A stretch of DNA of 48,203 bases from positions 1 to 48,203 of the forward strand of contig JAOOBR010000009.1 in the NCBI GenBank assembly GCA_028404565.1, in the 5' to 3' direction. Source of the stretch: Pseudomonadota bacterium. Lineage in GTDB: Bacteria > Pseudomonadota > Gammaproteobacteria > Magnimaribacterales > D2472. This document shows positions 1-48,203 of this stretch, piece after piece. The stretch's first letter is position 1; the number at the start of each line of letters is the position of its first letter. The translations under genes were made by a program, and so were the position numbers. Under the pieces are notes generated by a model. It saw only the letters and a list, made by a program, of their open reading frames with translations, had not been told where the DNA came from and made no database searches.

Positions 1-225
1 TTTGAATCTGCTGGAATAGTTACAAGGCATAACTTTGAAGAGGGGCACTCAGTCTATGAGATGACCCAAGATCATCATCATGACCATATGGTTTGCGTTG
101 ATACTGGAAAAACTATCGAGTTTCATGATCCAGAAATTGAAAAGAAACAGGATGATATTGCTGCTTCTCATGGGTATGAGATTGTAGAGAGAAGTTCAGT
201 TATTTTCGTCAAAAAGACTGATTAA
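1..225 (+). CDS. fur: Ferric uptake regulator Fur, C-terminal part (5' end outside window)
   Basis: This is the last 74 residues of Fur, the iron-responsive repressor; the DNA-binding N-terminal half lies outside the window. The visible part is the dimerisation and metal-binding domain, with the histidine cluster DHHHDHMVCVDTGK (residues 24-37 of the fragment) followed by IEFHDPEIEKKQ. E. coli Fur has CLDCGK here; this protein keeps the first cysteine and has Thr in place of the second, and it ends without the later Cys pair of the E. coli tail. Pseudomonas Fur has the same arrangement, so this is a known variant and not damage. The stop codon is 52 bases before grpE, and recN, which often separates fur from grpE, is absent. 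Confidence 0.93.
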   Translation, partial: FESAGIVTRHNFEEGHSVYEMTQDHHHDHMVCVDTGKTIEFHDPEIEKKQDDIAASHGYEIVERSSVIFVKKTD

Positions 226-231
226 AAAAAG

Positions 232-259
232 CTTGAAGTAATTCCACAAATCCCTATAT
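232..259 (+). promoter_or_regulatory. Sigma-32-type heat-shock promoter of grpE-dnaK-dnaJ
   Basis: CTTGAA (232-237), a 14-nt spacer, then CCCTATAT (252-259) closely match the RpoH consensus CTTGAAA / CCCCATnT. Transcription would start near 265-267, leaving a leader of about 11 nt that begins at the Shine-Dalgarno sequence AGGGAG (267-272). The site lies in the only gap between fur and grpE. Seen: both boxes and the spacing. Inferred: RpoH recognition. Confidence 0.75.
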
Positions 260-277
260 ATCTTCTAGGGAGAAAAT

Positions 278-796
278 ATGTCTAAAGAAAAGAATGAAGA
301 TATCACAGATGATATTCATTCCGAATCTGAAACTGACGAACTTGAGGAGTCCAATGAAGTTTCAGATGAAGAAAGAATAGCTGAATTAGAAGACACGATA
401 CTTAGATTAAGAGCTGAACTTGATAATTCACAGAAGCGCTCTGTAGCTGAGGTTGAAAAAGCTCATAAATATGGTGTTGAGAGATTGCTTTTAGAGTTAT
501 TGCCTGTTGTAGACAATTTAGAACACGCTTTAAAGAATCTAAGTAAGGATGTTTCTGACTCTGATAAAGAGGGTATTGAGTTAACACTTAAGTCTTTTGA
601 GTCTGCTCTTGATAAATTTGGAATTAGTCCTATTTATCCCATTAGTGAGGATTTTGATCCTATTCAGCACGAGGCTGTCTCTGTAGTTAAGGATGGAAAA
701 CATGCTGACAACAAGATTGTTGAAGTGATGCAGAAGGGGTGGAAACTTCATGAGAGAGTTATTAGACCAGCAAGAGTTGTGGTCGTAAAAAATTAG
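278..796 (+). CDS. grpE: Nucleotide exchange factor GrpE
   Basis: GrpE is the dimeric co-chaperone that releases ADP from DnaK in the cytoplasmic Hsp70 cycle. At 172 residues it is slightly shorter than E. coli GrpE (197). The first 30 residues are acidic and probably disordered; residues about 30-75 form the long dimerising helix (ERIAELEDTILRLRAEL...); the C-terminal beta domain includes the family-typical stretch HEAVSVVKD and ends WKLHERVIRPARVVV. The ATG has a strong AGGGAG Shine-Dalgarno sequence 5 nt upstream. It is the first gene of grpE-dnaK-dnaJ, 9 bases before dnaK, behind a heat-shock promoter. Confidence 0.97.
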   Translation: MSKEKNEDITDDIHSESETDELEESNEVSDEERIAELEDTILRLRAELDNSQKRSVAEVEKAHKYGVERLLLELLPVVDNLEHALKNLSKDVSDSDKEGIELTLKSFESALDKFGISPIYPISEDFDPIQHEAVSVVKDGKHADNKIVEVMQKGWKLHERVIRPARVVVVKN

Positions 797-805
797 AGGA
801 AATTT

Positions 806-2728
806 ATGTCAAAAATAATAGGAATAGATTTAGGTACAACAAATAGTTGTGTTGCTGTTGTAGAGGGGCAACAGCCGAAAGTTATTGAAAATTCAGAAGG
901 TGGAAGAACCACTCCTTCAGTTATTGCTTATACTGATGGTGATGAAGTTCTTGTTGGAACACCTGCCAAAAGACAGGCTGTAACCAATCCTGAAAAAACT
1001 CTTTATGCCATTAAAAGATTAATTGGAAGAAGGTTTAACGACGATGTTGTTAAAAAAGATGCTGATATGGTTCCTTACAAGATCATCAAAGCAGACAACG
1101 GTGATGCTTGGGTTGGGGTAGATGACAAAAAATTAGCACCACCACAAGTTTCTGCAGAAATACTCAAGAAAATGAAAAAAACTGCTGAAGATTATCTTGG
1201 CACAGATGTTAAGGAAGCAGTTATAACTGTCCCAGCTTATTTTAATGACTCCCAAAGACAGGCCACTAAAGATGCCGGGAAGATAGCAGGATTAGAAGTT
1301 AAACGAATAATTAATGAACCAACTGCAGCTGCGCTGGCATATGGTCTTGATAAAGGTAAAGGAGATTCAGTTATTGCTGTATATGACCTTGGTGGCGGAA
1401 CTTTTGATATTTCGATAATTGAAATATCAGAAGTTGATGGCGAACATCAGTTTGAGGTGCTATCAACAAATGGAGATACTTTCCTTGGAGGAGAGGATTT
1501 TGATTTAAGATTGATAGATTTTTTTGTTGAAGAGTTTAAAAAAGATTCAGGGTTTGATTTGAAAAGTGATCCGTTAGCTCTTCAAAGATTGAAAGAGGCT
1601 GCCGAAAAGGCAAAAATAGAATTATCTTCTTCAGAGCAGACTGAAGTTAATCTGCCTTACATTACTGCGGATGCTAGTGGTCCAAAGCACTTTGTTCAAA
1701 AAATTACCAGGGCTAAGTTAGAGTCATTAGTTGAAGATTTAGTTGATAGAAGCATATCTCCTCTTGAAACAGCATTAAAAGATGCAAAACTTTCAAAGGA
1801 TAAAATTGATGATATTCTTTTAGTTGGTGGTCAAACTAGAATGCCTCTTGTTCAGAAAAAAGTTCAAGACTTTTTTGGAAAAGAGCCACGAAAAGATTTA
1901 AACCCTGATGAAGCTGTTGCAATTGGTGCAGCGATTCAAGGATCAGTTCTATCTGGCGATACAAAAGATGTACTTCTCCTAGATGTTACACCATTGACGC
2001 TAGGAATTGAGACTCTTGGAGGAGTAGCAACACCTCTAATTGAAAAGAATACGACTATTCCAACTCAAAAATCACAAGTTTTTTCAACCGCCGAGGATAA
2101 CCAAACTGCTGTTACAGTTCACGTAATCCAAGGTGAAAGAAAACAGGCAGCTCAAAATAAATCATTAGGGCAATTTAATCTTACTGATATTCCTCCAGCA
2201 GCAAGAGGAATGCCTCAAATCGAAGTTTCTTTTGATTTAGATGCAAATGGTATTTTGAATGTTTCTGCAAAAGATAAAAATTCTGGCAAAGAGCAATCCA
2301 TAGTCATTAAAGCTTCAAGCGGATTATCAGATGAAGACATTGAAAAAATGGTAAAAGATGCTGAAGCTAATGCTGAGGATGATGCCAAGTTTGAAGAACT
2401 TGTAAAAGTTAAAAATAATGCAGACATGTTATGCCATGCAACAAGAAAAACTGTTTCTGACTCGGGTGATAAATTATCAGATGAAGAAAAAGAACAAATT
2501 GAAGCAGCAGTTAAAGGCCTTGAGGATGCAGCTAAAGCAGAAAATGTTGAGCAAATTGAAGAAGCAACTAAATCATTAAATGATGTATTAACTCCTTTAT
2601 CATCTAAACTTTATAATCAACAACAAGATGGAGAGCCTAATCCTTCAGAAGGGGCTGAAGATTCTCAGGGTAGTGATGACAATACGGTTGAAGCTGACTT
2701 TGAGGAAGTTCAAGAAGAGGATAAGTAG
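806..2728 (+). CDS. dnaK: Molecular chaperone DnaK (Hsp70)
   Basis: This is full-length DnaK (640 residues; E. coli 638), the ATP-dependent Hsp70 that folds and protects cytoplasmic proteins. The nucleotide-binding domain opens with [18 protein letters not shown] and contains the phosphate-loop motif [11 protein letters not shown] near residue 193. The interdomain linker [10 protein letters not shown] lies near residue 388, followed by the substrate-binding beta domain and an alpha-helical lid. The low-complexity acidic tail ends [12 protein letters not shown], close to the usual EEV-type terminus. A Shine-Dalgarno GAGG lies just before the ATG. It is co-transcribed with grpE (9-base gap) and dnaJ (15-base gap), so the three partners of one chaperone cycle are made together. 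Confidence 0.99.
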
Positions 2729-2743
2729 TAATACTTCTTTATC

Positions 2744-3853
2744 ATGTCAAAAAGAGACTATTACGATGTTTTGGGAGTCTCTAAAAGTGCTTCGGATTCA
2801 GAATTAAAGAAAGCTTTTAAAAAGCTTGCCATGAAATATCATCCTGATAGAAATCCTGATGATGATTCTGCCGCTGAAAAATTTAAAGAAGCTGCCGAAG
2901 CATATGATGTTTTATCAGATCCACAAAAAAAATCTACATATGATCAGTTTGGTCATGCAGGAGTGCAGGGCATGGGCGGAGGCCCAAATTTCAATGACAT
3001 GAATTTCTCAGATATAGGGGACATATTTGGAGATATTTTTGGAGATATATTTGGCGGTGGGAGGTCATCAAGTAGAAGAGCCCGAAGAGGTCAAGATCTC
3101 CAATATAACTTAAATTTATCTTTAAAAGATGCTGTTTTAGGAACCAAGATTAAAATTAAAGTTCCAGCTCAATCACAGTGCAATGATTGTTCTGGATCAG
3201 GTGCTAAACCTGGAACCTCACCGAAAGTTTGTTCTGCCTGCGGAGGTTCTGGACAGATTAGGATGCAGCAGGGATTTTTTTCACTTCAACAAACATGCGG
3301 AACCTGTGGAGGTGCGGGACAAGTGATATCTGAATATTGTTCATCTTGTTCAGGAAAAGGAACTATTGAAAAGGTAAAGACTTTATCGGTAAATATTCCT
3401 GCTGGAGTAGATAGTGGAGACAGGGTTAGACTATCTGGAGAGGGAAACTGGGCAAGAGATGCACAGCCTGGAGATCTATATGTTGCTGTGCGAGTAGATG
3501 ATCATCCTATTCTCGAAAGAGATGGCAAAGATTTATTTATAGAAGCTCCTATACCTTTTTATAAGGCTATCACAGGAGGCTCAATTGAAATTCCATCTTT
3601 AGAAAAGAATATCTCACTTAAAATTCCACCATATACTCAAACTGGAAAAATTTTTAGAATAAAAGGTAAAGGTGCTAGTCACATAAGATCGAGGGGCAGA
3701 GGTGATCTATTGTGCAGAGTAATTGTTGAAATACCCACAACACTAGACAAAAAACAACTCAAAGCACTTGAAGAATTTTCAAAATCAACTGATGAAAGCA
3801 AGAATTTCCCAGGCACCGATCAATTCAAAAAGGTATTCAAAGAGTTAGATTAA
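2744..3853 (+). CDS. dnaJ: Chaperone DnaJ (Hsp40)
   Basis: DnaJ stimulates the DnaK ATPase and delivers substrates to it. All domains of a type I DnaJ are present in order: the J domain with HPD at residues 33-35; a Gly/Phe region with three near-repeats of GDIF; the zinc domain with four CxxCxGxG motifs (CNDCSGSG at 146-153, then [16 protein letters not shown] and CSSCSGKG at 199-206); and the C-terminal substrate-binding domains. Its 369 residues match the family (E. coli 376). No clear Shine-Dalgarno sequence precedes the ATG, so translation probably depends on coupling to dnaK. In many gammaproteobacteria dapB and carA follow; here rpsB does. Confidence 0.98.
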
Positions 3854-3861
3854 ATTTCTCT

Positions 3862-3889
3862 TTGATTTATGTAACATTTTCTATAAAAT
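3862..3889 (+). promoter_or_regulatory. Sigma-70-like promoter upstream of rpsB
   Basis: TTGATT (3862-3867), a 16-nt spacer and TAAAAT (3884-3889) form a plausible vegetative promoter just after the dnaJ stop. Transcription would begin near 3896 and give a leader of about 95 nt before rpsB, consistent with a structured ribosomal-protein leader. An overlapping alternative -10, TATAAA, starts at 3882. Confidence 0.5.
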
Positions 3890-3900
3890 ACACTAACTTT

Positions 3901-3990
3901 TAATCACGAAAGCCTTATTAAAGATTGATTTGGGTGCTTTTTTTAAAGTTTTTCAATCATAGGCTGGAGAAATAACCCAGGAGGAAAAAT
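3901..3990 (+). promoter_or_regulatory. Candidate rpsB leader (S2 autoregulatory, t44-like) RNA
   Basis: The 5' leader of rpsB contains two interleaved complementary pairs: AGCCT (3911-3915) with AGGCT (3961-3965), and TGGGT (3931-3935) with ACCCA (3975-3979). Their order (a, b, a', b') would make a pseudoknot, and the second pair abuts the Shine-Dalgarno AGGAGG (3979-3984). An alternative hairpin, AAAGC (3909-3913) with GCTTT (3936-3940), is followed by a T run and looks like a weak terminator; it excludes the first pair. Gammaproteobacterial rpsB leaders are known S2-binding elements (Rfam t44). The pairings are seen; assignment to that family is inferred. Confidence 0.5.
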
Positions 3991-4980
3991 ATGAGTATTG
4001 TCTCAATAAAAGACCTGCTTCAGGCAGGTGTTCATTTTGGCCATCAATCAAGATTCTGGAATCCGAAAATGGAAGAATATATATTTGATACCAGAAAAAA
4101 AATCAGCATTATCAATTTAGAAACAACCCAAAGTCAGTTAAATGCAGCTGCATCTAGAGTTGAATCTATTTGCTCAAGAGGAAATAAATTACTATTTGTA
4201 GGAACAAAAAGATCAGCAAGCAAATCAATTAGAGAAAAAGCATCATCACTTGGCCTTCCTTATGTAGATAAAAGATGGCTTGGTGGAACACTGACAAACT
4301 GGAAAACTATTCGAAGCTCGATCAGAAGGCTATCGGATTTAGAGGAAATGATGTCATCAGGCAGGATAGAAAAACTTTCAAAAAAAGAGGCACTTGAGAT
4401 ATCAAGAGAGCATCAAAAACTAATGGAATCTATTGGCGGTATTAAAAACATGAAAGGGCTTCCTGATGCCTTATTCGTTATCGATGTTAAACATGAAAAA
4501 ATTGCAGTAACTGAAGCTCAAAAAATGGGAATTCCAGTTATTGGTCTTGTTGATACAAACTCTAACCCTGAAGGTATAGATGTTGTTATTCCTGGAAACG
4601 ATGACGCAATCAGATCAATTAAGTTAGTCCTTGAAGTTATTGGTGAGGCCTGTGAGAGAGGTCTGGAATCAAAACAAGGTTATGCTCCAGAAACATCTAG
4701 CGATGAATCAGTTCCAGTTATACATAAAGTAAGTGAAGTAAAAATTACTTCAGGTAAGGCCTTAAATCTTGTTGATGAAGCAACGAAAGATGATTTTTTA
4801 CCTGAAGAGAGCATTGAAGAAACTAATGTTGAAGATGATAAAAAAGAGACAGAAAATCAAGAAAATGCAGAAGTAACTAATGAGGCTTCCGCTACTGAGG
4901 AAACGGAAGATAAGAGTGATGTTTCTGAAGAGGAACCAAAAGAAGAGAAAGCTGAAGAAAGCAAAAAAGGAGAAATCTAA
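3991..4980 (+). CDS. rpsB: 30S ribosomal protein S2, with long acidic C-terminal extension
   Basis: S2 is a late-assembling protein of the small ribosomal subunit, on the solvent side near S1. The core (about residues 1-230) is typical, starting with [19 protein letters not shown] and including the family stretch [14 protein letters not shown]. The protein is 329 residues against about 240 in E. coli: the last 90-100 residues are an added tail, and over 40% of the final 58 residues are Glu or Asp. The tail is probably disordered. Translation starts at an ATG with a strong AGGAGG 6 nt upstream. The stop codon shares one base with the tsf start (TAATG), so the two are coupled. Confidence 0.97.
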
Positions 4981-5843
4981 TGGAAATAAAGGCATCCCAA
5001 GTAAAAGAGCTAAGAGAACTTTCTGGTGTTGGAATGATGGAATGTAAGAAAGCCTTAGTCGAAGTTGAGGGAGATATAGAAAAAGCTTTGGATCTTCTTC
5101 GATCTAACAGTGCTCTCAAGGCTGAAAAGAAATCGGCTCGTGTGGCAGCAGATGGCGTTATAAAAGTTCATGTTTCAGAAAATTATGCAACTATGGTTGA
5201 AATCAACTCAGAAACTGATTTTGCTGCTAAAGACGATAGTTTCATTGAGTTTGCAAAGAATATCGAAGAAAGACTTGTCAACAAGAAATATCTTGATGTT
5301 GAAGATTTAAAGAAAGATGTTGAGGAAGATCGACAAAAACTTGTTCAGTCAATCGGAGAAAACATTCAAGTAAGAAGATTGGCTACCCAAGAATTTGATA
5401 GCCCAAAAAAGGTCGGGACTTATCTTCATTCTGATAACAAACTTGCTGCTATGGTTTTATTAAAAGAAGAAAATGATGAACTCGGAAGAGATATTGCTAT
5501 GCATATTTCTGCTTCAGCTCCTTTATCAATAAATGAAGATGGGGTTGATAAAGAAGTTCTTGAAAGAGAGACAAATATTTTTGAATCTCAAGCAAAAGAG
5601 TCAGGCAAAGACGAAAATATCATGCAAAAAATGGTTGAAGGAAAGATAAAAAGATTTCTTAAAGAAGTTACACTGCTCTCTCAAGACTTCATAAAAGATC
5701 CTGATACCTCTATTTCAAAACTTCTTGAAAATAGTGATAATGAGGTAATTTCATTTGAAAGATTCAAAGTTGGTGAAGGTATAGAAGTATCTTCAAAAGA
5801 TTTTGCAGAGGAGGTTGCTGAGCAACTCAATAAAGATGGCTGA
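4980..5843 (+). CDS. tsf: Translation elongation factor Ts
   Basis: EF-Ts recycles EF-Tu by displacing GDP. The N-terminal UBA-like domain (residues about 8-41) includes LRELSGVGMMECKKALVE, and the core contains the EF-Tu-contacting motif TDFAAKD at residues 79-85. At 287 residues it is near the E. coli length (283). It overlaps the rpsB stop by one base and its own last 8 bases overlap the pyrH start, the order rpsB-tsf-pyrH-frr being conserved in proteobacteria. Confidence 0.98.
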   Translation: MEIKASQVKELRELSGVGMMECKKALVEVEGDIEKALDLLRSNSALKAEKKSARVAADGVIKVHVSENYATMVEINSETDFAAKDDSFIEFAKNIEERLVNKKYLDVEDLKKDVEEDRQKLVQSIGENIQVRRLATQEFDSPKKVGTYLHSDNKLAAMVLLKEENDELGRDIAMHISASAPLSINEDGVDKEVLERETNIFESQAKESGKDENIMQKMVEGKIKRFLKEVTLLSQDFIKDPDTSISKLLENSDNEVISFERFKVGEGIEVSSKDFAEEVAEQLNKDG

Positions 5844-6549
5844 TTTAAAATACTCAAGACTTCTTGTAAAGTTCAGTGGCGAATCTGTTGCAGGTGAAGA
5901 GGGGATCGGCATTGACCCCAAAATTTTAGACTCAATGGCCGTATCAATTAAATTATGTAAAGACCTTGGCGCCGAAATAGGAATAGTTATAGGTGGAGGA
6001 AACTTATTTCGAGGAGAAAGGCTCAGTCAATCTGGAATGGATAGAGTTGCTGGAGATCATATGGGAATGTTAGCAACTGTGATGAATGGTATTGCCTTGA
6101 GGGATGCTCTTGAAAGGGCGAATGTTAAAACAAGAGTTATGTCAGCTCTCTCAATTTCAGGACTTGTTGAGCATTTTGATAGAAGAAGAGCTATTCAGCT
6201 TCTTAAAGATGGATATGTAGTAATATTTACTGCTGGAACTGGAAATCCTTTCTTTACAACTGACACTGCAGGTTGTCTTAGGGCAGTAGAAACTCAATCA
6301 GATATTATGCTAAAAGCTACTAGAGTTGATGGTGTATATTCAGCTGATCCTGAGAAAGATCCAAATGCAAAGTTTTATAAAAATATTTCTTTTGAAGAAG
6401 CAATTTCAAAAAATCTTCGAATTATGGATGGTACAGCTCTGACGCTAGCAAAAGATCATAAGTTGCCAATTAAAGTATTTAATTTGAAGGATGAGAACTC
6501 GCTATCATCAATTGCAAAAGGGGAAGATATAGGAACATTAATATTATGA
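5836..6549 (+). CDS. pyrH: UMP kinase
   Basis: PyrH phosphorylates UMP to UDP, the committed step toward UTP and CTP. I chose the ATG at 5836 (237 residues, MADLKYSRLLVKFSGES), which matches the family N-terminus, over the upstream TTG at 5803, which would add 11 residues unlike the family. Motifs of the amino-acid-kinase fold are visible: GGGNLFRG after the first strand and TAGTGNPFFTTDTA at residues 132-145. The start overlaps the end of tsf by 8 bases; an AGGAGG at 5809-5814 is too far upstream to serve this ATG, so coupling is likely. The stop overlaps frr by 4 bases (ATGA). Confidence 0.96.
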   Translation: MADLKYSRLLVKFSGESVAGEEGIGIDPKILDSMAVSIKLCKDLGAEIGIVIGGGNLFRGERLSQSGMDRVAGDHMGMLATVMNGIALRDALERANVKTRVMSALSISGLVEHFDRRRAIQLLKDGYVVIFTAGTGNPFFTTDTAGCLRAVETQSDIMLKATRVDGVYSADPEKDPNAKFYKNISFEEAISKNLRIMDGTALTLAKDHKLPIKVFNLKDENSLSSIAKGEDIGTLIL

Positions 6550-7100
6550 ACACAATAAAAGATGAGACTACTGAAAGAATGCAAAAGTGTATGGATTCTC
6601 TATCAAATCAATTTAATAAAATTAGAACTGGAAGGGCTAACCCTTCCATATTGGACTCTGTAAAAGTTGATTACTACGGTAATCAAACGCCTATTAATCA
6701 AACTGCAAATATAAGCGTTGAAGAAAATAGAACATTAGTAATATCTCCATGGGATAAGACACTAATGCCAGAAATCGAAAAGGCTATAATTTCTTCTGAT
6801 CTTGGATTAAACCCAAGCTCATCTGGCGACCTCATTAGAATAACAATGCCAACTCTCACTGAAGAAACTAGACAAGACTATATTAAACAAGCTAGGACTG
6901 AGGCTGAAAACGCAAGAATTTCTATAAGAAGCGTCAGACGCGACAGCAATCAAACTGCTAGAGATTTAAATACAAAAAGTGAGCTTTCTGATGACGAATT
7001 AAGAGATTTGGAGGTAGAAATCCAAGAAATTACAGATAAATTTATATCTATGATAGATGATCAACTTAAGCATAAAGAAGACGATTTAATTCAAATCTAG
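6546..7100 (+). CDS. frr: Ribosome recycling factor
   Basis: RRF splits post-termination ribosomes together with EF-G. The length is 184 residues (E. coli 185). The three-helix-bundle domain carries the typical RTGRANPSILDSVKVDYYG stretch, and the C-terminal helix has RRDSNQTARDL, which aligns with the conserved IRRDAN region of the family. It overlaps pyrH by 4 bases (ATGA) and is 8 bases ahead of uppS. Confidence 0.98.
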   Translation: MNTIKDETTERMQKCMDSLSNQFNKIRTGRANPSILDSVKVDYYGNQTPINQTANISVEENRTLVISPWDKTLMPEIEKAIISSDLGLNPSSSGDLIRITMPTLTEETRQDYIKQARTEAENARISIRSVRRDSNQTARDLNTKSELSDDELRDLEVEIQEITDKFISMIDDQLKHKEDDLIQI

Positions 7101-7108
7101 TCATAAAA

Positions 7109-7795
7109 ATGAACCTGAAAAATATAGCTATCATAATGGATGGTAATGGGCGTTGGGCAAAAAAAAACAATCTTCAAATTAAAGAAGGTCATGCTAGGGG
7201 AGTATCAGCACTCAAGGAAATAGTTAAGGAATCAGTGAATCAAAATATTGAATCTCTTACGGTTTATGCATTTAGCACTGAAAATTGGAAAAGACCAAAG
7301 TCTGAAGTCAAAGCCATAAATAATCTTATTGTTAATAGTATTAATAATGAGCTGGATGAGTTAATTGAGCAAAATGTAAAAGTCAGATTTTTTGGCGATT
7401 ATTCTAATTTTGGCAAAAAAACTTATGAAAAGATCAAATTTGCTGAAGAGAAATCTTTCAGCAATAAACCTAAACTAAGACTGAATATAGCACTTGGTTA
7501 TGGTGGTAAAATGGACATTATTAATATCGCTAGAGAGGTATCTAGATTGAAAATTAAAGCATCTGATATCAATGACCATACAATTAATGAATTATCGCAA
7601 GTTCCTGAACCCAGTATTGATTTGCTAATTAGGACTGGAGGGGATACAAGGATAAGCAATTTTCTTTTATATCAAATAGCTTATTCTGAGATTCATTTTG
7701 TTAGAAAACTCTGGCCAGATTATTCAAAAAAGGATTTTAAAAGAAACATAAACAAATATTTTAATTCGGAGCGAAGATTCGGTGAGCGAACTTAA
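7109..7795 (+). CDS. uppS: Undecaprenyl diphosphate synthase (cis-prenyltransferase)
   Basis: UppS condenses eight isopentenyl diphosphates onto farnesyl diphosphate to make the C55 lipid carrier for peptidoglycan and O-antigen. The start region IAIIMDGNGRWAKK holds the Mg-binding Asp11, EGHARG follows at 26-31, and the product-side motif LLIRTGGDTRISNFLL is intact. Its 228 residues are slightly shorter than E. coli (253), mostly at the C-terminus. The last 14 bases overlap cdsA. The spacing before the ATG contains no clear Shine-Dalgarno sequence. Confidence 0.97.
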   Translation: MNLKNIAIIMDGNGRWAKKNNLQIKEGHARGVSALKEIVKESVNQNIESLTVYAFSTENWKRPKSEVKAINNLIVNSINNELDELIEQNVKVRFFGDYSNFGKKTYEKIKFAEEKSFSNKPKLRLNIALGYGGKMDIINIAREVSRLKIKASDINDHTINELSQVPEPSIDLLIRTGGDTRISNFLLYQIAYSEIHFVRKLWPDYSKKDFKRNINKYFNSERRFGERT

Positions 7796-8609
7796 ACAAG
7801 AATTTTTAAAGCGCTCAATAACTGCAATTTTTATTTCAGCTATTGTTATCACTTTGATACTTTACTCATCAAATCTGATTTTGAATATCTTCATATCTAT
7901 ACTTTCTTTGGCTTTGTTCCTCGAATGGATGTCAGTTTCAGAATCAAGTAATGGAAAGAGATTAATTTTTTTAATAATGTTTATTATCTTAATAACCGCC
8001 AATTATTATTTTGGAGGATTATTTGAACCAATATCATTTATAACAATGTTGGGAATAACGGTTTGGATTGTAGTTGCTTATCAAATATTCTTTAAGCAAG
8101 GGCGCTTATCTTCAAATTTTGCATTTAATAATTTTTGGGTTGGTTTGCTATTAATATCTGCTTTTTGCTTGGTATGTTTTCAATTAGTAACTGGATCTAG
8201 AATATTTCTATTAGCAGTTATTTTTAATATTGCAGTTTTTGATACTGGTGCATATATCATAGGTAAAAATCTAGGAAAAAATTCATTTCTTCCCAAGCTA
8301 AGTCCTAACAAGACCATTGAAGGATTAATCGGCGGCCTCATTTCTAGTTTATTTTTTGTTATATGCGCATACTTATTCCTAGAAGAAATTTCTCTTGTAC
8401 ATGCATTAACAATGGTTCTTGCAATCCCATTCGCATTATGCGGAGACTACTTTTTTAGTTTTCTAAAAAGAAAAGCAGGTGTTAAAGATACAGGTAGTAT
8501 TCTCCCGGGGCATGGAGGTTTGCTCGACAGAGTTGACTCTCATTTAGCGGCTATTCCAATGACTTTATTTTTTTCACTTCTCTTATATACGGCAGGATCA
8601 TACTTTTGA
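7782..8609 (+). CDS. cdsA: Phosphatidate cytidylyltransferase (CDP-diglyceride synthase)
   Basis: CdsA is the inner-membrane enzyme that activates phosphatidic acid with CTP to CDP-diacylglycerol. The 275-residue protein is mostly hydrophobic helices, with the cytoplasmic motif SPNKTIEG and the C-terminal signature KDTGSILPGHGGLLDRVDS. The start is a GTG inside the end of uppS, with a GGAGCG-type Shine-Dalgarno sequence upstream. The stop TGA overlaps the TTG start of dxr. Confidence 0.96.
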   Translation: MSELKQEFLKRSITAIFISAIVITLILYSSNLILNIFISILSLALFLEWMSVSESSNGKRLIFLIMFIILITANYYFGGLFEPISFITMLGITVWIVVAYQIFFKQGRLSSNFAFNNFWVGLLLISAFCLVCFQLVTGSRIFLLAVIFNIAVFDTGAYIIGKNLGKNSFLPKLSPNKTIEGLIGGLISSLFFVICAYLFLEEISLVHALTMVLAIPFALCGDYFFSFLKRKAGVKDTGSILPGHGGLLDRVDSHLAAIPMTLFFSLLLYTAGSYF

Positions 8610-9754
8610 AAAAGATATTCATTCTTGGTGCATCTGGGAGTATTGGAGAAAATGCTCTATCTGTTATCGACTCAAATAAAGAAAACTTTGAACTAGTAGG
8701 TATTTCGGTAAATAAAAATGTTGAAAAGGCTAATAAGATTATCAAAAAGCATAATCCAAAGTACATTTACATAAATGATAAATTAGCAAAAGAAAATATA
8801 CTAAAGACTGAGGATGCAGTTATTTGTGAAGACGATAAAGAGCTTTCCGATATCTTCAATTCAAGTGATGTTGATATTGTAATCTCAGCCATCTCAGGTT
8901 TTGCTGGAATTAAGTCGACTTTCCATGCAGCAAAATCAGGTAAAAAGATCCTTCTTGCTAATAAAGAAAGTATTGTTGCAGGCGGATCATTGCTGATGGA
9001 AACTGCGAGAGAAAATAATACCGAACTAGTTCCAATTGATAGCGAGCATAATGCTATTTTTCAATGCTTACCTGAATCTAGATCAACACAAGATGTTAAG
9101 CAAATAGTCATTACTGCCTCAGGAGGGCCCTTTCATGGAAAGAATATAGATGAACTCAATAATGTTGGAGTTCAAGACGCGCTAAATCATCCTAACTGGG
9201 AAATGGGATCGAAGATTTCTATAGATTCAGCTACTCTTGTAAATAAGTGTTTAGAACTCATTGAAGCATGCTATTTATTTGATATGGATGAGAGCTTCTT
9301 TGAGCTTGTAATTCATCCTGAGAGTATTGTTCATTCGATAGTTACATTTAATGATGGGTCTTCAATTTGCCAAATGAGTAATCCCGATATGCGCGTACCT
9401 ATTGCTAATGCAATGTCATATGATAAAAGACTTTCAATTCCATTCCAGCCCATTGATTTTAATAATCTCAAGCTTAACTTTGAAAGCTTTCCAAATGACA
9501 GAGCTGAAATTGTTCATCTGGCGAGAGAGGCTGTTCGAGAAGATAGCTCAAAGGGAATTTATTTTAATGCTGCCAATGAGATTGCAGTAGAAAATTTTCT
9601 AAAGAAAAGGATTACATTTAGACAAATATATGAGGTAATTTTACGAACTTTTGATACAAAAGAGATGTCAAAGTTTAATAGTATTGAAGATATTTTTGAA
9701 ATTGATCAGGAGGCACGCAATATATCTAATATGGTGATAAAATCACTTACTTAA
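8606..9754 (+). CDS. dxr: 1-deoxy-D-xylulose 5-phosphate reductoisomerase
   Basis: Dxr converts DXP to MEP with NADPH, the second step of the non-mevalonate isoprenoid route that feeds UppS. The NADPH-binding motif GASGSIGENAL is at residues 8-18; the metal-binding stretch DSEHNA begins at Asp145; SGGPFHG and the catalytic-loop region are present. Its 382 residues are close to E. coli (398). The start is an unusual TTG that overlaps the cdsA stop (TTGA); no in-frame ATG fits the family start, so coupling is likely. Confidence 0.96.
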   Translation: MKKIFILGASGSIGENALSVIDSNKENFELVGISVNKNVEKANKIIKKHNPKYIYINDKLAKENILKTEDAVICEDDKELSDIFNSSDVDIVISAISGFAGIKSTFHAAKSGKKILLANKESIVAGGSLLMETARENNTELVPIDSEHNAIFQCLPESRSTQDVKQIVITASGGPFHGKNIDELNNVGVQDALNHPNWEMGSKISIDSATLVNKCLELIEACYLFDMDESFFELVIHPESIVHSIVTFNDGSSICQMSNPDMRVPIANAMSYDKRLSIPFQPIDFNNLKLNFESFPNDRAEIVHLAREAVREDSSKGIYFNAANEIAVENFLKKRITFRQIYEVILRTFDTKEMSKFNSIEDIFEIDQEARNISNMVIKSLT

Positions 9755-9761
9755 AACACTT

Positions 9762-11096
9762 ATGATAACTATAATTGCTTTTCTAATTCTTTTGGGTGTC
9801 CTTGTTGTAATTCATGAGGGCGGTCATTTCTTTGTTTTAAGAATGTGCAAAGTACATGTTGATAGATTTTCAGTAGGCATGGGCCCAGTTATTTATAAAA
9901 AGAAAGATAAAAAAGGGACCGAATTTGCTCTATCAGCATTACCTCTTGGAGGCTACGTGTCTTATTTATCAAAGAAAGCTCTAGATGCTGAACCTGAAAT
10001 GAAAAAAAACTTTACTGATGAGCAGTTAGATAACTTATTCGAAACAAAACCAAAGTGGCAAAGAGCTGCTGTAATGTTTGCTGGCCCTCTTGCTAATTTT
10101 ATTCTTGCAGTAATTATATTTACCTTCATATTTTCGTCTCAACAAACGGTAAAACCAATTTTTCTTGTTGATGGTGAATATGTTTCTAGTTCATCTATAT
10201 CTGGTGACATTAATAAAAACGATATTCTTGTTTCTATAAATGGTGAAAAAATCTTAAATCCTACAGAATATAGACTTGCACTCCTAGCTAATGCTGGTCT
10301 TACAGGTGAAATAAATGTAGGCTTTTTAAATGCTAAAAGCTCTGAGACATACTATAGAAATATAAGTGTTGTAGACTTTTTAAGTAATTCAGAACAACAA
10401 CAAGAACCAGAAAAGTTCTTTCCAATTGAGATAACATCTTACATATCTCCAGAAATTGGCTCACTTTCCAGACAGGGACCAGCATCACTTGCTGGAGTTA
10501 AAGCAGGTGACAAAATTCTAGAAATAGATGGTAAAAGCATTAACCATTTTGCAGAGGTTTCAGATATCCTAACATCTTCACCTAGTAGTAACGTTAATCT
10601 TGTTATTCAAAGAAATGGAGAAACAAAAAACTTTTTTATAAACACTGAAATATCTGAAGCTGGTACTCCAATTCTTGGCATCTCAGCTGCATACAAAAGA
10701 TCTATTTTTGAAGCTTTCACAAAGTCTGTCAGAGATACATACAATCTAAGTATAAAAACACTTTTATTTATAGGAAAAATGATTACTGGAAATATGGGTG
10801 CAGAAAATCTTAGCGGTCCTGTAGGAATTGCGAAGATGTCTGGCGAAGCATTTAGCGCAGGTTTTTTACCTTTTCTATATTTAATGGCTATTTTAAGTAT
10901 CAGTCTAGGCGTATTGAACTTGCTGCCAATTCCTGTTTTAGATGGAGGGCAACTTACCATGCTTGCGATAGAGGCGATAAGAGGAGAACCACTTCCTGCA
11001 AGAGTTGAAAATTTTGCATATACTCTAGGTGCATTGATGGTAGGATTTCTTCTAGTTTTTGCTGTTACAAATGATATTTTTAGGTGGGTAGGTTGA
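9762..11096 (+). CDS. rseP: Site-2 protease RseP (membrane zinc metalloprotease)
   Basis: RseP cuts transmembrane anchors such as the anti-sigma factor RseA and left-over signal peptides within the inner membrane. The zinc motif HEGGH lies at residues 18-22 in the first membrane helix, and the third ligand is Asp394 in the NLLPIPVLDGG motif (from Asn386). Between them are two PDZ-like domains; the second, around PASLAGVKAGDKILEIDG, is clear. Its 444 residues match the family. The TGA stop shares one base with the bamA ATG (TGATG). Confidence 0.97.
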   Translation: MITIIAFLILLGVLVVIHEGGHFFVLRMCKVHVDRFSVGMGPVIYKKKDKKGTEFALSALPLGGYVSYLSKKALDAEPEMKKNFTDEQLDNLFETKPKWQRAAVMFAGPLANFILAVIIFTFIFSSQQTVKPIFLVDGEYVSSSSISGDINKNDILVSINGEKILNPTEYRLALLANAGLTGEINVGFLNAKSSETYYRNISVVDFLSNSEQQQEPEKFFPIEITSYISPEIGSLSRQGPASLAGVKAGDKILEIDGKSINHFAEVSDILTSSPSSNVNLVIQRNGETKNFFINTEISEAGTPILGISAAYKRSIFEAFTKSVRDTYNLSIKTLLFIGKMITGNMGAENLSGPVGIAKMSGEAFSAGFLPFLYLMAILSISLGVLNLLPIPVLDGGQLTMLAIEAIRGEPLPARVENFAYTLGALMVGFLLVFAVTNDIFRWVG

Positions 11097-13516
11097 TGAA
11101 ATTTTTCAAGCGCCTAATTTCTTTCCTATTACTTCTTAATATAACTACCGTTTTAGCTTTTGAAGAATTTATCGTTAACGATATCCGAATAGCTGGTCTT
11201 CAGAGAGTCTCAACGGGAAGTATTTTTAATACCATACCGATTTCTGTTGGAGATAAAATCGATGATCGAAAGATTGTAGATATAACAAGAGCACTTTTTG
11301 CTACAGAGCAATTTGATGATATTCAAATAGGAAGAGATGGCAATGCCTTAATAATAACTGTTGCAGAAAGACCATCAATATCTTCAATTGATATTTCTGG
11401 AAATAGTGCGCTTAAAACTGAAATCTTACTTGAAAGCTTTGATGGAATTGGAATAACAGAAGGACAAGTTTACAAAAGGTCAACGCTTGAGAGAATGAAA
11501 GCTGAGTTAGTAAGATCTTATTCCTCTCAAGGTAGATATGGAGCAGGAGTTGAAATTTATGAAACGCCTCAACCTCGAAATAGAGTTTCTATCTCAATTG
11601 AGATAGATGAGGGAGAAAGCGCAAAGATAGATGGCATAACAATTTTAGGAAACAACATATTTTCTGATGAAGATTTGCTTGATGTTATGGAGTTAAGCGA
11701 AGGTAGCTGGCTGTCTTTTCTTTCAAATGATGATCAATACTCTAGGGAAAAGCTACAAGGTGATCTTGAGAATCTAGAGTCTTATTACCTTGATAGAGGG
11801 TACTTGCAGTTCTCAATTGAATCAAGTCAGGTAAGTATTTCAAGAGATAGAAGCAGTATTTATATTACATATATAATTTCAGAAGGCCCTCAGTATACAA
11901 TTAGCGATGTAAAAATTGTTGGGGATATGCCTCTGAATGAGGAACTTATTGATCCCATAATTGAAACCCAAAAAGATATTACATACTCCCAAGCTCAGAT
12001 TACACAAATTGAAGAGATTTTCACAAGCCTTCTTGGAAATGAAGGTTATGCATTTGCCTCTGTTAAAGGTCAGCCAGATATAGATGAGGAAATGCTTGAG
12101 GTTGATTTAAGTTTTGTAATTGATCCAGGCAAAAGAACCTACACTAGAAAGATTTTGTTTGAAGGTAATGAAATCACTCAAGATGATGTTCTAAGAAGAG
12201 AGATGAGGCAGTTTGAGGGTGCTTGGGCATCTGATGATAAAATTGAGCAGTCAAGAGTTAGGCTAGAAAGACTAGGATTCTTCAAAGAGGTGAATGTTGA
12301 GACTGTTCCCGTTCCAGGCACTGATGATCAAATTGACGTTAAATTTAGAGTTGAAGAAGAGACAACAGGTAACGTTGGAGGAAATTTAGGTTATAGTGAT
12401 TTTGGTTTAATGATTGGATTCAATCTGCAGGAGAGAAACTTCCTTGGAACAGGAAACTCAGTGGGTATTGCAATAAATAAGAGCATCTACCAAGAGGTTT
12501 ACAATTTATCTTTTTATGATCCTTATTTCACAATTGATGGAGCAAGTAGGGGTTATAGCCTTTATTATAGAAAAACAGATTATGGTGAATTCAACATAGC
12601 TAACTACACCAGTGACTCTCAAGGTCTCGGTATACAGTTTGGATATCCTATATCAGATACTCAGAGAGTAGGTTTAAATTTAACTTATGATAAAACAGAA
12701 ATTGATCAGGGAACATTACCAGTAAGGGATATTCTAGATTTTCTTCTTGAGGAAGGTAACTCTTTCCAAACTGTTTCTGCTCAAGCTGTATGGTCAAGAA
12801 TAACTCTTAATAGAGGTATGTTCCCAACAGATGGCGCATCTACCGAAGCATTATTTTTAGCTACTTTGCCTTTAAGTGATATTAATTACTATAAATTAAA
12901 TATCAGACAGAAGTTTTATCAGCCATTGAATGTTTGGGACCTTGTTTTTGGCTTCCAAGGAGAAATTGGATATTTAGCGCCATATGGAGATACAAATACT
13001 GTTCCATTCTTCCAACATTTTTACGCAGGGGGCCCAAGATCATTGAGAGGGTTTGAGTCAAATACTCTTGGTCCCAGAGCTACTCCCTCACCATGTTATG
13101 GATTTGATACAGTTAATGACTTATGTCCACCTTTAATAGACTCTAATTTTGATGGAATCCCAGATAGTCCTGCATACAATCAAAGCATCATTTATCAAAG
13201 AGATGATCCAATTGGCGGTGACGTAAAAATAGAGGGAAGTATGCAGTTGATTTTCAAACTTCCAATGGTTGAAGATCAGCGATCAATGAGAACAGCTTTC
13301 TTTTTTGATTTTGGTAATGTTTTTGCAATGGAGTGTAGGGAGTATCAAGTAAGCTGCTATAAACCAAGCATTGATGAATTGAGATACTCAATAGGAGTTG
13401 GCTTAACCTGGATAACAGGGTTTGGACCAATGAGTTTTGCGATCTCAAAGCCATATAATGAAGATAGGTATGAGAGGACTGAAGAGTTTCAATTTACTAT
13501 AGGAACTGTGTTTTAA
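11096..13516 (+). CDS. bamA: Outer membrane protein assembly factor BamA
   Basis: BamA is the Omp85 core that inserts beta-barrels into the outer membrane. I chose the ATG at 11096 (806 residues), which gives a clean signal peptide MKFFKRLISFLLLL...VLA cut after Ala21; a GTG at 11084 would add four residues. Five POTRA domains span roughly residues 22-425, followed by the barrel. The conserved LRGF of the barrel loop 6 is at 650-653, and the protein ends in aromatic VF with the alternating pattern of a last strand (EFQFTIGTVF). Neighbours rseP and skp are the usual ones. Confidence 0.97.
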   Translation: MKFFKRLISFLLLLNITTVLAFEEFIVNDIRIAGLQRVSTGSIFNTIPISVGDKIDDRKIVDITRALFATEQFDDIQIGRDGNALIITVAERPSISSIDISGNSALKTEILLESFDGIGITEGQVYKRSTLERMKAELVRSYSSQGRYGAGVEIYETPQPRNRVSISIEIDEGESAKIDGITILGNNIFSDEDLLDVMELSEGSWLSFLSNDDQYSREKLQGDLENLESYYLDRGYLQFSIESSQVSISRDRSSIYITYIISEGPQYTISDVKIVGDMPLNEELIDPIIETQKDITYSQAQITQIEEIFTSLLGNEGYAFASVKGQPDIDEEMLEVDLSFVIDPGKRTYTRKILFEGNEITQDDVLRREMRQFEGAWASDDKIEQSRVRLERLGFFKEVNVETVPVPGTDDQIDVKFRVEEETTGNVGGNLGYSDFGLMIGFNLQERNFLGTGNSVGIAINKSIYQEVYNLSFYDPYFTIDGASRGYSLYYRKTDYGEFNIANYTSDSQGLGIQFGYPISDTQRVGLNLTYDKTEIDQGTLPVRDILDFLLEEGNSFQTVSAQAVWSRITLNRGMFPTDGASTEALFLATLPLSDINYYKLNIRQKFYQPLNVWDLVFGFQGEIGYLAPYGDTNTVPFFQHFYAGGPRSLRGFESNTLGPRATPSPCYGFDTVNDLCPPLIDSNFDGIPDSPAYNQSIIYQRDDPIGGDVKIEGSMQLIFKLPMVEDQRSMRTAFFFDFGNVFAMECREYQVSCYKPSIDELRYSIGVGLTWITGFGPMSFAISKPYNEDRYERTEEFQFTIGTVF

Positions 13517-13577
13517 ATTTATTAGTGTTTTTCATGCAATTTAATATAGAATATACGAACTTAAATAGGGGCTTATT

Positions 13578-14111
13578 ATGAAAAAATTACTTACATATAT
13601 TACTTGTATAGGATTTGTAGGCTTATTTTCTGTAACGGCATTAGCACAGAATGTTGCCGTTATAGATACACAAGCAGCAATTCTTCAAACACAAGTTGCT
13701 CAAGATGCTTTCAAAGCGCTTGAAGAAGAAAGTGAATATGCATCAATGGTTGAGCAAGCTCAAGAGCTTCAGGCAGACAGACAAAGTTTAGTTGAAACAC
13801 TTCAAAAAGATGCAGAAACTCTTTCAAATGAAGAAATTGCCGAACTCCAAAAAGATATTCAAGAAAAAACAACAGATCTTGAGTTTGTTTTAGGAAAAAT
13901 ACAGGCTAAACAAAATGAGACTATTCAAACTGTTGCTGCACAATTAAATCCCGCTATGATGCAAATCATAAATGATCTTATTGTTGCGAAAAAGATTCAA
14001 TTATTACTTGGTGCTGATCAAGCTTTATATTTTGATGGCTCTGTAAGCATTACTGAGCAAGTGACAGATGCGCTAGATGGAGCTGCAAATGCAGAACCAG
14101 AATCTAACTAG
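13578..14111 (+). CDS. skp: Periplasmic chaperone Skp (OmpH family)
   Basis: Skp is a trimeric periplasmic chaperone that carries unfolded outer membrane proteins to BamA. A signal peptide is visible (MKKLL...SVTALA, cut after Ala23), then VAVIDTQAAI and a long charged helical region typical of the tentacles. Its 177 residues are similar to the family (E. coli 161 with signal). The 61-base gap before it is the largest in the rpsB-tilS run and holds a weak -10-like TATAGA (13545-13550) without a convincing -35, so an internal promoter is possible. The ATG has AGGGGC upstream. The stop overlaps the lpxD GTG by one base. Confidence 0.92.
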   Translation: MKKLLTYITCIGFVGLFSVTALAQNVAVIDTQAAILQTQVAQDAFKALEEESEYASMVEQAQELQADRQSLVETLQKDAETLSNEEIAELQKDIQEKTTDLEFVLGKIQAKQNETIQTVAAQLNPAMMQIINDLIVAKKIQLLLGADQALYFDGSVSITEQVTDALDGAANAEPESN

Positions 14112-15052
14112 TGTCTGGATCTGAGAATAAGAAATACTCAATAAAATTCATCTCCGAATATATCGATGCTTCGATAGTCGGAGATGATGATTTGCAGATT
14201 GATAATATTGCAACCCTTGATAGTGCTGTTGGAGGCTCAGTAACTTTTTTAGCTAACTCAAAATACATTAAACTTTTAGAAAGCACAAAAGCTTCAGCTG
14301 TAATAGTCAAAGAGGGCATTAAAACAAATAACGAAACTACACTCCTGGTATGCTCTGATCCATATCTTGCTTTTGCAAAACTATCAAAGCTTTTTAGTGA
14401 TGAAATTGATTTCTTTAATGGTTCTTTTCAAGATAGTGTCTTTATTCATAATTCTGTAAATTTGGGTAAAGATGTCAAAGTTGGTCCAAATGTTTATATA
14501 GGTGAAAATTGTGAGATAGGTGATAAAACAGTCATTTATCCAAATTCGACAATTCTAAAAGATGTTTCAATTGGGCAAGATTGCATAGTTCATCCAAATT
14601 CTGTTTTGGGCTCTGATGGATTTGGTTTTGCGCCTGAAAAGGAAAGCTATCAAAAAATTGAACAGCTTGGGGGACTTGAGATTGGAGATAATGTTGAAAT
14701 CGGTGCAGGATGCACAATTGATAGGGGCGCAATTTCAAATACAATAATCTCTGATGGGGTGAAATTAGATAATCAGATACATATTGCTCATAACGTTTCT
14801 TTGGGATCTAACTCAGCAATAGCAGCCTGTTGTGCAATAGCTGGATCAACTAAGATAGGAAAAAACTTTAAAATGGGAGGCCTTTCAGGTGTTCTGGGAC
14901 ACCTTGAGATTTGTGATGATGTAACCATTGGCGCACACACTCTAATCACAAAGAGCATAAAGTCATCTGGAAATTATATTGGCATTATGCCTGCTCAAAA
15001 TCATATGAATTGGTCAAAGTCAGCTGTTTTTATTAAAAAAAGAGGTAAATAG
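14111..15052 (+). CDS. lpxD: UDP-3-O-acylglucosamine N-acyltransferase LpxD
   Basis: LpxD adds the N-linked hydroxyacyl chain in the third step of lipid A synthesis. An N-terminal uridine-binding domain (about 1-105) is followed by hexapeptide repeats forming a left-handed beta-helix (GKDVKVGPNVYIGENCEIG...). The catalytic histidine is in IHIAHNV (His227, equivalent to E. coli His239). The length is 313 residues against 341 in E. coli, trimmed mainly at the C-terminus. The start is a GTG overlapping the skp stop (TAGTG). Confidence 0.96.
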   Translation: MSGSENKKYSIKFISEYIDASIVGDDDLQIDNIATLDSAVGGSVTFLANSKYIKLLESTKASAVIVKEGIKTNNETTLLVCSDPYLAFAKLSKLFSDEIDFFNGSFQDSVFIHNSVNLGKDVKVGPNVYIGENCEIGDKTVIYPNSTILKDVSIGQDCIVHPNSVLGSDGFGFAPEKESYQKIEQLGGLEIGDNVEIGAGCTIDRGAISNTIISDGVKLDNQIHIAHNVSLGSNSAIAACCAIAGSTKIGKNFKMGGLSGVLGHLEICDDVTIGAHTLITKSIKSSGNYIGIMPAQNHMNWSKSAVFIKKRGK

Positions 15053-15493
15053 ATGATTCTATCTGGTGAAGAGATATTAAAGTATCTTCCGCATAGAGAT
15101 CCATTTCTTTTTATAGACGAAGTAATTTCTCTTGAAGAAGGAAATAATATTCATGCTGTAATGCACGTAAAAGATGAAAATGTATTTTTAGAAGGCCATT
15201 TCCCAGGGAATCCCATTGTGCCTGGAGTAATTCTAATAGAAGCTATGGGTCAAGCATCAGGAATTCTTGGCTTTAAGACCATGGGTAAGACTCCTGAAGA
15301 AGGTTCAATTTATGTCATTGCTGGAGTAGATAAAGCAAGATTCAGGCAAAGAGTATTTCCTGGAGACAAAGTAGATATTTTCAGTAAAGTTCTTGGAAGC
15401 ACAAGAGGAATTTGGAAATTTGAGTGTTTTGCTGAAGTTGATGGTAAATTAGTTTGTTCTGCTAATATATTATGTGCAGAGAGAAAAAAATAA
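15053..15493 (+). CDS. fabZ: 3-hydroxyacyl-[acyl-carrier-protein] dehydratase FabZ
   Basis: FabZ dehydrates beta-hydroxyacyl-ACP in fatty acid elongation and competes with LpxA and LpxD for hydroxyacyl-ACP, which explains its place between them. The hot-dog fold signature EGHFPGNPIVPGV contains catalytic His49, and the helix LIEAMGQ contains Glu63. Its 146 residues are normal. The ATG follows the lpxD stop with no gap, and the lpxA ATG follows its own stop with no gap. Confidence 0.98.
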   Translation: MILSGEEILKYLPHRDPFLFIDEVISLEEGNNIHAVMHVKDENVFLEGHFPGNPIVPGVILIEAMGQASGILGFKTMGKTPEEGSIYVIAGVDKARFRQRVFPGDKVDIFSKVLGSTRGIWKFECFAEVDGKLVCSANILCAERKK

Positions 15494-16270
15494 ATGTCTA
15501 TTCATGAATCCTCAATAATACATCCTTCTTCTGAAATCGATGATGATGTCGAAATCGGACCTTTTTGTATTATAGGAGAAAAAGTAAAAATAAAATCTGG
15601 TTCAAAATTGCTGTCTCATGTAGTTTTGAAAGGCCCAACAACTGTTGGAAAAAATAATATCTTTTATCAGTTCAGCACCATAGGCGAGGATACTCCAGAT
15701 AAGAAATTTAAAGGTGAGGAAACAACTCTTGAAATCGGAGATGAAAATATCTTCAGAGAGGGTGTGACTGTCCACAGAGGAACTGTCCAAGATAAAAGCA
15801 CAACAATAATTGGTAACAAGAACTTATTTATGGCTTATGCTCATGTTGCTCATGATTGCGTCGTTGGTAATGATAATGTTTTTGCTAATAATTCAGGTAT
15901 AGCTGGTCATGTAACTGTAGGTAATAATGTGACTATAGGAGCTTTAACCACCATTCATCAGTTTTGTCAGATGGGAGACTATTCTTTTGCAGGCATGAAT
16001 GCTTCGATAACAATGGATGTACCTTCATACATAAAAGTGGCTTCAAATCCTGCAAGAGTTGTTGGGCTAAATTCAGTAGGTATGGAAAGAGGAGGTATTA
16101 ATCAGGAAACAATAACCATTCTTAAAAAAGCATACAAAATTATTTATAGAAAAGGATTTAATTTAAAGGATGCAATAGAGAAAGTTGAATCTATCGAATC
16201 AAGTAATGTCCAAGAAGTACGAAACTTTATCGACTCTATTAAATCTTCAGAAAGAGGCATTCTCAGGTAG
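15494..16270 (+). CDS. lpxA: UDP-N-acetylglucosamine acyltransferase LpxA
   Basis: LpxA performs the first, reversible step of lipid A synthesis, O-acylating UDP-GlcNAc. The protein (258 residues; E. coli 262) is made of hexapeptide repeats forming a beta-helix and a helical C-terminal domain from about residue 190. The catalytic histidine is in AHVAHDCVVGN (His120, equivalent to E. coli His125). It directly abuts fabZ upstream and lpxB downstream. Confidence 0.98.
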   Translation: MSIHESSIIHPSSEIDDDVEIGPFCIIGEKVKIKSGSKLLSHVVLKGPTTVGKNNIFYQFSTIGEDTPDKKFKGEETTLEIGDENIFREGVTVHRGTVQDKSTTIIGNKNLFMAYAHVAHDCVVGNDNVFANNSGIAGHVTVGNNVTIGALTTIHQFCQMGDYSFAGMNASITMDVPSYIKVASNPARVVGLNSVGMERGGINQETITILKKAYKIIYRKGFNLKDAIEKVESIESSNVQEVRNFIDSIKSSERGILR

Positions 16271-17386
16271 GTGAAAGATTCTATCAAGATAGGAATTGTT
16301 GCTGGAGAGCATTCCGGTGACATTTTAGGAGAAAATCTTCTAAAAGCCTTAAAAAAAATAAAAAATGTAAAGATCTTTGGTGTTGGCGGTCCAAAAATGC
16401 AGGGTCAGGGGCTCAAATCAGTATTTGACTTTAATAATTTAAATATAATGGGCCTTGTAGATCCTATTGTTAATTATTCCAAGATCATGTCTTATAAGAA
16501 TGATCTTTGTAATTTGTTTATAAATGAAAAGATTGATGTTTTTATAGGTATAGATTCGCCCGATTTTAATATGCAAATTCAAAAGCAATTAAAGAAAATC
16601 TCAAAAATAAAAACAGTTCAACTAGTTACACCTTCTATTTGGGCTTGGAGAAAGGGAAGGTTAAAGAATATAAAAAAATATACTGACCTCAGTGCATCAC
16701 TATTTAAATTTGAACATGATTTTTATAAAAAACATGGCTTAAATAATATTCTTCTAGGGCATCATTTTTCAGAACTTGAGCCAAGCATAACATCGGATGT
16801 TCTGAATAAATTTAACCTTGATAAGGATAAAAAATACATTAGCATCATGCCTGGAAGCAGAAATTCAGAAATAAAGAATATGATGCCAACTTATTTAGAA
16901 TTTATGAAACTTTATAATGATTTAAATGAAAATGCTCATTTTCTAATACCAGTTGTAAACCATGATGATCTTGAGCATATTGATTCATATTTAAATGACT
17001 CGAATGTTCATTACTCTATTGAGGTTAATGCAGCAAATGATTTTTTATCTATATCAGATTTTTCTATCGTTACTTCTGGAACCGCTTCACTGCAATCTTG
17101 TGTTTTAGGAGCTCACCCAATAATTTGTTATAAAACATCATTTTTTAACCATTTCATTATTTCAAGAATGATCCAAACAGAAATAATTGGCCTTCCAAAC
17201 CTTCTTCTTTCACAAAAATTCTTTCCTGAGTTGGTTCAAACAGCATGTACGCCGCAAAATATACTCTTAGAAACACAAAAACTAAAAATAAATAAACTTT
17301 TACTTGATCAAAAAACCAGCCTTATAATAAAAAATCTTAAAGGCATTGGTTTTGATTCTTTGGCCAAAGAAGTATCTATCTTATAA
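16271..17386 (+). CDS. lpxB: Lipid-A-disaccharide synthase LpxB
   Basis: LpxB joins lipid X and UDP-diacylglucosamine to form the lipid A disaccharide. This family GT19 protein has 371 residues (E. coli 382), opening with KIGIVAGEHSGDILG and containing VGGPKMQGQGL, the acceptor-side motif TPSIWAWRKGR and the nucleotide-binding region IMPGSRNSEI. The start is a GTG directly after the lpxA stop. It ends 4 bases before rnhB. Confidence 0.96.
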   Translation: MKDSIKIGIVAGEHSGDILGENLLKALKKIKNVKIFGVGGPKMQGQGLKSVFDFNNLNIMGLVDPIVNYSKIMSYKNDLCNLFINEKIDVFIGIDSPDFNMQIQKQLKKISKIKTVQLVTPSIWAWRKGRLKNIKKYTDLSASLFKFEHDFYKKHGLNNILLGHHFSELEPSITSDVLNKFNLDKDKKYISIMPGSRNSEIKNMMPTYLEFMKLYNDLNENAHFLIPVVNHDDLEHIDSYLNDSNVHYSIEVNAANDFLSISDFSIVTSGTASLQSCVLGAHPIICYKTSFFNHFIISRMIQTEIIGLPNLLLSQKFFPELVQTACTPQNILLETQKLKINKLLLDQKTSLIIKNLKGIGFDSLAKEVSIL

Positions 17387-17390
17387 ATCA

Positions 17391-17927
17391 ATGATTGCTG
17401 GTGTTGATGAAGTTGGAAGAGGCTGTCTTGCCGGGCCTGTAATAGCTGCATCTGTAATTCTAAAGAGGCCAATAAAAGGTCTCATGGACTCAAAAAAACT
17501 TTCCTCAAAAAAAAGGGAGAATTTGAGTCAGGAAATAATAGAAAATTCCATATTTGCAATAGGAGCTGCAGATAACCATGAGATTGATAAAATTAATATC
17601 TTACAAGCTTCCTTGTTAGCGATGCGAAGGTCATTAGAAAAGCTTGATGTGAAACCAAAAAAAATTTTAGTTGATGGCGCTCATATTTTTGAAACTTCAA
17701 TTGAAATAGAGTCTATTGTGGGAGGAGATAATTTGATACCATCAATTAGTGCAGCTTCCATAGTAGCAAAGGTATATAGAGATAAGTTAATGATGGCATA
17801 TAGTGAAGAATTTCCCGATTACGGATTCCATAAACACAAAGGATATCCAACAAAATTTCACAAAGAAATGCTTAAAAGATATGGTTTGACAAGAATCCAT
17901 AGAAAAACTTTTAAAGGTGTGAATTGA
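17391..17927 (+). CDS. rnhB: Ribonuclease HII
   Basis: RNase HII nicks DNA at embedded ribonucleotides and removes RNA from RNA-DNA hybrids. I chose the ATG at 17391 (178 residues, MIAGVDEVGRG), which puts the catalytic Asp6-Glu7 motif close to the N-terminus as usual; the longer reading from 17346 lies inside lpxB. Other motifs are LVDGAHIF, SISAASIVAKVYRD and YGFHKHKGYPTKFH. The stop TGA shares a base with the dnaE ATG. Confidence 0.95.
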   Translation: MIAGVDEVGRGCLAGPVIAASVILKRPIKGLMDSKKLSSKKRENLSQEIIENSIFAIGAADNHEIDKINILQASLLAMRRSLEKLDVKPKKILVDGAHIFETSIEIESIVGGDNLIPSISAASIVAKVYRDKLMMAYSEEFPDYGFHKHKGYPTKFHKEMLKRYGLTRIHRKTFKGVN

Positions 17928-20900
17928 TGAAATCATCATTTGCTCATTTAAGAGTTTCATCAGAGTACAGCATATTTAAAGGACTCTTATCTGTAGAGAA
18001 ACTTGTTGAAAAGGCAAAATCTTTTGGTATGCCAGCAATTGCATTAACAGATCATTCCAATATGTTTGGTCTCGTCAAATTTTTTAAGAAATGTGAAAAA
18101 GAAGGCATTAAACCTATAAGTGGATCAACACTTAATATTGCCAGATCTTCAGAGGATAGACCTTATGAGTTTCTCTGCCTAGCTAAAAATATTGATGGAC
18201 ATAAGAACCTCATGCATGGACTTTCAAAAGCGAGCAGAAACCAATCAAAAGGTATCTTATATGATGATTTTTTAAATATTTGCAATGATATATTTGTAAT
18301 AACTGGGTCTGAAAATTCTGAAATCTTTTCACTCATTCTTAATGATAAGGAGAATGAAGCAGTTGAGCTTATTAAGAAATATAAAGCAGATTTTAAAAAT
18401 AATTTTGTAATTGAGATTCAAAATACTGGTAAAGAGAGTCATAAGATCTTTATAGCTTCTATCTTGCCTATTGCCTCAAGGCTAAGCATTCCTGTAATAG
18501 CAACAAATGATGTTTTATTTGGAGATAGAGAAGACTTTGAGATTCATGAAACTAAGGTATGCATAAACAGCGGCAAGACATTAAACGATCCAAACAGAGA
18601 AAAAATTTACTCTGAGGAACAGTACTTTAAATCTCAGGATGAGATGCAAGAATTATTTAAAGATTTTCCGGAGGTTCTCTCAAATACTCTTGAAATTGCG
18701 AAACAATGTAACTTAAGTTTAGAGCCAGATGGATATTTTTTGCCTGAATATCCAGTTCCCGAGGGACAAAACTTTGATTCTCACTTAAAGAGCTTGGTTG
18801 AAGAAAATCTAAATAACCTCACTGCTAAATTTGCTAATGATCAGGTAAAGGAATATAAGGCTAGAGTTAAATATGAACTAGACCAAATAAAAACGATGGG
18901 ATTCTCCAGTTATTTCCTAATCGTTTATGATTTTATAAAGTGGTCCAAAAATAATGATGTTCCTGTTGGTCCCGGAAGGGGATCAGGAGCAGGCTCTTTA
19001 GTTGCTTATTGCTTAGGAATTACAGCTCTTGATCCTATAAAACATGGTCTTCTTTTTGAAAGATTTTTAAATCCTGAGAGAATATCTATGCCTGACTTTG
19101 ACATAGACTTTTGTATGGAGAAGAGAGATAAAGTTATTGAGTATGTTAGTTCAAAGTATGGCAAAGATGCTGTATCACAAATTGTAACTTTTGGAACAAT
19201 GGCTGCCAAAGGAGTTGTCAGGGATGTTACTAGGGCGCTTGGTAAACCATATAGTCTTGGAGATAGAATCTCTAAAATGATACCTTTTGAGATTGGAATG
19301 ACTCTTGAAAAGGCAATATCGAGACAGCCGGTGCTTAAGCAAGCCATTAAAGATGATGAAGAGGTTCAGGAAATCATGAATCTATCTTTTAAATTAGAAG
19401 GCGGCATTAGAAACATTGGAAAACATGCTGGAGGAGTTGTAATTGCTCCAGGATCGCTAGCAGACTTTTCTCCAATATATTTTGATAGTGATACATCTTC
19501 AGTGCTTACACAATTTGATAAAGATGATGTTGAAAAAATTGGACTAGTAAAATTTGATTTTTTAGGACTAAGGACCCTTACAATCATTGATAAGGCAATC
19601 AAATCAATAAACGATGATCTAGCCTCAAAAAATGAAGACCCTCTTGATATATCAAATTTAGATTTAAATGACTCTAAGGTTTTTGAACTCTTATCTGCTG
19701 GAAAAACTACTGCAGTTTTTCAACTCGAATCTCCAGGCATGAAAGACCTTATTAAAAGACTTCAGCCAACAAAATTTGAAGAAATAGTTGCTCTTCTTGC
19801 ATTGTTTAGACCAGGACCATTGGATTCTGGCATGCATGATGAATTTGTAAATAGAAAGAATGGTAAAGTGCCTGTAACATATCCTCATAAATTGCTTGAA
19901 CCTGTTTTATCTGAAACATATGGCGTAATCCTCTACCAAGAGCAAGTTATGGAATCTGCAAGGGTTCTAGCAGGATACTCGCTTGGGCAAGCTGATATTC
20001 TCCGACGAGCAATGGGTAAAAAACAAGTAGAGGAAATGGATAAGCAAAGGACTATTTTTGTTAATGGTTGTAAAAATAATAATATTAAAGAGGACCTAGC
20101 AAATAAAATATTTAATTTAATTGAAACTTTTGCTGGTTATGGCTTTAATAAATCTCATTCAGCAGCCTATGCTTTGTTGTCATTCCAGACAGCATATCTT
20201 AAAACATATTACCCCGAGTATTTTATGGCAGCTGTTCTTTCTTCGGCTCAAGGAAATACTGACAAGATAAGCTCAATCATAAAAGAATGCAAAGATATGG
20301 GTATAAACGTCTTAAGCCCGAATATATTAACAAGCGGGACAAATTTCTTTGTTAATCCAAAAAAACAAATTGAATATGGGCTAACTTCTCTTAAAGGCGT
20401 AGCGGAATCTTTTATCTATCACCTATCTGAGATTAGAGAAAAAAATACTTTTAATAACTTACTAGATTTCTCCAAAAAAGTTAATGTAAAACTTGGTGGT
20501 AAGAAATCACTTGAATCTTTATCAAAAGCAGGAGCTTTTGATTCAATATGTGATTCAAGATCAATTGCCTTAGCTTGTATACCAGATATGTTAAAGGAAG
20601 GAGATAAGAAAGAATCTGATGCTTTGTTTGCAGGTGATTTATTTTCAAATGTAGAGGAGGATTTTAATCCTTATGATCAATACAAAGATGTGAATCCTCT
20701 AAATTTTTCTCAAAAACTGAAATATGAAAAAGAAGCTCTTGGTTTTTATATTTCTGGACATCCTGTAGAAGCAATTAAAGATGATATTAAAGATTTAAGG
20801 TCCCATAAGATTTCGAATCTTGATGCAAATACTTCATCTGCAACAATTGTAGGCCTTGTTAACTCAACAAGACAGATAAAGGACTCGAAGAATAAACCAA

Positions 20901-21361
20901 TTACTTTTGTAAATTTTGATGATGAAAGTGGATCTATGGATGGAATAATTCTTTCTGAGTTATATGAGGAGAAATACGGAATCATCAAGGAAGGAACAAT
21001 ATTAAGATTTTATGGATCAGTTGAGGTAGATGATTACAGATCCAGAGAGACTAACTCAACAATGTATAGAATGAGAGTAAAGAATATAAATGCAGTTGAA
21101 AGCGATTTAGTTGATAGCAAAAAAGATCTTTTAATAATTTGTGATACTGTCAACGGCGACTCTCTCCAAGAAATTAAATTAAAGCTTAATAAGATTGATT
21201 CAGATTTTTGGGGCGGCGAAAGTAAAGTAAAGTTAAAAATACTTAAAGACAGCACAGAAGCGCTTATTTCTTTAAATGATAACTTTATGATTGATCTAAA
21301 TTCAGAAAATTTGGATAATTTAAGAAGTATCTTTGGAGATAACAAGATTAAATTGAATTAA
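17927..21361 (+). CDS. dnaE: DNA polymerase III alpha subunit
   Basis: This is the replicative polymerase subunit, 1144 residues (E. coli 1160). I chose the ATG at 17927, which has AAAGGTG (17913-17919) upstream and overlaps the rnhB stop by one base. Visible parts: the N-terminal PHP domain (SEYSIFKG... ALTDHSNMFGLVKFF), the catalytic pair Asp392 and Asp394 in PDFDIDF, thumb and fingers, the helix-hairpin-helix region with FNKSHSAAYALLSFQTAYLK, and an OB-fold region. The internal clamp-binding site that reads QADMF in E. coli is AGDLF here (residues 902-906), so the key glutamine is missing. rnhB-dnaE-accA is the normal gammaproteobacterial order. Confidence 0.98.
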   Translation: MKSSFAHLRVSSEYSIFKGLLSVEKLVEKAKSFGMPAIALTDHSNMFGLVKFFKKCEKEGIKPISGSTLNIARSSEDRPYEFLCLAKNIDGHKNLMHGLSKASRNQSKGILYDDFLNICNDIFVITGSENSEIFSLILNDKENEAVELIKKYKADFKNNFVIEIQNTGKESHKIFIASILPIASRLSIPVIATNDVLFGDREDFEIHETKVCINSGKTLNDPNREKIYSEEQYFKSQDEMQELFKDFPEVLSNTLEIAKQCNLSLEPDGYFLPEYPVPEGQNFDSHLKSLVEENLNNLTAKFANDQVKEYKARVKYELDQIKTMGFSSYFLIVYDFIKWSKNNDVPVGPGRGSGAGSLVAYCLGITALDPIKHGLLFERFLNPERISMPDFDIDFCMEKRDKVIEYVSSKYGKDAVSQIVTFGTMAAKGVVRDVTRALGKPYSLGDRISKMIPFEIGMTLEKAISRQPVLKQAIKDDEEVQEIMNLSFKLEGGIRNIGKHAGGVVIAPGSLADFSPIYFDSDTSSVLTQFDKDDVEKIGLVKFDFLGLRTLTIIDKAIKSINDDLASKNEDPLDISNLDLNDSKVFELLSAGKTTAVFQLESPGMKDLIKRLQPTKFEEIVALLALFRPGPLDSGMHDEFVNRKNGKVPVTYPHKLLEPVLSETYGVILYQEQVMESARVLAGYSLGQADILRRAMGKKQVEEMDKQRTIFVNGCKNNNIKEDLANKIFNLIETFAGYGFNKSHSAAYALLSFQTAYLKTYYPEYFMAAVLSSAQGNTDKISSIIKECKDMGINVLSPNILTSGTNFFVNPKKQIEYGLTSLKGVAESFIYHLSEIREKNTFNNLLDFSKKVNVKLGGKKSLESLSKAGAFDSICDSRSIALACIPDMLKEGDKKESDALFAGDLFSNVEEDFNPYDQYKDVNPLNFSQKLKYEKEALGFYISGHPVEAIKDDIKDLRSHKISNLDANTSSATIVGLVNSTRQIKDSKNKPITFVNFDDESGSMDGIILSELYEEKYGIIKEGTILRFYGSVEVDDYRSRETNSTMYRMRVKNINAVESDLVDSKKDLLIICDTVNGDSLQEIKLKLNKIDSDFWGGESKVKLKILKDSTEALISLNDNFMIDLNSENLDNLRSIFGDNKIKLN

Positions 21362-21363
21362 TT

Positions 21364-22311
21364 ATGATTAAGCGTCACTTTTTAGAATTTGAAAAGCCAC
21401 TGGAAGAAATTGCTGACAAGATTGATGCGCTCGAGATTGTTTCAAAAGATAACCCTGAATTAAGATCCCAGATAGACAAGCTTCAATCAGAACTTGAAGA
21501 AAGAACTAAAAAGATATACTCAAATCTTAACCGATGGAACAAAGTATTAATTTCAAGACATCCGCAAAGACCTCATACTTCAGACTATATTGAGAATATT
21601 TTTTCTAACTTTGATGAGCTTCATGGAGATAGGCAGTTTGGTGATGACCCGTCAATAATTGGAGGCCTTGCAAAAATCGATGACATTCCAGTAATGATTA
21701 TTGGTCATGAAAAGGGAAAGGGCACAGATGAGAAGGTCAAAAGGAATTTTGGGATGCCTCAACCAGAAGGATATCGTAAAGCAAAAAGATTAATGAAAAT
21801 GGCCGAGCAGTTTGAGCTGCCTATCATAACTTTTGTAGATACATCTGGAGCTTATCCAGGTATAGAGGGAGAGGAAAGAGGTCAAAGTGAAGCAATTGCT
21901 TCAAACCTAGCTCTAATGTCTCAACTTAAGACTAGAATCATCATTGTTGTAACTGGTGAAGGTGGATCAGGTGGAGCTTTGGCTTTAGGTGTAGGCGATC
22001 ATGTGACCATGCTTGAGCATGCGATTTATTCTGTGGCCTCTCCAGAGGCATGTGCTTCAATTGTGTGGAGATCATCTGAGAAAGCAGAAGAAGCTGCAGA
22101 AGCAATGAAATTAACTGCAAAAGATTTAATTAAGCTCAATATTATTGATGAAATTATTGAAGAGCCAACAGGCGGTGCACATAGAAATTACAAAACTATC
22201 TCTCAAAATGTTAGGCAGTCATTGTTATCAAATATTGAAAATCTTAACAAGATTCCTCTTGAGAGACTTTTAGAAAGACGTTACTTAAGGCTCACAGAAG
22301 TAGGAAAATAG
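21364..22311 (+). CDS. accA: Acetyl-CoA carboxylase carboxyltransferase subunit alpha
   Basis: AccA with AccD moves the carboxyl group from biotin to acetyl-CoA, making malonyl-CoA for fatty acids. Its 315 residues match the family (E. coli 319), with a helical N-terminus, the CoA-binding crotonase-like core (FVDTSGAYPGIEGEERGQ; VTGEGGSGGALALGVGD) and the C-terminal stretch LKLNIIDEIIEEPTGGAH-like. It starts 2 bases after dnaE, the usual neighbour. Confidence 0.98.
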   Translation: MIKRHFLEFEKPLEEIADKIDALEIVSKDNPELRSQIDKLQSELEERTKKIYSNLNRWNKVLISRHPQRPHTSDYIENIFSNFDELHGDRQFGDDPSIIGGLAKIDDIPVMIIGHEKGKGTDEKVKRNFGMPQPEGYRKAKRLMKMAEQFELPIITFVDTSGAYPGIEGEERGQSEAIASNLALMSQLKTRIIIVVTGEGGSGGALALGVGDHVTMLEHAIYSVASPEACASIVWRSSEKAEEAAEAMKLTAKDLIKLNIIDEIIEEPTGGAHRNYKTISQNVRQSLLSNIENLNKIPLERLLERRYLRLTEVGK

Positions 22312-22312
22312 C

Positions 22313-23275
22313 TTGTCACTTTCTACAAACCTCTTAGATGCATTGTCTCCAAAAAATAGAATTTTTGTAGCTTTTAGTGGAGGTTTGGACTCAACAGCAC
22401 TTTTATTTTTATGCAATAAAGCCTTAAAACAAAAAAAAATTAAGAATTTAAAAGCAATCCATATAAATCATAATCTTTCAAAAAATAGTGACAAGTGGCA
22501 GCAGCATTGTGAGAGTTTTTGCAGGAGTAATAATATTGAATTTGATTCTTTCATGGTAAAAGTCTCAAAAAATAGATCCAGTATTGAGTCGCAGGCAAGA
22601 CAGGCAAGATATAAAATTTTTGAAAGCCTTTTAGATGAAAATGATCAGATTTTATTAGCTCACCATAGAGATGATGTTTTTGAAACTATTCTTCTTAGGC
22701 TATTCAGAGGAACAGGAGTTGATGGTCTAAGTGGTTTAAATGAAAAAAGATCATTAGGTAAAGGAGAAATAATAAGACCATTTTTAAACTTATCTAAATC
22801 TGATTTGGAAAGTTTCGTTAATAAAAATGATTTGCCATACGTGGAAGATGATACAAATTTAAATAATAATTTTGATAGAAATTTTTTGAGAAATGAGATC
22901 ATACCATCTCTTGAAAAAAGATGGAGCAAACTTCCTGAAAGGGCTGCACTCACCACATTAACAGCAAAAAAGAAAAAACTTTCATTAGATTTCATGCTTG
23001 AAAAGAACTTTAAAAAAGAAATTTCTACAGGCATCATTGAAAGAGCAAAATTTATTGAGACACCTTCCTTCTTAATAGAAGAGTTAATAAGATTAATTTT
23101 AAGAAAGAAGGATATTGCACTACCTAGTCAGAAAGTTCTGTCAGAAATTATGAATGTATTTTTTCATAAGAAACCTTCAAATGAATCATATGTTGAGTGG
23201 TCAAGGAAAGATGGTGAGCAAATTGGAGGAAAAGTCTTCTCCGAGCATAATGATATAATTTTTAAAAAAAAATAA
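22313..23275 (+). CDS. tilS: tRNA(Ile)-lysidine synthase TilS (short form)
   Basis: TilS converts C34 of the AUA-reading tRNA-Ile to lysidine using ATP. The N-type pyrophosphatase motif SGGLDS is at residues 22-27, and the tRNA-contacting stretches LAHHRDDVFET and LLRLFRGTG follow. The protein has 320 residues against 432 in E. coli: the C-terminal TilS domain appears to be missing, as in the short form known from Aquifex. The start is a TTG one base after the accA stop; no ATG fits. It ends the long rpsB-tilS run. Confidence 0.93.
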   Translation: MSLSTNLLDALSPKNRIFVAFSGGLDSTALLFLCNKALKQKKIKNLKAIHINHNLSKNSDKWQQHCESFCRSNNIEFDSFMVKVSKNRSSIESQARQARYKIFESLLDENDQILLAHHRDDVFETILLRLFRGTGVDGLSGLNEKRSLGKGEIIRPFLNLSKSDLESFVNKNDLPYVEDDTNLNNNFDRNFLRNEIIPSLEKRWSKLPERAALTTLTAKKKKLSLDFMLEKNFKKEISTGIIERAKFIETPSFLIEELIRLILRKKDIALPSQKVLSEIMNVFFHKKPSNESYVEWSRKDGEQIGGKVFSEHNDIIFKKK

Positions 23276-23277
23276 CC

Positions 23278-23283
23278 TATAAT
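23278..23283 (+). promoter_or_regulatory. Perfect -10 element, probable leaderless start of the crotonase gene
   Basis: TATAAT lies exactly 6 nt before the ATG at 23290, so transcription is expected to start at or within a base of the start codon. No convincing -35 is visible in the AT-rich DNA upstream, and no Shine-Dalgarno sequence fits in the gap. Confidence 0.55.
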
Positions 23284-23289
23284 CTAATT

Positions 23290-24072
23290 ATGAATACTGA
23301 AACACTTCAAATAAATATTGAATCACCTATAGCAACAGTTACATTAAATAGACCCAATGTTTTAAATGCATTTAATGAGCAGTTAGTTCTAGACCTCCAA
23401 CAAGCATTTAAAAATTTGACTGAAGATGAATCAGTGAGGGTAATTATTCTCACCGGCTCAGGGAAAGGGTTTTCTGCAGGAGCTGACCTAACAGAAAGAG
23501 AAGCAAGTTGGGATCCTGACTGTCCATCAAAAGACGCTCTTCTTCGTGGTTATATGCCTATTTTCAATAATATTGTTGAAATGCCAAAAATTGTAATAGC
23601 TGCAATTAATGGTCCAGCAGCCGGTATTGGCGCAGCATTGGCGATGGCCTGTGATTTAAGAGTGATGACAAAATCGTCATATATTCTTTCAGTTTTTAGT
23701 AATATAGCGCTTGTTCCTGATGGTGGATTAAATTGGCTTTTAACAAGATTCTTAGGATATGCAAAGGCTCTTGAATTTGCTATTGAAGCAAAAAAAATAG
23801 ATTCACAAATGTGTTTAGATTTTGGCATTGCTAATAAAGTTGTTGAAGATAATAAGCTTCTTGAGGAAACATACTCCTGGGCAAATTCACTAGCAAAAAG
23901 ATCACCTCAAGCACTTTCAAACACCAAAAGACTTATGAGAGACTCTTTGAGTAAATCTTATTTTGATACTTTTAAACAGGAAGCAGAAATTCAAAATGAG
24001 ATTTTTGGGTCCTCTGAACACAGAGAAGCTGTCCAAGCGTTTTTTGAAAAAAGGCAACCTAAATTTGATTAG
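23290..24072 (+). CDS. Crotonase-family enoyl-CoA hydratase/isomerase, PaaG-like
   Basis: This 260-residue protein has the crotonase fold: VRVIILTGSGKGFSAGADL supplies the first oxyanion-hole region and NGPAAGIGAALAMACDL the second. The position of the first catalytic glutamate of classical enoyl-CoA hydratase is Asn138 (SNIALVPDGG); Asp144 in VPDGG matches the catalytic Asp of PaaG-type isomerases. It may therefore be a double-bond isomerase and not a hydratase; the substrate cannot be told. It stands alone, probably leaderless, and its stop codon overlaps the end of the convergent leuA by 4 bases. Confidence 0.85.
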   Translation: MNTETLQINIESPIATVTLNRPNVLNAFNEQLVLDLQQAFKNLTEDESVRVIILTGSGKGFSAGADLTEREASWDPDCPSKDALLRGYMPIFNNIVEMPKIVIAAINGPAAGIGAALAMACDLRVMTKSSYILSVFSNIALVPDGGLNWLLTRFLGYAKALEFAIEAKKIDSQMCLDFGIANKVVEDNKLLEETYSWANSLAKRSPQALSNTKRLMRDSLSKSYFDTFKQEAEIQNEIFGSSEHREAVQAFFEKRQPKFD

Positions 24073-25730
24073 ATTAGTTTAGCTACTCCGACAATAATGG
24101 CTTCAAATGAAGCTTTCGTAGTATTTGGATTTATACCAACACCCCAACTTGTTTTGTCACCTCTTTGGAGTTCAATATAAGCAGCAGCTTGAGCGTCAGA
24201 GCCAGATGAAATTGCACTCTGATGATAATCAGATACTTTTATATCAATTGATAGTTTTTGATTCAGTGCATTTACAAATGCATCAATTGGACCATTACCT
24301 GAACCAGATATTTCATGGTTTCTACCATCAATTTCAATCTCAGCTTTAATATGGTCACTCACATCAGTTGCATCTGTAGTTTTTAAGGAATAGTTTTTAA
24401 AACTATGCCCTGATTTTGGCATGACAAAGTTTGTATGAAAGATTTCCCAAATCTCTGATGTTGAAATTTCTTTACCAGTTTCGTCAGCAATTTTTTGTAT
24501 CTTCTGACTCATGCTTATTTGAAGCCTTCTAGGTAGAGACACGCCATGATCTTTTTCCAATAGAAAAGCAACGCCTCCTTTTCCAGACTGTGAATTAATT
24601 CTTACAACGGCTTCATAGGTTCTCCCTAGGTCTGCAGGGTCAATTGGCAAATAAGGCACCTCCCATTGCGGGTCGTTAGAGTTCCTTAATGCATTTAAAC
24701 CTTTTTTGATGGCATCTTGGTGTGATCCCGAGAAGGCAGTAAAGACTAAATCTCCGGCATATGGATGTCTGGGATGGACAGGAAGCTGATTACAGTATTC
24801 AACTTCTCTCATAACATTATTAATTTGTGAAAAATCTAAATTAGGATTTATACCTTGGCTATACATATTTAGGGCTAAGGTTACGATATCTACATTTCCT
24901 GTTCTTTCACCATTACCAAATAACGTTCCCTCAACTCTATCTGCACCTGCCATTAAGCCAAACTCAGAAGCAGCTATTGCTGTACCCCTATCATTATGCG
25001 GATGAAGTGAAAGACATATATTTTCCCTATTCTTAAAGTTCTCACTCATCCATTCTATTTGATCTCCATATATATTTGCCGTTGACATCTCAACTGTTGC
25101 TGGAAGATTAATAATAATTTTATTATTTGAAGACCCTTTTAATATATCAACAACGTCATCGCAAACCTCTACTGCATAATCTAGCTCAGTTCCAGTGAAA
25201 CTTTCAGGAGAGTATTCAAATGACCAATTAGTGTTTTTATATTCACTTGATAACTCTTTGATTAATTTTGCAGCATCCGTTGCAATTTTTTTAACTCCTT
25301 CTTTATCTTTATCAAAAACAACTTTTCTTTGAAGAGTTGAAGTCGAATTATAAAAATGAAGAATTGCATTAGGAGCTCCATCAAGAGCTTCGAAAGTTCT
25401 CTTTATAATTTCGGGTCTAGCTTGAGTAAGAACTTGAATAGTTACATCAGAGGGGATAACTTTTTCATTAATTAAATATCTTGTGAAATCAAAATCAGTT
25501 TGTGATGCAGCCGGAAATCCAATCTCAATCTGTTTAAAACCTATTTTGCACAATAGATTAAACATTCTTTTTTTTCTTTCATCTCCCATTGGCTCAATAA
25601 GAGCTTGGTTTCCATCACGCAGGTCTACAGAACACCAAATAGGAGCATTTTCTATAACTTTTGAAGGCCATGACCTGTTTTCCTTATCTACAGGCTCATA
25701 TCGCTTATATTTTTTATTTGTTTTATCCAT
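24069..25730 (-). CDS. leuA: 2-isopropylmalate synthase (long form)
   Basis: LeuA condenses acetyl-CoA with 2-oxoisovalerate, the first step of leucine synthesis. The 553-residue protein is the long type seen in Pseudomonas and actinobacteria. The N-terminal extension precedes the TIM barrel, with VDLRDGNQAL (Asp36-Gln42) and the metal-binding HPHNDRG near residue 240. The C-terminal allosteric domain that senses leucine is present, with SGSGNGPIDAFVNALNQ. No other leu gene is nearby. It is divergent from holD with a 29-base gap and overlaps the crotonase gene tail to tail. Confidence 0.96.
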   Translation of the reverse strand: MDKTNKKYKRYEPVDKENRSWPSKVIENAPIWCSVDLRDGNQALIEPMGDERKKRMFNLLCKIGFKQIEIGFPAASQTDFDFTRYLINEKVIPSDVTIQVLTQARPEIIKRTFEALDGAPNAILHFYNSTSTLQRKVVFDKDKEGVKKIATDAAKLIKELSSEYKNTNWSFEYSPESFTGTELDYAVEVCDDVVDILKGSSNNKIIINLPATVEMSTANIYGDQIEWMSENFKNRENICLSLHPHNDRGTAIAASEFGLMAGADRVEGTLFGNGERTGNVDIVTLALNMYSQGINPNLDFSQINNVMREVEYCNQLPVHPRHPYAGDLVFTAFSGSHQDAIKKGLNALRNSNDPQWEVPYLPIDPADLGRTYEAVVRINSQSGKGGVAFLLEKDHGVSLPRRLQISMSQKIQKIADETGKEISTSEIWEIFHTNFVMPKSGHSFKNYSLKTTDATDVSDHIKAEIEIDGRNHEISGSGNGPIDAFVNALNQKLSIDIKVSDYHQSAISSGSDAQAAAYIELQRGDKTSWGVGINPNTTKASFEAIIVGVAKLI

Positions 25731-25743
25731 TTAATTCTTCAAA

Positions 25744-25753
25744 ATGTTAACAT
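25744..25753. promoter_or_regulatory. Symmetric -10-like palindrome between leuA and holD
   Basis: The perfect 10-bp palindrome ATGTTAACAT fills the middle of the 29-base divergent gap. On the plus strand it contains TAACAT (25748-25753), exactly 6 nt before the holD ATG; on the minus strand it contains the same hexamer 13 nt before the leuA ATG. It could be a shared bidirectional -10 or an operator. Confidence 0.4.
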
Positions 25754-25759
25754 CAAAAA

Positions 25760-26182
25760 ATGTTTGATACTAAGTCATCCTTTATTTTATCTAAATTAGG
25801 CATCCAGAGGTTTCAATCTCAAATAAATAACTCAAATTCAGAAGTAATATTTGGCGTACTTTGGGGCGATATTCTAACACTCTTGGACAAATCATTTAAT
25901 GAATTAGAAGAAAATGAATTAAAGTTATTAATTAAAATATTAAAATCTATTGTCGAAGATGGTAGCGAATATCCTTTTTCCAAAGAAATAAATAATCTTA
26001 GTGAAATAAAGAAGAAACCAAAACTTATAATCTCCTTTACAAGCTTGAAGCCCAATCTGATAAAAAAATATTCCCCACTGATTGAATCTAAACCTCTTTC
26101 CGTGCTTGAAAATAGTCTAGAGGATAAGAAAACATTATGGTCAAAGATTAAGGAACATAAAAATGGATCTTCAGCTGGCTAG
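25760..26182 (+). CDS. holD: Probable DNA polymerase III psi subunit HolD
   Basis: This 140-residue protein is weakly conserved but fits HolD by several signs: its length (E. coli 137); the N-terminal segment LSKLGIQRFQSQ, comparable to E. coli LQQLGITQWSLR, the region that binds DnaX; a C-terminal LENSLEDKKTLWSKI comparable to NPTARAALWQQI; and its place directly before rimI, which it overlaps by 20 bases, as in E. coli holD-rimI. Psi links the clamp loader to chi. It is probably leaderless, with a -10 hexamer 6 nt before the ATG. It could instead be an unrelated small protein; the middle region shows little similarity. Confidence 0.72.
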   Translation: MFDTKSSFILSKLGIQRFQSQINNSNSEVIFGVLWGDILTLLDKSFNELEENELKLLIKILKSIVEDGSEYPFSKEINNLSEIKKKPKLIISFTSLKPNLIKKYSPLIESKPLSVLENSLEDKKTLWSKIKEHKNGSSAG

Positions 26183-26600
26183 CTTTGGTGATTTAGAGAA
26201 AATCTCAACCATTGAAAAGGAAACGAATGAATATCCTTGGACCCCTAATAATTTCAAGTCTTCATTGGATGCAGGAAATAGTTCTATAGTTTTGAAGGAT
26301 AATAAAAATATTCTTGGGTATGCTTTTTTTTCAGTTATTGGCACTGACTCACATTTATTAAACATTACCGTCTCAAAGAATTATCAAGGAAAAGGTTATG
26401 GAAAAAAGATTCTTAAGAAGGTTCTCTTCCAATCAAAAGTCTTAGGAGCTTCTATTGTTTTTCTTGAGGTGCGAGTAAGCAATCATAAAGCAATAAATTT
26501 TTACGAAAAATTCGGATTCAAGAGAGATGCTATAAGGTATAACTATTATGATGGCAATCCCAAGGAAGATGCATTATTAATGTCTAAGCAAGGACTATAA
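26163..26600 (+). CDS. rimI: Ribosomal protein S18-alanine N-acetyltransferase RimI
   Basis: This GNAT-fold acetyltransferase modifies the N-terminal Ala of S18 in E. coli. Its 145 residues match RimI (148). The early YPWTPNNFKSSL resembles the family PWS segment, the acetyl-CoA motif A is NYQGKGYGKKIL, and the C-terminal half has EVRVSNHKAINFYEKFGF and YYDGNPKEDALLM. It overlaps the end of holD by 20 bases and its last 6 bases overlap the end of the convergent peroxidase gene. Confidence 0.92.
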   Translation: MDLQLASFGDLEKISTIEKETNEYPWTPNNFKSSLDAGNSSIVLKDNKNILGYAFFSVIGTDSHLLNITVSKNYQGKGYGKKILKKVLFQSKVLGASIVFLEVRVSNHKAINFYEKFGFKRDAIRYNYYDGNPKEDALLMSKQGL

Positions 26601-27074
26601 AATCTTCTCAATTTCCTTTCTAATATACTTTGGCTCAACTCTTGGACTAAATCTCTCAACAATTTTTCCATTGTTGTTGATAAGAAATTTTGTAAAGTTC
26701 CACTTTATAGATTGAGTCCTAAAGATACCAGGCTTATCACTTTTAAGTAGTTTAAATAAAGGATGTGCTTCGGGGCCATTAACCTTAATTTTAGAAAAAA
26801 TTGGGAAAGTTACTGAGTAGTTAAGATCACAGAATTCACCAATTTCTTGATCAGTTCCTGGCTCTTGCCCACCAAATTGATTGCATGGGAAACCAAGGAC
26901 AACAAAATTTCTATCCTTATAGGCATCATATAGTTTTTGGAGACCTTCATATTGAGGAGTAAGACCGCATTTACTTGCTACATTTACAATTAAAAGTGTT
27001 TTACCAGCAAACTCAGACAAACTAATGTTGCTATTAGCAGAGTCCTTTACATCAATATTGTATATATCAACCAT
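26595..27074 (-). CDS. btuE: Glutathione peroxidase-family, probably thioredoxin-dependent peroxidase
   Basis: This 159-residue peroxidase reduces hydroperoxides in the cytoplasm; no signal peptide is seen. The peroxidatic residue is Cys36 in NVASKCGLTPQY (cysteine, not selenocysteine). The tetrad partners are Gln70 in CNQFGGQ and the Trp of KWNFTKF. A second cysteine, Cys82 in EIGEFCDLNYSVTFP, sits where thioredoxin-dependent members keep their resolving Cys, so thioredoxin is the likelier reductant. It is divergent from elaA (82-base gap) and overlaps rimI tail to tail by 6 bases. Confidence 0.9.
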   Translation of the reverse strand: MVDIYNIDVKDSANSNISLSEFAGKTLLIVNVASKCGLTPQYEGLQKLYDAYKDRNFVVLGFPCNQFGGQEPGTDQEIGEFCDLNYSVTFPIFSKIKVNGPEAHPLFKLLKSDKPGIFRTQSIKWNFTKFLINNNGKIVERFSPRVEPKYIRKEIEKIL

Positions 27075-27130
27075 GGATCTTAAGATGCCTTTATTGCAAA
27101 GTTAATTTGTAGAAATATCTCCCTTAGCGC

Positions 27131-27137
27131 TATTATA
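27131..27137. promoter_or_regulatory. Symmetric -10 element between the peroxidase gene and elaA
   Basis: TATTATA reads as TATTAT on the plus strand (toward elaA, 20 nt before its ATG) and as TATAAT on the minus strand (toward the peroxidase gene, 57 nt before its ATG). TTGTAG at 27107-27112, with an 18-nt spacer, could be the plus-strand -35. Both transcripts may use the same element. Confidence 0.4.
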
Positions 27138-27156
27138 CAGCATTAATTTTTGTATT

Positions 27157-27618
27157 ATGACTAATAAAACTCGATTCATTTGGCATGATTTTGATTCAAT
27201 TTCAAAGGAACAGCTTTACGATGTTTTAAGTCTCAGACAAAGAGTTTTTATAATTGAACAAGATTGTTTCTATGAGGATTTAGATTATTGTGATCAAGAA
27301 GCAAATCATCTTCTTCTTTACAAAGGTAATAAGCTAATCGGATATTCAAGGGTTTTTGCACCAGGCATTAAATATGATGCAGCCTCAATAGGAAGAATAG
27401 TTACTGATTTAGGATTCAGAGGTAAAGGTTATGGAAAGGATATTACCCAAGAATCTATCCAATTTCTAAAAAATAATTACCCTGGATCAAATATTAGTAT
27501 ATCTGCGCAATATAGACTGGTTGATTTTTATGAAGATCTTGGCTTTGAAAGAGAGGGCATCGTCTACTTAGAAGACAATATTGACCATATTAAGATGACC
27601 CTAAAGGCATATAAATAA
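27157..27618 (+). CDS. elaA: ElaA-family GNAT acetyltransferase
   Basis: The 153-residue protein matches ElaA, a GNAT acetyltransferase of unknown substrate. The N-terminal signature WHDFDSISKEQLYDVLSLRQ and VFIIEQDCFYEDLDYCD are characteristic, followed by the acetyl-CoA loop LGFRGKGYGKDIT and a C-terminal YEDLGFEREGIVYLEDNIDH. It stands as a single gene ahead of the lipoprotein gene. Confidence 0.9.
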   Translation: MTNKTRFIWHDFDSISKEQLYDVLSLRQRVFIIEQDCFYEDLDYCDQEANHLLLYKGNKLIGYSRVFAPGIKYDAASIGRIVTDLGFRGKGYGKDITQESIQFLKNNYPGSNISISAQYRLVDFYEDLGFEREGIVYLEDNIDHIKMTLKAYK

Positions 27619-27656
27619 AAATTAAAAGCTTCTATAAAACAACACTAATAATATGA

Positions 27657-27662
27657 GATAAT
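27657..27662 (+). promoter_or_regulatory. Candidate -10 of the lipoprotein gene
   Basis: GATAAT lies in the 58-base gap between elaA and the lipoprotein gene, 14 nt before the ATG at 27677, with TGA just upstream in the place of an extended -10. No good -35 is visible. Confidence 0.35.
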
Positions 27663-27676
27663 TGACAAAAAATATT

Positions 27677-29425
27677 ATGTTCAAAATTAAATATCTCACT
27701 CTGTTTTCTATTGCTTTGCTACTGATAGGTTGTAGCGGAAGTGATGGTGAGAGTGTTTCTACTCTTGAGGCCACAGTTACTTCTTCTAATGATGCTCCTT
27801 TATATGATGAAACATACACAATTAGTTGGGAATCAAATGCGAGCCAGTGTTATGCAACTTCCACAACAGGATCATGGCTTGGTGAACTAGCGCCCTCTGG
27901 AAGTCAGGATTTTGTTGCTAAGAGGGGAGGTACAGCTAACTATGGAGTGCAGTGTAGAAAAAGTATAAATTTTGTAAATGCTTCAACGGATGTAGTTGTT
28001 AGTAAGGATTTTATTGATTATTTTGATTTTGATGATGTACAAACTTATGATCTTGGCTCTTTAAATATTAGTCTTGATAATGATTTAGATGTTCTGGATA
28101 CGACTATAAGTGACTTTAATGGAGATTTTCTTCTCGATATTGTTTTGTTACTTGAAGATTCTGGTACACAGGACATAGGTGATTCAACTTATTTTATTCT
28201 AGCTTTCTACGGAAGAGACCTATCAACAATTAATGATGAAGATCCATTTGTGATTCAGGAAATAAATCAAGGAAATTGTGTTGGGGATAAATTAATAAGA
28301 GCCGATTATAACGTAGATGGAGTTCTTGATATTATGACAGTTTCTAGATCTGCAGATGAGTCATTGAACAAAAGAGGGATTTGTATCTTTCTCGCATCTG
28401 AAGAAGGATTAGTCCTGCAAGATGAAGATTATATTACCAATGAAACAGTTCTTGATTTATCTAATGTAGAAATTGGGTCTACTGTTGCTTATGATTTAAC
28501 TTCTAACCTTAGACCAGATATTTTACTTTTAGGAAATGGTGGAACTACAGATTTACCATTCTACATATCGCCCTCAGAGGAGGGGCCTTCTATTGCTCTC
28601 TCAAACCCTTTGAACACTCTTAATCCTTATACAAGAAGCCAAGGTTGCGCAGAAGGAATAACTTTTTTATGTGATTGGACTACAAAAGAATATCATTTTG
28701 AGGATTCAGTCGTAATTAATGCAGATGGTGATGGAATCTTGGATACAATTCACTCAATCAATACTACTGATGGCCCGACTTATGTTCTCTACAATACCAG
28801 ATTTGAGAATGTTTATTTTGATTGGTCTGTACCAGTAGAGGACTATATTTCAACATCCATTTCTTCAGGCGATGGAATTGCTTTAAGAATGGCACCGGCA
28901 GATGGAAACTTGGATGGGCGAACTGATTTATTAACATTTGAAAAAAGTTTATCTAGCGATACTTTTAAAGTAAGCATTTATGAAAAGGTGGTTTCAGAAG
29001 AAGATTCAATTGATGAAATCTCTAGGATCAATAATGGCGACTTTGCTGATGAATATTCATTTCAAAATAGTTTAAAGTTTTCAAGCGAGCTCCTGGTTTT
29101 TGATCTTGATAGAAATGGATTTGCAGATATATTTATTCCTTACACCGAGCTCCCTTACAAGCAGGGAAATGCTGATAGCGACAAGCATTTCTTAGCTTTC
29201 GAAAAGAGCTATATAGTTAATGAAGATGAAACCACTACCCAAGATTGGGTAGTTCAAGATTTTTCAGATTTAATTGGTTTAGACGGTAATAGCGTATTCA
29301 ACTCGTGGATTGACTTCGATGGAGACAATGACTTGGATGTAATATTGATGATCCCTGAAGTATCAAATGATGGCTTATCAATAGATTATAATTTTAAAAT
29401 ATTTCTTAATAACTCCCTTTTCTAA
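27677..29425 (+). CDS. Predicted outer-membrane lipoprotein with Ig-like domain and FG-GAP/VCBS-type repeats
   Basis: I do not recognise a specific family. I chose the ATG at 27677 (582 residues) over a TTG at 27662 because it gives a clean lipoprotein signal: MFKIK, a hydrophobic stretch and LLLIGC with lipidated Cys19; Ser at +2 predicts outer-membrane sorting. Residues about 27-105 resemble a bacterial Ig-like domain with a Cys pair (YTISWESNASQCYA ... ANYGVQCRK). Six DxDxDG-like acidic loops follow: DFNGDFLLD (146-154), DYNVDGVLD (210-218), DGDGILD (350-356), DGNLDGRTD (409-417), DLDRNGFAD (476-484) and DFDGDNDLD (546-554), as in calcium-binding FG-GAP/VCBS beta-propellers. Role unknown; adhesion or polymer binding would be guesses. 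Confidence 0.75.
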   Translation: MFKIKYLTLFSIALLLIGCSGSDGESVSTLEATVTSSNDAPLYDETYTISWESNASQCYATSTTGSWLGELAPSGSQDFVAKRGGTANYGVQCRKSINFVNASTDVVVSKDFIDYFDFDDVQTYDLGSLNISLDNDLDVLDTTISDFNGDFLLDIVLLLEDSGTQDIGDSTYFILAFYGRDLSTINDEDPFVIQEINQGNCVGDKLIRADYNVDGVLDIMTVSRSADESLNKRGICIFLASEEGLVLQDEDYITNETVLDLSNVEIGSTVAYDLTSNLRPDILLLGNGGTTDLPFYISPSEEGPSIALSNPLNTLNPYTRSQGCAEGITFLCDWTTKEYHFEDSVVINADGDGILDTIHSINTTDGPTYVLYNTRFENVYFDWSVPVEDYISTSISSGDGIALRMAPADGNLDGRTDLLTFEKSLSSDTFKVSIYEKVVSEEDSIDEISRINNGDFADEYSFQNSLKFSSELLVFDLDRNGFADIFIPYTELPYKQGNADSDKHFLAFEKSYIVNEDETTTQDWVVQDFSDLIGLDGNSVFNSWIDFDGDNDLDVILMIPEVSNDGLSIDYNFKIFLNNSLF

Positions 29426-29434
29426 TTTTTGGAT

Positions 29435-30433
29435 ATGTTTGTTCGGCTGGCTAAGGTAAAAGATTGCCAAGATATATATGATTTGATTAAAGATGGTGAT
29501 TCGGGTATGACAACTCTGCCCAAATCAAAAGATGAAGTCCTAGAGAGAATTAGCTGGTCTAAAAAATCTTTAAACAAGAAAGCAAAAAGACCTGACAAAG
29601 ATTCATATCTTTTTGTGCTTAAAGAAAATAACAGAATAGTTGGTATTTCTGCAATCTACACCTCTGTTTCAAAAAATGGAACTTCAGTTTTTTTTAAACA
29701 AAAAAAGAAGAATATTTCCTCAAAAGTTTTTAAATTTAAGAAAAGTTTAGACGTCATTCAGTTACACACAGTTAAAAATCCATATACTGAATTAGGTACT
29801 CTTTATTTACATCCTGATTTTAGAGGAAAGGGAAGAGGATCTTTGTTGTCATTGGCGCGCTTTAAGTTTATGGCTCTCTGGCCAGAGAGATTTGATCAGA
29901 AAGTTGTTGCTGAAATAAGAGGTAAAGTAGATAAAGATGAAACTTCAATTTTCTGGAAACATTTTAGTAAGTACTTTTTTGATGAAGAAATGTTCAACAA
30001 CAATGAAATAAGTTATATAAATAATTCTTTTATTGCTGAGTCTATACCTAAACACCCATTCCTTGTAAGTCCATTAAATAGATCAGCTCAAAGGATAATT
30101 GGAATTCCAAATGATAATGCAGTACCTGCTTTTAAGATGATGGAATCTCAGAACTTTAAACCTAATGGCTTGGTGGATATTATTGATGCTGGGCCTTGTC
30201 TTGACTGTAAGTTAAATGAAATTAAAACAATTAAAAATAATCAGTCTGTAAAAATAAAATCATTTGGTCTTCCAGAAAAGCAATTCAGCGGCCTTATTTC
30301 AAATACAGATCTAAAAGGGTTTAGAGTTGTCAGATCAGATTTTTCTTTTGATGGTGAAAAAGTTTCAATTCATAGAAACCTTATAGAGACTCTTAAATTA
30401 GGAACTAATAGTAAGGTTGCAATTAATGTCTGA
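29435..30433 (+). CDS. astA: Arginine N-succinyltransferase AstA
   Basis: AstA starts the arginine succinyltransferase catabolic pathway, making N2-succinylarginine from arginine and succinyl-CoA. The 332-residue protein matches the family along its length: TELGTLYLHPDFRGKGRGSL, ARFKFMALWPERF, KVVAEIRGKVD, FIAESIPKHP and IDIIDAGPCLDC. I chose the ATG at 29435; a TTG at 29429 would add two residues. The stop overlaps the astB start by 8 bases. The partners astC, astD and astE are not in the window. Confidence 0.95.
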   Translation: MFVRLAKVKDCQDIYDLIKDGDSGMTTLPKSKDEVLERISWSKKSLNKKAKRPDKDSYLFVLKENNRIVGISAIYTSVSKNGTSVFFKQKKKNISSKVFKFKKSLDVIQLHTVKNPYTELGTLYLHPDFRGKGRGSLLSLARFKFMALWPERFDQKVVAEIRGKVDKDETSIFWKHFSKYFFDEEMFNNNEISYINNSFIAESIPKHPFLVSPLNRSAQRIIGIPNDNAVPAFKMMESQNFKPNGLVDIIDAGPCLDCKLNEIKTIKNNQSVKIKSFGLPEKQFSGLISNTDLKGFRVVRSDFSFDGEKVSIHRNLIETLKLGTNSKVAINV

Positions 30434-31745
30434 AATAAACTTTGATGGTTTGATTGGTCCCACACATAACTATTCAGGATTATCTGAAGGCAACAATGCA
30501 TCAAAAAAAAACTATTCTTCACCCTCTAATCCCAAGAATGCAGCGCTACAAGGAATTAAAAAAGCAGAAACTTTAATTGCATGTGGATTGAAACAGGGAT
30601 TTTTCCTTCCCCATGAAAGGCCTTTTATACCAGGACTAAAAAAGCTTGGCTTTAAAGGAACTGATGAAGATATACTTTCATCAGCATTCAATCATTCGCA
30701 GGTTTTATTGAGTAATTTTTCATCTGCCTCATCAATGTGGGCAGCTAATGCAGCAACTATATCTCCTAGCCCAGACACTCAAGATGGTAAGGTTCACTTA
30801 ACGCCAGCAAATCTAAATACTATGTTTCATAGAAGTATTGAAACAGAATTTACATATCAGCAATGCAAAATAATTTTTCCAAAAAAATATTTTGAAATAC
30901 ATAAACCAGCCCTCACTATTTCAGGTTACGGCGATGAGGGAGCAGCAAATCATTTAAGAATAAGTAAATCTCACAATGAGAAAGGCTTTGAAATATTTGT
31001 ATATGGTGATAGTGGTTTTAAAAATGATAAGACGTCAGTTAAGAGACAAGCACTTGAAGTTTCTAGATCAATTGCCTTTAATCACAAGCTAGATATGGAA
31101 AACACTTTTTTTCTTCAGCAGAATCATCAAGCTATTGAGGAAGGAAGCTTCCATAATGATATTGTTAGCCTCTCAAATGAGAATGTCTTAATTGCGCATG
31201 AAAAGGCTTTCCAAAATAAAGATGATTTAAATAAAATGCTAAATATACTTGAATCGAAAATTGATAATTTCCAATATATTGAGATTTCTAATTCTGAAAT
31301 TCCCTTAAAGGATATTATTAGCTCATATCTTCTTAACTCTCAACTCATTTCGAACAGCGATAACGAGATGCAATTAATTCTTCCTGAAGAGGTAAAACAA
31401 TATGAAAATTGTATGTCTTGGCTAGATAAACTAAAACAAATCTCAGATGTAAAGCTTTTTAATTTTGTTGATATTAGGCAAAGTATGATGAATGGAGGAG
31501 GGCCTGCATGTCTAAGGTTAAAAGTGATTTTAAATGATGAAGAACTTGAAAGCCTTAACCAAAATTTCCTAATGAATAGTGAGAGACTAGAATCTATTAA
31601 ATTATTAATTGAAAGAGAGTATAGAGATGTGCTTTATCCTGATGATCTTAAGGATCCAAATCTACTTGATGAGAGCAGAAGAGTCCTAGATGAGCTTACT
31701 CAAATCTTTAGTACTGGCTCAATATATGAATTTCAAAAACTCTAA
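30426..31745 (+). CDS. astB: N-succinylarginine dihydrolase AstB
   Basis: AstB converts N2-succinylarginine to N2-succinylornithine, ammonia and CO2. I chose the ATG at 30426 (439 residues; E. coli 447), giving MSEINFDGLIGPTHNYSGLS, the family N-terminus. The catalytic Cys362 is in GGGPACLRL. The C-terminus (VLDELTQIFSTGSIYEFQ) aligns with the E. coli end, so the gene is complete. It overlaps astA by 8 bases and ends 3 bases from the end of the convergent valS. Confidence 0.96.
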   Translation: MSEINFDGLIGPTHNYSGLSEGNNASKKNYSSPSNPKNAALQGIKKAETLIACGLKQGFFLPHERPFIPGLKKLGFKGTDEDILSSAFNHSQVLLSNFSSASSMWAANAATISPSPDTQDGKVHLTPANLNTMFHRSIETEFTYQQCKIIFPKKYFEIHKPALTISGYGDEGAANHLRISKSHNEKGFEIFVYGDSGFKNDKTSVKRQALEVSRSIAFNHKLDMENTFFLQQNHQAIEEGSFHNDIVSLSNENVLIAHEKAFQNKDDLNKMLNILESKIDNFQYIEISNSEIPLKDIISSYLLNSQLISNSDNEMQLILPEEVKQYENCMSWLDKLKQISDVKLFNFVDIRQSMMNGGGPACLRLKVILNDEELESLNQNFLMNSERLESIKLLIEREYRDVLYPDDLKDPNLLDESRRVLDELTQIFSTGSIYEFQKL

Positions 31746-31748
31746 TTC

Positions 31749-33971
31749 CTACCTATCAATTAATGGCGCTTTAAAAATAATTGAATGAATTTCTTCAGTT
31801 ATAAACGGAGCAAAAGGATGAATAAAAATAAGTATTTCCTTAAGAAGGGGATGCAGATTATCAGTTTTTTTAGTTTTTTTGCATTCTTCAATGTAAACAT
31901 CACAAAACTTATTCCAGAAGAACTCATATACATGATTAATAGCTAAATCTAACCTGTAATGATTTACATTATCCTCGACATCGGCTTTTAGCTGTTCAAA
32001 TTCTTTTAATATCCATTTATCAGATTCAGATTCAGCTTCAAAATTATTCCCTTTGTTTTCATAACCATTAATAAATCTTGCAGCATTCCACATTTTGGTA
32101 CAAAAATTTCTAAACCCTTTTAATCTCCCAATTTCAAAACTTATATCCTTAGCATTAGTTGCAATAGAATAAAATGTCATACGTAAAGCATCTGTTCCAT
32201 GAGACTCAATACCATTTGGGAATTGTTTTTTGGTTTTTCTAGCAATCTTTTCTGCTAAACCTTCTTGCATAAGATTTGATGTTCTTTTTTCAAGAAGATC
32301 TTCTAAAGATATACCATATATTAAATCGATAGGATCAATAATATTGCCTTTAGACTTTGACATTTTCTGTCCATTTTCATCTCTTATGAGGCCAGTAACA
32401 TAAACATCTTTAAAAGGAATTTTTCCAGTAAATTCGATACTCATCATGATCATTCTTGCAACCCAGAAGAAAATAATGTCAAAACCAGTAACTAATAGAT
32501 CTGTTGGGAAAAAAGTTTTTAGATTTTTTGATTCATTTGGCCATCCCATTGATGCAAAAGGCCAAAGGCTAGAGGAAAACCACGTATCTAAAACATCATC
32601 ATCTTGCCTTAGCGATCTATTATCAAGTGAATAATGAGTTCGCACTTCATCTTCAGAATACCCCACATAAACATTTCCATGATCGTCATACCATGCAGGA
32701 ATTCTATGACCCCACCAGATTTGTCTGCTAATACACCAATCTTCAATATTATTCATCCAGTTAAAATAAGTTTTAATCCAGTTTTCAGGATGAAATTTAA
32801 TTTCTCCATTTTCTACAGCTTTATTTGCCTTATTAGCCATGTCCTTTGTTTTTACATACCACTGATAACTCAGTTTAGGCTCTATAACTATATTTGAACG
32901 CTCTCCTCGGGGAACACTGATTTCATGTGGTTCCTCTTTTACAAATAAATCTAGTTTTTTAATTTCTTCAAGAACAAGCTTTCTTACTTTGAATCTGTCT
33001 AAATTTTTGAAGGGAGAAGGGACATTATCATTACTATGCGCCTCATCAGTAAAAATATTAAGTGGTTCAAAATCTTCAATATCATCAGATATATGAACTT
33101 CATTGTCTACACAATGAAGGCAGTATTTTTTACCTATTTCATAGTCATTAAAGTCATGCCCAGGAGTGATCTTAAGGCAACCCGTTCCGAACTCTTTATC
33201 CACATAGGTATCACCAATTATTGGGATTTTTCTCTTTACAAATGGGAGCTCAACTTTTTTTCCAATGATATCTTTGTATCTTTCATCTTTAGGATTAACT
33301 GCAATTGCCATATCTCCAAACATAGTTTCTGGACGTGTTGTTGCAACTGTTACAAAATCATCTGAACCTATAATTGGATACTTTATATACCAAATAAGAC
33401 CTTTTTTTTCTTGTCTTACAACCTCCAGATCTGAAACCGCAGTTTTTAAAGATGGATCCCAGTTTACTAACCTGTAACCACGATAGATTTTCTCTTTCCT
33501 ATAAAGCTCAACAAAAGCTTTAAGAACAGCTTCATTAAAACCTTCATCCAAAGTAAATCTGTAATTACTCCAATCAACTGAGTTACCTAACCTTTTAATT
33601 TGCCCAGTAATTTTATTTTCTGAAAATTCTTTCCACTCCCAAACTTTTTTAACAAAATTTTCTCTACCCAAATCATTTTTATCAATATTTTCTCTGGATA
33701 GGTTATTTTCAACGACCATTTGCGTTGCAATTCCTGCATGATCGGTACCCATCTGCCAATGAGTATCTACATCATTTAAGTGATTGTATCTGGCATAGAA
33801 ATCCATTATCGAATATTGGAAGCTATGCCCCATATGAAGAGTTCCAGTTACATTTGGAGGTGGAATAACCTGCGAAAAAGTTTGTGAGGAGTTGTTTTTA
33901 CCTAAATTATTTTTTGCCCAAAGCTCTGACCACTTTTCTTCAATAATAAGTGGCTCATATCTTTTATCCAT
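31749..33971 (-). CDS. valS: Valine--tRNA ligase, C-terminally truncated
   Basis: ValRS charges tRNA-Val. The catalytic core is complete: HMGH at 46-49 (HIGH motif), the CP1 editing domain with TTRPETMFGD and GCLKITPGHDFND, CISRQIWWGHRIP, and KMSKS at 536-540. The protein is only 740 residues against 951 in E. coli. Alignment by eye holds up to HPFAPFITEEIH (ending about 729), then stops at IDR740; the end of the anticodon-binding helical domain and the C-terminal coiled-coil arm (about 160 residues) are missing. The stop is 3 bases from the end of complete astB, so there is no room for the rest. It is either a real short form or a broken assembly. pepA lies 15 bases upstream, without holC between. 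Confidence 0.93.
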   Translation of the reverse strand: MDKRYEPLIIEEKWSELWAKNNLGKNNSSQTFSQVIPPPNVTGTLHMGHSFQYSIMDFYARYNHLNDVDTHWQMGTDHAGIATQMVVENNLSRENIDKNDLGRENFVKKVWEWKEFSENKITGQIKRLGNSVDWSNYRFTLDEGFNEAVLKAFVELYRKEKIYRGYRLVNWDPSLKTAVSDLEVVRQEKKGLIWYIKYPIIGSDDFVTVATTRPETMFGDMAIAVNPKDERYKDIIGKKVELPFVKRKIPIIGDTYVDKEFGTGCLKITPGHDFNDYEIGKKYCLHCVDNEVHISDDIEDFEPLNIFTDEAHSNDNVPSPFKNLDRFKVRKLVLEEIKKLDLFVKEEPHEISVPRGERSNIVIEPKLSYQWYVKTKDMANKANKAVENGEIKFHPENWIKTYFNWMNNIEDWCISRQIWWGHRIPAWYDDHGNVYVGYSEDEVRTHYSLDNRSLRQDDDVLDTWFSSSLWPFASMGWPNESKNLKTFFPTDLLVTGFDIIFFWVARMIMMSIEFTGKIPFKDVYVTGLIRDENGQKMSKSKGNIIDPIDLIYGISLEDLLEKRTSNLMQEGLAEKIARKTKKQFPNGIESHGTDALRMTFYSIATNAKDISFEIGRLKGFRNFCTKMWNAARFINGYENKGNNFEAESESDKWILKEFEQLKADVEDNVNHYRLDLAINHVYEFFWNKFCDVYIEECKKTKKTDNLHPLLKEILIFIHPFAPFITEEIHSIIFKAPLIDR

Positions 33972-33986
33972 TTAGGTAAAAGTTCT

Positions 33987-35486
33987 TTAGCTTAGAATCA
34001 AATCACAAAGAAGAGGAACTGGCCTTCCTGTTCCACCTTTTTCATTGCCTTTAACCCATGCAGTTCCGGCAATATCTAAATGAGCCCAGCTATAGTCTTC
34101 TGTAAACTTTGATAAAAAGCATGCTGCTGTAACAGTGCCAGCACCAGCACCACCTATATTTGCTAAATCAGCAAAATTTGTTTTGGTGCAAGATTTATAT
34201 TCATCCCAGAGTGGTAATTGCCATGCTCTATCGCCAGAATTTTCTCCAGCTTGCAAGATCTTATCAGCAAGTTTTTGATCATTTGCCATTAAGCCAGATG
34301 CATAGTTTCCAAGAGCAACTACACATGCTCCAGTTAGTGTGGCTATATCGATTACATGAGCAGGCTTATACTTCTTAACATATGTAAGAGCATCGCAAAG
34401 TACTAATCTTCCTTCTGCATCAGTATTAAGGATTTCAATAGTTTGTCCTGACATTGATGTTACAACATCTCCAGGTTTAGTTGCATGAGCAGAGGGCATA
34501 TTCTCAGCACATGCAAGAAGACCCACAACATTAACTTTTGCGTTGAGTCTCGCTAGAGCAATCATTACGCCAAATACCGAGGCTGCTCCGCACATATCCC
34601 ATTTCATTTCATCCATTGCAGGGGATGGCTTTAACGATATACCGCCAGTATCAAAGGTTATTCCTTTTCCTACCAGGACAATTGGTTTTTCACCAGCTTT
34701 TCCACCTTTATGCTCAATTGTCATCATTCTTGAAGGCTCATCACTTCCTCTTCCAACACTTAAGAAAGAACCCATTTTAAGTTTAGCCAAGTCTTTTTCA
34801 TTAAAAGTTGAAATCTTTAATTTTGGAAATGGTTTTTTTAAGGCTTTAACTTTTCTTTCAATTATTCTTGGAGTGCATAAGTTTGCAGGCATATCGCCTA
34901 AATGCTTGGCTGCATTCATAGCTTCGCCGACTGCAAAGCCAACCTTAGCCGAGGTTTTAAGCTTTTTCAAAGCTGAGGGTGTTACAGAACTCGCTATGAT
35001 AGAAGCCTTTTTTAAACTAGGTTTTACAACTGTTTTATTTTTAGAGCTACCAAAAATATATGCAGATGCTTCTATTTGTCTGCAACAAACTTCAGTTAAC
35101 CAACTTTCATCTTTCCCATCGGGACATTTGCATGCAAACATAACAGAAATGTCCTGTTTTCCAAGAGAATTGGCTGTTTTTGAGATAGATTTAAATAGAT
35201 CTAACCATAGGTAGGTATTAGATTTATCAGGAGTCTTCATAAGCAGAACTTCTTTTGATAAAACACCTTCAGGACTTTGAAGATTAAGAGACTTAGCTTT
35301 TGACTTCATAAAGGAATTTATAGATTTAAATAAACTACCCTTTGTTACTTTATCCATATGAATTAGCAATTTATTCTTTTTAGCAGACTTATCAACAAGG
35401 ACTACCAAAAGAGAGGATTTATCTTTTACAAACTCTTTGCCGCTTAGATTTTTAACTGAAATGCTATTTAATACTCTGTAACTCAT
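33987..35486 (-). CDS. pepA: Leucyl aminopeptidase PepA (M17)
   Basis: PepA is a di-metal M17 aminopeptidase; in E. coli it also binds DNA in Xer recombination and carAB control. Its 499 residues match the family (503). The C-terminal catalytic domain has VGKGITFDTGGISLKP (metal and substrate residues), MKWDMCGAASV and the signature NTDAEGRLVL. AGGAG precedes the ATG on the minus strand. It is divergent from lptF (62-base gap) and probably co-transcribed with valS. Confidence 0.97.
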   Translation of the reverse strand: MSYRVLNSISVKNLSGKEFVKDKSSLLVVLVDKSAKKNKLLIHMDKVTKGSLFKSINSFMKSKAKSLNLQSPEGVLSKEVLLMKTPDKSNTYLWLDLFKSISKTANSLGKQDISVMFACKCPDGKDESWLTEVCCRQIEASAYIFGSSKNKTVVKPSLKKASIIASSVTPSALKKLKTSAKVGFAVGEAMNAAKHLGDMPANLCTPRIIERKVKALKKPFPKLKISTFNEKDLAKLKMGSFLSVGRGSDEPSRMMTIEHKGGKAGEKPIVLVGKGITFDTGGISLKPSPAMDEMKWDMCGAASVFGVMIALARLNAKVNVVGLLACAENMPSAHATKPGDVVTSMSGQTIEILNTDAEGRLVLCDALTYVKKYKPAHVIDIATLTGACVVALGNYASGLMANDQKLADKILQAGENSGDRAWQLPLWDEYKSCTKTNFADLANIGGAGAGTVTAACFLSKFTEDYSWAHLDIAGTAWVKGNEKGGTGRPVPLLCDLILS

Positions 35487-35548
35487 GAAATTCTCCTATT
35501 TCAACATTGTTAATATATTTATTGTAATGCATCATACTTATTAAAGGC

Positions 35549-36661
35549 ATGTTTAAAAAGAATATTCTTTATAAAAGCATTAATCTTGAAGTTTTTAAAA
35601 ACTTTTTAGGATGCTTAACCATTTTATTTATCCTTGTAGCTAGTTCAAGGTTATTAGGATATTTTGATAAATCAATTGCAGGAAATCTAGAGTCAGATTT
35701 AATCTTATCGATTCTAATTTTAAGGTCACCTGAATTTATCAATCTGCTTCTACCTCTTAGTTTCTTTCTGTCAGTATTAATTGCTCTAGGAAGGCTTTAT
35801 ATGGATCATGAAATTTATGCTTATCAGTCTGCAGGATATTCAAAGATGGCTTTTGTAAATTCTTTACTCTTTCAAACATTTTCTTTAACAGTAATTTCAT
35901 TTTTTTTAAGTTTTTATGTAATTCCGGATTTTGAAAAAAGAGCAGATGAAATACTTAATTACTCTTCCATTGAAAAAAAGTTAAAATTGCTAAACGAGGA
36001 TGAGTTAAGCCATATCTCAGATTCTTCATATCTCTACTTTTCTTCACGAAATGGAAATTATTTTAATCAGAGCATTTTCATTGAAGATGATGCAAATGTA
36101 ATATCAATAATTTCGGCTGAAAGACTTAAATTAATTGAAAAGAATAGAGCAACAGATTTTGAGTTCTTAAATGGAAAGATTTTCTTTGATGCTGCTTCTC
36201 CAAATTCTTTAGTAAGCTCCTTCAAAAAGTTGACTACCGATTTTAATGAAAAAGACACAGAAGAAGAATCTTTTGAAAGAGTATTTAATATTGATGAGCT
36301 TTCAGATAAGGCCCAGTTTGAGTGGGCTCTTGCAGTTCCAATAATGATAATAAATTTAATGATTTTGGGAGTCTTTCTTACAAATTCTGCTCCAAGACAG
36401 GGCAGAATGATTTCTTTACTTCCAGGCCTATTAATTTTCTTTTTATACCTCAGCACATTGATAGTTTTTAGAGATGGCATATCAGAGGATAAGTCTTTTG
36501 CATATTTTGGTATGTGGCCAGTTCACTTTTTAGTTTTGTTGACATCAATCTTTCTTTTTGTGCGCGGTGACGTAGTCTCTAAAATTCTTTTCACAAGAAC
36601 TAATATTGCCAAGGCAGTAATGGCATCAATTTTGCTAATTATTTTATTATGGTTAATTTAG
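35549..36661 (+). CDS. lptF: LPS export ABC transporter permease LptF
   Basis: LptF pairs with LptG in the LptB2FG transporter that extracts lipopolysaccharide from the inner membrane. Its 370 residues carry the family arrangement: an N-terminal group of three membrane helices (about 15-125), a periplasmic beta-jellyroll domain (about 130-255), then three C-terminal helices with the typical APRQGRMISLLPG motif between them. The last 13 bases overlap lptG. Together with lpxA, lpxB and lpxD this shows the cell makes and exports LPS. Confidence 0.95.
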   Translation: MFKKNILYKSINLEVFKNFLGCLTILFILVASSRLLGYFDKSIAGNLESDLILSILILRSPEFINLLLPLSFFLSVLIALGRLYMDHEIYAYQSAGYSKMAFVNSLLFQTFSLTVISFFLSFYVIPDFEKRADEILNYSSIEKKLKLLNEDELSHISDSSYLYFSSRNGNYFNQSIFIEDDANVISIISAERLKLIEKNRATDFEFLNGKIFFDAASPNSLVSSFKKLTTDFNEKDTEEESFERVFNIDELSDKAQFEWALAVPIMIINLMILGVFLTNSAPRQGRMISLLPGLLIFFLYLSTLIVFRDGISEDKSFAYFGMWPVHFLVLLTSIFLFVRGDVVSKILFTRTNIAKAVMASILLIILLWLI

Positions 36662-37659
36662 TAGGCATCTTTTCAAGACACATAATAGCAAGGACTTTTG
36701 TAATTACTTTACTAGTTTTTTTAGGCATTACTTTTCTTGATTTAATTTTCTCAATTATTGGTGATACTGAGGACTTAAGTGAGGAATTCACTTTAAATGA
36801 TCTTATCTTCACAACCTTATATAGATTGTTTCATGATTCAATGGATTACGTTCAGGGATCTTGTTTATTGGGAGCCTTAATATCACTTGGTCTTTTTAAA
36901 AGAGATGGAAATCTTACAATAATTCGTTCAAATGGATTATCTCCTATAAAAATCTCACTAATTTTTGCTCTTGGACCAATTATCTTTTCACTTTTAATGA
37001 TTTCGCTAGATAATAAGCTTTTCATTCAAGCAGCTAATCATGCTGAAACTTTTAATAGTCAAATCAGTAGAGATAAGCTAGATATTAAGTTTTCATGGAT
37101 AAAAGATGGAAATAAGATTCTGAGATACTCTCAAAAGAGGGAATCCGAAATATTAAATCCAACATTGATTCTTCTTGATGAAAATGACTCAGTCAAAGAA
37201 ATAATTTCTTCTGAAAAAGCAGAGGTTTCAGATGGGTTGATCAAAATTGATAACTCTGAATTTAGATTCTATCTTCCAAAAGATAAGAATTTGGATAGAT
37301 CAACTGTAAAAAATATTCCAATCGGGAGCTTGAAGACTTATTTAAGAGGATCTGAAGTAAATAAACTTGAAGACAAAGAAAAGAATTTTATTATCGTAGA
37401 AATCCTTAAAAGGATTCTTTTACCAATATCAGCGTTTCTTTTAATATTAACTGCATCAATGTTATTTTTTAGGGATCAAAGAAATAATTCTTTTGGATCA
37501 TATGTTGTTGGAGGATTTCTCGGAGCTTTTGTTTTTAATTTAACTCAAGAGTTTTTTTTCAGCATGAGCTTAACGATTCAATCAAATATAGTTGCAATTT
37601 CGCTAATGCCATATCTATTACTTCTAGTAATTTTTTATTTAACTTATAAAAGGATTTAA
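36649..37659 (+). CDS. lptG: LPS export ABC transporter permease LptG
   Basis: LptG is the second LPS transporter permease. The protein has 336 residues (E. coli 360), with membrane helices at the N-terminus (about 10-120), a periplasmic domain (about 125-245) and three C-terminal helices; FFRDQRNNSFGSYVVGG aligns with the cytoplasmic loop of the family. It overlaps lptF by 13 bases and its stop overlaps the end of the convergent RDD gene by 4 bases. Confidence 0.94.
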   Translation: MVNLVGIFSRHIIARTFVITLLVFLGITFLDLIFSIIGDTEDLSEEFTLNDLIFTTLYRLFHDSMDYVQGSCLLGALISLGLFKRDGNLTIIRSNGLSPIKISLIFALGPIIFSLLMISLDNKLFIQAANHAETFNSQISRDKLDIKFSWIKDGNKILRYSQKRESEILNPTLILLDENDSVKEIISSEKAEVSDGLIKIDNSEFRFYLPKDKNLDRSTVKNIPIGSLKTYLRGSEVNKLEDKEKNFIIVEILKRILLPISAFLLILTASMLFFRDQRNNSFGSYVVGGFLGAFVFNLTQEFFFSMSLTIQSNIVAISLMPYLLLLVIFYLTYKRI

Positions 37660-38081
37660 TCTGAAGTAATTGATGTTTTAGATAATAAGTCACTAAGCGA
37701 GCTATTATTTTTATTTATTTTTCTTAAGAAAAGCGGAATGCCAGCTAATGAAATGGTAAAGATATTTGATAAAAATCTTATGATAGTCTGGATTATTGTA
37801 ATCTGATTACCGTCTTGTGAAACTATTCTTAATTTCCATGATGACATCCCTAAAGTTTTGCCTCCATATATCCAGAACATAGCAAAATAGATCCATGTAC
37901 TTAAAATAACAAGACTCATCCCAGCAATAGGATTAAGCGAGGATACTTCCCCAGTAAAAACAAACTTTACACCTAGAGCAAGTGAACCAACTAAAAACCA
38001 AACACCTAACATAAGAAGTGAGTCATAGACAGTTGCAGCAACTATCCTTAATAGGGAAACTTTTTTATTTGTTGATTCCAT
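37656..38081 (-). CDS. RDD-family membrane protein
   Basis: This small inner-membrane protein has 141 residues and about three membrane helices. The family signature residues are visible: Arg and Asp in the first helix (LLRIVAATVYDSLLML) and the KTLGMSSWKLRIV stretch after the second helix. RDD proteins next to lptG are common in Pseudomonas and relatives, but the function there is not known; ion transport has been proposed for some members. It is divergent from the peptide transporter gene with a 40-base gap and has no Shine-Dalgarno sequence. Confidence 0.85.
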   Translation of the reverse strand: MESTNKKVSLLRIVAATVYDSLLMLGVWFLVGSLALGVKFVFTGEVSSLNPIAGMSLVILSTWIYFAMFWIYGGKTLGMSSWKLRIVSQDGNQITIIQTIIRFLSNIFTISLAGIPLFLRKINKNNSSLSDLLSKTSITSD

Positions 38082-38084
38082 TTT

Positions 38085-38094
38085 TGGTATAGTA
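38085..38094. promoter_or_regulatory. Overlapping divergent -10 elements for the RDD and POT genes
   Basis: On the plus strand TGGTATAGT (38085-38093) is an extended -10 pointing at the POT gene (ATG at 38122). On the minus strand TACTAT (38094 down to 38089) lies 7 nt before the RDD gene ATG. The two hexamers share 5 base pairs in a 40-base gap, so the two genes may be served by one bidirectional element. Confidence 0.45.
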
Positions 38095-38121
38095 CTAAAT
38101 TATTATCAAAAATAAATTATT

Positions 38122-39597
38122 ATGCATACTTCATCAGATATATTAGGTCATCCAAAAGGTTTATTTGTTTGCTTTGCAACAGAAATGTGGGAAAGATTTT
38201 CTTACTACGGTATGAGAGCTCTTTTAATTTTGTATCTTACAAAGCACTGGGAGTTCTCCGATGCTGCAAGTTATCTTATTTATGGAGCATATACCTCATT
38301 AGTATATATAATGCCGGTTTTTGGAGGGATGCTAGCTGACCAAATCTTAGGATCAAAAAAAGCTGTTACCTATGGTGCAATACTTTTGGTTTTTGGTCAT
38401 TTAGGAATGACTGTTGAAAGCAATGAACAGATTTTTTATTTATCCCTGGCCTTAATCGTATCTGGTGTAGGGTTTTTAAAACCAAATATTTCAACAATGG
38501 TTGGAGCTTTATATGAGGAGGGTGATCCAAGAAGAGATTCTGGTTTTACTATCTTTTATATGGGGATCAATATCGGCGCATTTACTGCGACTCTACTATG
38601 CGGATATCTTGGAGAAGAAATAGGTTGGGCCTGGGGCTTTGGAGCTGCTGGAATAGGAATGTTGTTGGGATTGATTATATTTCTCTGGGGACAAAAATAT
38701 CTTGAAGGATTGGCAGAACCGCCTTCTGAAAAATATAGAGAAAAGAAGGCAGGTATTACCTTTGAGAATTGGGCTTATATTTCTGGGATCATAATGGTTT
38801 TAACAACATGGTTTCTTGTTCAAAACTCACAACTTGTTGGGCAACTTCTTGGAGGATTTGGATTCATATTTATTGGAGCTTGGCTGATATATGCTTTATT
38901 CAAATGTGATCCAGAAGAAAGAGACCGTTTAATAGTAGTTGGAATATTAATATTGTTTTCATTAATTTTCTGGGCTCTTTTTGAGCAGGCTGGATCTTCA
39001 CTAAATATACTCACTGACAGAGGCGTAGACAGAGTAATTCTCGGTTGGGAAGTTCCTGCTTCAATGTTCCAATCCTTGAACGCAGGCTTTATTTTCACAA
39101 TAGCACCTCTTTTTGCTCTTCTTTGGATAGCACTTGCAAAAAGAAATATGGAGCCCTCCACTCCAATTAAATTTTCAATTGGCATTGTTTTTGTTGGGCT
39201 TGGTTTTTTAGCGCTTGTTTATGGAATGAAATCGTCTGAGGGCTTACAGACAGGTGTAGTATGGATAATATTGATTTATTTACTTCATACTTTAGGTGAG
39301 CTATGTCTTTCCCCGGTAGGCTTATCATCAGTGACTAAATTATCACCTCAAAGAATTGTTGGATTTATGATGGGTATGTGGTTTTTTGCATCGGCAGCTG
39401 GAAATTATGTAGCAGGATTAATAGCAAGAGCAACATCATCAGAAAGTTCTGGTGTTTCCGGAGAAGTTTATAATCTAGCTCAAAAGCAGTCATTTATAGA
39501 TGTTTATACTGATGTTGGTTTAATGGCGATTGGATGCGGTATTGTTTTGGCTTTAATTACTCCATTGCTTAAGAAATTAATGCATGGTTCCAGCTAA
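38122..39597 (+). CDS. Proton-dependent oligopeptide transporter (POT/PTR family)
   Basis: This major-facilitator-type inner-membrane importer takes up di- and tripeptides with protons. Its 491 residues include about 14 membrane helices. The POT signature ExxER is Glu21, Glu24, Arg25 in FATEMWERFSYYGMRALL, and the second signature FTIFYMGINIGAF lies in helix 5; LGELCLSPVGLS is also typical. It probably supplies amino acids, consistent with PepA and the arginine-degrading AstAB nearby. An extended -10 lies upstream; no Shine-Dalgarno sequence is visible. The 82 bases to the convergent dapE hold no hairpin that I can see. Confidence 0.94.
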   Translation: MHTSSDILGHPKGLFVCFATEMWERFSYYGMRALLILYLTKHWEFSDAASYLIYGAYTSLVYIMPVFGGMLADQILGSKKAVTYGAILLVFGHLGMTVESNEQIFYLSLALIVSGVGFLKPNISTMVGALYEEGDPRRDSGFTIFYMGINIGAFTATLLCGYLGEEIGWAWGFGAAGIGMLLGLIIFLWGQKYLEGLAEPPSEKYREKKAGITFENWAYISGIIMVLTTWFLVQNSQLVGQLLGGFGFIFIGAWLIYALFKCDPEERDRLIVVGILILFSLIFWALFEQAGSSLNILTDRGVDRVILGWEVPASMFQSLNAGFIFTIAPLFALLWIALAKRNMEPSTPIKFSIGIVFVGLGFLALVYGMKSSEGLQTGVVWIILIYLLHTLGELCLSPVGLSSVTKLSPQRIVGFMMGMWFFASAAGNYVAGLIARATSSESSGVSGEVYNLAQKQSFIDVYTDVGLMAIGCGIVLALITPLLKKLMHGSS

Positions 39598-39679
39598 AAA
39601 AAAGCAATAATGTATTGAAAAATATAGACAAATTCCATAATCTCACAAAGATAAATCAAAATACAGTAGAAAGAAAAAT

Positions 39680-40816
39680 CTAAGCTGATTGATGAACTTT
39701 AATAAGTATCTTTTTATATATTTCTTTTAAAGTACTTAGGTCTTCAATATCGACATGTTCATCAATTTGATGGATGGTTTTATTTAGAGGCCCAAGCTCA
39801 ACTATTTCTGATCCCATTGGTGCAACCCATCTTCCATCAGATGTACCACCTCCATTATCAATTTTAGTATCGATATTATTAATTTCCTTAATTGATGACT
39901 TCACAATATCTATGAATTCAGTTTTTGAAGTCAAGAATGGAAGGGCGCTAAGTGTCCAACTTAAATCGTATTTAAGATCTGATTTTTTTAATAATGTCTC
40001 AAACATTTCTTTAAGTCCATCCGGTGATGACTCTGGTGAAAACCTAAAATTAAAAGTCATTTCTAAGACTCCAGGCACTACATTTTCAGCTCCTGTTCCA
40101 GATTTAATATTTGAGACCTGAAAACTTGTCGGTTCAAAATTTTCATTGCCGCGATCCCATTCCATATTTTTTAGTTCTTCTAATGTTTTACCTATCCCCA
40201 AGATCGGATTTAATGCTTGCTTTGGATATGCAACATGACCCTGAATACCATATACTTTAAGATTACCTGAAAGCGAACCTCTTCTCCCTATCCTTATAAC
40301 ATCACCAACTTTTTTTGATGAGCTGGGTTCACCAATTAAACAAAAATCTATAAATTTATCTTTATCAATCATCTCATTGATCATCCTATCAACTTTCCCA
40401 TTTTCTAATTTACCCTCTTCGTTACTATTTAATAAAACCATAATGTTAAAAGAGGGGTCTTTGTTCTCAGAAAGAAACTCTTTAAGAGCAGAGATAAAAC
40501 AAGCTACACCACCTTTCATGTCAGCAGCTCCTCTTCCATAAATCTTATTATCTATAATCTCACCAGAAAAAGGTGGAACGCTCCACTCACTTTCTGGGCC
40601 AGGAGGAACAACATCTGTATGACCTAAAAAACAAAAAGTTTTATTTTTTGAATCTCCATTGGTGATGAGTAAGTTACTAATATTTTTATAGTTTGTTTCT
40701 TCAAAAGAAAAATCTAAACCATCAAATTGTTGCTTAATAATATCAAAGCAACCGTTGTCATTTGGACTAATGGATTCGATTTTTATTAATTTCTTAAGAA
40801 GTTCTAAATTACTCAC
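39680..40816 (-). CDS. dapE: Succinyl-diaminopimelate desuccinylase DapE
   Basis: DapE removes succinate from N-succinyl-LL-diaminopimelate on the route to lysine and peptidoglycan DAP. Its 378 residues match the family. The metal-binding residues are visible: His66 in GHTDVVPPGP, Asp in GRGAADMKGG, and the adjacent Glu pair in NSNEEG; the C-terminal His region is GPLNKTIHQIDEHV. The start is a GTG overlapping the map stop by one base (TAGTG), so map-dapE is a two-gene operon. Confidence 0.96.
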   Translation of the reverse strand: MSNLELLKKLIKIESISPNDNGCFDIIKQQFDGLDFSFEETNYKNISNLLITNGDSKNKTFCFLGHTDVVPPGPESEWSVPPFSGEIIDNKIYGRGAADMKGGVACFISALKEFLSENKDPSFNIMVLLNSNEEGKLENGKVDRMINEMIDKDKFIDFCLIGEPSSSKKVGDVIRIGRRGSLSGNLKVYGIQGHVAYPKQALNPILGIGKTLEELKNMEWDRGNENFEPTSFQVSNIKSGTGAENVVPGVLEMTFNFRFSPESSPDGLKEMFETLLKKSDLKYDLSWTLSALPFLTSKTEFIDIVKSSIKEINNIDTKIDNGGGTSDGRWVAPMGSEIVELGPLNKTIHQIDEHVDIEDLSTLKEIYKKILIKVHQSA

Positions 40817-41586
40817 TAAAATCTCTCTTCATCTCTTTTAGTAAGGACATCACATCCATTTGATGTAATGGCAATTGTATGTTCCCACTGTGCTGAATTT
40901 CTTCCATCCTTTGTTTCTACCGTCCAACCATCCGAAAGTATTTTAGTATATTTTGTACCTTGATTAATCATAGGCTCAATAGTAAAACACATTCCTTCAA
41001 CAAGCTCGATTCCTGTGCCTGGTTTTCCAAAATGCAACACTTGAGGATCTTCATGATAGACCTTACCAATTCCATGACCACAATAGTCCTCAACAACGCT
41101 ATAGTGATTCTTTTCAGCGTGAGACTGAATAACATGGCCTATGTCGCCTAAGGTGATACCAGGTTTTGCAATTTCAATAGCTTTGTACAAACATTCTTGA
41201 GTGACTGAGACTAACTTCTCATTATGAGGTTGTGTCTTACCAACTAAAAACATTTTTGAGGTATCTCCATACCAACCATCTTTAAGGACTGTAACATCAA
41301 TGTTTACAATATCGTTGTCTTTGAGGATTTTGTTTTGATTAGGTATGCCATGACAAATAACTTGATTAACGCTTATGCATGATGTTTTTTCATAGCCGTT
41401 GTAACCAATATTAGCAGGAATCGCTTTTTGTTCATTAACAATAAAGTCATGACAAATATCGTCTAGTTCCCCTGTTGATATTCCAGGTTTAACATGTTCA
41501 GTAATCATATTGAGGACATTTGCAGCAAGTTGACCAGCACTTCTTAGTTTTTCTATATCATTTTTATTTTTTATTGAAATATTCAT
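40816..41586 (-). CDS. map: Methionine aminopeptidase, type I
   Basis: MetAP removes the initiator methionine from new proteins. The 256 residues carry the metal ligands in order: Asp in NIDVTVLKDGWYGDTSKMF (two Asp), His in GHGIGKVYHEDPQV, Glu in CFTIEPM and Glu in QWEHTIAI. In many gammaproteobacteria map lies beside rpsB; here it is 36 kb away and paired with dapE. It is divergent from carA. Confidence 0.97.
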   Translation of the reverse strand: MNISIKNKNDIEKLRSAGQLAANVLNMITEHVKPGISTGELDDICHDFIVNEQKAIPANIGYNGYEKTSCISVNQVICHGIPNQNKILKDNDIVNIDVTVLKDGWYGDTSKMFLVGKTQPHNEKLVSVTQECLYKAIEIAKPGITLGDIGHVIQSHAEKNHYSVVEDYCGHGIGKVYHEDPQVLHFGKPGTGIELVEGMCFTIEPMINQGTKYTKILSDGWTVETKDGRNSAQWEHTIAITSNGCDVLTKRDEERF

Positions 41587-41603
41587 TATTTTTGATGCAT
41601 ATC

Positions 41604-41632
41604 TATAGACTAATTTTAATTAACCTTGTAAA
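41604..41632 (-). promoter_or_regulatory. Candidate sigma-70 promoter of map-dapE
   Basis: On the minus strand TTTACA (41632-41627), a 17-nt spacer and TCTATA (41609-41604) form a plausible promoter, with the start codon 18 nt downstream of the -10. A short inverted repeat, TTGTA-AAG-TACAA (41626-41638), overlaps the -35 and could be an operator. Confidence 0.4.
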
Positions 41633-41726
41633 GTACAATTTTAATGCCAGCATGTAATTTTAGCTCATTAAAATCCCCAAAAAAAATATTTTTTTATCCT
41701 ATTATTTTCTGTCAATTCTTCTCAAT

Positions 41727-41732
41727 AAGGAG
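41727..41732 (+). promoter_or_regulatory. Shine-Dalgarno sequence that supports the GTG start of carA
   Basis: AAGGAG lies 9 nt before GTG 41742, which starts the family-typical N-terminus [15 protein letters not shown]. There is no ATG alternative nearby. Upstream, TATTAT (41700-41705) is a possible -10 and 41680-41695 is an A7-TA-T7 palindrome. Confidence 0.6.
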
Positions 41733-41741
41733 TAAATCATA

Positions 41742-42866
41742 GTGTCTTTTCCATGCATCTTAGCACTTGAAGATGGAAGCACATTTGTTGGTCATGGTAT
41801 TGGAGCTAAAAAAGTAGCAATTGGCGAAATTGTTTTCAATACTTCCATGAGTGGCTATCAAGAAATAATAACTGATCCATCTTATTGCAAACAGATTATT
41901 ACATTTACCCATCCTCATATAGGCAATACAGGTATTAATTCTGAAGATAATGAATCAGATAATATATATGCTGAAGGAGTCGTTATAAGAAATTATATCT
42001 CTCAGCCAAGCAACTACAGATCTGAAGAAAATCTTGATGATTTCTTGGCAAGAAATAATTCTATTGGGATTTTTGGAATAGATACTAGACAACTAACAAT
42101 TATTTTAAGGGAAAAAGGCTCATTGAAAGCATGCATCAGTCCGATAGATGAAAATAATGAACTATCAGCAATTTCTTTAGCAAAAAGTTTTGATGGTCTT
42201 GAGGGAATGGATTTAGCCAAAGAAGTAACAACTAAAAGTTTATATTCTTGGAACGAAGGAATTTGGCCTGATTTTAAGGAGTCAAAAAGCAAGCTGCATA
42301 TAGTTGCATATGACTATGGAATTAAAAAGAATATTTTAAGACTTCTCTCTGAGCATGTTGGCAAAGTAACAGTTGTAAATGCCAGATGCTCTTTTGATGA
42401 GGTTCTAAAGATGAAGCCAGATGGCATCTTTTTATCAAATGGACCTGGCGATCCAGAGCCCTGCGATTATGCTATCGAAAATATTAAAAGGGCGCTTAAT
42501 GAAAATATTCCCATATTTGGAATCTGCCTAGGTCACCAACTATTAGCACTTGCGGGAGGAGCAAAGACTGAAAAAATGAAATTTGGTCATCATGGGGCAA
42601 ATCATCCTGTTCAATCTTTAAACTCTAAGGAAGTATTCATAACAAGTCAAAATCATGGCTTTGCTGTGAATGAGGATTCATTGCCAAATAATATTGAGAT
42701 TTCTCATGTATCACTTTTTGATCAATCGATTCAGGGTATTTCATTTAAAGATAGGCCTGCATTTAGTTTTCAAGGACACCCTGAAGCAAGTCCAGGTCCA
42801 CAAGATATAGTTAGTTTATTTAAGCAATTTAAAGAAATGATAGATAAAAATGCCAAAAAGAAATGA
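41742..42866 (+). CDS. carA: Carbamoyl-phosphate synthase small (glutaminase) subunit
   Basis: CarA releases ammonia from glutamine and channels it to CarB, making carbamoyl phosphate for pyrimidines and arginine. The protein has 374 residues (E. coli 382). The N-terminal domain has [20 protein letters not shown]; the class I amidotransferase triad is Cys262 in GICLGHQ and His346/Glu348 in [10 protein letters not shown]. The start is GTG with a good AAGGAG. Its last 17 bases overlap carB. dapB, often just upstream in this cluster, is missing. Confidence 0.97.
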
Positions 42867-45800
42867 CATAAAATCCGTAATGATAATTGGTGCAGGGCCT
42901 ATTATTATTGGTCAGGCATGTGAATTTGATTATTCTGGAGCCCAGGCATGTAAAGCATTAAAAGAAGAGGGCTATAGAGTAATTTTAGTCAACTCAAACC
43001 CAGCTACAATCATGACTGATCCATTGCTTGCTGATGCTACTTATATTGAACCAATTCACTGGGAGTCAGTTGCCAAGATAATAGAGAAGGAAAGACCAGA
43101 TGCACTTCTCCCAACTATGGGAGGACAGACAGGTTTAAATACTGCTCTTTCATTGGCAAGGGAAGGAATCTTAAAAAAATATAATGTTGAATTAATAGGT
43201 GCCTCAAGGGAGGCAATTGACAAAGCTGAAGATAGACAGCTTTTTGATCAGACTATGAAGAAAATAGATTTGGAAACGCCTCAATCAGGCATTGCACACT
43301 CTATGGAGGATGCATTAGAGGTTCAAAAAGAGATTGGATTTCCATGCATTATAAGACCTTCGTTTACTCTTGGTGGGTCTGGAGGTGGAGTTGCATACAA
43401 TATAGAAGAATTTAAAACAATCTGTGAGAAAGGATTAGATTTATCTCCAACAAATGAACTATTAATAGATGAGTCTCTTTTAGGCTGGAAAGAATATGAA
43501 ATGGAGGTTGTAAGAGATAAAAGTGATAACTGCATTATTATCTGCTCTATTGAGAACTTTGATCCAATGGGTGTTCATACTGGTGACTCAATAACGATAG
43601 CACCTGCACAAACTTTAACTGATAAGGAATTCCAAATAATGCGTAATGCCTCTTTTAAAATTTTAAGAGAAATAGGTGTAGAAACTGGTGGTTCAAATGT
43701 TCAATTTGCCATAAATCCAGTTGACGGTCGAATGGTTGTCATAGAAATGAACCCCAGAGTAAGTAGATCTTCTGCTTTAGCCTCAAAAGCAACTGGATTC
43801 CCTATTGCAAAAGTTGCAGCACTTTTGTCTATTGGATATACCCTTGACGAGCTTAAAAACGATATAACCTCAGGATTAACTCCCGCATCATTTGAGCCTT
43901 CAATTGATTATATTGTGACAAAAATACCAAAGTTTGCGTTTGAAAAGTTTCCACAAGCTGAACCAAGACTTTCTACACAGATGAAATCCGTTGGTGAAGT
44001 TATGTCAATTGGCTCAAATTTTCAGGAGTCTCTTCAAAAAGCCATTTGCAGTATGGAGGATGACAAATGTGGGCTAGAAAAAATCCTTGATGATAGTGAG
44101 TTAATTAATGAGAAGCTTGGATTTGAGTTAACTTTTCCAGGACCTGAAAGGCTTTTTTATATAGCAGATGCATTCAGATGCGGATGGTCTCTTAAAAAGA
44201 TTTTTGATCTAACATCTATAGATCCTTGGTTTTTGAGACAAATTGAAGATTTAGTTTCTGAAGAAAATGCAATTGAAGGCTCTAAGCTTGAAAACTTATC
44301 AAAGGAGAATTTCATAAGGCTAAAAACTAAAGGATTTAGTGATCAAAGAATCGCAAATTTACTTGACGAAAGCTATGAAGAAGTAAGATCAAAGAGGAAG
44401 TCGCAGAATATATTGCCTTCTTATAAGCGTGTTGATACGTGCGCTGCAGAGTTTAAAACTTCAACATGTTATATGTACTCAACTTATGAAGGTATTTGTG
44501 AGAGTGAGCCAACTTCGAAAAAGAAAATATTAGTCCTCGGAAGTGGCCCCAACAGGATAGGTCAAGGCATTGAATTTGACTATTGTTGTGTTCATGCATC
44601 TCTAGCGATGCAGGAGGAAGGTTTCGAATCAATTATGGTTAATTGTAATCCTGAAACTGTCTCAACAGATTATGATGTTTCAAATAGACTTTACTTTGAG
44701 CCAATAACCTCTGAAAAAATTTTAGATATTATTGACTTAGAAAAACCCGATGGAGTCATTATTCAATTTGGCGGTCAAACTCCTCTGAAACTTTCAAATG
44801 ATCTTGAGAACTATGGTGTAAATATCCTTGGAACAGAGCCTGATGCAATTGACAGATCAGAAGATAGAAAAAGGTTCCAAGAAATTATTAGTAAGCTTGA
44901 TCTTCTTCAACCAAAGAATGCAACTGTGTCGAGTTTAAAAGAAGCACTTAATAAATCAAATGAAATTGGCTTCCCGATTGTTGTTAGACCTTCATATGTT
45001 TTAGGCGGAAGGGCTATGGAGCTTGTAAATAATAAAGATGAGCTAGGCATATATATTTCCGATGCAGTGCAAGCCTCCAATGAACGACCAATACTTTTAG
45101 ATCATTATCTTGATAATGCAATTGAGGTTGATGTAGATGTTGTTTCAGATGGCAAGGAGATCGTAATTGGTGGAATACTTCAACACATTGAACAAGCTGG
45201 AATTCATTCAGGTGATTCAGCTTGCTCTCTGCCACCTTATTCTCTGAGTAAGGAAATAATTAAAAAGCTAGAACTTCAGTCTAAAAAGTTAGCAGAAGAG
45301 CTGAATGTTATTGGTCTGATGAATGTTCAATTTGCAATTAAAGATAATGAAGTTTTCATTCTTGAAGTAAATCCTAGAGCATCTAGAACTGTTCCCTTTA
45401 TTTCAAAATGTATTGGTAATTCTCTAGTGAAAGTTGCTGCAAAAACAATGGTTGGAAAGAGCTTAAAAGAACTAGGATTTTCAAATAAGCTACCTGAAAA
45501 TATGTTTTTTGTTAAAGAAGCTGTGCTTCCATTTGATAAGTTTCCTAATGTAGATCCAATTTTAGGGCCCGAAATGAAATCTACTGGAGAGGTTATGGGC
45601 ATTGGAAGAAATTTTGGTGAAGCATATGGAAAAGCACAAAAAGCTGCTAATAAAGTTCTCAGAAGAAAAGGAAAGATTTTTATAAGCGTGAAAGAAGATG
45701 ATAAGAAATACTTAGATTCAATAGTAGAAAAAATAATTAGTTTTGGTTTTGAAATTATTGCTACTAAAGGGACTGCAAAATATATTAAAAAATTAGGTTT

Positions 45801-46056
45801 TGGTGTACAAGAGATTAATAAGGTTGCTGAGGGAAGGCCACATATAGTTGATGAGCTTGTTAATGATCAAGTTTGTCTCGTTATTAATACAACTGAAGGA
45901 AGACAGTCTATAAAAGATTCTGCATCTATAAGGCAGACAGCTCTTAGAAAAAAGATTTTATGTACAACAACAATGTTCGGAGCAGATGCTTTGGTTAAGG
46001 CATTAGAAAACAAAGAAGAGGACTGGGAGTTCAGCTCGTTACAAGAAATTAACTAA
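42850..46056 (+). CDS. carB: Carbamoyl-phosphate synthase large subunit
   Basis: CarB makes carbamoyl phosphate from bicarbonate, ammonia and two ATP. It is full length (1068 residues; E. coli 1073), with the two homologous ATP-grasp halves (first half starting [21 protein letters not shown]; second half [21 protein letters not shown], from about residue 560) and a C-terminal MGS-like allosteric domain from about residue 935. The start lies inside carA, so the subunits are translationally coupled. Confidence 0.98.
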
Positions 46057-46070
46057 TCACCACAAGTTGA

Positions 46071-46076
46071 TATAAT
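46071..46076 (+). promoter_or_regulatory. Perfect -10 element, probable leaderless start of greA
   Basis: TATAAT lies exactly 6 nt before the greA ATG (46083) in a 26-base gap after carB. TTG at 46067-46069 is part of the spacer; no clear -35 was found. Transcription would begin at or next to the start codon. Confidence 0.55.
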
Positions 46077-46082
46077 TAGTTT

Positions 46083-46559
46083 ATGTCTAAGGTACCACTT
46101 ACAAAAGAGGGAGAAATAATCCTCAAAGAAAGATTAACAAAGTTAAAGTTTGTTGATAGGCCTGAGATTTCAGAGGCCATTGCTGAGGCAAGAGCGCATG
46201 GGGATTTAAAAGAAAACGCTGAATATCATGCAGCAAAAGAGCAACAGGGATTAACTGAGGCTAAAATTAATGAGCTTGAGCATGCATTGTCAAATGCTCA
46301 GGTAATTGATGTTAAAGAACTTCCTAAGACTGGAAAAGTTGTTTTCGGAGCAACTATAAAGCTCTATAACTTAGATACTGATGAGACAATCTCTTATCGA
46401 ATTGTAGGAAACCTTGAATCAGATCCTGCAAATGGCATGATCTCAATTGATACGCCTATTGGTAGGGGCTTAATAGGTAAGTCTATCGGTGATGAAGTCA
46501 GCATTGAAACACCATCTGGAAAGCTCAATTTTGAGATAGAGGAAGTAGAGCATATTTAA
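46083..46559 (+). CDS. greA: Transcript cleavage factor GreA
   Basis: GreA rescues backtracked RNA polymerase by stimulating cleavage of the transcript 3' end. Its length of 158 residues equals that of the family. The N-terminal coiled coil carries the tip motif [18 protein letters not shown] with the acidic pair needed for cleavage; the C-terminal FKBP-like domain includes [18 protein letters not shown] and the end region [13 protein letters not shown]. carB-greA-rlmE-ftsH is the common gammaproteobacterial order. Confidence 0.98.
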
Positions 46560-46562
46560 TTC

Positions 46563-47126
46563 ATGCATGCTGATAATTGGGCTCAAAAAGCAAAATCTTT
46601 AGGATACAGATCAAGAGCTGTATTCAAGTTAATTCAAATAACTGAAAAAATAAAACAAATTAAGAATCCAAATCTAATTCTTGATATTGGAGCTGCTCCA
46701 GGTGGATGGTCTCATTATTTAGCAAATAAATATCCAAGCGCAGAAATATTTGCTATAGACATTTTAGAAATGGAACAAATTAAAGGAGTGAAGTTTATAC
46801 AGGAAGATTTAAGGAATATTGAAAAAATAGATCAACTAAGCAGTTTAAAAAATAAATTTAATCTTGTGATTTCTGATTTAGCCCCAAATTTAAGTGGTAT
46901 AAGCAGTATTGATGAAGAAAATATTCTTGAGCTTAATTTGCTCACTTTAGAGGGAGCAATTAAATTTTTAGATAATAACGGTATATTTATTGTTAAAACC
47001 TTTCAAAACTCAAATCTGAAGAAATTTAGGAAAGAAATGGAAAAAAATTTAAAAATAGTTCAAACTGCTAAACCCGCTGCTTCCAAGAAGCAGTCAAAAG
47101 AGATATATTTATACGGTATTAAGTAA
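46563..47126 (+). CDS. rlmE: 23S rRNA 2'-O-ribose U2552 methyltransferase RlmE (FtsJ/RrmJ)
   Basis: RlmE methylates U2552 in the A-loop of 23S rRNA using S-adenosylmethionine. The K-D-K-E catalytic set is visible: Lys22 in SRAVFKL, Asp105 in SDLAPNLSG, Lys145 in IVKTFQ and the Glu of SKEIYLYG. The SAM loop is [13 protein letters not shown]. It has 187 residues against 209 in E. coli, trimmed at the N-terminus. It lies 3 bases after greA and 2 bases before ftsH, a heat-shock-linked pair in E. coli; yhbY, sometimes between greA and rlmE, is absent. Confidence 0.95.
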
Positions 47127-47128
47127 TT

Positions 47129-48203
47129 ATGAATGATTTTTTAAAAAATATTTTTGTATGGCTGGTTTTAGGCTCTATTATTTTTTTAGTATTTAATAAT
47201 GTTGAACCAACAGCGCCAAGAGAAACTATATCTTATAGTCAATTTAAGCAGGAAGTTCTCTCAGACAGAGTGTCTGAAGTAACTTATAAAGGTGACCAAA
47301 TGACAATTTTTGGTCAGAGATTAGATGGTTCCAAATTTAAAACTAATCATCCTATTTATAAGTCTGATCCTGTTTTAGATGCTGCCCTGCAGGAAAATGG
47401 CGTAATCACCTCGTATGAAGAAGTCGAACAGCCATCGGTATGGTCACAATTATTAGTTGGTGCATTCCCTATATTGCTCTTACTTGCGATATTTTTCTTT
47501 TTTATGAGGCAAATGCAAGGAAGCATGTCCGGTAGAGGCGGACCAATGTCTTTTGGAAAAAGTAAAGCTAAATTAATGGAAGGTGGAAAGGTTAAGACTA
47601 CATTTAAAGATGTGGCTGGTTGTGAGGAAGCAAAACAAGATGTTCAGGAGCTTGTAGACTATTTAAAAGACCCAACAAGATTCCAAAAAGTTGGCGGAAA
47701 GATTCCAAGAGGTGTTTTGATGGTGGGCCCTCCAGGTACTGGTAAGACTCTTCTTGCCAGAGCTACTGCAGGTGAGGCAAGAGTACCTTTCTTTAGTATT
47801 TCTGGTTCTGATTTTGTTGAAATGTTCGTTGGTGTTGGTGCCTCAAGGGTAAGGGACATGTTTGATCAAGCAAAAAAGAATTCTCCATGTATTGTGTTCA
47901 TTGATGAAATTGATGCCGTTGGAAGGCATAGAGGAGCAGGTCTTGGTGGAGGACATGATGAGAGAGAGCAGACCTTAAATCAGCTTCTTGTCGAAATGGA
48001 TGGTTTTGAGGCAAATGACGGAATTATCATAGTTGCAGCAACAAATAGACCAGATGTTCTTGATCCAGCACTACTGAGGCCAGGAAGATTTGATAGACAG
48101 GTTGTTGTTGACATGCCAGATATCAGAGGAAGAGAACAAATCCTAAAAGTTCATGTTCGAAAAGTCCCTCTTGATAAAAATGTTGACCTTAGAGCAATTG
48201 CCA
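47129..48203 (+). CDS. ftsH: ATP-dependent zinc metalloprotease FtsH (3' end outside window)
   Basis: FtsH is the hexameric inner-membrane AAA+ protease that degrades proteins such as RpoH and LpxC and removes damaged membrane proteins. The first 358 codons are present. An N-terminal membrane helix (about 6-25), a periplasmic segment and a second helix (about 108-127) precede the AAA domain, with Walker A GPPGTGKT at 200-207, Walker B IVFIDEID near 255-262, and the second-region-of-homology start [19 protein letters not shown]. The zinc HEFGH site lies beyond the window edge. The ATG follows rlmE by 2 bases. Confidence 0.97.

Follow-up and report, generated by a model that had tools for sequence, protein, structure and literature searches.

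A short valyl-tRNA synthetase without the C-terminal arm is conserved in part of SAR86

The valS gene of a 48,203-nucleotide stretch of SAR86 DNA (the whole stretch analysed, here termed the window) encodes a short valyl-tRNA synthetase (ValRS) of 740 amino acids that is without the C-terminal arm (31749..33971, minus strand; open reading frame, profile and structure matches). ValRS loads valine onto its tRNA and is an essential enzyme. Comparisons of sequence indicate that no other copy exists and that the short form very likely works. The explanation considered very probable is that of a sole, functional minimal ValRS, which arose once in SAR86 and spread by replacement; core changes, and probably a change in the tRNA, would compensate for the loss of the tRNA clamp. 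A first-pass annotation of this DNA had listed a minimal ValRS among several options, and this is the option that has gained support: the gene is single, tail-less and conserved, is under strong purifying selection, and retains the core and the helix bundle.

HMGH, KMSKS and TTRPET are all found in the translation; the first two are class I synthetase signature motifs. The protein scores 901.5 bits with the NCBIfam profile TIGR00422 (curated cut-off 612.1), and the match spans profile positions 1-701 of 863. An editing (CP1) domain is present at residues ∼191-348 (32928..33401, minus strand; match to the ValRS fragments 1wka/1wk9), and an anticodon-binding bundle with five predicted helices comprises residues 613-740 (31752..32135, minus strand; Pfam, fold model). 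The match to the Pfam model Anticodon_1 (E 1.7e-23) covers model positions 1-92 of 148 only, and Val_tRNA-synt_C (PF10458) was not found in the protein by a Pfam search. In the one full-length SAR86 ValRS checked, Anticodon_1 is covered from 3 to 145 of 148 and PF10458 is present. From the translation and comparison with full-length relatives, the early end consists of the final 13 codons and the stop (31749..31790, minus strand). The C-terminus reads ...HPFAPFITEEIH-SIIFKAPLIDR-stop, i.e. 11 residues after HPFAPFITEEIH. Relative to the Thermus thermophilus ValRS (1gax, 862 residues, chain covered 3-703), ∼160 residues are missing, and full-length SAR86 ValRS continue for ∼180-190 residues beyond this end point. 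The early end close to the convergent astB, as initially annotated, therefore stands, with the two stops 3 bp apart.

An AlphaFold2 model of the short ValRS, built from 18 aligned sequences, has a pLDDT of 80.6. Weak stretches lie in the core (39-47, 527-542 and 591-617), and parts of the modelled catalytic core, including the KMSKS loop, have a pLDDT <50; from residue 621 onward the mean pLDDT is 77-96 in every block of ten. The predicted bundle helices are at 618-635, 649-670, 674-700, 706-717 and 722-733. The best structural match is T. thermophilus ValRS 1gax (Z 30.6, rmsd 5.0, 642 residues), with model residues 1-740 aligned onto chain residues 3-703 of 862. A model of a full-length SAR86 ValRS is weak (pLDDT 63.5) and was used solely for the order of the C-terminal elements. 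It displays five helices in the same order (621-751), a sixth helix (772-794), an alpha/beta piece (803-858) and then long helices at 865-891 and 901-928, which form the coiled coil. As modelled, the short ValRS retains the catalytic core, the editing domain and the five bundle helices, and is predicted to be without a counterpart of helix 772-794, the alpha/beta piece and the coiled coil. The missing part was originally described as the end of the anticodon-binding domain together with the coiled-coil arm, which holds for the domain as Pfam defines it; the five bundle helices are still present.

A set of 233 columns is conserved in ≥95% of 54 full-length ValRS, and 210 of these are also kept in ≥90% of 19 short sequences, with 34/36 in the editing domain and 21/25 in the bundle. 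One of the columns lost, at window residue 692, holds a tryptophan in all 54 full-length ValRS. It is the anticodon bundle that reads A35-C36, the main valine identity bases.

The short form was followed in 61 SAR86 genomes, the window's own and 60 relatives. Families are labelled f1-f4, f1 being the window's family, and genera g1-g10. With the TIGR00422 profile, ValRS is short in 36 of the 61 genomes and full-length in 25. In the full-length group the match reaches profile position ∼860, and short frames stop near 700-713. Among the 36, the G026 gene runs off its contig and was assigned by sequence, and those of G019 and G039 are split over contigs. PF10458 is above the cut-off in exactly the 25 full-length genomes and in none of the 36 short ones. 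The window's family, with 107 genomes, yields 60 short frames (739-748 aa) and 24 full frames (894-941 aa); in the other 23 the gene is cut, broken or without a match at the set threshold. A class-wide survey of 369 genomes has, among the matches listed, a ValRS frame <900 aa only in two SAR86 f1 genomes. The dN/dS ratio of the window valS with eight g1 relatives (8 pairs) is 0.05-0.10, and that of the bundle 0.03-0.11; such low values point to strong purifying selection on the short valS. A pseudogene reading was rejected. As a separate observation, a SAR86-type short valS (73% identity) is found in L123 (CAJVZM010000096.1), binned as an uncultured Flavobacteriaceae MAG, which is most likely a binning error.

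The coiled-coil arm of other ValRS holds the tRNA elbow, and as the lost arm would touch this elbow, tRNA-Val was compared. Passages of one source describe an arm residue of human ValRS that binds the D-loop backbone, on a model derived from 1gax (PMC5686820). The tRNA-Val(UAC) of short genomes has a 9-base D-loop and is 77 nt long, and that of full-length genomes has an 8-base D-loop and is 76 nt long. Where the tRNA was found whole, the 77-nt form is present in 58/58 short genomes and 0/29 full-length ones. In f1 genomes with both states known, the length is 77 nt in 52/52 short and 76 nt in 17/17 full; it is 77 nt in 6/6 read from f4 (short), and 76 nt in 12/12 found in f2/f3 (full). Judged by eye, f1 carries the extra base at position 17a and f4 at 20a. 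Within the family, tRNA length was taken as the genomic span of the match, and sequences were read for 30 family genomes (loci) and G017. There is no tRNA-Val(UAC) match in 18/107 family genomes, another tRNA only in G031, and a piece only in G018 and G457. The tRNA is absent or partial in 11 short and 7 full family genomes, and also in G048 and G051 (f4); seventeen family genomes with a whole tRNA match and no usable ValRS end were left uncounted. In f2, the tRNA pattern search found no tRNA-Val(UAC) in G052, and G046, G049 and G055 lay outside this search.

For Val(GAC), the second isoacceptor, D-loop length is 9-11 bases whether the enzyme is short or full-length. Of 11 tRNA kinds compared in the family, Val(UAC) alone separates short from full genomes; the controls, Val(GAC), Ile, Asp and seven other kinds, do not, several of them resting on two or three full-length genomes. 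The D-loop value of 7 for tRNA-Lys in this comparison is one too short, as TTT occurs twice. In genome G015, a g7 member with the short ValRS, tRNA-Val(UAC) is identical to that of the window genome over 77 bases. The flanks of this tRNA locus are g7-like (75% over 2.4 kb with G029), and the full-length g7 sisters have the 76-nt form. Passages of another source describe G20 as a valine identity base of minor weight in E. coli (PMC9976931). Full-length f1 genomes carry G20, but U20 is found both in the short genomes and in the full-length f2/f3 ones; a general rule that loss of G20 accompanies loss of the arm was therefore dropped. Of separate interest is the tRNA-Asp of the g2, g3, g4, g5 and g8 genomes read (e.g. 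L212, L216, L226, L233), whose D-arm is unusual (GTTA.AACGGTTA.TAAT or a close variant) and unlike that of g1, g7, g9 and g10.

The short ValRS may function with no adaptation of the tRNA at all, the D-loop difference in tRNA-Val(UAC) being a coincidence of ancestry, and we give this an even chance. The tRNA was examined only after the enzyme state was known and the link was noticed after the fact; just three independent contrasts are available, and although all 3/3 agree, the sign test gives p 0.25. Variation in the D-loop across these genera is seen in tRNA-Asp, Thr and Met too, and Val(GAC) shows no correspondence with the enzyme. Less easily reconciled with coincidence are the agreement in 87/87 genomes with both states known, a count per genome and not of independent events, the D-loop that follows the enzyme inside g7 (G015 short with 77 nt, its full-length sisters with 76 nt) and the fact that only one of the 11 tRNA kinds separates the groups. 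Co-adaptation of the tRNA-Val(UAC) D-loop and the short ValRS is a good hypothesis and not a result, the sequences being suggestive of it. In its fuller form, the arm-less ValRS and a tRNA-Val(UAC) with remodelled D-loop would be a co-adapted pair, whereby loss of the clamp required or allowed the change at the elbow, f4 gained its insertion independently, and G015 acquired both partners because one works poorly without the other. The G015 valS (∼245 kb) and tRNA body (∼826 kb), unlinked on one chromosome, would both have come from other SAR86. This joint reading is tentative and rather doubtful as a whole.

The history of the gene was traced by trees. In a tree of 59 ValRS sequences, made on shared columns and with the split genes of G019 and G039 left out, the 34 short ValRS form a single clade (SH-aLRT 100). 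When rooted with 38 other Gammaproteobacteria, the SAR86 ValRS stay together (node support 93) and fall into three lineages: f1-full, f2+f3-full and short. The stem of the short clade measures 1.0 changes per column, compared with 0.37 and 0.14 for the other two. The tree of isoleucyl-tRNA synthetase (IleRS), which covers 40 of the 61 genomes, requires three changes of the short/full label, and a single clade of short hosts is rejected on IleRS (AU p 1e-5). Short and full-length SAR86 ValRS are 50-55% identical in the shared part. Between short and f1-full genomes the identity is 52-55% for ValRS and 58-66% for IleRS, and between f1-full and f2/f3 it is 56-57% and 49-53%, respectively. Among g7, g9 and g10, the full-length ValRS are 64-69% identical and IleRS 63-64%. 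Between f4 and f1-short, ValRS is 70-76% identical and IleRS 48-52%; the high ValRS value could partly reflect strong constraint and not transfer. The G015 valS is 70% identical to that of g1 and 52% to that of a g7 sister. Its pepA is nearest to g7 (67% vs 57-61%), and its astB is undecided (51-53% to those compared). Since the clade of short genes conflicts with the IleRS tree across families and within a genus, we infer transfer and replacement inside SAR86: the full-length valS would be the native f1 gene, and the short form would have passed from one SAR86 lineage to another, taking the place of the full-length gene at its locus.

Vertical descent is an unlikely alternative history, whereby the short form was present in the ancestor of f1 and f4 and full-length valS was regained later in g7, g9 and g10. 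It draws on the IleRS tree, where f1 and f4 are sister families, and on passages of a study that gives a common origin to the Suzuki (D2472) and CHAB-I-7 (TMED112) families (PMC11582366). Family f4 is the CHAB-I-7 (TMED112) family of that study, and f1 is inferred to be the Suzuki/D2472 family; the valS locus of the TMED112 record NHFN02000001.1 is letter for letter that of G048 (f4). However, the f1-full ValRS diverges in step with IleRS, as does a native gene, and the short form does not, which favors transfer of the short form over its vertical descent. A further observation concerns g5 and g2 (L045, L056, L057, L059), where the short ValRS are 79% identical and IleRS 87%, the reverse of other short-short comparisons. 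This suggests that alleles may have been exchanged among short valS forms as well.

The earlier suggestion that a second piece of ValRS is encoded elsewhere found no support. A tail profile of 175 aa, built from ten full-length SAR86 ValRS, recovered the tail in 3/3 full-length control genomes at 1e-50 to 1e-64 and in 0/36 short genomes, where the best match has E 0.002 over 62 positions. The window's own genome has no second valS above the TIGR00422 cut-off. This genome is 79% complete and a tail could escape there; in G010, G015, G042 and G045, each a single contig, it would be harder to miss. No tail remnant was detected in the 900 bp downstream of 33 short valS stops: the best value is 0.025, on the reverse strand of G060, and the next 1.3, with a best of 3.1 in shuffled DNA. 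In 32 of these 33 genes, an ATG open reading frame of ≥80 aa follows the stop at a distance of no more than 104 bp; in G032 the distance is 524 bp. TIGR00422 matches that run past the stops (G057, G035, G013 and others) were dismissed as chance extensions, no tail remnant following the short-gene stops. Split class I synthetases exist, the alpha/beta LeuRS of Aquifex being an example that counts in favor of a split gene, and weak coiled-coil matches below the cut-off do occur. Nevertheless, the sole PF10458 match of the window genome (4e-4) sits in a 730-aa open reading frame, and similar matches come from 729-733-aa frames in full-length genomes. A missing tail or second full ValRS that acts in trans is thus very improbable.

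The adjoining astB encodes a succinylarginine dihydrolase of 442 aa (30417..31745, plus strand; open reading frame, Pfam) and is complete, as first annotated, with the Pfam model matched at 3-443 of 443. Three bases, 31746-31748, separate its stop codon from that of valS. Directly before astB, an open reading frame at 29429-30433 (plus strand) resembles astA (arginine succinyltransferase) by eye and so would be part of an ast cluster. On the other side, pepA, encoding a peptidase M17 (33987..35486, minus strand; Pfam, neighborhood comparison), is the upstream neighbor of short and full-length valS alike. It is directly upstream in f1, whether valS is short or full, wherever the contig shows it, and ∼330-440 bp further upstream in f2, f3 and f4. 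The pepA-valS gap is thus nearly nil in f1 (15 bp in the window, 33972-33986), and the ∼330-440 bp gap of f2, f3 and f4 presumably holds holC.

In g1, g8 and G015, 2-8 bp separate the short valS stop from a convergent astB. The stop of full-length valS overlaps the convergent astB stop by 4 bases in g7 (3/3) and is 1-2 bp from astB in g10 (2/2). Other open reading frames follow the short valS in g2-g6 and f4 and the full-length valS in g9, f2 and f3. As full-length valS also adjoins astB in sister genomes, astB is a bystander to the shortening. That an old deletion fused the end of valS to astB, as the first-pass annotation had proposed and as the 3 bp between the stops might suggest, is contradicted by the full-length genes abutting astB in g7 and g10 and by the short genes adjoining other frames, and it retains hardly any probability.

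A scan of genome_contigs yielded 362 loci, from which the 80 best were retained; it bears on the gene ends themselves. Of these 80, 61 are 70-99% identical to the window ValRS, three of them cut by contig ends, and the remaining 19 have at most 54% identity and are 924-1040 aa long. All 58/58 loci with both gene ends, among the best 80 of 362, are 739-754 aa from stop to stop. The same early end in close relatives, whose valS length had been proposed as a check, is far beyond chance. The short valS is a real, conserved and inherited version of the gene, not a sequencing error. An assembly chimera or frameshift in the window contig, conceivable in a fragmented draft of 31 contigs, is effectively excluded by the 58/58 loci, which include the complete chromosome CP097973.1 (L148) with the G015 valS locus letter for letter.

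As with other bacterial ValRS (TIGR00422; 1gax), the short enzyme passes the profile cut-off and its catalytic, editing and bundle parts align. It differs from T. thermophilus ValRS in that residues 704-862, including the PF10458 arm, have no counterpart. Full-length SAR86 ValRS (g7, g9, g10; f2, f3) share the pepA-valS locus and, in g7 and g10, the astB neighbor, but have PF10458 and a partner tRNA-Val(UAC) of 76 nt where found. The short form is similar to MetRS-type class Ia synthetases in the layout of core and bundle and in ending at the helix bundle. MetRS chains align to the end of the short-ValRS model near their own ends, e.g. 5k0s at 3-485 of 496. MetRS has no large editing domain and serves a different amino acid, and the likeness is one of layout, not membership. 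Deletion of the coiled coil of T. thermophilus ValRS, in the 2003 work of Fukai et al., reportedly raised KM ∼28-fold and lowered kcat ∼19-fold. In the laboratory ValRS, the arm is reportedly worth several hundred-fold in charging efficiency. Both that deletion enzyme and the SAR86 enzyme are without the arm, but the SAR86 enzyme is even shorter and the only copy found. No description of a short ValRS in SAR86 was recognized among the open-licence papers listed; passages of one paper concern an unrelated insertion in cyanobacterial ValRS (PMC4893482).

By sequence and predicted fold, the minimal ValRS retains catalytic core, editing domain and five helices of the bundle; the helix that comes next, the alpha/beta piece and the coiled-coil arm have been dispensed with. 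From the trees, it probably had a single origin within SAR86, along a branch where many substitutions accumulated in what was left of the core, and would have spread by in-place replacement of full-length valS at the pepA-valS locus. The enzyme may bind tRNA-Val via the acceptor end and anticodon only, as do MetRS-type synthetases. Core changes would compensate for the loss of the arm, as would, probably, a tRNA-Val(UAC) with a D-loop longer by one base.

According to the abstract of PMC11582366, few bacterial groups in the surface ocean are as abundant as SAR86. An abundant surface-ocean group is largely without the ValRS arm, despite the weight of this arm in the laboratory enzyme. The short form represents a natural small ValRS, and a core translation gene that appears able to move between SAR86 families. 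Genus g7 offers matched full-length and short pairs within one genus, and with these a clean test of what changes are needed after loss of the elbow clamp.
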